44,087 nt of DNA, taken from NCBI GenBank assembly GCA_020630805.1, contig JAHDIM010000006.1:9293-53379 (forward strand), in the 5' to 3' direction. The position numbers and the translations under genes are program-made. The notes below the pieces were generated by a model. It was not told where the DNA came from, did no database searches, and saw only the letters and a list, made by a program, of their open reading frames with translations. The stretch's first letter is position 1. Each line of letters starts with the position of its first letter. Source of the stretch: Anaerolineales bacterium. Lineage in GTDB: Bacteria > Chloroflexota > Anaerolineae > Anaerolineales > UBA6668. This document shows, in pieces, positions 1-44,087 of this stretch.

Positions 1-2
1 GG

Positions 3-578
3 CTTAATACTAAACGAGATGCTAAACGATACATTTCCGAACAACGTCGTAAAAATAAGCGTGTATGTTTAGTAACTGGGTGTTTTGATTTGCTAACTCC
101 TGGGCACCTTTATTTTCTAGCGAGAGCAAAGGAAGAAGCAGATATCTTAATCGCTGGAATTGAAGATTCAGATCGTGTAACCTTTATGAAAGGAGTTTAT
201 CGACCATTTCTCAATAATTGTGAACGTGCCCTTATTTTTGATCTAATAAAACCGGTGGATTTTCATTTCATCATTAAGGGTTCAACAAGCATTGAATTTA
301 AGGAGTTCTATACAGATTTATATTCATACTTGAGCCCTGATGAGCTGGCTATCTCACAAGAAGACAGCAATGAAGATGATCGGCGGGAAGAAATAGAGCA
401 AGCTGGTGGAACAATGAGGATTATAGAAAGGTTGCCTAAGTACTCATCTACTTCTGCGCTCAGCAAATTGGTTGCTCCTTATTATCCGGAAAGCTGGGCT
501 AATCCTAAATCTCCAGTGCCTCATACTCATAGACCAGTGGAATATAAAGGAAGTCAACTACAACTGTTTGAAATTTGA
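3..578 (+). CDS. Cytidylyltransferase-like nucleotidyltransferase, 5' partial
   Basis: The reading frame is open to the left edge, so the true start lies outside the window. The visible part contains TGCFDLLTPGHLYFL, the nucleotide-binding signature (TxGCFD then TPGH, equivalent to HxGH) of the cytidylyltransferase-like fold seen in TagD, the HldE C-terminal domain and related enzymes. The next segment, ADILIAGIEDSDRV, matches the second strand and loop of that fold. Such enzymes transfer CMP or AMP to a phosphorylated substrate; the substrate cannot be named from sequence. About 29 residues precede the signature, and an additional upstream domain cannot be excluded. Codon use is clearly more AT-rich than in the genes from 1073 onward. 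The next gene starts two bases after this stop, so the two are probably co-transcribed. Confidence 0.75.
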   Translation, partial: LNTKRDAKRYISEQRRKNKRVCLVTGCFDLLTPGHLYFLARAKEEADILIAGIEDSDRVTFMKGVYRPFLNNCERALIFDLIKPVDFHFIIKGSTSIEFKEFYTDLYSYLSPDELAISQEDSNEDDRREEIEQAGGTMRIIERLPKYSSTSALSKLVAPYYPESWANPKSPVPHTHRPVEYKGSQLQLFEI

Positions 579-580
579 TT

Positions 581-1009
581 ATGATTGAGTTTGATGAATA
601 TCTTGCATTGTCTGAAGATGAATTGTTTACAGTAATTGGACATGATCTTGATTATTTTCAGAAATTGAATGAAAGTGATCTAAAAGAATCTCAGTATCCG
701 AAAAGCAAAAAATATTTGTTTGATGACGCTAGTGACTTAAAGAAACTTGGGAAAGCATTTTTTGAAGAAAACTACACCCGGCTTTGTAAGGAAATTTGCG
801 AAGAATGGAATTATTGCGAAAAGAAAGAAAATTCTAAATTCAATGATAATTTGAGTTTGGCAACTGCTGTTCTAGAAGTTGTTACATTTGCTATTGGAAA
901 GTCAGTATTCGATACCGATTTAGTTGGTGCATCTCTAGTCTCGATCTTGATACAAAGAGGCTTAGATAATATGTGTGCATGTGAGCGTGACCCAGAGATA
1001 GTCTCATAA
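581..1009 (+). CDS. Hypothetical protein, AT-rich
   Basis: I do not recognise this 142-residue protein. It is acidic, soluble and predicted mostly helical, with no signal peptide, no membrane segment and no obvious catalytic motif. I chose the ATG at 581; an in-frame TTG at 575 overlaps the previous stop. The two-base gap to the nucleotidyltransferase gene suggests translational coupling and a shared function. Both genes are AT-rich and have a lysine- and glutamate-rich product unlike the rest of the window, which hints at transfer. Confidence 0.7.
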   Translation: MIEFDEYLALSEDELFTVIGHDLDYFQKLNESDLKESQYPKSKKYLFDDASDLKKLGKAFFEENYTRLCKEICEEWNYCEKKENSKFNDNLSLATAVLEVVTFAIGKSVFDTDLVGASLVSILIQRGLDNMCACERDPEIVS

Positions 1010-1072
1010 GATATTCTGAGGGTCATTTTTTGCTATCTGAGTTGCCACTGAGCAAACACGCAAACAAACCTC

Positions 1073-1429
1073 ATGAAACAAAAACAACGCTATCCAGCAG
1101 GCCCCGCCAATATTCAGCCGGGTGAACGCCGCATCATCACAATCAAAAATCGCAGTGTTGGTGTGTTTTGTATTGATGGTGACTATTTCGCGCTGCTCAA
1201 CTTCTGCCCCCACATGGCCGGACCACTATGCGAAGGTCCGGTCACAGGCACTGTACTACACACCGACAAGCGCGAGTTTATTTACGGACGTGACAACGAA
1301 CTGGTGCGTTGCGGCTGGCACGGCTGGGAGTTTGAGATCAAGACGGGCAAATGCACTGTAGATGAACGCATGCAGGCGCGGACGTATGCGGTTGTTGAAG
1401 AAGATGGAGAGTTGTTTGTGGAGATGTAA
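1073..1429 (+). CDS. Rieske [2Fe-2S] ferredoxin-like protein
   Basis: This 118-residue protein is a stand-alone Rieske domain. The two cluster-binding boxes are NFCPHMAGPLCEG (Cys and His) and VRCGWHGWEFE (Cys and His), separated by about 40 residues. It should carry a [2Fe-2S] cluster and act as a soluble electron carrier, typically to an oxygenase or reductase. No partner oxygenase is visible next to it; the neighbouring genes belong to purine breakdown. The ATG at 1073 is the natural start. The gene ends just before an inverted-repeat element that separates it from the convergent dehydrogenase gene. Its physiological partner is unknown. Confidence 0.88.
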   Translation: MKQKQRYPAGPANIQPGERRIITIKNRSVGVFCIDGDYFALLNFCPHMAGPLCEGPVTGTVLHTDKREFIYGRDNELVRCGWHGWEFEIKTGKCTVDERMQARTYAVVEEDGELFVEM

Positions 1430-1432
1430 GAC

Positions 1433-1500
1433 GAATCCACGAATGACACGAATACCACTAATCAAAAATATTCGTGCCCATTCGTGATATTAGTGGATTC
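1433..1500. repeat. Inverted-repeat element, CCACGAAT family (copy a)
   Basis: The ends GAATCCAC (1433-1440) and GTGGATTC (1493-1500) are perfectly inverted, and the interior holds repeated ACGAAT/ATTCGT words. It fills the space between two convergent genes. The right end supplies the TGA stop of the minus-strand dehydrogenase. A close relative lies at 5469-5536. Confidence 0.8.
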
Positions 1501-2437
1501 AAACAGTATTCTCCAACGCGCCGCCGCGTTTATACCGCTCCAAATTATCCCCAAAGAAATTCGCAAAAATTGTCGGCCACTTTTGTACTTGGTCTGAGCT
1601 GTGCGGCGTAATGTAGACATTTTCGATGTCCCACAATGGACTATCTTCAGGCAGTGGCTCAACCTCAAACACATCTAGATAAGCGGCTTTGAAATGCCCC
1701 TCGTTCAGCACTTGGATCAGTGCAGCCTCATCCACAACTTTGCCGCGCGCAGTGTTGATGAAAATAGAATCAGGCTTACAAGCCCGGAGCATTGCGTCAT
1801 CAAACATCTTGTCGGTTTCTGGCGTGTGTCGGACGTGTAGCGAAATCACATCAGCTTCGCCAATCACCTCGGTAAGTTGATCTGGCGTTACCAGTCGATC
1901 CACGCTTGGGTGTGGCGTATCACTGCGGCGAACGCCAATCACATTCATTCCCAAGGCTTTGGCGTTGTGGGCAACCCAGCCGCCAATTGCGCCTAGGCCG
2001 ACAATCAATATGGTTTGGCCGACCAATGGCTTCCAAGGGTTGACCTTCCAAGTATGAGTGGCTTGCTGTTTACGATACAAAAATGTCTCATTGTTCAGCG
2101 CGATCATTGCACCAGTGACGGTTTCGGCAAGGTAACGGGCCAGCACACCAGCGCAGTTGGTGACGGTCACACGATCAGCGTCCCACTCGCCAACGTGCTC
2201 ATAACCAGAGCCACCGACCTGTAACCAGCGTACGCTTGGGCATTGCACAATCTGTGGGTGATATTTGCCGGGAAAGCCAGTTTCTTTGACTGAAAATACG
2301 GCTTCTGGCTGGTGGGCTGCTAGGGCCGCCCCAAGTGTTTCAGGGTCATCGACATAACAGATGTCATCGTCTGGAAAACGCGCGTCCAAGATGGCGCGAA
2401 ATTCTTCAGTTCCGTGATGAGCAATTAGAATTTTCAT
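1499..2437 (-). CDS. D-2-hydroxyacid dehydrogenase (NAD(P)-dependent)
   Basis: This 312-residue protein has the full D-isomer-specific 2-hydroxyacid dehydrogenase architecture. An N-terminal substrate-domain segment is followed by a Rossmann domain with VGLGAIGGWVAH around residues 145-156. The catalytic residues are visible: Arg in NTARGKVVDE, Glu in DVFEVEPLP, and His in ITPHSS. It should reduce a 2-keto acid such as glyoxylate or hydroxypyruvate, or oxidise the matching D-hydroxyacid. The setting, beside ureide catabolism that can release glyoxylate, makes a glyoxylate or hydroxypyruvate reductase role attractive, but this is inference. Its stop codon TGA is contributed by the repeat at 1433-1500. 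Confidence 0.9.
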   Translation of the reverse strand: MKILIAHHGTEEFRAILDARFPDDDICYVDDPETLGAALAAHQPEAVFSVKETGFPGKYHPQIVQCPSVRWLQVGGSGYEHVGEWDADRVTVTNCAGVLARYLAETVTGAMIALNNETFLYRKQQATHTWKVNPWKPLVGQTILIVGLGAIGGWVAHNAKALGMNVIGVRRSDTPHPSVDRLVTPDQLTEVIGEADVISLHVRHTPETDKMFDDAMLRACKPDSIFINTARGKVVDEAALIQVLNEGHFKAAYLDVFEVEPLPEDSPLWDIENVYITPHSSDQVQKWPTIFANFFGDNLERYKRGGALENTV

Positions 2438-2442
2438 GGTGT

Positions 2443-2593
2443 GGTTTGCTGGTTGTTGGGTTTGGTAGTTGGTTAGTGAGGGCTAGGCGGTTTATGCTGT
2501 CTTTGGCGGCTAAGTCACGAGTGCTACATTGGTTGGTTAGGACCTTGGGTTACCTGTGACCACTAACCAACCAACAAACAATCAAACGAACCC
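2443..2593. repeat. Inverted-repeat element, AACCAACCAAC family (copy a)
   Basis: GT-rich tracts (TTGCTGGTTGTTGGG, TTGGTTGGTTAGGACC) on the left are answered by CACTAACCAACCAACAAAC on the right, so the region can fold into a long imperfect hairpin. It fills the space between the dehydrogenase start and the urate oxidase stop. The core (ccttgggt..gaccactaaccaac) is shared with the copy inside the glycine riboswitch at 36763-36860; another relative is at 33980-34103. Confidence 0.75.
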
Positions 2594-2594
2594 A

Positions 2595-3434
2595 CTATCT
2601 TGTCACTGTGCCCTCAATGTACCCATGCGGCTCATCGGCTGGGAAGAAAATTTCATTCTTGTTTTCAATGCCAAAGCGACCAAGATCAAATGGGAAATTG
2701 TGGACGTTGGGCATCACCATATGAATGCTTTCGATGGCTCTGCATGCTTCAAGTGCAGCGGTACCCATCGCAAACAGGGTGTGTTGTAAAGATTCGCTTT
2801 GATGATCTGCAAAGCATTGCAACAGGGCGGTGCGAATTATGGTGTAACAGTGATTGTAGTCAACGCCGCTGGTGTTATAACGCCACGTGGCAGTCAGTTT
2901 TGTTGCCATAATCCGGTCCCGTTCTTCGGGCAGCACAGTGTATTCATCTTTCAAAAAGCCAACAAATGCGGAGTCGGTGGTTTTGAGAATTGGCAGCTCA
3001 GCAATGCCGCCGGTAATGGCCATTGAATCTTTGCTGCGAATAACTTGAGTGGTGCGCAACTCTTGGCTAGCGCCGTTGTAGGCAAAGGGATGGGCATCGC
3101 CTGCGAATGACATCCGTTGCCAGTCACGCATTGAAATGCTGACATCGGCTTGTGTTGCTGCGGGGGCATGCTTTAAATAATGTTCACTTAGATCTAGCGC
3201 AAACGCTTCAGGCGAGCTAAGACTGTGTGATTTCGCCAACGCATACACGGTATTTTTGATTGTGTCCGTAGGGAGTACGTCTTTGTTATCACCGTCAATG
3301 TAGGTGGCTTCGAAAGCACCGTCTAGCAGGGCATCAACGGTATATTCTGTGAACACATGATGCGTTTCAAGACGGGTGATTTTTGAGAGGCGTACACGGG
3401 CTTTCCCGTAGCGATTAGATGAAAGCGTTGGCAT
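2595..3434 (-). CDS. pucL: Urate oxidase (uricase)
   Basis: This 279-residue protein matches cofactor-independent urate oxidase, which oxidises urate with O2 to 5-hydroxyisourate and H2O2. Family signatures visible in order are NRYGKARVRLSKI near the N-terminus (containing the catalytic Lys), LPTDTIKNTVYALAK (catalytic Thr region), TTDSAFVGFLKDEYTVLPE with MATKLTATWRY in the second T-fold half, and MPNVHNFPFDLGRFG near the C-terminus. Length is slightly below the usual ~300. The ATG at 3434 has an AGGA-type ribosome site upstream. The gene diverges from the allantoinase gene across about 190 bp. There is no fused OHCU decarboxylase here, unlike Bacillus PucL; that domain is fused to allantoinase instead. 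Confidence 0.95.
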   Translation of the reverse strand: MPTLSSNRYGKARVRLSKITRLETHHVFTEYTVDALLDGAFEATYIDGDNKDVLPTDTIKNTVYALAKSHSLSSPEAFALDLSEHYLKHAPAATQADVSISMRDWQRMSFAGDAHPFAYNGASQELRTTQVIRSKDSMAITGGIAELPILKTTDSAFVGFLKDEYTVLPEERDRIMATKLTATWRYNTSGVDYNHCYTIIRTALLQCFADHQSESLQHTLFAMGTAALEACRAIESIHMVMPNVHNFPFDLGRFGIENKNEIFFPADEPHGYIEGTVTR

Positions 3435-3478
3435 AAAGGAGTCCTGTCGTTTGAATTTCGATAATGATAATCGATTCT

Positions 3479-3563
3479 GAGTCCACGAATGCCACGAATT
3501 GTATTAATGGGACGCGGATTACAAGGATCGCACGGATTTGGCTTGCTAAACATCCGTGTTTTC
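3479..3563. repeat. CCACGAAT/ATCCGTG-type intergenic repeat
   Basis: This stretch carries GTCCACGAATGCCACGAATT, then GCACGGATTTGG...AAACATCCGTG, so CACGGAT and ATCCGTG can pair. It is related to the element ends at 1433 and 5469 and to the degenerate copies near 28340 and 36460. It lies in the divergent promoter region between urate oxidase and allantoinase. Confidence 0.55.
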
Positions 3564-3581
3564 TAAGAAATAAAGTTGAGA

Positions 3582-3622
3582 GCTTATTTTCACAGTCTCG
3601 TCATTGACCGTCTAAAATAAGC
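3582..3622 (+). promoter_or_regulatory. Inverted repeat in leader of allB-uraD
   Basis: GCTTATTTT (3582-3590) and AAAATAAGC (3614-3622) form a perfect 9-bp inverted repeat with a 23-nt loop, ending three bases before the ATG at 3626. It could be an operator for a purine-catabolism regulator or an mRNA hairpin covering the ribosome-binding region. No clear Shine-Dalgarno is seen outside it. Function is inferred from position only. Confidence 0.4.
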
Positions 3623-3625
3623 ACT

Positions 3626-5470
3626 ATGAAAACTGCTTGGCGAAGTTCAAAAATTGTGACCCCAACTGGCATTGTCGATGGTGTGCTGCTTGTTGATGAT
3701 GACAAAATCGTTGCTGTCACTGACGGCGACGAAGTCCCGTCTGGTTATACCCTGCGTGATGTGGGTTTAGCGGCTATTCTGCCCGGATTTATCGATGCGC
3801 ATGTGCATATCAATGAGCCGGGACGCACTGAGTGGGAAGGCTTTGAGACTGCAACCAAAGCCGCGGCAAAAGCTGGCATCACGATGGTTGCAGATATGCC
3901 GCTGAACAGCATGCCTGTGACCACGACACTTGATGCTTGGGAGCAAAAAGTGGCTGCGGCTAAGGACAAACTCTATGTCAATGTCGCGTTGTATGCTGGC
4001 GCAGTGCCGGGCAATGTAAATCAGCTTTCAACGCTTGTTGACAGTGGGGCGGTGGCAGCAAAATGTTTCATGGTGCATTCTGGCATTGATGAATTCCCTA
4101 ACACCTCCATTGCCGATATTCGCCAAGCATTGCTCGAACTCAGGGCACATCAGGTTCCATTGTTAGCGCATGCTGAATTAGAGATTGGGCAAAGCTACGA
4201 CAAGCGCAATCCGCGGTCATATGCGGCTTGGGTAACGTCACGGCCTGAACAGATGGAAATTGCTGCAATAGAAGCTCTATTTGATCTGTGTCGCGAGACG
4301 GGGGCTTGGGTGCATATTGTGCATTTGGCAACGGGCGCTGCATTGCCACTAATTGCGGCGGCAAAATCGCAAGGCTTGCGGATTACGGTCGAAACCGCAC
4401 CACACTATTTGTATTTTGCAGCTGAGGACATTCCAGATGGCGCGACGCAGTTCAAGTGTGCTCCTCCCATTCGTAGTTCTCAAACGCGCGAGGCGTTGTG
4501 GAGAGGGCTGATTGACGGCACTATCGATATGATTGCGTCGGACCACTCACCTGCGCCTCCAGCTGTCAAACAGCTCGAAAGCGGTGATTTTACCAATGCA
4601 TGGGGTGGCATTGGTGGTTTGCAGTTTGGCCCGAGTGCAACGTGGACGCAAATGTCTCAGCGCGGCTTAGGGTTACCGCATTTGGCGCACTGGTGGTCAA
4701 CTGCACCTGCAAAACTGATTGGTATGTCTGCACTGCGCGGTAGTCTACTCGTTGGCAAGCAAGCCGACTTTGTCGTGTTTGATCCAGACGCAACTATGAC
4801 CATAACGGAAGCTGATATCGAACATCGTCACAAAGTGTCACCTTATGTTGGTGAAATTTTGCGCGGCAAAGCCTTGACTACGGTTGTTGGTGGGCAGGTT
4901 GTCTACGACGATGAGAATGGCTGCTCACAGCCTAAAGGACGAATTGTATTGAATCCAAAATCTGGTCTGGCGCAGTTCAATGCGTTGTCTCCTGAATCGC
5001 AAGCGATTGCGCTAACGCGCTGCTGTGGAGCGTCTAATTGGGTGAGACAGGTTCAAGCCGCTTTACCCATTGCGTCACGAAACCAACTGTTTGCGCTAGC
5101 GGATAGGGTTTGGGCAGACTGTTCAACTGATGACTACAAAGAAGCTTTTACCCATCACCCCAAGATAGGCGATGTGTCAAAACTACGCGAAAAGTTTGCT
5201 GCGACTGCTTCGTGGTCAGCGGGTGAACAATCTGGTGTCAATCAGGCGAATGAAGAGGTTCTACAAGCCCTGGCGCAAGGAAATGCAGACTATGAAGCCA
5301 AGTTTGGTTATATCTTCATTGTCTGTGCAACTGGTAAGACTGCGTCTGAAATGTTGGCGCTATTGCAAGCCCGCTTACCCAATGACCCGGCTAAAGAGAT
5401 CTACATCGCCGCCGAAGAACAGCGTAAAATCACGCATATACGGCTTGAGAAGCTACTACAAGGAGGATGA
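3626..5470 (+). CDS. allB-uraD: Bifunctional allantoinase / OHCU decarboxylase fusion
   Basis: This 614-residue protein joins two ureide enzymes. Residues ~1-445 are allantoinase of the cyclic amidohydrolase family. Metal-site motifs are DAHVHINEPGRTEWEGF, the carbamylated-Lys region VAAKCFMVHSG, LLAHAE, HIVHLA and ASDHSPAPP. It hydrolyses allantoin to allantoate. Residues ~450-614 are 2-oxo-4-hydroxy-4-carboxy-5-ureidoimidazoline decarboxylase, with HHPKIGD, EQSGVNQANEE and FGYIFIVCATG; this half makes S-allantoin from OHCU. The product of the C-terminal half is therefore the substrate of the N-terminal half, so channelling is possible. The gene is followed by 5-hydroxyisourate hydrolase, which makes OHCU. 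Both halves retain their visible catalytic signatures. The TGA stop overlaps the left end of a repeat element. Confidence 0.95.
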   Translation: MKTAWRSSKIVTPTGIVDGVLLVDDDKIVAVTDGDEVPSGYTLRDVGLAAILPGFIDAHVHINEPGRTEWEGFETATKAAAKAGITMVADMPLNSMPVTTTLDAWEQKVAAAKDKLYVNVALYAGAVPGNVNQLSTLVDSGAVAAKCFMVHSGIDEFPNTSIADIRQALLELRAHQVPLLAHAELEIGQSYDKRNPRSYAAWVTSRPEQMEIAAIEALFDLCRETGAWVHIVHLATGAALPLIAAAKSQGLRITVETAPHYLYFAAEDIPDGATQFKCAPPIRSSQTREALWRGLIDGTIDMIASDHSPAPPAVKQLESGDFTNAWGGIGGLQFGPSATWTQMSQRGLGLPHLAHWWSTAPAKLIGMSALRGSLLVGKQADFVVFDPDATMTITEADIEHRHKVSPYVGEILRGKALTTVVGGQVVYDDENGCSQPKGRIVLNPKSGLAQFNALSPESQAIALTRCCGASNWVRQVQAALPIASRNQLFALADRVWADCSTDDYKEAFTHHPKIGDVSKLREKFAATASWSAGEQSGVNQANEEVLQALAQGNADYEAKFGYIFIVCATGKTASEMLALLQARLPNDPAKEIYIAAEEQRKITHIRLEKLLQGG

Positions 5471-5536
5471 ATCCACGAATTACACAAATAGGCACGAATA
5501 TTTTGATTAGTGTTCATTCGTGCTATTAGTGGATTC
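5469..5536. repeat. Inverted-repeat element, CCACGAAT family (copy b)
   Basis: GAATCCAC (5469-5476) is inverted as GTGGATTC (5529-5536), the same ends and the same total span as the copy at 1433-1500. The interior holds CACGAATATTTTGATTAGTG and ATTCGTG. Its left end contributes the TGA stop of the allantoinase fusion; its right end lies a few bases upstream of the hydrolase ATG at 5544. Confidence 0.8.
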
Positions 5537-5543
5537 AAATAAT

Positions 5544-5885
5544 ATGAAAAGTCCAATTACAACTCACGTGCTAGACACTGCCACGGGCAAACCGGCATCT
5601 GGTTTACAGATTTCTTTAGAGATTTGGGGTGATGATGACTGGCAACCGCTGGCAAGTGGCATCACCAATAACGATGGTCGCATTACAGACTTGCTTGAGC
5701 CGGGCAATCTACAAATCGGCATGTATCGCATGACGTTTATGACGGAGCGCTACTGCCGCAGTCAAGGCAGCGACTGCTTCTATCCATATGTGCCAATTGT
5801 GTTCCAAATTAGCGCAACCGATGAACACTATCACGTGCCACTGCTGCTTAGCCCATTTGGATATTCGACATATCGCGGCAGCTAA
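5544..5885 (+). CDS. uraH: 5-hydroxyisourate hydrolase (transthyretin-related)
   Basis: This 113-residue protein is a transthyretin-related hydroxyisourate hydrolase that converts the urate oxidase product to OHCU. The family hallmarks are present: TTHVLDTATGKPASGL with the N-terminal His, the Arg in NNDGRITDLL, HVPLLLSPFGYSTYRGS with the second His, and the C-terminal YRGS tetrapeptide. Length is typical for the bacterial enzyme. I chose ATG 5544; upstream in-frame codons fall in the repeat element. It is cytosolic, with no signal peptide. It is likely co-transcribed with allB-uraD 73 bases upstream. No good Shine-Dalgarno is visible, perhaps because the repeat occupies that space. Confidence 0.95.
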   Translation: MKSPITTHVLDTATGKPASGLQISLEIWGDDDWQPLASGITNNDGRITDLLEPGNLQIGMYRMTFMTERYCRSQGSDCFYPYVPIVFQISATDEHYHVPLLLSPFGYSTYRGS

Positions 5886-5888
5886 AAT

Positions 5889-5948
5889 TCAGCTATCAGC
5901 TATCAGCTATCAGCTATCAGCTATCAGCTATCAGCTATCAGCTATCAG
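5889..5948. repeat. Tandem heptamer TCAGCTA array (about 8.5 copies)
   Basis: Perfect 7-bp tandem repeats of TCAGCTA run between the convergent ends of uraH and the amidohydrolase gene. A second array of the same unit and orientation is at 7226-7272. Because 7 is not a multiple of 3, the minus strand (TGATAGC) has stops in all three frames, whereas the plus strand has none. That explains the spurious long open frame through 5788-6039. Confidence 0.95.
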
Positions 5949-5965
5949 TAAAGATGACTGTGCCG

Positions 5966-7201
5966 CTACTGCATCGCTAGCGAACAGAGTGTCTCCGCTA
6001 AGACTTCAACCCCTTTTTCAATTTCGGCTGCAGCGGTGAATTCTTCTGGTCGATGACTGTAGCCATTCTCAGATGGCACAAAGATCATTGCAGTGGGGCA
6101 AAGCTGTGCCATAAATAATGCGTCATGGTAAGCCCGACTGACCAGAGTTTTATAGCTGTAGCCTTTGTCTTTTGTGACCGATTCTATGGTCTCCAAAATC
6201 TGTGACCCGCATTGGCAAGGTGCATCCATATTAAGGACCTCAACCGTCACGCCAATGTTGCGGCGCTCACAAACATCCGCAATGGTCTGCTGAATGCGGG
6301 CGACCATACCGTCACGAGTCGCGAGTTGGGTGTCGCGAATGTCGATTTCCATCAACACATCGCTAGGGATGCTGTTGACTGCTCCAGGGTGCACTTGCAT
6401 CAGGCCAACAGTTGCAACCGAGTCGGGGCTACCACTGTCCTGCGCTGCTTTTTCCACATCGAGCACAATTTCTGAGGCCGCGACGAGAGCGTCTCGACGG
6501 CCTGGCATGAGCGTAGCGCCCGCGTGACCGCCATCGCCCTTGAGCGTAACCCGTAAGGTGGCTGGCGCTGCAATTGACGTGACAATGCCGATATCAAGCT
6601 TGTCGCGTTCGAGGCGTGGACCTTGCTCGATGTGAAGTTCGACGAAGGCGTGATAGTTGACAGTTGAGAGTTGAACTTTATCTAAAGGTTGGGTAAAACC
6701 GGCTTGCTTGCGCAGCGACTCTAAGTCATTGCCGTCTGCGTCAGTGAGGGCTGCCAAGTCTGCGGCGCTGAGATTTCCAGCCATAGCGCGACTGCCAAGA
6801 CACCCAAGGCCAAAGCGGGTTGGCTCTTCTGACGTAAACAGAATTAGCTCGATGTCGCGCTTAGGTTGCAGTCCTTGTTCGCGAATACTACGCAGGGCTT
6901 CCAACCCACCCAGCACGCCAACGACACCATCATATTTGCCAGAGTAAGGAATTGCATCGATGTGAGAGCCGGTAGCGACTGAAGGCAGACCTGAGTCACT
7001 GCCTTCTAAGGTGACATACATGTTGCCGAGGCCATCTTCGCGAATACTCAGTCCAGCCTCGATTACTTTTTCGCGTAGCCATGCGCGCGCAGCCTGATCT
7101 TCAGCGGAATAAAGAATGCGGGTAACGGCTGGCGCTGGCACTGCGGAGTATGAGGCTAATTCTTCAATTTCAGCGGAAAGTCTGTTTATGTTGATGGGCA
7201 T
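5966..7201 (-). CDS. allC: Allantoate amidohydrolase-type M20 hydrolase
   Basis: This 411-residue protein belongs to the M20 amidase/hydantoinase-carbamoylase group. Metal ligands and active-site motifs are visible: ATGSHIDAIPYSGKYDGV, FTSEEPTRFGLGCLGSRAM, ELHIEQGPRLE, GDGGHAGATLMPGRRDA and SRAYHDALFMAQ, with a C-terminal NGYSHRPEEF. In this family the choice is between allantoate amidohydrolase and N-carbamoyl-L-amino acid hydrolase. The neighbouring allantoinase strongly favours allantoate, giving ureidoglycine or ureidoglycolate, ammonia and CO2. The start ATG at 7201 has no clear Shine-Dalgarno; immediately upstream is a remnant resembling the AACCAAC repeat family (TTGGGTTAGTTGGTGTGAG on the plus strand) and then the heptamer array. 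Confidence 0.88.
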   Translation of the reverse strand: MPININRLSAEIEELASYSAVPAPAVTRILYSAEDQAARAWLREKVIEAGLSIREDGLGNMYVTLEGSDSGLPSVATGSHIDAIPYSGKYDGVVGVLGGLEALRSIREQGLQPKRDIELILFTSEEPTRFGLGCLGSRAMAGNLSAADLAALTDADGNDLESLRKQAGFTQPLDKVQLSTVNYHAFVELHIEQGPRLERDKLDIGIVTSIAAPATLRVTLKGDGGHAGATLMPGRRDALVAASEIVLDVEKAAQDSGSPDSVATVGLMQVHPGAVNSIPSDVLMEIDIRDTQLATRDGMVARIQQTIADVCERRNIGVTVEVLNMDAPCQCGSQILETIESVTKDKGYSYKTLVSRAYHDALFMAQLCPTAMIFVPSENGYSHRPEEFTAAAEIEKGVEVLAETLCSLAMQ

Positions 7202-7225
7202 TGGGTTAGTTGGTGTGAGATTATT

Positions 7226-7272
7226 TCAGCTATCAGCTATCAGCTATCAGCTATCAGCTATCAGCTATCAGC
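7226..7272. repeat. Tandem heptamer TCAGCTA array (about 6.7 copies)
   Basis: This is the same 7-bp unit and orientation as at 5889-5948. It extends into the 3' end of the minus-strand deaminase gene: the last residues and the TGA stop at 7254-7256 are read from repeat units. Confidence 0.95.
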
Positions 7273-8633
7273 AATCTTGCAGCGGTATTGTGTTTTTCAA
7301 TCATCATGCCCACGTCAAGCATGGTGGGCTGGCCGTCTTTGACAAGCTGTTTGCCATTCACAATTGCCAAACTGACATTTGGCGGATAACAGAACACTAA
7401 AGCAGACACGGGGTCATGCACGGCGCCACCTGAGAATCCAATTTGGTTTAGGTCAAACGCAATGATGTCGGCGGCCATGTTGGGTGCCAATGCCCCAATG
7501 TCATCGCGGCCAAGGACTGTCGCACCGCCTAGCGTTGCAATTTCTAATGCTTCACGCGCATCCATGGCGTGTGGATTGCCCATCACGCGCTGAAGGAGCA
7601 TAGTCTGCCGGACCTCACTGAGCATATGACTGCTGTCATTGCTGGCGCTGCCATCTACGCCAAGACCGACGTTTACGCCTGCATCACGCATGGCGCGGAC
7701 TGGGGCAATGCCGCTGGCTAAGCGCATGTTGCTAGTGGGACAGTGGGCCAGTCCAGTACAAGTGTGTGCAAAGTTATTGATCTCGTGTTCATTGAGATGG
7801 ACACAGTGCGCGTGCCAGACGTCATCCCCAAGCCAGTTGAGTTCTTCTGCATAATTACCAGGTCGATACCCAAAGCGTTCCAGACAGAAATCTTCTTCAT
7901 CTTTTGTTTCGGCGAGGTGGGTGTGCAAATGCACATTCATCTCGGAGCCAAACGAGCGCGCAAGGGCGGCGCTTTCGCGCATTAAGTCTGCGGTGACGGA
8001 GAACGGACTGCAAGGCGCAATGACGACACGGTGTAACGCATAGCGATTTGGGTCATGATATGTTTCCACAACCCGCTGCGAGTCTTTTAGAATGTCTGGC
8101 TCTTTCTCCACGACTGAGTCAGGTGGGAGGCCGCCGTCACTTTCGCCAAGGCTCATACTGCCGCGCGCGCCATGAAACCGAACCCCGACCGTCTCTGCCG
8201 CTGCAAATTGGTCATCTAGACGCGAGCCGTTGGGCCAGAGGTAGTGATGGTCACTACTCGTCGTACAGCCGCTGAGCAGCAATTCCGTGAGTGCCAACTG
8301 GGTACTGATGAACACAGCATCTGGCGTGAGGTTGGCCCAGATGGGATACAACGTTTTGAGCCAGTCAAACAGCACGGCATTTTGGGCTGCTGGCACAACG
8401 CGGGTCAAGGTTTGGTAGAAGTGATGATGCGTGTTGACGAATCCGGGTAACACAATCTTGCCGCTGGCATCGATAGTCTCATCGGCCTGATCAAGATAGC
8501 TGGCAGGGATGTCTGGCGTTGCGCCAACCCAGTGGATGGCGTTATCACGATAGACAACAGCGCCATTCGGAATTTCACGCCGATCGGCATCCATGGTGAC
8601 CAGCATCGTGGCGTTTTTTAGAATTGTGAGCAT
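7254..8633 (-). CDS. 8-oxoguanine deaminase-type amidohydrolase
   Basis: This 459-residue protein is an amidohydrolase-superfamily deaminase of the AtzA/TrzN-like group. Metal motifs are NTHHHFYQTLTRVVP, the His pair in VHLHTHLAETKDEE, HAHCVHLNEHE and GLGVDGSASNDSSHM. The segment GARGSMSLGESDGGLPPD matches what I know of bacterial 8-oxoguanine deaminases, which release urate and ammonia. Its place between xanthine dehydrogenase and the urate pathway fits a second feed into urate. Guanine deaminase is the main alternative. Its C-terminal end runs into the heptamer repeat array, which provides the stop codon, so the tail is probably not ancestral. Confidence 0.85.
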   Translation of the reverse strand: MLTILKNATMLVTMDADRREIPNGAVVYRDNAIHWVGATPDIPASYLDQADETIDASGKIVLPGFVNTHHHFYQTLTRVVPAAQNAVLFDWLKTLYPIWANLTPDAVFISTQLALTELLLSGCTTSSDHHYLWPNGSRLDDQFAAAETVGVRFHGARGSMSLGESDGGLPPDSVVEKEPDILKDSQRVVETYHDPNRYALHRVVIAPCSPFSVTADLMRESAALARSFGSEMNVHLHTHLAETKDEEDFCLERFGYRPGNYAEELNWLGDDVWHAHCVHLNEHEINNFAHTCTGLAHCPTSNMRLASGIAPVRAMRDAGVNVGLGVDGSASNDSSHMLSEVRQTMLLQRVMGNPHAMDAREALEIATLGGATVLGRDDIGALAPNMAADIIAFDLNQIGFSGGAVHDPVSALVFCYPPNVSLAIVNGKQLVKDGQPTMLDVGMMIEKHNTAARLLIADS

Positions 8634-8642
8634 TGGAATGAT

Positions 8643-8724
8643 GTTGCGAGTTGTGAGTCTGAGTTACGAGTAGCAGTAAGTGTCTGAAGCAAGCTTCGGA
8701 ACTCGCAACTCAGGCTCGTAACTG
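8643..8724. repeat. Inverted-repeat element, GAGTTRCGAG family
   Basis: GTTGCGAGTTGTGAGTCTG and GAGTTACGAG on the left (8643-8670) are answered by GAACTCGCAACTCAGGCTCG (8699-8718) on the right, around a central GAAGC-AA-GCTTC. It separates two minus-strand genes. It also overlaps the last codons of the Mo subunit gene: QLRA and the TGA are read from the repeat arm. Confidence 0.75.
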
Positions 8725-10944
8725 TTTTTGCTTTATGCCAGCTACAATTTTACTGGGCGTTAGCGGAATTTCATCAAACCAAACGCCGGTTGCATCATAG
8801 AGTGCTGCAGTAATGGCGGGTGCAACGGGAATAAACGGCATTTCGGCCATGCCGCGGGCGCCCCAAGGGCCTTGCGGGTCAGGAATTTCAAGGATGACCG
8901 AATCAACGCGCTCTGGAATGTCCAGAATGCCAGGGATGAGATACGAACTAAAACGCGGATTTGTAATGCGTCCTGCTTGAATATGTAAGTTCTCAGTCAC
9001 GGCATAGCCATAGGCTTGGACTGCACCGCCTTCAATTTGTCCTTCAACTTGTTGCGGATTGAGCGCATACCCAACATCATTGGCTGAAATGAGGCGTTCA
9101 ATATGAATGTGGCCTGTTTCAACATCGACCACAAGATCAACTGCTTGAGCGACATAGCCAAACGTAATATTGCCGTCACCCTTGCCTGTTTCGTAATCGA
9201 GCGCGGTTGTGGCGCGTGGCGTGTAACGAAGGTGCCCAATGGCGGGACGTTCTTCATCGTTCCATTGTTCAAGCGCTTTTTCAGCGGCGCCCTTAATGGC
9301 ATTTCCGGCCATAAAGGTCATGCGCGACGCAGATGAAGAGCCAGAGTCACCCGTCTCACCAGTGTCGGACACAATCATCTGCACCTTGCTAATGTCAACA
9401 TTCGTTGCCCGTGCGGCCATCTGTTTGAAGACGGTGTGCGCGCCTTGCCCAAGATCAGCACCCGCATGGCGGCAAATGACCTTCTCAATTTCAGCTTCTC
9501 CATAAATTTCAATCGTTGCTTCGCAGCGCTCTGGAAAGCCATAGGAGAAGCCAACGTTTTTGAAGGCAATGGCATAGCCACGCCCATGGCGCATGGCTTT
9601 AGGGTTGGGTGGCAACGATGCAAAACTGCTCGGTGGCGTACTCTCTACAAGTGGACGTTGGGCGGCGGCTGCGCAAGCATCCAATACGTCTGGGAGGCTA
9701 ACCGCGGGAGGCATGGGGACCTGCGTAATTTGCAGACTCTCTTGGGTAAGACAGTTGAGCTGCCGAATTTCAACGGGATCCATATCTAGTGCGGCAGCGA
9801 GTTTGTTCATCTGATTTTCAGCGACAAAGGCACCTTGTGGCGCCCCAAAGCCACGGTAGGCACCACCGGGGACGGCTGTGGTATAGACTGCATAGCTATC
9901 AATGTGTGCATTCGGAATGTTATAGGCGCCACCGACGGTGATATGCAAGTTGCCAAGCACTTTGTTGCTGGTGTAGTTGTAGGCGCCGGCATCTAAATGG
10001 ACTTCTGCTTCGACGGCTGTGATCAGTCCGGCCTTCGTTGCGCCCCAGCGAGTTTTGACTTGGGCTGCGTGGCGCTTGTGATGTCCAACAATGCTTTCTT
10101 CGCGACTCCACTGCGTCCGAATAGGGCGCTTGATGCCTTTTTTAGCCAGCTTCTGGGCGGCTAAGCACATCACAATTTGTAAGGAATTGTCTTCGCGCCC
10201 ACCAAACGCGCCACCGATTGCCGGGTAAATCACCCGGACTTGGTCACGGGGTAGATCCAGCGCGTGGGCAATTTGCTCTTGGTCTTCGTGTGCCCACTGG
10301 CCCGCAATTTCTACTGTGAGGCGCCCTTGATCATCCACATAGCTGACGGCTGCTTCCGGCTGGAGATAAGCGTGCTCTTGATGCGGCACTCTGTAGCTGC
10401 CTTCAATAATGACATCGGCTTGCTCCCAGCCAGCGTCCATGTCGCCTTTCCGGATTTTTAGCTGATAGTAAGCGTTGCTGTCTTTACCGTTTTCTGGATG
10501 TAGCAAGGCGTCCGTCTCAAGCGCTGCATCCACGTTGTCAAAGAGCGGTCGTTGTTCCCACTCAATGTCAATTAGACTTGCAGCGTGACGGGCAATTTGT
10601 TCCGTTTCTGCCACGACAAAGGCAACATGGTCGGCTTCCCAGCGGCTTATGTCACTTGGAACATCGCTTCTGCCGGTGGCGTTGAGACCAATCAGAACGG
10701 GTTGATCATTAAGCGTGAGGCCATATTCGTTGACGGGGACATCTGCGGCGGTCAGGATCAGATGGACACCTTCAAGTGATTCGGCTTTTGAAATATCCAT
10801 CTCCAGCATTCGGGCATGCGGCTGATTGCTAAACACAACTATGCCGTGCAGCATGGCTTCGGCTTGAATATCACCAGGATAATTCGTTATCCCCGTAACT
10901 TTTCCAACTGCATCGATCCTTTTTTCTGAAATGCCAAGAGACAT
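8710..10944 (-). CDS. pucD: Xanthine dehydrogenase, molybdenum-binding subunit
   Basis: This ~744-residue protein is the large Mo-cofactor subunit of the xanthine oxidase family. An N-terminal a/b-hammerhead begins with GISEKRIDAVGKVTG. Mo-cofactor-contacting loops follow: GGAFGGREDNSLQ, AYRGFGAPQGAF and GADLGQGAHTVFKQMAARA. A C-terminal GARGMAEMPFIPVAPAI contains the catalytic-base Glu region. With the FAD/2Fe-2S protein it should hydroxylate hypoxanthine or xanthine to urate in the cytosol. I chose ATG 10944, preceded by AAAGGAGACC. This ATG shares one base with the TAA of the upstream gene (TAATG), so the two are translationally coupled. No XdhC-type maturation factor is visible in the window. 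The extreme C-terminus is encoded by a repeat. Confidence 0.92.
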   Translation of the reverse strand: MSLGISEKRIDAVGKVTGITNYPGDIQAEAMLHGIVVFSNQPHARMLEMDISKAESLEGVHLILTAADVPVNEYGLTLNDQPVLIGLNATGRSDVPSDISRWEADHVAFVVAETEQIARHAASLIDIEWEQRPLFDNVDAALETDALLHPENGKDSNAYYQLKIRKGDMDAGWEQADVIIEGSYRVPHQEHAYLQPEAAVSYVDDQGRLTVEIAGQWAHEDQEQIAHALDLPRDQVRVIYPAIGGAFGGREDNSLQIVMCLAAQKLAKKGIKRPIRTQWSREESIVGHHKRHAAQVKTRWGATKAGLITAVEAEVHLDAGAYNYTSNKVLGNLHITVGGAYNIPNAHIDSYAVYTTAVPGGAYRGFGAPQGAFVAENQMNKLAAALDMDPVEIRQLNCLTQESLQITQVPMPPAVSLPDVLDACAAAAQRPLVESTPPSSFASLPPNPKAMRHGRGYAIAFKNVGFSYGFPERCEATIEIYGEAEIEKVICRHAGADLGQGAHTVFKQMAARATNVDISKVQMIVSDTGETGDSGSSSASRMTFMAGNAIKGAAEKALEQWNDEERPAIGHLRYTPRATTALDYETGKGDGNITFGYVAQAVDLVVDVETGHIHIERLISANDVGYALNPQQVEGQIEGGAVQAYGYAVTENLHIQAGRITNPRFSSYLIPGILDIPERVDSVILEIPDPQGPWGARGMAEMPFIPVAPAITAALYDATGVWFDEIPLTPSKIVAGIKQKQLRA

Positions 10945-12401
10945 TACTTGGTCTCCTTTGCACATGCTTCCATTGCATCAATGATCTTGTAATAGCCGGT
11001 ACAGCGACACAGATTGCCGCTAAAGCCTTGTTTGATTTGTTCTTTTGTTGGCGTCGGGTTCTTTTCTAAAAGCTTGGCACCCGACATCAAAAATCCGGGA
11101 ATACAGTATCCGCATTGCACGGCGCCGCATTCGACGAATGCGTGTTGCAATGGATGCAGTTGTTCTTCCTTGCCAAGTCCTTCAATTGTGACAATATCTG
11201 CTTGGTGGGCTCTGGTGGCTGGAACAAGACAGCCCATGACGGCCATGCCATCTAAATACACGGTGCAGGCACCACATTCCCCTTCGGCGCAGCCTTCTTT
11301 TGTGCCAGTGAGTTTGCCCTCTTCGCGAAGCCAATCTAAAAGTGTCACATTTGTGCCGTGCGCAGCGCTAAAGTCTTGGCCATTGAGCGTGGTTTCAATG
11401 ACTGCGGATTCAGTGTGGGATACCGAATATTGTGTCCCAGTCGGATAGGTGCCATCACTAGTATCTCCCCACAGTAACGCCGGATCTTGCGGCCAAGTTT
11501 CGGCCTGACGCCCGTCGCGGAGAGCCTCTAAGGCGCGACTTACCATCACCGCAATGAGATCTGTTCGATACTCAGCCGTGCCGCGGAAATCATCAATGGG
11601 AGACGGCGTCTGCGCTGCCAGTTTCGCGGCTTGACGAATAGTGCCATCAGTTAGATTTTGATCAATGAGATACGTTTCAGCGCGTGGGGCGGTAATGATG
11701 GTCGGTGCCACGCTACCAAGCGCAATGCGGGCGTCACTAATAATGTTCCCGAAGTCATAAGTCAGCACAATGGCCAGGTGGACTACTGAAATAGCTTGGG
11801 CGCGGCGTAATCCTAGCTTGACATACATTCCGCGTTGGGCGGCTGTGAGTGCTGGAAACGATACCTTTGTGACCATTTCATCTGCCTTGAGCTTAGTGCG
11901 TCGTACGCCTAAGTAGAACTCGTGAATTGGCACACTGCGGCTCCCTTTGGCGGAGACAATTGTTAGTGTGGCCTGCAGCGCCGTCAACGCAGAGATAGTG
12001 TCGTTGGCCGGGCTAGCGGTCACTAAGTTGCCGACAATAGTGGCCCGATTTCGTAATTGCGGGGACCCAACTTCCCAGCAGGCCTGCGCCAAAGGTAAGG
12101 CGCGTTTGACGCACAACTCTGAAGCCACGACTTGGTTATGTGTGACCAGTGCGCCAATATGAATGATGCCAGCTTCGTCTAGCGTGATGGTATTTAGATC
12201 TGGAATCCGCGTGATGTCGATGAGCGTTTGTAGACGGGGCGCGTGCTGATTCCGGTCTAATTCTGGAATTAGATCTGTTCCGCCAGCAATGAGTTTGGCA
12301 CTCTCTCCATAGCGACTAAGTAATTGCAGTGCTGTTGCCAAGCTTGCTGGGGTTTCAACTGTTTGGATATTGGCAGTATGCGTTTGAATTGGATGCATCA
12401 T
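10944..12401 (-). CDS. Xanthine dehydrogenase FAD-binding and 2Fe-2S fusion subunit
   Basis: This 485-residue protein fuses two electron-transfer modules. Residues ~10-290 are the FAD-binding domain, with [16 protein letters not shown] and [20 protein letters not shown]. Residues ~330-485 are the [2Fe-2S] unit: plant-type ferredoxin Cys residues in [15 protein letters not shown] (plus a later Cys), then the helical domain with CGYCIPGF and NLCRCTGYY. All eight cluster Cys positions appear present. The order FAD then 2Fe-2S is the reverse of the usual XdhA order. The gene is first in an operon with the Mo subunit. The start has two adjacent ATG codons; the first is used here. Substrate assignment to xanthine rests on the neighbouring urate pathway. 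Confidence 0.92.
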
Positions 12402-12728
12402 GGCGCTCTAACTTCTCTGAAGATTAAAGCTCATGATACATGAAAGTTGGCTGATTCTAAATACTTTGAAAGGCTGTAATCTCATTATTATGACAACATG
12501 GTGTCGTACAAAAATTAGTGGATTCGGTGAATCTTGTAGCGCTATAGGTTGCTGCTTCATTTTTCTTATCCAGAGTGTGAAATTTATGGTACTATCATTT
12601 CGCAATAATTTGTTTTGAAAGATTCAAATATATTTTGTTTTTAGTTTTAGAAACACTGAGTTACTTTTTTCTGTAAAGCAAGTTCTTGAATATAAGAACA
12701 TGTGCATAATGAGTATTAGAGAATAGCC
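12402..12728. other. Divergent intergenic region, no gene seen
   Basis: These 327 AT-rich bases separate the divergent xanthine dehydrogenase operon and the 151-residue gene. Two short frames overlap each other on opposite strands, but neither looks coding. It should hold promoters for both directions. One clear palindrome is at 12682-12699. Confidence 0.6.
12682..12699. promoter_or_regulatory. Palindrome GTTCTT-N6-AAGAAC, possible operator
   Basis: GTTCTT (12682-12687) and AAGAAC (12694-12699) form an 18-bp interrupted palindrome about 30 bases upstream of the ATG at 12729. A weak promoter (TTCTTG, 18-nt spacer, TAATGA) would overlap it, so a repressor bound here would block transcription. 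The regulator is unknown; autoregulation by the downstream protein is possible. Confidence 0.35.
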
Positions 12729-13184
12729 ATGAATATTGTTGAGCTTGAGCATAGGTTGACCCGCCTGCTTGCGTTAGTGGAAGCCAATCGATTCACGCAG
12801 TCGATTAGTAAAAATCGCGGTTATTTTCGGCAAGCTTTGCGGGCTTGTAGAGATGCTCTCGAAGCAGAAACTTCAATAGAAGGAAAGCGAGAAATTATGC
12901 GCATGCGTCAAACTATTCAAGACCGCTCACTGGTATTCAATGCGGAAACAGATGTGCTTGAACTCGTGACAAGGATGGATGCTGACCGATGGTATCCGTT
13001 TTTGGAGTTGCCAGATCAAGTTGAAACCCAACGACAAAAGGCAACTGGAATTACGCGTCGGTTAGTGAGTAATGGGCTGGTGACGCGTCGTAGAGGGCGC
13101 GACAAGAGCTATGAAGTGCTGGTAGCGCCGTCAATGCAGAGCTTGGCGAAGGAAGAACTGATAGCACGCGCAAAAGGAAATTGA
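12729..13184 (+). CDS. Hypothetical protein, possible winged-helix C-terminus
   Basis: I do not recognise this 151-residue, basic, helix-rich protein. The N-terminal ~80 residues look like two or three helices. The segment ITRRLVSNGLVTRRRGRDKS (residues ~101-120) resembles the recognition helix and wing of a winged-helix DNA-binding domain, but the match is weak. There is no signal peptide or membrane segment. It is a single-gene unit: a palindrome lies upstream, and a strong hairpin terminator follows at 13248. Confidence 0.7.
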   Translation: MNIVELEHRLTRLLALVEANRFTQSISKNRGYFRQALRACRDALEAETSIEGKREIMRMRQTIQDRSLVFNAETDVLELVTRMDADRWYPFLELPDQVETQRQKATGITRRLVSNGLVTRRRGRDKSYEVLVAPSMQSLAKEELIARAKGN

Positions 13185-13247
13185 CATCGTATTTATTTCT
13201 GAGTTTTTGTTGCGAAACACTTAGCCTAAAAAAATATGCAAAGTTGA

Positions 13248-13286
13248 CTGCTCGGAAGCAAAAATGCTTCTGAGCAGTTTTGTTTT
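13248..13286 (+). terminator. Rho-independent terminator after 12729-13184
   Basis: The stem CTGCTC-G-GAAGC / GCTTC-T-GAGCAG has a 6-nt AAAAAT loop and one mismatch, followed by TTTTGTTTT. Confidence 0.85.
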
Positions 13287-13384
13287 AAGTCGATTTACAT
13301 GCCATGTCAGAAATTGTCATAACTTTTAACAGAATTTCAACCTAAGTTAGAGAAAAGTTAGTTTCGTATTGGTATCTTTTACAA

Positions 13385-14197
13385 ATGGCTCTCAAAACTC
13401 CTGTGCTTAATGCGTATAAAACCGAAAAATTACGAATTGTGTTCGACTTCCGCCATTGGGTGGTGCGAATAGGATTGTTGCGGAGCATTGTCATTGTGGT
13501 AATTGTCTCCACCGTGGCATCGATTTTTCTCACATTTCTAGTGGCATGGATTTTGGGAGATTTGAATGCAGAGTCGCTGCTGCACGTGCTGATGTATACC
13601 ACTACGCTTCCGTTGATCATCTCAGGCCCGGTAGCGTTGCCTTTCATGCGGATTTTGTTTCATCTTGACATGTTGGAAAATGAAATGCGTCAATTGGCAA
13701 GTATCGATTCATTGACTGGGGTGCTCAATCGGCGCTTGTTTTTGAGTCAAGCGCAACAGTATACGCAATTTGCGCGGCGCGAATATATGGCTTTTTCGAT
13801 CATTCTCATGGATCTAGATGATTTCAAAATGATCAACGATACATATGGCCATGATTGTGGCGATCGGGTTTTGAAAAATATTGGTGACACGATTAATAAC
13901 ACCTTGCGTGAAAGCGACTTCGCAGGCCGATTTGGCGGTGAAGAATTCGCGTTCTTGTTACCAAATACGAAAAAAGAAGCTGCGATGCATTTTATTGATC
14001 GTTTGCAACAAAATATTCGGAATGCGCCAGTGTTCTATGATGGCACTGAAATTAGTGTAACGGCTAGTATGGGCGTTGTGGACTATATTCCTGGCGTCAA
14101 TACAGACCTGCGAACTTTGATCCATTTGGCAGATCAGGCGATGTATGAAGCAAAGCGCAGCGGGAAAGACAACGTCTGCTTCGGGAACTGTCACTGA
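13385..14197 (+). CDS. Membrane-anchored diguanylate cyclase (GGDEF)
   Basis: This 270-residue protein has an N-terminal membrane anchor with two hydrophobic segments (roughly residues 33-57 and 67-90), then a GGDEF domain from about residue 105 to the end. The active-site motif is RFGGEEF, a functional variant of GGDEF. The inhibitory I-site RESD lies exactly five residues before it, so product inhibition by cyclic di-GMP is expected. DLDDFKMINDTYGHDCGD carries the metal and substrate-binding residues. It makes cyclic di-GMP from two GTP. There is no separate periplasmic sensory domain, so its input is unclear. Confidence 0.93.
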   Translation: MALKTPVLNAYKTEKLRIVFDFRHWVVRIGLLRSIVIVVIVSTVASIFLTFLVAWILGDLNAESLLHVLMYTTTLPLIISGPVALPFMRILFHLDMLENEMRQLASIDSLTGVLNRRLFLSQAQQYTQFARREYMAFSIILMDLDDFKMINDTYGHDCGDRVLKNIGDTINNTLRESDFAGRFGGEEFAFLLPNTKKEAAMHFIDRLQQNIRNAPVFYDGTEISVTASMGVVDYIPGVNTDLRTLIHLADQAMYEAKRSGKDNVCFGNCH

Positions 14198-14267
14198 TAA
14201 CTATTTGTATTGGTAGTGTTAGCCAGCGCACACAGCAGAAAATAGCACATAGAGTAGGGAGGTAAGC

Positions 14268-15113
14268 ATGACACAACGTCAATATAGAGTATTTGCAGGT
14301 AAATTCCATGTCACGGGTTATTCACCAGACGGTGACTCCATCCGTTTTGAGCCGGACACGCCACGTGAATTTGTTGAGTTCTTGCACATTCGCCCTAAAC
14401 GCAAGAACAAATTCCAACTCCGATTAGAAGCGATTGATGCGCTCGAAACGCATTATGAAGGGTATATGCAACCTCGTATGGCTGCTATTCGAGCGTTGGA
14501 ACATTTGCTAGAACGGCTTGACATTTCAGACATTGAATACAGCATGCTGGGAGACTTAGTGGTGTCTGCTAATGATGCCAAAGAAGGCTTTGTCTTGACC
14601 CGCTCAGTCGATACCTTCAAACGACCAATTGTGTATATCTTCCCAAAGCATGGGCATGGACTGGACGTCACCCGTGCTTATGATGCTGAACTGGTCCCGA
14701 TTGAACAAAGCGTCAATTTTCAGATGGCTGCTGAAGGGCATGTGTATCCAACGTTTTATAACACCATGCATCCACACTTTCTGCGGACCTTCCAAGCAGC
14801 CTGTAAAAATGCGCGTGAGTTGCATCGGGGGCTGTGGTTTTACGATAAGACGTCCGAGTTTGATATTTCAGACTTAGATGCCATCCAAACTGAGTTTGTA
14901 ATCTTGCCAAAATTGTTTCGCCGGATTGTAAAGTTCGCTAGTAAGAATCCAACGCTGGCTGACTTGAAGGACTATTTGAAACGAAATGGCGGCTCTTTAT
15001 ATGTGGAAGGGCAAACGAAAGGGGAAGGATTTTGGCGTGCCATTGACTATGATGTCGAACGGCACATTGTCCGTCTCATGAAACACCCCGAAGAATTGGT
15101 GTTCAAACCATAA
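14268..15113 (+). CDS. Staphylococcal nuclease-like (SNase) domain protein
   Basis: This 281-residue protein carries an SNase-like fold in the N-terminal two thirds. PDGDSIRF corresponds to the first Ca-binding Asp region. RLEAIDALETHY aligns with the SNase RLLLVDTPE motif, so the Arg, Asp and Glu of the active site are conserved, with Ala replacing Thr. FKRPIVYIF may supply the second active-site Arg, and ACKNARELHRGLW fits the C-terminal SNase helix (AR..GLW). No signal peptide is visible, so it is probably cytosolic. The C-terminal ~80 residues are unassigned. AGGGAGGT six bases upstream of the ATG is a strong ribosome-binding site. The stop overlaps a very strong terminator. Catalytic activity is inferred. 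Confidence 0.7.
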   Translation: MTQRQYRVFAGKFHVTGYSPDGDSIRFEPDTPREFVEFLHIRPKRKNKFQLRLEAIDALETHYEGYMQPRMAAIRALEHLLERLDISDIEYSMLGDLVVSANDAKEGFVLTRSVDTFKRPIVYIFPKHGHGLDVTRAYDAELVPIEQSVNFQMAAEGHVYPTFYNTMHPHFLRTFQAACKNARELHRGLWFYDKTSEFDISDLDAIQTEFVILPKLFRRIVKFASKNPTLADLKDYLKRNGGSLYVEGQTKGEGFWRAIDYDVERHIVRLMKHPEELVFKP

Positions 15114-15158
15114 ACAAAAACGGTGTTCGTCAAACTGAAACGAACACCGTTTTTGTTT
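15112..15158. terminator. Bidirectional rho-independent terminator
   Basis: A perfect 19-bp stem runs from 15112-15130 (AAACAAAAACGGTGTTCGT) to 15140-15158, with a 9-nt loop. A tracts on one side and T tracts on the other let it serve both the plus-strand nuclease gene and the convergent DUF2237 gene. Confidence 0.95.
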
Positions 15159-15168
15159 AAGATTGGTT

Positions 15169-15567
15169 CTATTTGTCGCTATCTACGGCGTATTCTTTTA
15201 GAACGTCCAAGCTTGCATATTCCAGCATTTTTTCATGCGTGGCCTCTAGTTTGATCTTAGGTGCCATTCCAGCCTCGTACGCCTCAACCCAGCGGGCGGC
15301 GCACAAGCACCAGCAGTCCCCTTCTTTCAACCCCGGAAATCGATACTGCGGTAGCGGGGTGCTGAGATCGTTGCCACGTGCTTTTGAGAAAGCCAGAAAT
15401 TCCTCCGTCACTTGTGCGCAAGTCGTGTGTACCCCTCTGTCTTGCGGCCCTGTCTTGCAAGATCCATCGCGATAAAACCCAGTTAAGGGCGATTTGCAAC
15501 ACGTCTTGAGCTCCGTGCCAAGTACATTGCGCGTAATTTTTCGTCCAGTTCCGTTTGATGATGTCAT
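15169..15567 (-). CDS. DUF2237 family protein
   Basis: This 132-residue protein matches the DUF2237 family of small cysteine-rich bacterial proteins of unknown function. Recognisable segments are NVLGTELKTCCKSPLTGFYR, GVHTTCAQVTEEFLAFSK and FPGLKEGDCWCLCAARW, with conserved Cys residues that could bind a metal or form disulfides. The C-terminal helix resembles HEKMLEYASLDVLKEYA of the family. The start ATG at 15567 is slightly upstream of the conserved part. It stands alone, convergent with the nuclease gene across a shared terminator. Confidence 0.88.
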   Translation of the reverse strand: MTSSNGTGRKITRNVLGTELKTCCKSPLTGFYRDGSCKTGPQDRGVHTTCAQVTEEFLAFSKARGNDLSTPLPQYRFPGLKEGDCWCLCAARWVEAYEAGMAPKIKLEATHEKMLEYASLDVLKEYAVDSDK

Positions 15568-15818
15568 AAGGATGTTTTACCACGGGTGAGTGAAATTAGC
15601 AGAAGCAGTATTCTATTTGTTTTTGTTGGCACCTTTACTCATTCATCAGATTGGACCAATCTTTGAGTTACGCTCAGCGACTGCTCTTTCTGATTCTCAT
15701 ATTCAACGCGCATTCGCTTTGATATTAGTGTGTTCTTTTATTCCAACATTAGAAATCTCCGCTATAAACTTATCCTCTGATCATTTCGCTGTGAGCAACA
15801 CTTTATATAATCCGCCGC

Positions 15819-17513
15819 ATGGTTTGGCGAAAGGGCACTTTACTCATCCTCATGCTGGCGTGCATTGCACTCCCGTTTGAGCAAATTCAGCCGGCAGTTG
15901 CCTATGCTGGTGTTCAACTCACAAACCTAGAGCTGATTGTTTACGCGACATTATTGCTTGCTACGCCTCTGTTGGTTCGGCCTGCGTCGTTTTGGAAAGT
16001 GAGCTTAGGACTATTTGCGATTGTGCTTGGCATTGCGCTCACGGCTGGTGTATTGGCGCAAGATTCACGGTTAGCCCTGTTTGCCACGTACCGCTTAGTC
16101 ATTGGCTTGGTCTTGGCCTACGTGACCTATAGCGTTGTTGTGCAACATCGGACGCAGCAGCAGTGGCTGTATATTGCGTTGCTGGGCGGGGCCAGTATTG
16201 CTGCACTGGTTGGCGCAGTGGAAGTGTTCAATAACGCGCCGCTTGAGACGCTGAGCCAATTCCGGGGTCGTGCAACAACAGTAGGGCCGTTTTTACGGCT
16301 TACCAGTACCTTTGACCATGCCAACCAAACGGCGATGTACTTTGAAGCACTAGTGCCTTTAGCAGTGTGTGGAGCGTTGGTGGCAATTAAACGACAACGG
16401 CGTGGCCTTGCGGTCTTGTACTTTGTCATAGGAGCAGGTGTATTTGCGGCCTCTGTCCTGACATTGAGCCGTGCAAGTGTGGTGACAAGCCTGTGCTTAG
16501 CCATTGCCCTGATTGGCATTGCTTGGTGGCGCAAAGACAAAATCGGGATACAGTTATTTGGCGCAACTGTTGCGCTCATGGGTGTGATCCTGACAGGCAC
16601 ATTCTTACTGCATCCTGCTTGGCAACTCCGTTTGCAAAGCGAGGGGGATGATGCGTGGTATCGTGCGCAAATTCAGGTGCCGACAACGGTATCTGGCGTA
16701 ATGGCTGCGCAAGTGTCTGTGCCGGTGACAGTTGAAAATCAAGGGTTGTTGACTTGGTCTGAAGACTTAGAAAGACCAATTCGTCTTGGGGCGCATTGGT
16801 ATGTCCAGCAAGAGAATACGTTTATCTTATTGCCAAATGAACCGCGTTGGCAATTTGAAAACGATATCCTGCCGAATGCAATCCACACTTGGACAGTAGC
16901 GGTCCAACTGCCGGAGGCGCCAGGGAACTATCGGTTGGAATGGGATGTGGTGCAAGAGGCCGTCACATGGTTTAGCCAGAAAAATGGGACTGTGGCAGTC
17001 ACGGAGGTGACGGTGACAGACTCGGTCGTAAGTGTTGCGCAAATGACTCCGTCAACGAATAATGCGGCGGTTGTGGCAGAAAAACCGGCCGAGCAAACAT
17101 TACTGCCGCCCATTCCGCATCGGCGGACGTTGTGGCGCGCAGCTTATTTGCTGTGGCAAACACAGCCTTTGATTGGAATTGGTTTTGACAATTACCGATT
17201 ACAGTATGGCCAAGTGTTAGAGATGCCACATTTCAATGACACTATTCATACCAATAACTGGTATGTAGAAATGTTTGTGTCGTTAGGGCTACTTGGGGCA
17301 CTGCCGTTCTTTGGGTGGCTTTTGTATCTACTTAGTCAGATATGGCAAGATTTGGGCGCTGAAATAGATTGGTTGCAACTTGGGTTAGCAGCCGGGATAG
17401 TCGCGTTTATGCTGCACGGTTTGCTAGATTATTTTTTATTATTCAACGGGACCGCATTTTTATTTTGGATATTAGTTGGACTTTGGAGTGGCCGTGCCGC
17501 GCATAGCCGTTGA
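15819..17513 (+). CDS. O-antigen ligase/polymerase-like membrane protein with lumenal insert
   Basis: This 564-residue protein has about ten hydrophobic segments spread over residues 5-265 and 440-560, the pattern of the O-antigen ligase/Wzy superfamily, which joins or polymerises lipid-linked glycans at the outer face of the membrane. Around residues 265-400 the membrane pattern is interrupted by a soluble, beta-rich stretch (VPVTVENQGLLTWSEDLE, then APGNYRLEWDVVQEAVTWF) that looks like an Ig-like domain inserted in the large external loop. The C-terminal part has GIGFDNYRLQYG and HTNNWYVEMFVSLGLLG, typical of the ligase family. It overlaps the following glycosyltransferase gene by about 20 bases, indicating a polysaccharide operon. 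Confidence 0.85.
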   Translation: MVWRKGTLLILMLACIALPFEQIQPAVAYAGVQLTNLELIVYATLLLATPLLVRPASFWKVSLGLFAIVLGIALTAGVLAQDSRLALFATYRLVIGLVLAYVTYSVVVQHRTQQQWLYIALLGGASIAALVGAVEVFNNAPLETLSQFRGRATTVGPFLRLTSTFDHANQTAMYFEALVPLAVCGALVAIKRQRRGLAVLYFVIGAGVFAASVLTLSRASVVTSLCLAIALIGIAWWRKDKIGIQLFGATVALMGVILTGTFLLHPAWQLRLQSEGDDAWYRAQIQVPTTVSGVMAAQVSVPVTVENQGLLTWSEDLERPIRLGAHWYVQQENTFILLPNEPRWQFENDILPNAIHTWTVAVQLPEAPGNYRLEWDVVQEAVTWFSQKNGTVAVTEVTVTDSVVSVAQMTPSTNNAAVVAEKPAEQTLLPPIPHRRTLWRAAYLLWQTQPLIGIGFDNYRLQYGQVLEMPHFNDTIHTNNWYVEMFVSLGLLGALPFFGWLLYLLSQIWQDLGAEIDWLQLGLAAGIVAFMLHGLLDYFLLFNGTAFLFWILVGLWSGRAAHSR

Positions 17514-18624
17514 CGCTACGCCGCTTATCGGCATTCAAACGGGTATTGGAACGTATACGTTGCAGTTGCTCAATGCGTTGACTGCGCCAAATGAGCGCTG
17601 GGAGGTTGTGACTCTCGCCAATAAAGCGTTACCTGCGCCATTTGAGGCGCTGCATATTGGTAGGCATTTTTCATTAAGTCGCTGGTTGTGGATGCAGTTC
17701 ATGCTGCCATTCACGTTATTGTGGTCGAAAGTCGATTTAGCGCATTTCCCAAATTCAATTGCGCCGCTGTTTTGCCCTGTGCCATACGTGGTCACCATTC
17801 ATGATATGTCGCTGTTTACGCATACTTGGACTCATCCACCCAGCCGGATTGTGACGATGAAATGGCTCTTGCCGTTTATCGCGCGGCGGGCGCGTCACAT
17901 TATTACCGTGTCTGAATTTTCCAAGTCAGAAATTCATCAGGTGTTGGGCATTCCTCGGGACAAAATCACGGTTGTGCATGAGACGGCGGGTCCGGAATTT
18001 AGGCCAATTCACTGCAATGCTTTGTTAGAGGACGTGCGTTCAAAATATGCTCTACCACGGAATATGCTGCTTTATGTAGGCACGCTAGAACCGCGTAAGA
18101 ATTTAGCACGGTTGCTCAGTGCATTTGAGCAAATGCAAGCGCAAGCGCAAGAGTGGCATCTCGTCTTGGCTGGTGCTGCTGGCTATGACTCAGAGACGAT
18201 CTTGGCGCAGGCGGCGCAGATTTCAAACGTTCATTATTTAGGCTATGTTGCACAGGAAGATCTGCCCGCTGTCTATAACTGTGCTCAAGGACTTGTGCTG
18301 CCGTCTCTACATGAAGGGTTTGGACTACCACCGCTTGAGGCGTTAGCCTGTGGCATACCGGTGCTCACAAGTAATACCAGTGCTCTGCAAGAGTTATACG
18401 CCGAAAATGGGCTCAGTTGTGACCCACTAGATGTCGCTGATATTTCGGCGCAGCTCATGATGCTTACGCAACTTCATTCAGCTCAGCGCACCATCGACAC
18501 GGCGCAAGAGACTATTCCTAGTAAATTAGGGCCACGGATTTTTGCGCACGCTGTCATCGATGTTCACAAATCGATGCTTGGGGACTTTATGACAGAACAG
18601 CCAAGGGCTGAAGGTGTGCGTTAA
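17494..18624 (+). CDS. Glycosyltransferase family 4
   Basis: This ~376-residue GT-B glycosyltransferase is of the GT4 type. The N-terminal domain begins RIAVDATPLIGIQTGIGTYT. HIITVSEFSKSEI marks the acceptor-domain end. LYVGTLEPRKNLARLLSAF opens the nucleotide-sugar-binding domain, and PSLHEGFGLPPLEALACG is the classic E-x7-E region that binds the donor. It should transfer a sugar from an NDP-sugar (mannosyl or similar) to a growing glycan on the cytosolic side. The frame allows starts at TTG 17476, GTG 17488 or GTG 17494; I prefer 17494 because the conserved sequence begins immediately after it. It overlaps the O-antigen ligase gene and ends near a strong terminator. Confidence 0.92.
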   Translation: MPRIAVDATPLIGIQTGIGTYTLQLLNALTAPNERWEVVTLANKALPAPFEALHIGRHFSLSRWLWMQFMLPFTLLWSKVDLAHFPNSIAPLFCPVPYVVTIHDMSLFTHTWTHPPSRIVTMKWLLPFIARRARHIITVSEFSKSEIHQVLGIPRDKITVVHETAGPEFRPIHCNALLEDVRSKYALPRNMLLYVGTLEPRKNLARLLSAFEQMQAQAQEWHLVLAGAAGYDSETILAQAAQISNVHYLGYVAQEDLPAVYNCAQGLVLPSLHEGFGLPPLEALACGIPVLTSNTSALQELYAENGLSCDPLDVADISAQLMMLTQLHSAQRTIDTAQETIPSKLGPRIFAHAVIDVHKSMLGDFMTEQPRAEGVR

Positions 18625-18678
18625 CAGAAATATGGGCTTTCGACAAAATTCTTGCTCAAGGTAACACTAAGTTGACAT

Positions 18679-18716
18679 AAAAAAACAGACCTCTCAATTG
18701 AGACGTCTGTTTTTTT
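18679..18716. terminator. Bidirectional rho-independent terminator
   Basis: AAAAAAACAGAC (18679-18690) pairs perfectly with GTCTGTTTTTTT (18705-18716). The 14-nt loop contains CTCAATTGAG, itself a palindrome. It can serve the plus-strand glycosyltransferase gene and, in reverse, the minus-strand ppdK. The rest of 18625-18855 shows no gene. Confidence 0.9.
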
Positions 18717-18855
18717 ATTCTGGCCTGAGTTCTGAATAAGCACAGAGTCCTAAGACGTCTTTCGCTCTGAACCCTAAGGCTCTTTCAACCTATTTTAGGC
18801 TTTTGACGTGCTTTCACAGCGGAGATCTGCCTTTGGCCCTCCGAAAGTTTTGACG

Positions 18856-21561
18856 TTATGCGCTCTGTTTTCGGAGCGTTGCTTGCGCTGCTGCTAAGCG
18901 GGCAATTGGCACCCGATAAGGTGAACAACTGACATAATCTAACCCTGCCTCATTACAGAACCAAACGCTTTGTGGCTCCCCTCCATGCTCGCCACAAATA
19001 CCCACCTTAAGGTCTGGCTTTGTTGTCCGACCGCGGTCAGTCCCCAAGCGAACAAGTTGTCCAACGCCTTCAGTGTCCAGTACTTGGAATGGGTCAGCAG
19101 GCAAGATCCCTGACTTGATGTAGCTTGGTAAGAACCGCGTGCTGTCATCTCGACTGAGACCGAAGGTGGTCTGTGTCAAGTCGTTGGTGCCAAAGCTAAA
19201 GAAATCTGCCTGCGCTGCAACTTTGTCGGCTGTGAGCGCCGCGCGTGGCGTTTCAATCATGGTGCCGATTTTGTACGTGTACTGCGTTCCGTAGCTGTTC
19301 ATGACTTCTTTGGCAACATCTTCAATAATCGCCCGTTGATTTTCCAACTCTTTTACTGTTGAAATAAGCGGGACCATCACTTCTGGCACAATTTCAAGAC
19401 CTCTGGAGCGTAACTCGCATGCTGCTTGAAAAATTGCCCGCGCCTGCATTTCGGTTACTTCTGGATACACCAATCCTAGGCGACAGCCCCGATGTCCCAA
19501 CATCGGATTTGATTCGCGTAATCGTTCCACTTGCAACAATAGCTCATTTTTTTCAGCTAGCATCTTAAGAATGCTATCCATTTCTGCCACACTACCTGCG
19601 TCGCGCATTTTGAGCTTGAGGTCCGTAATTTCCAACGTTAAGTGTTCATGGTCAGGCAAAAACTCATGCAGGGGTGGATCAATCAGACGAATGGTCACCG
19701 GGTAGCCCGCCATGGCTTTGAAGATCTCAATGAAATCTTGGCGTTGAATAGGCAGCAATTTGTCGAGTGCTTTTTCGCGACTTCCCCGATCTTCCGCCAA
19801 GATCATTTCGCGCATAATGGCAAGGCGTTCTTCCCCCATGAACATGTGTTCAGTCCGACACAGGCCAATGCCCTCTGCGCCAAACTCACGGGCGACTAGG
19901 GCGTCTGCACCATTGTCTGCGTTTGTGCGCACTTGCATTTCCCGAATCTCGTCAGCCCAGCTCATGAGCTTTTTGAAGCTTTTGTCCAATTCAGGTTGGA
20001 TCGTTGCGACTTTGCCAAGTAGGACATTGCCAGTAGACCCATCGACGGTAATCCAGTCGCCAGCGCGGATTTCAACTTTGCCAACGACCGCTATCCCAGC
20101 CTCATAGTCTAATTTCAATGCACCCGCACCAACAATACATGGTGTGCCCATGCCACGCGCGACCACGGCTGCGTGCGATGTCATCCCACCACGTGCCGTC
20201 AGAATTGCTTTGGCGCTTGCCATCCCGTGAAAATCATCGGGGCTGGTTTCGTGACGGACCAAAATTACTGGTGTTCCAGACTGGCTGAGTTCATCCGCTT
20301 CATCTGGGTCGAAGCTGACCTGCCCCGTTGCGGCTCCCGGACTGGCAGGGAGGCCGGATGTTAGCGTTGGTACGTTAGCGCGCGGGTCAATTGTGGGGTG
20401 CAGAAGCTGGTTGAGCAAGTCGGCATCGACGCGAAGAACGGCGTCTTTTTGGCTAATCATGCCTTCTTCGACCATTTCTACTGCAATCCGTACGGCTGCG
20501 GTGCCAGTTCGTTTGCCTGTACGGGTTTGGAGGATCCAGAGTTTTCCGTTCTCAACGGTGAATTCAATGTCTTGCATGTCACCGTAGTGTGTTTCCAATT
20601 TATCAATAATTTCAGTGAGTTGAGCATAGACCAACGGCAACTCACGCGCGAGTTTAGTGATTTTCCGTGGCGTGCGCGTGCCAGCGACAACGTCCTCACC
20701 TTGGGCATTCAGCAAATACTCGCCGTAAATGTCATTTTTTCCGGTAGATGGATTCCGCGTAAAACAGACTCCGGTGCCGCTCGTGTCACCCATGTTGCCA
20801 AAGACCATTGCTTGTACGTTGACCGCAGTGCCTAATGTGTCTGGAATGCGATGAATGCGACGATAGTCAATTGCGCGACGACGCATCCACGACTCGAAGA
20901 CGGCTGAAATTGCCATGCGCAGTTGGTCTAGCGGATCTTGTGGGAACGGCTCACCATGAAAATGGGCAAAGATGATGTTTTTGTATGCGGTGATGATGTC
21001 TTTAAGTTGGGCAACGCTTAGGTCAGTATCTTTTCCACCAATAGTCTGTGCTTTGAAGCGGTCTAAGACAAAGTCAAACCGTTCGCTGCTGACGCCCATC
21101 ACAATGTGGCCAAACATACTAATAAAGCGGCGGTATGCGTCATATGCAAAGCGCTCATTCTTAGTTTGCTTCGCCAACCCAACGACAGTCTCATCGTTTA
21201 GTCCGAGGTTCAAGACGGTGTCCATCATGCCCGGCATTGAGATGGAGGCCCCGGAGCGGACTGAGACTAGCAGCGGTTTCTTTGGGTTTCCAAATTCACG
21301 CTTGGTTTGTTTTTCTAAGGCTTTTAGAGACGCTTGGGCTTGGGACCACATGCCTTCAGGAAATTGACGATTGTAGTCATAGAAGGCGTTACAACACTCA
21401 GTCGTGATGGTAAATCCGGGAGGGACCGGCAGACCAATATTTGTCATTTCAGCAACATTGGCTCCTTTGCCGCCAAGTAATTGCTTCATTTTGGTATTGC
21501 CTTCGCTAAACAAGTAGACCCACTTGTGGTCTCTGTTAGTCGGCGCAATTTTCGCGCTCAT
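18856..21561 (-). CDS. ppdK: Pyruvate, phosphate dikinase
   Basis: This 901-residue protein is full-length PPDK, which interconverts pyruvate, ATP and phosphate with PEP, AMP and pyrophosphate. The N-terminal ATP-grasp domain has GGKGANVAEMTNIGLPVPPG and SVRSGASISMPGMMDTVLNL. The central swivelling domain has the phosphohistidine motif GGMTSHAAVVARGMGTPC around residue 455-472. The C-terminal TIM barrel has GLCRTEHMF, MIETPRAALTADKVA, FFSFGTNDLTQTTFG and CGEHGGEPQSV with its catalytic Cys. The ATG at 21561 has AAGGAG eight bases upstream. It appears monocistronic. In this organism it may act in gluconeogenesis from amino acids or in PPi-dependent glycolysis; the sequence does not tell which. 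Confidence 0.98.
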   Translation of the reverse strand: MSAKIAPTNRDHKWVYLFSEGNTKMKQLLGGKGANVAEMTNIGLPVPPGFTITTECCNAFYDYNRQFPEGMWSQAQASLKALEKQTKREFGNPKKPLLVSVRSGASISMPGMMDTVLNLGLNDETVVGLAKQTKNERFAYDAYRRFISMFGHIVMGVSSERFDFVLDRFKAQTIGGKDTDLSVAQLKDIITAYKNIIFAHFHGEPFPQDPLDQLRMAISAVFESWMRRRAIDYRRIHRIPDTLGTAVNVQAMVFGNMGDTSGTGVCFTRNPSTGKNDIYGEYLLNAQGEDVVAGTRTPRKITKLARELPLVYAQLTEIIDKLETHYGDMQDIEFTVENGKLWILQTRTGKRTGTAAVRIAVEMVEEGMISQKDAVLRVDADLLNQLLHPTIDPRANVPTLTSGLPASPGAATGQVSFDPDEADELSQSGTPVILVRHETSPDDFHGMASAKAILTARGGMTSHAAVVARGMGTPCIVGAGALKLDYEAGIAVVGKVEIRAGDWITVDGSTGNVLLGKVATIQPELDKSFKKLMSWADEIREMQVRTNADNGADALVAREFGAEGIGLCRTEHMFMGEERLAIMREMILAEDRGSREKALDKLLPIQRQDFIEIFKAMAGYPVTIRLIDPPLHEFLPDHEHLTLEITDLKLKMRDAGSVAEMDSILKMLAEKNELLLQVERLRESNPMLGHRGCRLGLVYPEVTEMQARAIFQAACELRSRGLEIVPEVMVPLISTVKELENQRAIIEDVAKEVMNSYGTQYTYKIGTMIETPRAALTADKVAAQADFFSFGTNDLTQTTFGLSRDDSTRFLPSYIKSGILPADPFQVLDTEGVGQLVRLGTDRGRTTKPDLKVGICGEHGGEPQSVWFCNEAGLDYVSCSPYRVPIARLAAAQATLRKQSA

Positions 21562-21768
21562 CGCATGAACTCCTTGCTTGAATATTGAGTTGTGGTTCCC
21601 CTTGAACAGGTCAATTGTAGGGCAATTTTTGCGAGGAGTGGTTTATTAAATTCAACAGGAGATTAATCGGCTGTGCTGTTAAGTTGTCCGTACAAATAGT
21701 CAACAGTTGACAGATGAATGCGCGTTGACATTACGATGCACTTGTTGCGCTGTCGCTTGAAGCGGTAC

Positions 21769-22440
21769 CTATTCTAGGCGTGGGGTTGGCGCAATGCCAT
21801 ATTGGATGGCCCAAATGGCTAATTGCATCCGGTTACTTGCGCCAGTCTTAAGCAGAATTGCACTTAGATAGTTACGGACGGTTCCTTCTGCCAAGGCTAA
21901 ATTTTCAGCGATTTCGCTGTTTGTTTGGCCGGCTCCCACTAATTGGATGATTGCAATATCGCGCTCATTGAGTTGTTCAAAGACATTTTTCAAGAGGCTA
22001 GTTCTATTTTCATTGGGTTGTGTAGATTGACGGATATGATCTACGAAGTCAGCCATGAAAAAAGAGTTTCCTTGACTCACAATGTCAATGGCTTGGGAAA
22101 TTTCAGACTCTTCCGCATATTTCCACACATAGCCATCTGCGCCAGCCATAAAGGCTTCAAAAAGCGTTTTGTCGCTTTTTTCACCAGACACAATCAGAAT
22201 GCGGGTCGGGCAGTTTTCTCGTTTTAGATTTTCAATCACTTGGGACGCATTGCCATCGGGTAAAAAATTGTCTAGCAGTAGGAGATCGGGTTGAAGGGCT
22301 TTGGTTTTGGTAATCGCTTCTGTCACGCTATTTGCATATCCAATTACTTTATAAGATGGCTTGCCAATAAGGATTGCTTCTAATCCACGGCGCGCAATGG
22401 CATGATCATCAACGATTAGAATTTTTGTTTGTGTAGTCAT
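21769..22440 (-). CDS. NarL/LuxR-family response regulator
   Basis: This 223-residue regulator has an N-terminal receiver domain (KILIVDDHAIARRGLEAIL, phospho-acceptor Asp in LLLLDNFLPDG, Lys in the C-terminal part) and a C-terminal LuxR-type helix-turn-helix (LNERDIAIIQLVGAGQTNSE, IAENLALAEGTVRNYLSAIL). It lies 28 bases downstream of the histidine kinase gene on the same strand and is its probable partner. Its target genes are unknown, but paired palindromes upstream of the kinase gene (23905-23950) are candidates for autoregulation. Confidence 0.95.
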   Translation of the reverse strand: MTTQTKILIVDDHAIARRGLEAILIGKPSYKVIGYANSVTEAITKTKALQPDLLLLDNFLPDGNASQVIENLKRENCPTRILIVSGEKSDKTLFEAFMAGADGYVWKYAEESEISQAIDIVSQGNSFFMADFVDHIRQSTQPNENRTSLLKNVFEQLNERDIAIIQLVGAGQTNSEIAENLALAEGTVRNYLSAILLKTGASNRMQLAIWAIQYGIAPTPRLE

Positions 22441-22468
22441 TCACTCATACCTGTATCTATCAATGCGG

Positions 22469-23746
22469 TTATTTCGGTAACGCAATAGCGATTGTTGTCC
22501 CTGTTTCTAGTGTACTTGAAATATTGAAGGTGCCGCCTAACAAGCGAACACGTTCGTAGATCCCACGAATTCCGTAGCTGTTTATTTCATCCAATTCTGG
22601 TATACCACCTATGCCATCGTCGTGAATTTCGAGGCACCAGTGGTCAGTCGATTCCTGCAAGCAGATTTCTACTAAGTTTGCCTTTGAATGACGGACAACA
22701 TTAGTAATAGCCTCACGACTAATGTATATCAAGGCGCGTTCGACTGACGGTGGAAGGCTTGTCTCAATGGAATAATTCCACTCTACAACAAACCCACGGG
22801 CTTTCAATTCGTTTGTAGACAAGTGTTCAATGGCATGCTTGAGACCATATTCTGCCAAGCTTGTTGGTCGTAACGCGTGAATTACATTTCTCACACTAAT
22901 TAGCTCTTGGCGAAGCAAGGTTTCTGCCTCTGTCAAGTGATTCCGAAATGTCGCTTCATCTATGTCAAATGTCAAATTTGCCGACCTGACATGAATCAGC
23001 GCTGCGCCAATTGAGTTAGAAAGGGTATCGTGTAATTCCCGTGAGATTCTGGCTCGCTCGACCTCAATGGCCAATTCATTTTTTTCAGATTGAATTTCAG
23101 CTAATTTACTATTGGCGGCCTGCAATTTATTGTTTTCGAATTGGAGCCGACCATTTAAGTATCGCGACAGAATGAGCAAAGTCAGCGTGGTAATAAGAAA
23201 GTAACTAATCAGGCTAACAGGTTGTAGGAATTCTTGATAGATCGTTCCGCCGGCCAATGTGAGGGGGATTGCTGCTAACACGGGGAAGTACAACATTGCC
23301 TTCTGTTCAACCCAACTGAACGTCACCATGGGCACAATCAGCATGGCCCAAAGCCGCGCGGTTGCGGCCACAGTCATCGCTAGCATGCGAATAAACCCAA
23401 CTTCTTCTGTCAATTGCAGATAGATCGTACTTGCATTCCAAATTTGAATGATGATGTAGGTCAACGCCCAGACAAGCATTAGCTTGCTCAAGTTGCGTTT
23501 GATGATGTCACGAAATCGTCGGCGGGTATAGAAGATGTGCCAACAAACAGCGTGTGCTACAAATGCAGCCCGATCTATAACTTGAACCTGTTCTCCAAAT
23601 AATGCGACCAACGCAAAATCTAGACTCATCATAATGAGCCAATATTGATGCAGAGCGATAAATGTCGAATATTGGTTTCGGAAATCATCAATCGGTTCTA
23701 CTTTGCTTAACAATTGGGAAAAGTTAAGTCGACTAAGTTGCAACAT
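22469..23746 (-). CDS. Membrane sensor histidine kinase (HisKA_3 type)
   Basis: This 425-residue kinase has an N-terminal region with about six hydrophobic segments (residues ~35-205). A coiled-coil helix follows (NNKLQAANSKLAEIQSEKNE), then the HisKA_3 dimerisation domain with the phosphorylated His in ARISRELHDTLSNSIG (about residue 237). The C-terminal HATPase domain has EAITNVVRHSKAN (N box) and DDGIGGIPELDEINSYGIRG (G boxes). This is the NarX/DesK-like class that works with NarL-type regulators. No separate extracytoplasmic sensor domain is obvious, so the stimulus may be sensed in the membrane. It is transcribed first, ahead of the response regulator gene. Confidence 0.95.
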   Translation of the reverse strand: MLQLSRLNFSQLLSKVEPIDDFRNQYSTFIALHQYWLIMMSLDFALVALFGEQVQVIDRAAFVAHAVCWHIFYTRRRFRDIIKRNLSKLMLVWALTYIIIQIWNASTIYLQLTEEVGFIRMLAMTVAATARLWAMLIVPMVTFSWVEQKAMLYFPVLAAIPLTLAGGTIYQEFLQPVSLISYFLITTLTLLILSRYLNGRLQFENNKLQAANSKLAEIQSEKNELAIEVERARISRELHDTLSNSIGAALIHVRSANLTFDIDEATFRNHLTEAETLLRQELISVRNVIHALRPTSLAEYGLKHAIEHLSTNELKARGFVVEWNYSIETSLPPSVERALIYISREAITNVVRHSKANLVEICLQESTDHWCLEIHDDGIGGIPELDEINSYGIRGIYERVRLLGGTFNISSTLETGTTIAIALPK

Positions 23747-24067
23747 TTCACATACCTATTTCTATCTGTTGAGTTTTGTGTTTTCAATTACTTACTAAAT
23801 TCTGCTGTATTTGTTGCTTTTAGATACCTAAAATATTTAGGTGTTTGTTTTTTTTTCCCTAAGAGATTTAAGATGCGGTGGTGCGTGTGTTTTTGTGCAT
23901 CAAATTGATGACAAATGTCTAGAAAAAAACGCGTGTTGATGACAAATGTCATTTTGAACTGACCATATAATTACTTCGGGAGCGCAAGTTGCAGATTATT
24001 CTGTGTCAATCATATAGTAGTTTATCTGAAAAAACTAAATTGTGTGATTTTGGATATAAGGTAGGGA
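23747..24067. other. Divergent regulatory region upstream of sensor kinase
   Basis: These 321 bases lie between the kinase gene (minus) and the receiver-only gene (plus). I see no gene. The region contains a 17-bp palindrome ACCTAAA-ATA-TTTAGGT at 23826-23842 and two identical 15-bp sites described separately. It should hold both promoters. Confidence 0.6.
23905..23950. promoter_or_regulatory. Two direct copies of TTGATGACAAATGTC, possible operators
   Basis: The 15-mer TTGATGACAAATGTC occurs at 23905-23919 and again at 23936-23950, exactly 31 bp apart (about three helical turns). Each copy contains the palindromic core TGACA-AA-TGTC. The placement in the divergent region between the kinase and receiver genes suggests a pair of dimer-binding sites on the same DNA face. 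The binding protein is inferred, not shown. Confidence 0.5.
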
Positions 24068-24073
24068 GTGTTT

Positions 24074-24439
24074 GTGGGAGTTTTGTACATTGAAGACGAT
24101 GCTGAAATGGTCAATTTAGTGCGTTTGGCTCTTGGCAGCGGGCGAGAATTTGTTGGTATTTCAAATTGGGAAGATATCCTGACATATTTGCAGTGTGTCC
24201 AAGATATACCGGAAACGATATTTCTTGACTACTATCTGGGCGGATTTACAGCCGAAGACGTTCTGACGCAATTACAGGGGTATCCAAAGTTCGACCACAC
24301 AAGAATAATTTTGTTATCAAGCTCAGAAGTGGCAATGGCTAGACTAAAACGGAAATATCCGGCCCGTGTCTGTGACTGTATTTCTAAGCCATTTTCAATT
24401 CAACACTTACGTGAACTTGCTAATGCGGTGACGGTCTAG
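24074..24439 (+). CDS. Stand-alone response-regulator receiver protein
   Basis: This ~121-residue protein consists only of a CheY-like receiver domain. VLYIEDDAEMVNLVRLAL carries the acidic pocket, ETIFLDYYLGG carries the phospho-acceptor Asp, RIILLSSSE carries the conserved Ser/Thr position, and CDCISKPFSIQHLREL carries the conserved Lys-Pro. There is no output domain, so it works by protein contact or as a phosphate sink. I prefer GTG 24074, because GGGAG lies at a proper distance; GTG 24068 is the alternative. It diverges from the histidine kinase gene and may belong to the same signalling set. Confidence 0.85.
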   Translation: MGVLYIEDDAEMVNLVRLALGSGREFVGISNWEDILTYLQCVQDIPETIFLDYYLGGFTAEDVLTQLQGYPKFDHTRIILLSSSEVAMARLKRKYPARVCDCISKPFSIQHLRELANAVTV

Positions 24440-24467
24440 CACCCATTCTGTCGACTGGTACCAACTT

Positions 24468-24692
24468 ATGCAATCTAAAGATGACTGTAATGGAATAAAA
24501 GTAGAGAGTGTCCCGGCGCTGATTGATGATGAACTCACAATGCTTGCTAATATGATTGGTCGCGGCCCGGCTTCAATTGGTGCTGATGATGACAATTGGA
24601 ATGCTGCATTGTTTAGTGAATTGGTGTTATTGCAATTCAACATTGACCTGGGACGGACAAATTGGAACGCACTAAGAGAGCGTTCTAAGTAG
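24468..24692 (+). CDS. Small hypothetical protein (uncertain)
   Basis: This 74-residue acidic frame starts with ATG 28 bases after the receiver gene and ends before a gap. I recognise no family. No good Shine-Dalgarno is visible. The order relative to the receiver gene suggests a small operon partner, but a competing minus-strand frame overlaps most of it, so this is only a candidate gene. Confidence 0.35.
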   Translation: MQSKDDCNGIKVESVPALIDDELTMLANMIGRGPASIGADDDNWNAALFSELVLLQFNIDLGRTNWNALRERSK

Positions 24693-24803
24693 CTACAGAC
24701 AGTTTCCTACACACCACGCGTTGTCACATAGTCTGCTGCTTCTGTGGCAAAAACTACCTGAAAACTGAAAAAATCTGCGTTATCCGCGCCATAGAATAAG
24801 ATC

Positions 24804-25349
24804 ATGTTTACTACCCAAGAACTTGATCAGGCGCGCGTTCGCTGGCAACTTGGCCATCAGTTATTCTTTGGCTATGTCCAAGCGCTCATTGTTATCTGTG
24901 CTGAACTTCAAAAGCACTTGGACGCAGGTGATGTTCAAGCAGCACGTGTTGAATTGGAACGCGCAACGCAGGTGTTGTGGGGTGTTTCAGTCACGTTCAA
25001 ACTGACGGGTGATTTCAGCCAAGCCGCCTATGAAGGCTATGTGCGCCCCAACATGTTCGAGGCTGAAAATGGTTTCAGCGGTATGTGGGCGCATGACCAT
25101 GATTATCTCGTAAAAAAAATCCTCCGTGGCTTAAAGCCATTCTTTGAAAATCCTCCAACTGAGCTTGAACATGAGATGCAAAAATTCCGACAGGTGTTTG
25201 CGGTCATGTATGACTCGCACAAATACGTCTGCGGAAAATTTGAAGGTGATGCGCCGAGCTTGCTCATGGGTGAAGAAGCGCAAAAATCGGCAGTCGGGAT
25301 GATTGATACCTTCAAAGTCAATCGCCTCAAAACGCTTGGAGTCAAATAG
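24804..25349 (+). CDS. Hypothetical protein of a two-gene cassette
   Basis: I do not recognise this 181-residue protein. It is predicted to be almost all helical and soluble, with several aromatic and His residues (LGHQLFFGYVQAL, MWAHDHDYLVKKIL, MYDSHKYVCGKFEGD) that could line a pocket or metal site. There is no signal peptide. The stop codon TAG is followed directly by the ATG of the P-loop NTPase gene with no spacer, so the two are almost certainly translated together and work together. Confidence 0.75.
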   Translation: MFTTQELDQARVRWQLGHQLFFGYVQALIVICAELQKHLDAGDVQAARVELERATQVLWGVSVTFKLTGDFSQAAYEGYVRPNMFEAENGFSGMWAHDHDYLVKKILRGLKPFFENPPTELEHEMQKFRQVFAVMYDSHKYVCGKFEGDAPSLLMGEEAQKSAVGMIDTFKVNRLKTLGVK

Positions 25350-26621
25350 ATGAGCGTCATCCCGATCTCGTCTGAGTTGTATGAACGCCTCGCTGAAATG
25401 GCGGTATCTAAGCGGGCAATTTTCATGACAGGCTTGCCTGGTGTTGGCAAAACGCTTCTTATTCAACAATTAGCGCTAATTGCAAAAGATGCTGGCCGCA
25501 AAATCCATCTTATCCGTTGGCGGGAAGGGCGGGCTGCATTCGAAAGTGCTGAAATTCTTGCGAAGTATCCTGAAGTCAATGGTGTGACGGCACCCATTGT
25601 ACGACGCGCAGTTGGCGCTTGGGCTAGAACAGCCGTTGCACAGTGGCATATGCAGAATCCCGCGCCGGAGCATTTGCTCATCGGTGAAGTACCTGTTATT
25701 GGCAATCGCTTGAGTGAACTGACGCAAGTTCAAGACGATCTGGTTGAACCGTTTTTACGTAGTGATGCAGTTCAGTTTGTGGTGCCGGTTCCCTCATGGA
25801 AAGTCCGTGCTGTAATTGAAACCGCGCGTGACACCACCATTGCAGCCCCTCGCAATGATGCCGAACGGCGTGACGCATCGCCAGCGGTGCTTAGGACATT
25901 GTGGCAAGAGGTAAATCTCTTGGCACGCGCTATTGGGCTTACAAAAGCACGCCCTGACTCGGAATACAATCCTTATATCTATGCTGGTGTATATGAAGCG
26001 TTGTTGCAGCATCGCAACGCGCAGACTATTTTGATAGATGAAGTGTTGCGCCCACAACGTTCTGTCTATGATCTGGATGTCGTGACAAGCGAACTACAAG
26101 CAACAGACGCAGAGGTCAAAACGCTGATTAACACCCTCGAGTCTGAATACCACCTTGCTGAATTAGAAAAGCTGGTTGAAAACTGGCATAGTACCGTCAC
26201 GGACACGCCGTCACTGCCAGACCCTGGACCAGAAATGCTCATACCGTTGCCGGACATATTGCATGCAGAAGCAGCGACCATTGACCTTTCTTCTGAACAA
26301 GTTCGTGCGCTACAGGACTTACTGGCATTGCCAGTCGAGGCACCTCCAGCTGAACTCGGCCCCAAGATCGATGCAGCAGTCGCCTTGCTGCAAATTGAGA
26401 CGCCTGAGGCCCTTGCCAATGTTCACAAATTTGATGTTTACGATAGTTATTTCAACGTCAAGCGTACCGATCAACAAAGTGGAATTGTCTTCATCTCTGG
26501 CCTGCTTCAAGCTTATCGTAACGTGCTGGATAATTTAGATGTTGACCACGACCTCACCCAAATTGAATTATCTCTGCTACGCATTGCACTAGAAAGCGCA
26601 CTACGTGTATACGGGATTTAA
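25350..26621 (+). CDS. P-loop NTPase of unknown function
   Basis: This 423-residue protein has a clear Walker A motif, MTGLPGVGKTLLIQQL, near residue 30, in a Rossmann-like start (RAIFMTGLPG). A possible Walker B or sensor strand is EHLLIGEVPVIGNRL. Later segments (YEALLQHRNAQTILIDEVL) resemble kinase-like NTPases. Residues ~220-423 are mostly helical and unassigned. It begins directly at the stop of the 181-residue gene. I can say ATP or GTP binding is likely; the biological role is not evident. It does not look like an AAA+, ABC or SF1/2 protein. Confidence 0.78.
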   Translation: MSVIPISSELYERLAEMAVSKRAIFMTGLPGVGKTLLIQQLALIAKDAGRKIHLIRWREGRAAFESAEILAKYPEVNGVTAPIVRRAVGAWARTAVAQWHMQNPAPEHLLIGEVPVIGNRLSELTQVQDDLVEPFLRSDAVQFVVPVPSWKVRAVIETARDTTIAAPRNDAERRDASPAVLRTLWQEVNLLARAIGLTKARPDSEYNPYIYAGVYEALLQHRNAQTILIDEVLRPQRSVYDLDVVTSELQATDAEVKTLINTLESEYHLAELEKLVENWHSTVTDTPSLPDPGPEMLIPLPDILHAEAATIDLSSEQVRALQDLLALPVEAPPAELGPKIDAAVALLQIETPEALANVHKFDVYDSYFNVKRTDQQSGIVFISGLLQAYRNVLDNLDVDHDLTQIELSLLRIALESALRVYGI

Positions 26622-26722
26622 TTGCTTGTGGCACAGTGACTGGGCACAGGATGCAAATCACGACTTAGCACGGATACTGTTTCTCCATTAGAATCTTTCT
26701 AGCTACTCAAAGAGAAAGATCT

Positions 26723-28255
26723 ATGTCCACAAAACGCTCCCGGAAACGCATTCGCCGTTCAAAAACTGATCAACCAAAATGGTTGCAAAAACCATTTCAA
26801 CTGATGCGCAGTCCCATTGCGCCAACGGAATGGTGCTCGCCAGATCAGCTCGACAAGATCCACGATGCGTCCATGCGCATTCTCGAAAACATCGGTATTG
26901 ATTTCATGGAAGAGGAAGCGCTCCGCCTGTGGGAAGCAGCGGGAGCCAAGGTGGATCATTCCTCACAGCACGTTTGGATTGACCGGGGCCTGCTTTTAGA
27001 TCTTGTTGCCAAAGCGCCAGCACAATTTACGTGGCACGCTCGCAATTCTGCCAATAACCTGATTGTTGGTGGCAATTACCTTAACTTTTGTCCGAACTCT
27101 GGCATGCCCTATGTCAGTGACCTAGACAGTGGTCGACGCATTTCGACGCTCAAAGACTTTGAAAATTTTGTAAAGATGGCCCATGCTGTGCCGTATTTTC
27201 AGTTTACGGGCGGCCCCTTGTGTGAACCACAAGATATTCGAAATTCGTTGCGGCACCTCTATCGCATTCGGATCATGGCGCATGAAACAGACCGCGCCAT
27301 TCGCGATACAGCAAGTGGACGCATCATTGCCCAAGACACGGTAGACATGATGCAGATTATGCATGGAGGCCAGCTTCCGGGCTGCGTGACGGGTGGGGTG
27401 GTCAATGTCAATAGCCCGTTGCGTTATGACAATCGCATGCTAGGCGGGATGATCACGCACGCTCGCAATGGGCAGTGCTCGCTCATCACGCCATTTATTA
27501 TGGCGGGAGCCATGAGTCCCGTTACCATGGCATCTGCCTTAGCGCAGCAAAATGCTGAAGTCCTAGCAGGGATTGCGTTGACGCAACTGATCAATCCGGG
27601 TTCCCCAGTGGTCTATGGCGGCTTCTCCCAAAATGTGGATATGCGCTCTGGTGCGCCAGCTTTTGGTGGCCCAGAGGGTGCTTGGGCGCTCATTGTCGCG
27701 GCCCAACTGGCACGGCGCTATAACTTGCCGTTTCGGGGCAGCGGTAGTCTCACCAATTCAAAAGTGCCAGACGCTCAAGCGGCTTATGAAACAATGTGGA
27801 CCATGTGGCCCGCCGTCATGGCGCATACTAACGTTGTCTTGCACGGTGTCGGGTGGCTCGAAGGTGGCTTAGTTGCGAGCTACGAAAAGTTTGTCATCGA
27901 TGCTGAAAATGTCGCCATGTTCGCCCACTGGTTAGGTAACTTTGAGGTCTCAGAAGAAGCCTTTGCGCTCGACATGATTGAACAAGTTGGCTCAGGCGGA
28001 CATCACTTTGGAACGGATCATACGCAAGCCCGCTACGAAACTGCATTCTACGAACCGCTCGTCAGTGACCGTTTAGGCTTCGACGCTTGGGAAAGCGCTG
28101 GCGGTGAAGATGCGTATGTTCGTGCTAATCGCTTGTGGAAACAAATTCTGGCCTCACACGAAAAGCCTCCGCTAGATGAGGGAATAGCAGAAGCGCTTGA
28201 TGCCTTCGTCGAGCGCCGCGAACGTGAGCTAGAAGGCATCGATCTATTTCATTAG
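26723..28255 (+). CDS. MttB-superfamily methyltransferase (non-pyrrolysine)
   Basis: This 510-residue protein belongs to the trimethylamine methyltransferase superfamily, a TIM-barrel corrinoid-dependent methyltransferase group. Recognisable parts are DASMRILENIGIDFMEEEAL, NSANNLIVGGNYLNFCPNSG, NPGSPVVYGGFSQNVDMRSG, FGGPEGAWALIVAAQLARRY and a C-terminal GHHFGTDHTQARYE. The frame has no internal TAG, so it lacks pyrrolysine and belongs with the glycine betaine or other quaternary-amine demethylases rather than true MttB. The substrate is unknown. No corrinoid-binding protein or RamA-like activator is visible nearby. It converges with putA across an inverted repeat. Confidence 0.9.
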   Translation: MSTKRSRKRIRRSKTDQPKWLQKPFQLMRSPIAPTEWCSPDQLDKIHDASMRILENIGIDFMEEEALRLWEAAGAKVDHSSQHVWIDRGLLLDLVAKAPAQFTWHARNSANNLIVGGNYLNFCPNSGMPYVSDLDSGRRISTLKDFENFVKMAHAVPYFQFTGGPLCEPQDIRNSLRHLYRIRIMAHETDRAIRDTASGRIIAQDTVDMMQIMHGGQLPGCVTGGVVNVNSPLRYDNRMLGGMITHARNGQCSLITPFIMAGAMSPVTMASALAQQNAEVLAGIALTQLINPGSPVVYGGFSQNVDMRSGAPAFGGPEGAWALIVAAQLARRYNLPFRGSGSLTNSKVPDAQAAYETMWTMWPAVMAHTNVVLHGVGWLEGGLVASYEKFVIDAENVAMFAHWLGNFEVSEEAFALDMIEQVGSGGHHFGTDHTQARYETAFYEPLVSDRLGFDAWESAGGEDAYVRANRLWKQILASHEKPPLDEGIAEALDAFVERRERELEGIDLFH

Positions 28256-28268
28256 AAACGTCCCAACT

Positions 28269-28329
28269 CAAAGTTCAACTTCTTTCAAGTCTTGAAAACT
28301 CAAGTCTGTGATTGAGAAGTTGAACTTTG
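28269..28329. repeat. Inverted repeat between mttB-like and putA genes
   Basis: CAAAGTTCAACTTCT (28269-28283) and AGAAGTTGAACTTTG (28315-28329) are perfect 15-bp inverted arms around a 31-nt loop that itself contains TTCAAGTCTTGAA. There is no T tract, so it is probably a repeat element rather than a simple terminator. A degenerate AATCCGTGTTCATCAGTG...CGCGGCTAAT stretch follows at 28346-28379, related to the 36459 element. Confidence 0.7.
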
Positions 28330-28381
28330 GTATAGCCAAGCCAAAATCCGTGTTCATCAGTGCTTGTCCGCGGCTAATTCT

Positions 28382-31300
28382 TCACTGCAAATTTCCGTAC
28401 CGATGCGTTGTCTCAGACATTGCCTGCTCACGGTAGAGCCAATGTAATTCCATGCGTCCGTTTGCCAATACGGCCCGATCAATAACAGGCAAATAAGCAT
28501 TGTTTGCAGTTTGGCGCACGTCTAAAGGCAATGCACCAATCACACGCAATCGCGTTTGTATATTGTTCAACGCTTGAAGACGCGTTGCAAAGTCAGCATC
28601 ACTCTCTACGTGATAGCTGTCTACAAATTTCCTCGTCCATTCGCAATCAATAGTTGGCGCAACACTGAGGTTGACCGATACATTAGAGGTGCTTGCAGCA
28701 ATCAGTGTCAACGCAATCGCATCCAAATTGGATTCAGTCACACGTATATGAACAGTCTTCAATGGAAGGTAGCGGAAGATATTGCTTTCGCCTAACACCT
28801 TGGATGGATCTACCACTTGGCTGTAGTGTGTTTCAATGGCGTGTGAATAATTTTCAGCTGCGGCTCGGATGACAGTTGGATTGTCACAGTTGCGTAGGCA
28901 GGCTTGCATCAGTTCGTCTGAAATTTTTGGGGTTGCGCGTTGCAAAGGTAACCCTGATTGTTCCCAGTTCATCAACGACGCAACATAGTTTGGCCCACCA
29001 GCTTTGGCGCCGCTGCCAATTGCCGAGCGCTTCCAGCCCCCAAACGGCTGCCGCTGCACAATTGCGCCAGTAATACCGCGATTGATGTAAGCATTGCCAA
29101 CTTCTACTTTGTCACGCCAAATTTCGACTTCGCGCTCATCTAGGGTATGGATACCGCCCGTCAAGCCAAACTCACTGTCATTTGCAATTTGAATAGCATG
29201 CGCTAAATTGTCAGCGCGGACCAAGCCGAGCACTGGGCCAAAACATTCCGTGTTGCGATACCAAGAGTCGGGTGTCACGCCCAAACGGATGCCAGGTGAC
29301 CACAAGTTCGGGTTGTCTGAATCTTGTTTAGGTTCGAGTAACCACGTTTCACCTGCATCCAACTGACACAAACCGCGTTCAAGCTCAGGGCTAGCTTCGC
29401 GAATAATCGGGCCAATCATGCTGGTGGTGTCCCAAGCTGAACCAACAGTGAGGCTCGCAGCTGCATCGCGTAGCTGGCGCATAAAGATTGGATTGTCATA
29501 GACTTCAGCTTCCAAAATTGCCAAGCTTGCCGCTGAACATTTCTGGCCACTGTGTCCAAATGCAGACGCAACCAAGTCTTTGATCGCCAAGTCATGATCT
29601 GCCATGCTGGTAATAATCAGCGCGTTTTTGCCGCTGGTTTCAGCAAACAAATTCAAGTCTGGACGCCAACCTTGGAAGAGTTGGGCAGTTTCAGAGCCAC
29701 CAGTCAAAATGACCGCATCCACGCGAGGATCGGTGATGAGCATTTGACCGATGTGGTTGTCTGGCGCAACCACAAATTGCAGTGCTGACTTTGGAATGCC
29801 TGCATCCCACAAGACATTGGCAAGTTTCCAGCCGACAAGCACGGTTTCTAACGCAGGCTTCAGAATGACGGTGTTGCCAGCCATGAGTGCAGACAAAACA
29901 CCACCGCACGGAATGGCGAAGGGGAAATTCCAAGGTGGGGTGACGACTACAGTGCCGAGCGGCTTGCCGGTTAGATCCTGAGTTTCTGATGCAAGCGCAT
30001 CTAAACTGCGGGCATAGTAGTTAGCAAAATCAATCGCTTCCGAGACTTCAATATCTGCTTGTAAAACCGTCTTGCCACCGTCTAACATCATCGCGCCCAT
30101 CAGATCGCCATGTTGTTTGGCAATTTCTTCGGCAACTGAAATGAGTAAGGTACGGCGTTCCTGGACACTTGTGTTGCTCCATTCGGCTTGTGCTGATTTA
30201 GCCGCATCGATGGCGGCTTCTACCAAAGTTTCGTCAGCCAATGCATAGTTGTAAGCGACTTTCCCAGGCAGCGAGGGATCCCGTCCGACACCATCTTGAT
30301 TGGGGTAATGTTCGCCGCCCGCAATTTGCAAGCCGATTGGGTCAATGGCTTTGTTCTGCCATTTGGCAATCACGGCATTGATCCAGTCGACATTGGCTGG
30401 CAGTGAAAAGTCGGTGTCACTCGCATTATGAAATGGTCCAGCCGGATTGAATAGCTTGGGCGCACCATTACGATTTTGGATGCGATTCGGGCCTTGGGGT
30501 GCAACACTTTTTAGCTCAAGTGACGTGAGGAAACGGGTCTTTTGACGCTCCCATTCAGGCGAGCCTTCGGTCATGCCGAACAAGTCGTGCAAGAAATTTT
30601 CTGGTGCGGTGTTTTCATCTAAACGGCGCACCAAGTAAGCAATCGCACTGTGGAAATCATCACGCTTGACGACGGGTGCATACAGCAGCAAGCCATCTGC
30701 CTCGGCTTGAACCGCGCGAGCTTGATGATTGGCCATGCCTTCCAGCATTTCAAATTCAACATGCGCCTGGACCTGATTGCGTTCGCGCATAATCAAGCCA
30801 TATGCCACATCAAACAGATTGTGACTAGCAATGCCCAAATTGACGGCTTTCGCATGCTCTGGTTGGCAGCCAAAGGTCACCATGCGTTTGTAGTTCGCAT
30901 CGACATCGGTTTTGTAGTAGTAAGGGGCTTGTTCCCAATCATGTAGAGCGGCTTCAACGCGTTCCATCGCGAGGTTTGCGCCTTTCACAATCCGCATCTT
31001 GATCGGCGCACCGCCGTTTGCAACGCGCTGCATGGCCCATTCGGTCAGATCTCGCTGAATTGGATGCGAATCTGGAAGATAGGCTTGCAGCACAATACCT
31101 GCCCGCAACTGTTTGAACGCTGGCTCTTCTAAGGTGCGTTTGAAGGCTGCGACCGTAAGGTGCAGGTCGCGATACTCTTCCATGTCTAAATTGACAAACT
31201 TCGGCGTTTTGCGTCCGTCTGGATGAACAAATGTATTTTCTAGCGCCGTCTCATATAGTTTTCGTAAGCGATTCTGTAGTGCATCCACTGTGGCTTCAAA

Positions 31301-31906
31301 TGCCACGAGATTGATCTGGCTGTATATTGATGAAATCTTGACCGAGATGTATTCAACATCTGGGCGGCGCAGCATTTCGACGTAGGCTTCAAACCGACGT
31401 TGGGCTTCTTCTTCCCCCAAAATGGCTTCTCCTAAATAGTTCAGATTCAGCCGAGTGCCTGTTGAATAGCGCGTTTTTAGGTACTTGTTGAGGGGTTTAT
31501 CTTCCGCTGGCAAGATTACATTTTCAGTTTCTTGACGCAGTTTTTCGATAATTTTTGGAACGACAAACTCTGGCAGAAATTGGCTTGCTTGTGTCCCGAT
31601 TCCCAGCAAAATCCGTTCGATCGGTTCTAAATACTCTGGCACGCCAAACTTGCGCAAAAGATGCGCCAATTGGTTTGCGACGCGTTCAGTGTCATGGCTG
31701 CGAAACGCCTGATCCGACATCGCCATCGTGAATTGTTTCCCCACTGGGTCATGCATTAGCCGGGCTAGCTTGGCAGCTTGTCGTTTTTCCTCTGCGGTTT
31801 GCTGTGCGGCTGCTTGTTTCAGCAATTTGGCTGCGAGCGCAATGGTTTCATTGGCAACGTCAGCGTTGACTTTGGCATCAAGCGGTTGGTCGGTAACCAA
31901 GTTCAT
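28382..31906 (-). CDS. putA: Bifunctional proline dehydrogenase / P5C dehydrogenase
   Basis: This ~1174-residue protein oxidises proline to P5C with FAD, then P5C/glutamate semialdehyde to glutamate with NAD. The PRODH barrel (about residues 130-440) has MRIVKGANLAMERVEAAL, YKTDVDANYKRMV and the HVEFEMLEGMA region. The aldehyde dehydrogenase domain (about 525-985) has TPPWNFPFAIPCGG, ILTGGSETAQLF, ETSGKNALI, the catalytic Cys in GQKCSA near residue 787, and PFGGWKRSAIG. About 185 further residues form an unassigned C-terminal domain. No N-terminal ribbon-helix-helix DNA-binding domain is seen. I chose ATG 31906 because AAAGGA lies eight bases before it; it overlaps the end of the IclR gene by 29 bases. 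P5C made by the aminotransferase at 34105 would also feed this enzyme. Confidence 0.95.
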   Translation of the reverse strand: MNLVTDQPLDAKVNADVANETIALAAKLLKQAAAQQTAEEKRQAAKLARLMHDPVGKQFTMAMSDQAFRSHDTERVANQLAHLLRKFGVPEYLEPIERILLGIGTQASQFLPEFVVPKIIEKLRQETENVILPAEDKPLNKYLKTRYSTGTRLNLNYLGEAILGEEEAQRRFEAYVEMLRRPDVEYISVKISSIYSQINLVAFEATVDALQNRLRKLYETALENTFVHPDGRKTPKFVNLDMEEYRDLHLTVAAFKRTLEEPAFKQLRAGIVLQAYLPDSHPIQRDLTEWAMQRVANGGAPIKMRIVKGANLAMERVEAALHDWEQAPYYYKTDVDANYKRMVTFGCQPEHAKAVNLGIASHNLFDVAYGLIMRERNQVQAHVEFEMLEGMANHQARAVQAEADGLLLYAPVVKRDDFHSAIAYLVRRLDENTAPENFLHDLFGMTEGSPEWERQKTRFLTSLELKSVAPQGPNRIQNRNGAPKLFNPAGPFHNASDTDFSLPANVDWINAVIAKWQNKAIDPIGLQIAGGEHYPNQDGVGRDPSLPGKVAYNYALADETLVEAAIDAAKSAQAEWSNTSVQERRTLLISVAEEIAKQHGDLMGAMMLDGGKTVLQADIEVSEAIDFANYYARSLDALASETQDLTGKPLGTVVVTPPWNFPFAIPCGGVLSALMAGNTVILKPALETVLVGWKLANVLWDAGIPKSALQFVVAPDNHIGQMLITDPRVDAVILTGGSETAQLFQGWRPDLNLFAETSGKNALIITSMADHDLAIKDLVASAFGHSGQKCSAASLAILEAEVYDNPIFMRQLRDAAASLTVGSAWDTTSMIGPIIREASPELERGLCQLDAGETWLLEPKQDSDNPNLWSPGIRLGVTPDSWYRNTECFGPVLGLVRADNLAHAIQIANDSEFGLTGGIHTLDEREVEIWRDKVEVGNAYINRGITGAIVQRQPFGGWKRSAIGSGAKAGGPNYVASLMNWEQSGLPLQRATPKISDELMQACLRNCDNPTVIRAAAENYSHAIETHYSQVVDPSKVLGESNIFRYLPLKTVHIRVTESNLDAIALTLIAASTSNVSVNLSVAPTIDCEWTRKFVDSYHVESDADFATRLQALNNIQTRLRVIGALPLDVRQTANNAYLPVIDRAVLANGRMELHWLYREQAMSETTHRYGNLQ

Positions 31907-32648
31907 GAGAAATGTCCTTTGCGGTGAGTTGAATTTGTTCGGCAAGTTCGGTCAGCCGATCTGGCGTGATGCGCATGCTGGGACCTGCCATGCTGAGCGT
32001 GGCACGGAGGTTACCCATAGCATCAAAAATGGGTGCGGCAGTTGCCATGACACCAAGTTCAAGTTCGTTTTGGGTGGTTGCAAATCCGGCACCGCGGATT
32101 GCATCAAGTTGCGAGCTAAATGCAGTCAGATCTAATTCTGGTCGTTCTTTTTGAAGTGCTTCAAGAATGAGACCGCGTTCATCAGGTGGCTGCCAAGCAA
32201 GTAAAACTTTGCCACTGGAGGTACTGTGTAGCGGCAAACGGCTACCGATATATTGCGTAATGCCAATCAGGTGCCGACTGACAACCTCATCCACAACAAG
32301 CGCAGAAAGCTGGCCTTGTTTGTCGGCGCGCAAGATTTCTAGCGTAATTGTTTCTTGCGTAGATTTTGCGATTTGTTGTAGGTATGGGCGGGCGGTTACA
32401 CGAAGCTTGTTCGCCCGCATTGCGCGGCCGCCTAGGGCAATTGCTTCAGAGCCAAAGGTATAGTCACCATCAGGTAGACGTTGTAAATACCCTTCATTCT
32501 CTAGTGCTGAGAGCAGTCGGAAGACTGTTGTTTTGTTGAGCCCAGTCAACTCCACTAACTCAGGAAGTGATCTCGTCGGATGATCATCATCAAATAGGGA
32601 CAAAATCTGAAAAACGCGTTGAACGGTTTGTGTACCTGCTTGTTTCAT
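31878..32648 (-). CDS. IclR-family transcriptional regulator
   Basis: This 256-residue regulator has an N-terminal winged helix-turn-helix (QTVQRVFQILSLF, LVELTGLNKTTVFRLLSALE) and the C-terminal IclR effector domain (SRLPLHSTSSGKVLLAW, GFATTQNELELGVMATAAPI). It overlaps and precedes putA on the same strand, so it is probably co-transcribed with it and a candidate controller of proline or arginine catabolism. Repeated TTTCA/TGAAA half-sites cover its own promoter and start codon, pointing to autoregulation. There is no Shine-Dalgarno, and the predicted -10 box is seven bases from the ATG, so the mRNA may be leaderless. Confidence 0.95.
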   Translation of the reverse strand: MKQAGTQTVQRVFQILSLFDDDHPTRSLPELVELTGLNKTTVFRLLSALENEGYLQRLPDGDYTFGSEAIALGGRAMRANKLRVTARPYLQQIAKSTQETITLEILRADKQGQLSALVVDEVVSRHLIGITQYIGSRLPLHSTSSGKVLLAWQPPDERGLILEALQKERPELDLTAFSSQLDAIRGAGFATTQNELELGVMATAAPIFDAMGNLRATLSMAGPSMRITPDRLTELAEQIQLTAKDISHELGYRPTA

Positions 32649-32684
32649 ATATTGAAATATATTTCATATTTTGAAATTTGTCTA
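32643..32684 (-). promoter_or_regulatory. iclR-putA promoter with TTTCA/TGAAA half-site array
   Basis: On the minus strand, TAGACA (32684-32679) and TATATT (32661-32656) are separated by 17 bases and make a plausible sigma70 promoter. The -10 box ends seven bases before the ATG at 32648. Overlapping it are TTTCA-TATAT-TGAAA (32643-32657) and TTTCA-TATTT-TGAAA (32662-32676), 19 bp centre to centre; between them TGAAATATATTTCA is a perfect 14-bp palindrome. This is the layout expected for an IclR operator repressing its own operon. Confidence 0.6.
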
Positions 32685-32772
32685 GCTGATGGACATTACG
32701 ATTGCAGTCTCTAAAGAAAAGAGCTCGTCATCTCGAACACGTTTGAATATTTGTCGGCACATCTAGTAATAT

Positions 32773-32844
32773 CGCGTGTGAGAGATCTCATTAGGAGACA
32801 CAGTGATGTCTAATCTCTATGGGTATAAATAGATTTCTCACGCG
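32773..32844. other. Nested inverted repeat, possible structured RNA
   Basis: CGCGTGTGAGA (32773-32783) can pair with TCTCACGCG (32836-32844) with a two-base bulge. Inside it, ATTAGGAGACA (32790-32800) can pair with TGTCTAAT (32807-32814), also with a bulge. The nested stems suggest an RNA element or a mobile palindrome. I match it to no known riboswitch class. Confidence 0.35.
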
Positions 32845-33024
32845 CAGTGAGTGGAGAAATACTTGCCCAGCGCAAACGCGTTCGAAATGACGAAATCGCT
32901 GATACAAAGTTTTCGAAAGCAAATCAGGTGTTCCCTAGCTTGCCAAATTCACAATCATGTAGGTAGAATGAAAATATCGACATGCAAAGATAGCGACGTT
33001 TCTTTGACAACGTCTTGCTTGAGT

Positions 33025-33062
33025 AAAGCCCGATTTCCGCCGAGGAGTCGGGCTTTTTTTCA
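33025..33062 (+). terminator. Terminator-like hairpin in the rocF leader
   Basis: AAAGCCCGA (33025-33033) pairs with TCGGGCTTT (33048-33056), and the run continues as T tract. It lies just 18-20 bases upstream of the arginase start and after a weak promoter, so it could be an attenuator of rocF, or it could end a short upstream transcript. Confidence 0.75.
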
Positions 33063-33079
33063 TTTCGGGAGGACAACCA

Positions 33080-33979
33080 TTGCAAATACTTGGAATACCA
33101 ATGGATTTAGGCCAGCAGCGCCGTGGTGTTGATCTTGGCCCCGGCGCTATTCGCTATGCCGGCCTGTCTGAAGCCCTGAAGCGCTTGGGATTAGAGGTGA
33201 ATGACCTCGGAAATCTTAGCGTTGCGGATCGGAACGAAGCTGCGGTACGCTCTACGGCAGAGCATGAAGGTGGCAAATTACGCCACTTACCGGGCGTGTT
33301 AGCCGCATTGCGAAGAATTTATGCTGCAACAGATGACGCCATTCAAAAAGGTGTCACCCCAATTTTTCTTGGGGGGGATCACTCGGTTTCTTTGGCAACC
33401 ATCAGCGCGATTAGCAAGCATCGCGCAGTAGGCGTACTTTGGGTAGATGCGCATGGTGACTTCAACACGCATGAAACTACACCGTCAGGCAACATCCATG
33501 GCATGCCAGTCGCGGCTTTACAAGGCCTTGGCCATTCAGATCTTGTCAATTTGGGTCATGATGGGCGCAAATTACAAGCCAATCAAATTGTGATGATTGG
33601 CGTTCGTGATCTGGATGTGGCAGAGCAAAAAGCACTTTCTCAAAGTGGCATCAAGGTCTACACCATGCGCGATATCGATGAACGCGGCATGGCAGCCATT
33701 ACACGAGAAGCCCTTTTGCATTTAGCACAGTTTGACCATCTTCATCTCAGTCTCGACATGGACTCGATTGATCCACGAGAAGCTCCCGGTGTAGGAACGC
33801 CAGTGCCCGGTGGCCTGACATTTCGCGAAGCACACTTACTCTGTGAACTGGTTGCAGAGGCCAATGTGTTGGGCTCTGTAGATGTCGTTGAAGTCAACCC
33901 AATTTTGGATGAAGGAAATAAAACTGCCGAACTGGCCGTTGCTCTGATCAGCTCATTATTTGGAAAAGCGATTCTTTAG
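33080..33979 (+). CDS. rocF: Arginase
   Basis: This 299-residue ureohydrolase converts arginine to ornithine and urea. It begins [20 protein letters not shown], typical of arginases rather than agmatinases. The binuclear Mn ligands are in [27 protein letters not shown] and [27 protein letters not shown] and [20 protein letters not shown] complete the family pattern. The start is TTG 33080 with GGGAGG seven bases upstream. It is followed by the ornithine aminotransferase gene after an inverted-repeat element and precedes CtlX, forming an arginine/citrulline catabolic set. Confidence 0.96.
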
Positions 33980-34103
33980 TTTGATGGTTAGGAAGTTGGT
34001 TTCCCCGCCTTTGCGAGGACAAGAGTTTGCTAGTGGGTTATGCATACTCGTGAGAACTAGCCAACCAACAAACCTGCAAACTAACTCACTAACAAACTAA
34101 TCT
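33980..34103. repeat. Inverted-repeat element, AACCAACCAAC family (copy b)
   Basis: It begins right after the arginase stop and ends a base or so before the aminotransferase ATG. GTTTGCTAGTGGGTTATGCA is answered by ACTAGCCAACCAACAAAC, and a second inverted tract ends in CTAACTCACTAACAAAC. The element is related to those at 2443 and 36763. It replaces any normal ribosome-binding site for rocD. Confidence 0.7.
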
Positions 34104-34104
34104 C

Positions 34105-35295
34105 ATGTCTCAATCAACTACCTTTATCGAACTAGATGATACGTACAGTGCACACAATTACCATCCATTGGATGTGGTTGTCGCCGAAGCTGAAGGCGTT
34201 TGGGTCACCGATGTGGACGGCAAACGTTATCTCGACTGTCTGAGTGCTTACTCGGCGGTCAATCAGGGGCATTGCAATCCAAAAATTCGCGATGCTATGC
34301 TGGCTCAGATGAACCGCGTCACGCTAACCTCTCGCGCGTTTCGGAATGACCAAATGGGACCATTCTCCAAGCAGTTGTCAGATATCACCGGCTACGAAAT
34401 GTCCTTGCTCATGAACACTGGGGCTGAGGCGGTTGAAACGGCCATCAAAGCGGCGCGCAAGTGGGGCTATAACAACAAGCCAATAGCGCAGGGCGATGCC
34501 GAAATCATTGTCTGTTCTGGGAACTTTCACGGTCGGACGACGACCATTGTTGGCTTCTCCAGTGAAGCGTCCTACAAGCAAGATTTCGGCCCCTTCACAC
34601 CGGGCTTTATCGAAGTACCTTATGGTGATATCAACGCGCTCGCAGCCGCGATCACACCAAATACCGTCGGGTTTTTGATTGAGCCAATTCAAGGTGAAGG
34701 CGGGGTGATAATTCCGCAAGAGGGCTTTTTGGCAGCGGCGAAACAGCTCTGTGAAGACAATCAAGTTTTGTTTATTGCAGATGAAATTCAGTCCGGTTTG
34801 GGGCGCACAGGTAAATTATTTGCTTGTGATCATGAAGATGTCCGGGCCGATATGATCATTATTGGAAAAGCATTGAGCGGGGGCTTTTATCCAGTGTCGG
34901 CAGTCTTAGCAGACAAGCACATTCTGGGTCTTTTCCAACCTGGTGACCATGGCAGTACCTATGGAGGTAATCCGTTAGGTGCTGCTGTGGGCATGGCTGC
35001 AATGAATGTCCTCATCGAAGATGGGTTGGTCGAAAATTCAGCCGAGTTAGGCGCTTATCTCAAGGGGCGCTTGGAGCGCATCGAAAGTGAGCACATTACT
35101 GAAATTCGTGGCAAAGGCCTGTGGATTGGGATGGAACTCAATACTGCCGCGCGACCTTTCTGCGAAGCGCTGCAAGAACGCGGCATCCTCTGCAAAGAAA
35201 CGCATTACAACGTCATTCGCTTTGCACCGCCACTCGTTATCCAAAAGCCAGACTTGGACTGGATGATTGGTGAAATTGAGGCTGTGTTGAGTTAG
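34105..35295 (+). CDS. rocD: Ornithine aminotransferase
   Basis: This 396-residue class III PLP-dependent aminotransferase moves the delta-amino group of ornithine to 2-oxoglutarate, giving glutamate semialdehyde/P5C. Motifs in order are VDGKRYLDCLSAYSAVNQGH, NTGAEAVETAIKAARKWGY, GNFHGRTTTIVGFSS, EPIQGEGG, FIADEIQSGLGRTG, and the PLP Lys in IIIGKALSGGFYPVSAV. The QGHCNPKI and YSAVNQGH region is characteristic of RocD. Its product would be oxidised by PutA encoded nearby on the other strand. No Shine-Dalgarno stands out; the leader is occupied by a repeat element. Confidence 0.96.
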   Translation: MSQSTTFIELDDTYSAHNYHPLDVVVAEAEGVWVTDVDGKRYLDCLSAYSAVNQGHCNPKIRDAMLAQMNRVTLTSRAFRNDQMGPFSKQLSDITGYEMSLLMNTGAEAVETAIKAARKWGYNNKPIAQGDAEIIVCSGNFHGRTTTIVGFSSEASYKQDFGPFTPGFIEVPYGDINALAAAITPNTVGFLIEPIQGEGGVIIPQEGFLAAAKQLCEDNQVLFIADEIQSGLGRTGKLFACDHEDVRADMIIIGKALSGGFYPVSAVLADKHILGLFQPGDHGSTYGGNPLGAAVGMAAMNVLIEDGLVENSAELGAYLKGRLERIESEHITEIRGKGLWIGMELNTAARPFCEALQERGILCKETHYNVIRFAPPLVIQKPDLDWMIGEIEAVLS

Positions 35296-35300
35296 GGGGA

Positions 35301-35453
35301 ATCTAACGCGGAGACGCAGAGATCGCGGAGATTTTTTGCCCTATTCGACAAAGCTCAGGCAAGCGCGGACGAGAGAGACGGACGTTTTCGTTTTATCCGC
35401 CTTGTCCGCCTCGTCAGCGGCTAAATTTCCCTCTGCGTCTCCGCGTTGAATCT
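35301..35453. repeat. Inverted-repeat element, CTCTGCGTCTCCGCG family
   Basis: AACGCGGAGACGCAGAG (35305-35321) and CTCTGCGTCTCCGCGTT (35431-35447) are a perfect 17-bp inverted pair at the two ends. An inner pair (GCGGACGAG, then TTGTCCGCCTCGTC) can also fold. It fills the rocD-ctlX gap and would make a long hairpin in the shared mRNA. Confidence 0.85.
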
Positions 35454-35469
35454 TCAGGGGAGGCTCAAA

Positions 35470-36399
35470 ATGAACTATCGCCACATCCAAGCGCCGACAT
35501 CGGCTGTGATGATTAGGCCGCATCGGTTTACGGTGAATCCGCAGACGGCAGCGGACAATGCGTTTCAGGCCGTTGCAACAGACTTGTCAGATGCTGAAGT
35601 GTCAAGACGCGCATTAGATGAATTTGATCAGGCGGTGACAAGTCTACGTGATTGCGGCATGTGCATTCATGTCTTTGATGATTTTGGCAACCGCGAAACG
35701 CCTGATTCGGTGTTTCCTAACAACTGGTTTTCAACCCATCATGGCGGACGTGTGGCGCTGTTTCCAATGTACTCGCGTAACCGTCGCCGTGAACGCCGGA
35801 TTGACGTGATTGAAATGCTCAAGCAAACCTATCGCGTGCAAGAGGTGATTGACTACTCTGGCCTTGAGCAAGACGATCTTTTCTTAGAAGGTACCGGTTC
35901 GATGGTGTTCGACCATTTTGAACGCCTTGCCTATGTAAGCAACTCTAATCGCGCTGACCCAATTGTGTTGGAACGCTTCTGCACGGCCTTTGGCTATGAA
36001 CCTATGGCGTTTGATACCGCAGACCGGAAAGGTAATGCAATTTATCACACCAATGTGATGATGAGCATTGGCACCGATTATGCGTTGGTTTGTCTTGAGG
36101 CGATTATCGATCCGGCCCGACGGAATGAAATTGCACAGCGCCTAATCAACAGTGGGCGTGAACTCATTGACTTGCGTTTTGGGCAGGTGGAAGCGTTTGC
36201 TGGTAATACGTTTGAAATGACAGGGGCAGATGGCCGCGTGTTGGTGCTGTCACGGCGTGCATTTGAAATCTTGGGTGACTCGCAAAAGCAGATCATTGAA
36301 AAGAGCGCGACGCTTTTACCACTCAGCATCCCAACCATTGAGTTGGCGGGTGGGTCCATCCGCTGCATGATTGCAGGGATTCACTTAACGCCGAGATGA
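35470..36399 (+). CDS. ctlX: Citrulline hydrolase CtlX-type (amidinotransferase fold)
   Basis: This ~309-residue protein belongs to the guanidino-group-modifying (arginine deiminase/amidinotransferase) superfamily and most resembles CtlX, the citrulline utilisation hydrolase. The N-terminus MIRPHRFTVNPQTAADNAFQ and the segments VFPNNWFSTHHGGRVALFPM, DDLFLEGTGSMVFDH, GNAIYHTNVMMSIG and AFAGNTFEMTG are typical. The C-terminal GSIRCMIAGIHL carries the catalytic Cys. It should release ornithine from citrulline, which the neighbouring aminotransferase uses. I chose ATG 35470 with AGGGGAGG upstream. The assignment to citrulline rather than another guanidino compound rests on family resemblance and context. 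Confidence 0.87.
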   Translation: MNYRHIQAPTSAVMIRPHRFTVNPQTAADNAFQAVATDLSDAEVSRRALDEFDQAVTSLRDCGMCIHVFDDFGNRETPDSVFPNNWFSTHHGGRVALFPMYSRNRRRERRIDVIEMLKQTYRVQEVIDYSGLEQDDLFLEGTGSMVFDHFERLAYVSNSNRADPIVLERFCTAFGYEPMAFDTADRKGNAIYHTNVMMSIGTDYALVCLEAIIDPARRNEIAQRLINSGRELIDLRFGQVEAFAGNTFEMTGADGRVLVLSRRAFEILGDSQKQIIEKSATLLPLSIPTIELAGGSIRCMIAGIHLTPR

Positions 36400-36458
36400 G
36401 TTGAAACTGTCAACTGCCAGGCCCTGCAAAAATGGGACCCATTCGACTTCGCTCAGGG

Positions 36459-36545
36459 CAAGTACTGAAAACACAGATTGCACGGTTTGGGTACTTACGT
36501 CAAAGCTAATAAAGATACACATCCGTGTTTTCCGTGTCCATCAAC
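36459..36545. repeat. Degenerate ACACGGAT-type intergenic repeat
   Basis: AAAACACAGATTGCACGG on the left and CACATCCGTGTTTTCCGTGT on the right can pair imperfectly. Preceding it is TTCGACTTCGCTCAGGGCAAG, which resembles ATTCGACAAAGCTCAGGCAAG at 35342. Together they look like decayed members of the genome's intergenic repeat families. The rest of 36400-36575 shows no gene. Confidence 0.5.
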
Positions 36546-36575
36546 TTGTGAAAACATTCTCAAAAGTTTGGTTAG

Positions 36576-36604
36576 TTGACATGATTTAACCGCTTTCGTA
36601 CAAT
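36576..36604 (+). promoter_or_regulatory. Sigma70-type promoter of the glycine cleavage operon
   Basis: TTGACA (36576-36581), a 17-bp spacer, then TACAAT (36599-36604) is a near-consensus promoter. Transcription would begin about position 36611, immediately before the first riboswitch aptamer. It is the best promoter match I see in the window. Confidence 0.8.
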
Positions 36605-36611
36605 TTGTTCA

Positions 36612-36895
36612 TCCATAGGGGAGAGCGCTGTCTCAGGACAGACACCGAAGGTGCAAGCTGCTAAAAAAGCGCGGTGAAACTCTCAGGTATCCGGACCTTA
36701 TGGACATTTACCTTATCTGGAAAGTGCTTGTGTAATGCAAGCCACCCACGGTGCAAGTGGGAGCTAGTTTGTTAGTAGATTAGTTTGCTAGTTTGTTGGT
36801 GTAAGCCTTGGGTAACCCAAGACCACTAACCAACTAACCAACTTACCAACCAACCAACTATCCCATCAATCTCTCAGGTTATATGACAGAAAGGG
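36612..36895 (+). promoter_or_regulatory. Tandem glycine riboswitch
   Basis: Aptamer 1 (about 36618-36700) shows GGGGAGAG, a P2 hairpin CTGTC..GACAG, CACCGAAGGTGCAAGC, and AAACTCTCAGGTA..CCGGAC. Aptamer 2 (about 36708-36895) shows CTGGAAAG, P2 GCTTG..CAAGC, CACCCACGGTGCAAG, and ATCTCTCAGGTTATATGACAGAAAGGGG. These are the conserved glycine-riboswitch words in order. A terminator overlaps the 3' strand of aptamer 2 and precedes gcvH, consistent with glycine turning the operon on by preventing termination. A 98-nt repeat is inserted in the P3 stem of aptamer 2 (36763-36860). Confidence 0.95.
36763..36860. repeat. Inverted-repeat element inside riboswitch aptamer 2 (copy c)
   Basis: The element starts GCTAGTTTGTTAGTAG and ends ACCAACCAACCAACTA. 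It can fold on itself through GT-rich and AC-rich arms around TTGGGTAACCCAA. The aptamer's P3 bases TGGGA (36758-36762) and TCCCA (36861-36865) flank it exactly, so it caps P3 as an extended helix. Its core matches the intergenic copy at 2443-2593. Confidence 0.85.
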
Positions 36896-36931
36896 GCGTT
36901 ACACAAAATGTTTTGTGGCGCTCCTTTTTTG
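36893..36931 (+). terminator. Riboswitch expression-platform terminator
   Basis: GGGGCG (36893-36898) pairs with CGCTCC, ACAAAA pairs with TTTTGT across a TG loop, and a run of six T follows (36925-36930). The 5' strand uses the G-rich end of aptamer 2, so ligand-bound aptamer and terminator should compete. Confidence 0.88.
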
Positions 36932-36982
36932 CTTAATACGCGTGAGGGCCACAATTCAATACTTAATGAGGAACGACTATTT

Positions 36983-37363
36983 ATGACTAATCCTACCGAT
37001 TTGCGCTATACCGAGTCCGATGAATGGGTTCGACTAGAAGGTGACGTGGCTACGATTGGTGTCACGGACTATGCTCAAGACGCCCTTTCAGATGTGGTCT
37101 ATCTTGAACTGCCAAGCGTTGGCGACACGTTCGATGCTGGTGAAGAGTTTGGCACGATTGAATCTGTCAAAGCTGCCTCAGACCTGCATTGTCCGGTTGC
37201 TGGTGAAGTGATCGAAGTCAATTCAGACTTAGAAGACGCGCCAGAAACTGTCAATGAAAGCCCATTCGGCGACGGCTGGATGATCAAGATCAAGGTCAGC
37301 GATGCATCGGCACTTGAACAATTGATGGACGCGGCAGCCTACACGGCGTTCCGCGCTGAGTAA
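36983..37363 (+). CDS. gcvH: Glycine cleavage system H protein
   Basis: This 126-residue lipoyl-carrier protein shuttles the aminomethyl intermediate between the P, T and L proteins. Typical segments are RYTESDEWVRLEGDVATIGV, TDYAQDALSDVVYLELP, and EEFGTIESVKAASDLHCPVA, in which the Lys after SV is the lipoylated residue. I chose ATG 36983, since GAGGAA lies upstream; the in-frame ATG at 36908 falls inside the riboswitch terminator and would add a non-homologous leader. It is 20 bases ahead of the gcvP-gcvT fusion. Confidence 0.96.
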   Translation: MTNPTDLRYTESDEWVRLEGDVATIGVTDYAQDALSDVVYLELPSVGDTFDAGEEFGTIESVKAASDLHCPVAGEVIEVNSDLEDAPETVNESPFGDGWMIKIKVSDASALEQLMDAAAYTAFRAE

Positions 37364-37383
37364 TAAAGAGCGAGGACTAAATT

Positions 37384-40300
37384 ATGCTTGCACCAACCGC
37401 TTCTCCTCGTTCGAATACTCAAAACCCAAACTTAGGCCTCCAGGACACGTTTGCGCGACGTCACCTTGGCATTGGCTCACCTGACTTGCATCGCATGCTT
37501 GAAGTGCTGGATGTCGAGTCGTTAGATGAGTTAATTGCGCAAACGGTCCCGGCTGAAATTCTAGGCAAAGGCATCAGTGAAGTGCCTGCTGCCTTGACTG
37601 AGTCTGAATTATTAGCTGAACTGCAATCCCTCGCTGACCTAAATCAGCAGCACCGCAGTTTTATTGGACAGGGTTACTACACCTGTCTGACCCCACCTGT
37701 CATTCAACGCAATATCTTGGAAAATCCAGGTTGGTATACGCAATATACGCCGTACCAACCGGAAATTGCCCAAGGCCGTCTGGAAGCGCTGCTCAATTTC
37801 CAGACTATGGTCAGTGACCTGACTGGGATGGATATTGCAAATGCATCGTTGTTAGATGAAGCCACAGCTGCCGCAGAGGCAATGCTGTTGGCGCACCGTT
37901 CCCGCAAACGAAAATCGACAGCGAATGCTTTTTTAGTCGCAGCAGATGTCTTCCCGCAAACCATAGCAGTCATGCAGGGTCGCGCTGAACCGCTCGGCAT
38001 CGATGTGATTGTCACTGACCATGCTGACTTTGAAATTGACGCCAACGTCTTTGGGGCATTGGTGCAATATCCAGCCGCCAGCGGCACGATCAATACGTAT
38101 GATGCGCTTGCTGAAGAACTCCATGCTGTCAAAGCCCAATTGGTCGTTGCTGCTGATCTACTTGCGCTCACGATGTTGCGCGAACCAGCAGCCTTTGGCG
38201 CTGATGTTGTGGTCGGTAACACCCAACGCTTTGGGATGCCGCTTGGCTATGGTGGTCCGCACGCTGCTTACATTGCCGTTCGTGACAAATTGAAACGTGC
38301 CTTGCCAGGGCGGCTTGTGGGTGTTTCTCGCGATGTTGATGGCAAAGCTGCCTATCGCTTAGCACTCCAAGCGCGAGAGCAGCACATTCGTCGCGAAAGC
38401 GCCACGAGCAACGTTTGTACCGCGCAAGCATTGCCAGCCATTGTTGCCTCAATGTACGGGGTCTATCACGGCCCAGACGGTATCCGCGCGATTGCTGAAC
38501 GTGTGCATTTGTTGACACAGATGGCGCAATCTTCCCTCAAGAGTTTGGGTTATACCGTCTCCGATAATGTGTTTGACACATTACATATCTCAGATGGCCC
38601 CGTCTCTGCTAGCAATTTGCTGGCGCGTGCCGAAGCCGCTGGACTCAACTTGGCAAACATTTCTATGGATACGGTCGGTGTCAGCTTTGATGAAGCCACA
38701 ACCACGCAAGATCTGCAAGCCGTACTTGGTGTGTTTGCACCTGAAACATTGCGCATTGACATCAATGCGTTGGCGGCTGAAGTTGATGTTGCGATCCCCG
38801 CTGAACACGTGCGGACCTCAGACTTCATGATGCACCCTGTGTTCAATAGCCATCACTCAGAAACTGAGCTGTTGCGCTACATGCAAAAGTTGCAAAACCG
38901 CGACTTGTCGTTGACGCATTCCATGATCCCGCTCGGCTCGTGCACGATGAAGCTCAACGCAACCGCTGAAATGATGCCAATCACATGGCCGGGCTTTGCC
39001 AACATTCACCCGTTTGTGCCAGTTGATCAAACCAAGGGCTATGCTGAGCTGTTTGAACGCTTGGAGCGCTGGCTGTCTGACATTACTGGCTTTGCGGCGA
39101 CCTCATTACAACCAAATTCTGGCGCACAGGGCGAATATGCTGGGATGCTTGTCATTCGTGCCTATCACCAGTCCAATGGCGAAGGGCACCGCGATGTCTG
39201 TCTCATCCCAAGCTCGGCGCATGGCACAAACCCAGCCAGTGCGGTTATGGCCGGGATGAAAGTTGTCATTGTCAAAACCGATGATGAAGGCAACATTGAC
39301 GTTGATGATCTGCGTGCCTTAGCAGAAGAGCATGCCGACAATTTGTCAGCCTTGATGGTGACCTATCCATCGACACATGGCGTGTTTGAAGCGACCATTC
39401 GTGAAGTTTGCGAAATTGTGCATACCAACGGCGGCCAAGTTTATATGGACGGCGCCAACATGAATGCGCAGGTTGGTTTGACCAGTCCGGGTGAAATTGG
39501 CGCGGATGTGTGTCACTTGAACCTGCACAAAACCTTCTGCATTCCACACGGAGGTGGCGGTCCGGGCATGGGGCCAATTGGTGTTGCTGCCCACCTCGCA
39601 CCGTTCTTGCCAGGGCATCCAGTTATTCCAACCGGTGGCGACCAAGCAGTGTTACCTGTCAATGCCGCCCCTTGGAGTAGTGCGCTAATTTTGACCATCC
39701 CGTATGCCTATATTCGCATGATGGGACCAGATGGCCTGGAAGACGCCACCAAGATCGCGATCTTGAATGGCAACTACATTGCCAAGCGCTTGGAAAATCA
39801 CTATCCAGTGCTTTATAAGGGTGACAATGGCCGCGTGGCACACGAATGTATTCTGGACTTGCGCGACCTGACCGATGAAACCCATGTCACGGTTGAAGAC
39901 GTTGCCAAGCGTCTGATGGACTTTGGCTTCCACGCACCAACCATGTCATGGCCAGTTGCTGGCACGCTGATGATTGAGCCAACGGAAAGCGAAAGCTTGG
40001 CAGAGTTGGATCGTTTCTGTGACGCGATGATTGCCATTCGCGCAGAAATCGCAGCGATTGCAGACGGCAAAGCCGACTACGAAACCAGCGCGTTACACAA
40101 TGCACCGCATACGGCACAACAGCTCATGAGCAGCGATTGGGATCGACCATACTCACGCGATGACGCTGCCTATCCAGCCGATTGGTTGCGTGATAGCAAG
40201 TTCTGGCCGCACGTTGGGCGCATCGACAATGTCTGGGGTGACCGCAACTTGGTCTGTGCTTGTCTACCAATTGAAAGTTATAGTGACACGGTTGCTGACG

Positions 40301-41571
40301 CTGCACCTGCGAAGAAAGCACCAGCGGGCTTGCCTGACTTTGAATGGGTGCCGGTTTCAGACATGGAACTCAAGCAAACTGCGCTACACGCGAATCACGT
40401 TGCACTTGGTGGCAAAATGATCCCGTTTGCGGGTTACGACATGCCGGTTTGGTACAAATCTGTCTCTGCTGAACACAACGCCGTCCGTGAATCTGCTGGC
40501 TTGTTTGATGTCAGTCACATGGGTGTTTGGCAACTTACTGGTCCATCCGCTGCAGAGTTCCTGAATCAACTGGTTGGCAACAATGTAGACAAGCTCAAAG
40601 TGGGGCGCTCAATGTACTCCCATCTGATGCTGCCGAATGGCCACGTCCTAGATGACCTGTTGATGTATCGCCTCGGTGATGAGCATTTCATGCTGGTCGT
40701 CAATGCCTCTAACGATGCGAAAGACCAAGCTTGGCTGCAAGCCGTCTTGGCTGGTGAAGTCAAGGTTGATGAATCTGATCCAAATCGCACCTTGTCTGGT
40801 CGCGATAGTGTGGAATTTGTTGACCTGCGCTCTGAAACGGCTGGCGCGGCGCGGCGCAATGTGATCGCATTGCAAGGGCCAAACAGCAACGCGATTTTGA
40901 ATGCAATGGGCGGCGATTTGGAAGCAGTCAATGCCATGCGCCGCAACCGCATTGTCAGTGCCACTATTGGGGGCTTTGAACTGATTGTTGTGCGTACTGG
41001 CTACACTGGCGAAAAGCTAGGCTATGAATTGTTTGCGCATCCTGATCAACTGCCTGCGCTGTGGGACGCAGTTATGGCTGCTGGTGAAGCGCATGGTCTC
41101 CTGCCGTGTGGTCTGGCATCGCGTGACAGCTTACGTATTGAAGCCGGGTTGCCATTGTATGGTCTTGAACTCGCAGGTGACTTAGATCTTGGTGTTGATG
41201 ACGCTGGCATGGGCTGGGCGGTCAAGACGGACAAGGACTGGTTTATTGGCAAAGATGCTTTTGTCGCGCATGACGCTGAACGTACAATGGAAGTTGTTCA
41301 GTTTGCCTTTGAAAGCAAGGGCATCCGTGCTCCGCACTATGGCGATCCTGTCATCGACAAGCGTGGCAAGGTAATTGGCAACGTGACTTCAGCGGCTCCC
41401 GGTGGCGATGGCTTCCTGCGTGGGCTGGCGTACGTCAGTAAGAAAGCTGCGAAGCCAGATGCAATCATCGGGATCTTCTCAAAGGTTGATGAATCGCTTG
41501 AGCCTTCCAAGACCGAAGCTTCCGTCGGTGAAAAACTACTGATCCCTGCTTGGGGCAAGATTGTTGGCTAA
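37384..41571 (+). CDS. gcvP-gcvT: GcvP-GcvT fusion: glycine decarboxylase joined to aminomethyltransferase
   Basis: One 1395-residue frame encodes two glycine-cleavage enzymes. Residues ~15-960 are full-length P protein: [17 protein letters not shown], the N-terminal half with [20 protein letters not shown], the C-terminal half with [17 protein letters not shown], and the PLP Lys in [20 protein letters not shown] near residue 714. A linker rich in Ala, Pro and Lys ([14 protein letters not shown]) leads into T protein, residues ~990-1395. Its motifs are [32 protein letters not shown], the Asp pair in [11 protein letters not shown], and [15 protein letters not shown] decarboxylates glycine onto the H lipoyl arm; T releases ammonia and makes methylene-THF. 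No stop, frameshift or internal start interrupts the join. L protein is not in the window. Confidence 0.96.
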
Positions 41572-41606
41572 CATATACAGGTAACACTTTTGCACCTATC
41601 ATTGAG

Positions 41607-41638
41607 AGGCGCGTTCTGTTGGGAGCGCGCCTTTTTCG
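41607..41638 (+). terminator. Rho-independent terminator of the gcv operon
   Basis: AGGCGCG and CGCGCCT pair across an 11-nt-class loop and are followed by TTTTT, 36 bases after the fusion stop. Confidence 0.9.
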
Positions 41639-41662
41639 TTTATGTACGCAGGACTCTAATTG

Positions 41663-42889
41663 ATGAAACTAAAACTTCTATTTGTATTGATAGCGGCACT
41701 CATTGCCAGTGCAGTTGGCTGTACGCCGAGCGATGATGCACGACTTGAGGATGCCATTGCGAATGCAGAGTTTCAAGAAATCTCAGAGATAGAAAATGAT
41801 GGTGCTGTTTCGTCTGATAGTGGGACGGTCATTGCCGAAGAATTTGATCAGTTCGTGACCGAAATGGCAGCGGAGTCAACTATTCCCGGAACGGCAGTCG
41901 CGGTGCTCTATAAAGGTGAAACCATTCTGTTGCAGGGCTACGGCTTTCGCGATATCGAGAACCAACTGCCTGCGACACCAGACACGCTGTTTCATATTGG
42001 CTCGACGCAAAAATCGATGACGGCAATGCTGCTTGCAACGTTGGTGGATGATGGCACTGTGACTTGGGATACGCCCTTTGTTGAGATTGCACCGGACTTC
42101 ACCTTAGGTGGCGGTGGCGATACCATCACGTTACGTCACTTGCTGAGTATGTCAAGCGGCATCCCTGACACAGCGGAAGATGTAATGTATGAAGAAGGCT
42201 ATGATGACTCGGCTTGGTCGATGTGGCCGCTGTTGGCGGACACGCAACCGTTGGGGGTGCCGGGTGAGGTCTTCAGCTATAGCAACGTTTCAAGCTCAAT
42301 GGCTGGGTATGCAGCAGTCTTGGCGCTCTCGCCAGAAGCTGAGAATTTAGATGATGCTTACCGTGAACTGTTATTTGCGCGCATCATCAATCCAATTGGG
42401 ATGGACTCTGCAGCATTTTATGTTCGTGATGCCAGCCAAAATCCAAACTATGGCAAGTCTTATGAATTGGATGGTGATGAAGTCGTTGAAGCCGAGCCGT
42501 TTGATATTGATGGTGAAACGCTAACGCCATCTGGTGTGCTCAAGGCCAGCGCTGCAGACATGGCGCTTTACGTCCAAACCCATCTCAATAAAGGTGTTGC
42601 CCCGAATGGAACACGAGTTGTCTCGGCTGAAAATACGACCGCAATGTGGCAAGGTCAGATCATAGATGACGGTGAGGACTGGTATGCGCTTGGCTGGAGC
42701 GCGACTGAATATGAAGGGGTGACGCTGGTTTCGCATGAAGGCTCCTACGACAATTATTTGAGCGTCATAGGACTAGTGCCTGAACTAGAGCTTGGGTTTG
42801 TGGTGCTTACAAATTCGGAGGCGGCTGCTGAAGATCTAATCTCAGAGGCTCCGTGGTTTTTGGTAGACACGGTCTTGGACTTGGATTGA
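41663..42889 (+). CDS. Beta-lactamase-fold serine hydrolase lipoprotein
   Basis: This ~408-residue protein begins with a lipoprotein signal peptide whose lipobox ASAVGC gives an acylated Cys near residue 20. After a short acidic linker comes a class C beta-lactamase/DD-peptidase-like domain. The nucleophile motif S-T-Q-K is in FHIGSTQKSMTAML, the Tyr motif is YSNVSSSMAG, and the HxG-type third motif is SHEGSYDNY. It is therefore an exported, membrane-tethered serine hydrolase acting on a peptide, ester or lactam; true antibiotic resistance is not implied. ATG 41663 is preferred to TTG 41660. It lies between two terminators, so it is monocistronic. Confidence 0.92.
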   Translation: MKLKLLFVLIAALIASAVGCTPSDDARLEDAIANAEFQEISEIENDGAVSSDSGTVIAEEFDQFVTEMAAESTIPGTAVAVLYKGETILLQGYGFRDIENQLPATPDTLFHIGSTQKSMTAMLLATLVDDGTVTWDTPFVEIAPDFTLGGGGDTITLRHLLSMSSGIPDTAEDVMYEEGYDDSAWSMWPLLADTQPLGVPGEVFSYSNVSSSMAGYAAVLALSPEAENLDDAYRELLFARIINPIGMDSAAFYVRDASQNPNYGKSYELDGDEVVEAEPFDIDGETLTPSGVLKASAADMALYVQTHLNKGVAPNGTRVVSAENTTAMWQGQIIDDGEDWYALGWSATEYEGVTLVSHEGSYDNYLSVIGLVPELELGFVVLTNSEAAAEDLISEAPWFLVDTVLDLD

Positions 42890-42909
42890 TGGTATATGGC
42901 AGTAAGAAA

Positions 42910-42948
42910 TAAAAAAAGGCGCACTCAATTCTGAGCGCGCCTTTTTTA
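42910..42948. terminator. Bidirectional terminator between convergent genes
   Basis: AAAAAAAGGCGC and GCGCCTTTTTT pair across a loop, with A and T tracts on both sides, between the hydrolase and the secreted-protein gene. Confidence 0.9.
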
Positions 42949-42976
42949 TTGTTGACTATTGAAAATTGGCGATTCC

Positions 42977-43483
42977 CTAAGCATCGTCTCCGGTGATTGC
43001 ATTACCAACGTTGCCAAAGAAGCCTGCGTTGTCACCGCCACCGCGGTTGCCACGGCGACCATTGCGCTCTGGCAATTCCACGCCAAGTTCTTCAGCAATT
43101 TCGCGGAAGTTCATGCCGTCATCCAGCATGGCTTGTAGTTCATCCACGCTGATGCCGAGCAAGTCGGCTTTCTTTTCCATCTTCAGTGCTTGCTTCACTT
43201 CGCGTAATTCTGCGCGGATGGTGTCTTCGTCTAAGCCAAGGTCTTCAATGATGTCACTGTGGCGATCGCCTGCATCGTAGTAGGCTTGCAATTCATCAAC
43301 GCTGATGCCAAAGACGTCTGCGACTTCTTCCTTGGCTTCTTTTGGCCCGCGTTGTGATACTTGTGCGTTGCCATCATCTGCTGGGGCGTCTTCTTGAGCG
43401 AAGGTCACTGCGGTGCCTGCAACCAACGCTGCCATCACCAACATACCAGATACGATAAAGCCGAGTTTTGAGAAAAGTTTCAT
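42977..43483 (-). CDS. Small secreted protein with two helical repeats
   Basis: This 168-residue protein has an N-terminal signal peptide ending about TAVTFAQ. The mature part contains two copies of a short unit: VFGISVDELQAYYDAGDRHS and LLGISVDELQAMLDDGMNFR, each followed by an (I/E)..LG(L/V) stretch. The unit resembles short helix-turn-helix-like repeats in secreted proteins of unknown role. The C-terminus is Arg/Gly/Asn-rich (RNGRRGNRGGGDN). TAGGAGA upstream of the ATG at 43483 is a good ribosome-binding site. I can give no function. Confidence 0.85.
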   Translation of the reverse strand: MKLFSKLGFIVSGMLVMAALVAGTAVTFAQEDAPADDGNAQVSQRGPKEAKEEVADVFGISVDELQAYYDAGDRHSDIIEDLGLDEDTIRAELREVKQALKMEKKADLLGISVDELQAMLDDGMNFREIAEELGVELPERNGRRGNRGGGDNAGFFGNVGNAITGDDA

Positions 43484-43653
43484 GAGAGTGTCTCCTAGAG
43501 TAGGTAGTAAATTTCTTGTTGTTTGGCCGAGCTCTTGTTGCTGTCTCGACTACACCCATAGTGTAGGAGTGGCGTGTAAAACCGAAATCTAGGAGTTGTA
43601 AACTCTATGTAATTTGTTTTGAGGATGCTCAAACTGCTACAATCGATTTCAGA

Positions 43654-44087
43654 ATGACTGCCCCTGCTCCGAACCTCAGACGCTTTCTGCGTGCCCAAGA
43701 AGATGACTATCACACCGCACTACATGAACTCAAAGCAGGGTATAAGACTAGTCATTGGATGTGGTATATCTTTCCACAATACAAGGGCCTTGGCAGTAGC
43801 GTGACGAGTGAGTTTTACGCGATCCAAAGTGTTTCTGAAGCCCGCGCATATTTAGCGCATGAAGTGCTCTCAGCGCGACTTAGAGCGTGTAGTGAGGTAG
43901 TCTTAGCGTTGAATGGGAAGACAGCGGAACAAATCTTTGGTCATACCGATGCCATGAAGCTGCGGTCTTCTATGACGATGTTTTCTGCAATTTCATCTGG
44001 GCCTGACAATGTTTTCCAGCAGGTGCTGATCAAATATTATGCTGGAAAGGCGGATCGTAAAACGCTGTTGTTGATGACCGGAAAGCG
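43654..44087 (+). CDS. DUF1810 family protein, 3' partial
   Basis: The frame runs off the right edge after about 144 residues. NLRRFLRAQEDDYHTALHEL, SHWMWYIFPQYKGLGSS and ARAYLAHEVLSARLRAC match the DUF1810 family, whose members are small cytosolic proteins of unknown function, usually about 140-150 residues. The window therefore contains nearly all of it. The ATG at 43654 directly precedes the conserved N-terminus. Confidence 0.9.
   Translation, partial: MTAPAPNLRRFLRAQEDDYHTALHELKAGYKTSHWMWYIFPQYKGLGSSVTSEFYAIQSVSEARAYLAHEVLSARLRACSEVVLALNGKTAEQIFGHTDAMKLRSSMTMFSAISSGPDNVFQQVLIKYYAGKADRKTLLLMTGK

Follow-up and report, generated by a model that had tools for sequence, protein, structure and literature searches.

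A dispersed genomic palindrome in the aptamer-2 P3b hairpin of a gcv tandem glycine riboswitch, and long P3b palindromes in other families of the order

Introduction

How can a riboswitch aptamer hold about a hundred bases of repetitive DNA, and how might they have arrived there? The question is raised by the leader of the glycine cleavage (gcv) operon in a window of 44,087 nt, the whole stretch of DNA analysed here, which belongs to a genome designated G000, that of an uncultured Anaerolineales-type bacterium (Chloroflexota). A preliminary description of the window had recognised a tandem glycine riboswitch with intact promoter and terminator, in which 98 self-complementary extra bases separate TGGGA from TCCCA in aptamer 2, and had proposed that a repeat with relatives elsewhere in the window landed there without breaking the fold.

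Results and discussion

Anatomy of the gcv leader

The segment 36608-36929 is a tandem glycine riboswitch of predicted ON type located 5' of gcvH. Both aptamers score above the RF00504 gathering cut-off of 32 bits, and, in agreement with the preliminary description, the promoter and terminator are intact (Table 1). The first cmscan run listed aptamer 1 without aptamer 2, probably owing to a 2-base overlap of the two; aptamer 2 by itself scores 35.2 bits, and 104 residues not displayed in the alignment fall in its terminal P3b loop. The genes downstream are those of glycine metabolism, gcvH being followed by a gcvP-gcvT fusion.

The expression platform is coupled to aptamer-2 P1, as the 3' strand of P1 overlaps the 5' arm of the terminator, and the calculated energy of the terminator changes from -20.9 to -9.8 kcal/mol once the shared strand is taken out. 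Glycine binding would stabilise aptamer-2 P1, and given that its 3' strand CAGAAAGG is also the 5' arm of the terminator, glycine should give read-through. Hence, the leader is predicted from its anatomy to be an ON switch that would control gcvH and gcvPT.

Table 1. Features of the gcv riboswitch locus and related repeat copies in the window.
Feature	Position	Strand	Evidence or remark
Copy of the same palindrome family	2436..2599	.	78% over 71 nt against the insert core
Partial copy of the repeat, intergenic gap 33980-34104	34064..34099	-	genome search
Sigma70-like promoter of the gcv operon, TTGACA-17 nt-TACAAT	36576..36604	+	sequence; intact
Glycine aptamer 1 (RF00504)	36608..36708	+	58.3 bits, cmscan
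Glycine aptamer 2 (RF00504), with long insert	36707..36899	+	41.5 bits, genome search (G000:C92:45999-46191)
Aptamer-2 P1, 5' strand, CTTATCTG	36712..36719	+	CM alignment
TGGGA, 5' side of P3b base	36758..36762	+	sequence
Inserted palindromic repeat, 98 nt, 8-nt periodic (YTAGTTTG type)	36763..36860	+	own-genome matches, periodicity, self-folding
Central core of the repeat, CCTTGGGTAACCCAAG, common to several other genomic copies	36806..36821	+	sequence
TCCCA, 3' side of P3b base	36861..36865	+	sequence
Aptamer-2 P1, 3' strand, CAGAAAGG, overlapping the terminator 5' arm	36887..36894	+	CM alignment
Intrinsic terminator hairpin and U tract, 5' arm common with aptamer-2 P1	36888..36929	+	-20.9 kcal/mol
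gcvH (glycine cleavage H protein), regulated gene	36983..37363	+	PF01597, 149.9 bits
gcvP-gcvT fusion, downstream operon gene	37384..41571	+	PF02347, PF21478 and PF01571 in a single 1395-aa ORF

Several other features were noted upstream. An arginine-catabolism cluster (DDAH-type, arginase, class-III aminotransferase) precedes the gcv operon, and includes a full-length match to PF19420 (DDAH, eukaryotic type) at 35446-36399, beside the arginase and class-III aminotransferase genes. A perfect 17-nt inverted repeat (AACGCGGAGACGCAGAG / CTCTGCGTCTCCGCGTT, spacing 109 nt) lies at 35305-35447, between the aminotransferase and DDAH-like genes. Upstream of the promoter, at 36437-36460, is the stretch CCCATTCGACTTCGCTCAGGGC, and the related CCCTGAGCGAAGTCGAAG was found in aptamer-2 P3b of genome G006, which suggests that this hairpin may have received yet another type of repeat. 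The segment TTGGTTAGTTG at 36568-36578, which extends into the gcv promoter at its -35 box, resembles a unit of the repeat family considered below and has its complement within the insert, at 36831-36841.

The insert and its repeat family

Exactly 98 extra nucleotides lie between TGGGA and TCCCA of aptamer 2, as originally counted, and they are self-complementary: the isolated insert folds at -35.5 kcal/mol, with a z value of -3.5 against dinucleotide shuffles. Alignment to the Rfam covariance model places them in the terminal loop of P3b, on the far side of the conserved A-rich GCAA/AATC internal loop and distal to the core, and not in a core element. The insert also shows an 8-nt periodicity (lag-8 self-match 0.58), a property that goes beyond the preliminary description. 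Matches of the insert to MIR6135 and MIR844 were far below gathering scores and were rejected as a by-product of any long imperfect hairpin.

The similarity of the insert core to a repeat near 2443-2593, reported earlier, proved to be part of a wider pattern. In addition to the two further copies in the window (Table 1), a 117-nt stretch around the insert gave 57 alignments in the G000 genome at E<=1, plus and minus hits of one palindrome being counted separately. The insert matches other G000 copies over 80-110 nt, and a core CTTGGGTNACC(CAAG) is common to many of them. All 14 of the other copies that were checked lie outside predicted ORFs, most of them 10 nt or less from an ORF. The copy at locus L054 and the riboswitch insert have in common a 26-nt run, GCCTTGGGTAACCCAAGACCACTAAC, which is non-periodic and includes the central core, and this argues for copying. 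With the same query at E<=0.001, 13 matches were found in genome G001 and 6 in G002, and none in eight other, more distant genomes searched. As judged by these matches, the G000 repeat dialect is genus-specific.

Presence and absence in close relatives

Genome G001, of the same genus, likewise has a repeat of the G000 type at this site, with a different central core. The P3b of G002, also of this genus, is an unrelated 30-nt hairpin and that of G003, of the same family, a 17-nt hairpin, both without the long insert. In a leader tree calculated without the insert columns, G002 falls outside the pair G000 and G001. The simplest reading is a gain in the lineage of G000 and G001; loss or replacement of the insert in G002 is a possible alternative. 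An ancestral origin of the insert as part of the aptamer is rejected in view of G002 and G003 and of the short P3b in most relatives, and the view that the repeat is an addition to the riboswitch stands in this respect.

Survey of tandem riboswitches in the order

A total of 121 tandem riboswitches of the order were parsed, 119 of them cleanly. They were sampled through their aptamer-1 hits, the best-scoring of which were taken, and a riboswitch that an insert had broken would escape this sampling. The aptamer-1 values obtained for G032 and G021 (163 and 64) are parser artefacts, the 5' word having been matched too early. Aptamer-2 P3b has a median length of 19 nt, and in 13 of the 119 clean tandems it is an 81-111-nt short-period palindrome. 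The genomes concerned belong to three families, namely f1 (G000 and G001), f3 (G005) and f11 (G026, G038, G208, G223, G243, G259, G291, G303, G376 and G392), and the presence of different genome-specific repeats in the same hairpin of other families was likewise absent from the preliminary description. P3b of intermediate length (41-54 nt) exists as well, and the long P3b of G045 and G344 (79 nt) was kept out of the octamer set. Aptamer-1 P3b measures 12-29 nt in all clean cases and never exceeds 29 nt. The segment comprising the linker and P1 hardly varies, apart from one outlier of 62 nt, and P2 segments span 16-54 nt. Several f13 (g23) genomes (loci L011, L019, L075 and L091) apparently have a single recognisable glycine aptamer and not a tandem.

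All 13 inserts exceed shuffled sequences in self-complementarity (z -3.5 to -7.8). An 8-nt period is found in 12 of them, with lag-8 matches of 0.44-0.61 versus about 0.2-0.3 at most other lags; those of G291 and G208 match at lag 9 as well as lag 8. The remaining insert, that of G005, has a 7-nt period (lag-7 match 0.61). At least four repeat dialects are represented: YTAGTTTG (f1), GATTGCT (f3), TAGTCNNN (f11) and TAGTTTGG (G208). Each is found at other places in the genome that carries it, the G005 insert giving 41 alignments and the G208 insert 14, and the TAGTC type recurring sparsely. The TAGTC insert of G223 has just 0-4 full-length alignments per genome, though arrays are many by pattern. 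Counted in this way, the nine f11 genomes with TAGTC inserts have 4-310 TAGTC arrays each and fourteen f11 genomes without such inserts 0-8 (Mann-Whitney p=7e-5, phylogeny ignored). The repeat-rich genomes G006, G012 and G027, of other families, lack such a riboswitch insert, and repeat load alone is therefore not decisive.

On the leader tree, which is weakly supported, eight changes of the insert label are needed. Counted by family, the inserts require three or more independent acquisitions, or else many losses. In a wider search, nine tandem riboswitches in named GcvH-bearing loci had no long P3b (maximum 37 nt), and TPP riboswitches in the same genomes (107-114 nt) had no inserts.

Folding and turnover of the insert

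The proposal that the repeat landed without breaking the fold was borne out at the level of secondary-structure energetics. The native-constrained fold was calculated to lie 19.1 kcal/mol above the unconstrained minimum (MFE) when the insert is present and 19.5 kcal/mol above it when the insert is removed, and of about 80 expected pairings of insert bases, 78 are inside the insert and 1.8 outside. By the energy-gap measure, the insert is predicted neither to help nor to harm folding, and on these secondary-structure energies it is probably structurally neutral.

Of 110 insert positions, 31 differ between G000 and G001, and the two inserts fold at -35.8 and -34.8 kcal/mol, respectively. Ten of the 41 pairs in the G000 insert are broken in G001, compared with 15.6 expected by chance (a value as low arises in about 2% of random placements). 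Pairs changed on both sides number 2 versus 1.4 expected, i.e. there is no compensatory excess. Between G223 and G259, the insert has 5 substitutions in 91 positions versus 2 in 560 outside it (p=0.0008). Such fast turnover, with pairing retained to a modest degree, is more easily reconciled with a hairpin that is tolerated than with one under precise selection.

Origin of the insert and choice of site

The best explanation of the whole, which is probably correct, is that self-folding genomic repeats have been captured again and again by a peripheral helix that is permissive to them. The permissive site would be the outer end of aptamer-2 P3b, past the conserved A-rich internal loop, and lineage-specific short-period palindromic repeats would have been captured there repeatedly. 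In the genus of G000, a copy of the dispersed octamer-periodic intergenic palindrome is envisaged to have entered, merely lengthening P3b because the palindrome folds on itself. Neither a target-site duplication nor a mobilising enzyme was identified for the insert.

Aptamer 2 would be the one used, and not aptamer 1, given that aptamer 1 is probably under stronger constraint in glycine-cleavage leaders. In glycine-cleavage leaders of Bacilli, it is aptamer 1 that is conserved, and aptamer 2 may be reduced to a ghost aptamer (PMC6944388). In the present analysis the conserved words of aptamer 2 were likewise less conserved than those of aptamer 1, a difference that would fit relaxed constraint on aptamer 2. 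The cryo-EM structure of the V. cholerae switch has conserved P1 and P3 and variable P2 and P4, and adenines of the P3 loops form contacts between the aptamers (PMC12060979). We read P4 of that structure as the P3b tip here.

The hairpin could instead have grown in place, a short P3b having gained 7-8-nt units through slippage or template switching, in which case the similarity to genomic repeats would reflect shared unit composition. The strong 7-8-nt periodicity, the intermediate P3b lengths and the much faster divergence of the G223/G259 insert than of its flanks would all be in keeping with such growth. So would the different central core of G001 and the differences between insert arms of close relatives, exemplified by the G026 and G243 inserts, which have their 3' arms in common and not their 5' arms. 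However, growth in place does not readily account for the non-periodic run, central core included, that the G000 insert has in common with a copy elsewhere, for matches to other copies over 80-110 nt, or for the use in each riboswitch of the dialect of that genome. As an explanation of the whole it is unlikely, although slippage at the site may account for part of the insert arms.

A role for the long hairpin is another matter to be considered alongside capture by a permissive helix. In a combined form, aptamer-2 P3b of the gcv glycine riboswitches of the order would be a recurrent capture site, each lineage using its own repeat dialect, and in some lineages the long hairpin would be kept as a tuner of the switch, through terminator delay or RNase III processing; this extension is quite improbable. 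Recruitment of the extended P3b for function outright, either to delay the polymerase in reaching the terminator or as a double-stranded RNase III site, and so to tune the response to glycine, is more doubtful still. It would suit the confinement of long P3b to aptamer 2, its recurrence in three families, and the self-complementarity kept between G000 and G001 despite their substitutions, with fewer pairs broken than expected. Yet the close relatives G002, G013 and G094 lack a long P3b, the insert changes fast, compensatory double changes are not in excess, and the same repeats occupy many unrelated intergenic sites.

An assembly or binning artefact, in which a chimeric join placed the repeat in the leader, might be suspected because G000 is a draft of 500 contigs with 6.8% contamination, but is made very unlikely by the independent G001 assembly with the same site and repeat type, the flanks being continuous and similar inserts occurring in few-contig assemblies (G223, 4 contigs).

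Comparison with known systems

The G000 leader resembles other tandem glycine riboswitches (RF00504) upstream of gcv in its two aptamers, conserved words, terminator platform and downstream gcvH and gcvPT genes. It differs in aptamer-2 P3b, which is 11-30 nt in most relatives whereas that of G000 is about 110 nt and made of a genomic repeat. No direct precedent for a repeat insert in a riboswitch was found in the open-access literature, the coverage of which is incomplete.

REP/RAYT elements carry a GTAG/CGTC tag and have an associated tyrosine transposase. Like REP elements and other small palindromic mobile repeats (PMC3733652, PMC2229807), the G000 repeats are intergenic, dispersed and palindromic, with tens of copies; unlike REP elements, they are longer (60-160 nt) and built of degenerate 8-nt units.

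A closer parallel for repeats inside a structured RNA is P6b of the Nostoc tRNA-Leu(UAA) group I intron, a variable stem-loop of 50-126 nt built of heptanucleotide repeats, in which one repeat class has been exchanged for another on several independent occasions (PMC4476775). There, as here, short-unit repeats build a variable peripheral stem-loop of a structured RNA; the host is a self-splicing intron in a different phylum with 7-nt units, whereas here it is a riboswitch with mainly 8-nt units. In cyanobacterial RNase P RNA, STRR sequences are on record (Vioque 1997, as referenced in PMC2858038), and to the extent of that reference the likeness lies in short tandem repeats inside a structured RNA. 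The differences are the riboswitch host and the Chloroflexota setting.

RNase P RNA offers a case within the order too. That of G005 is 563 nt long (L337, 1501-2063, minus strand) versus 353 nt in G000, and contains a 108-nt palindrome of 7-nt period (lag-7 match 0.73, -59.3 kcal/mol), placed by cmscan in the terminal loop of an S-domain helix that we read as P12. A second insert, of CCCTCTCCC/GGGAGAGGG type, lies elsewhere in the same RNA. The RNase P RNAs of four f11 genomes (G243, G223, G026 and G208; L331, L332, L335 and L336) are 440-488 nt long and, by eye, have CCCTCTCCC-type palindromes near the P12 position. Short-unit periodicity in a peripheral helix is common to the riboswitch inserts of G000 (lag 8, 0.58) and G005 (lag 7, 0.61). 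The riboswitch and RNase P cases, taken together, suggest that short-period palindromic repeats find a general refuge in the peripheral helices of structured RNAs.

What is new relative to the cyanobacterial precedent is the riboswitch host, the restriction to aptamer 2, and the identity of the insert dialect with the genome dialect. The order thus provides a natural, repeated insertion experiment, in which a single hairpin of the switch holds unrelated self-folding repeats in three or more families, with closely related insert-free controls. It makes directly testable which parts of a riboswitch tolerate insertion, what favours aptamer 2 over aptamer 1, and whether the kinetic window is set by leader length.
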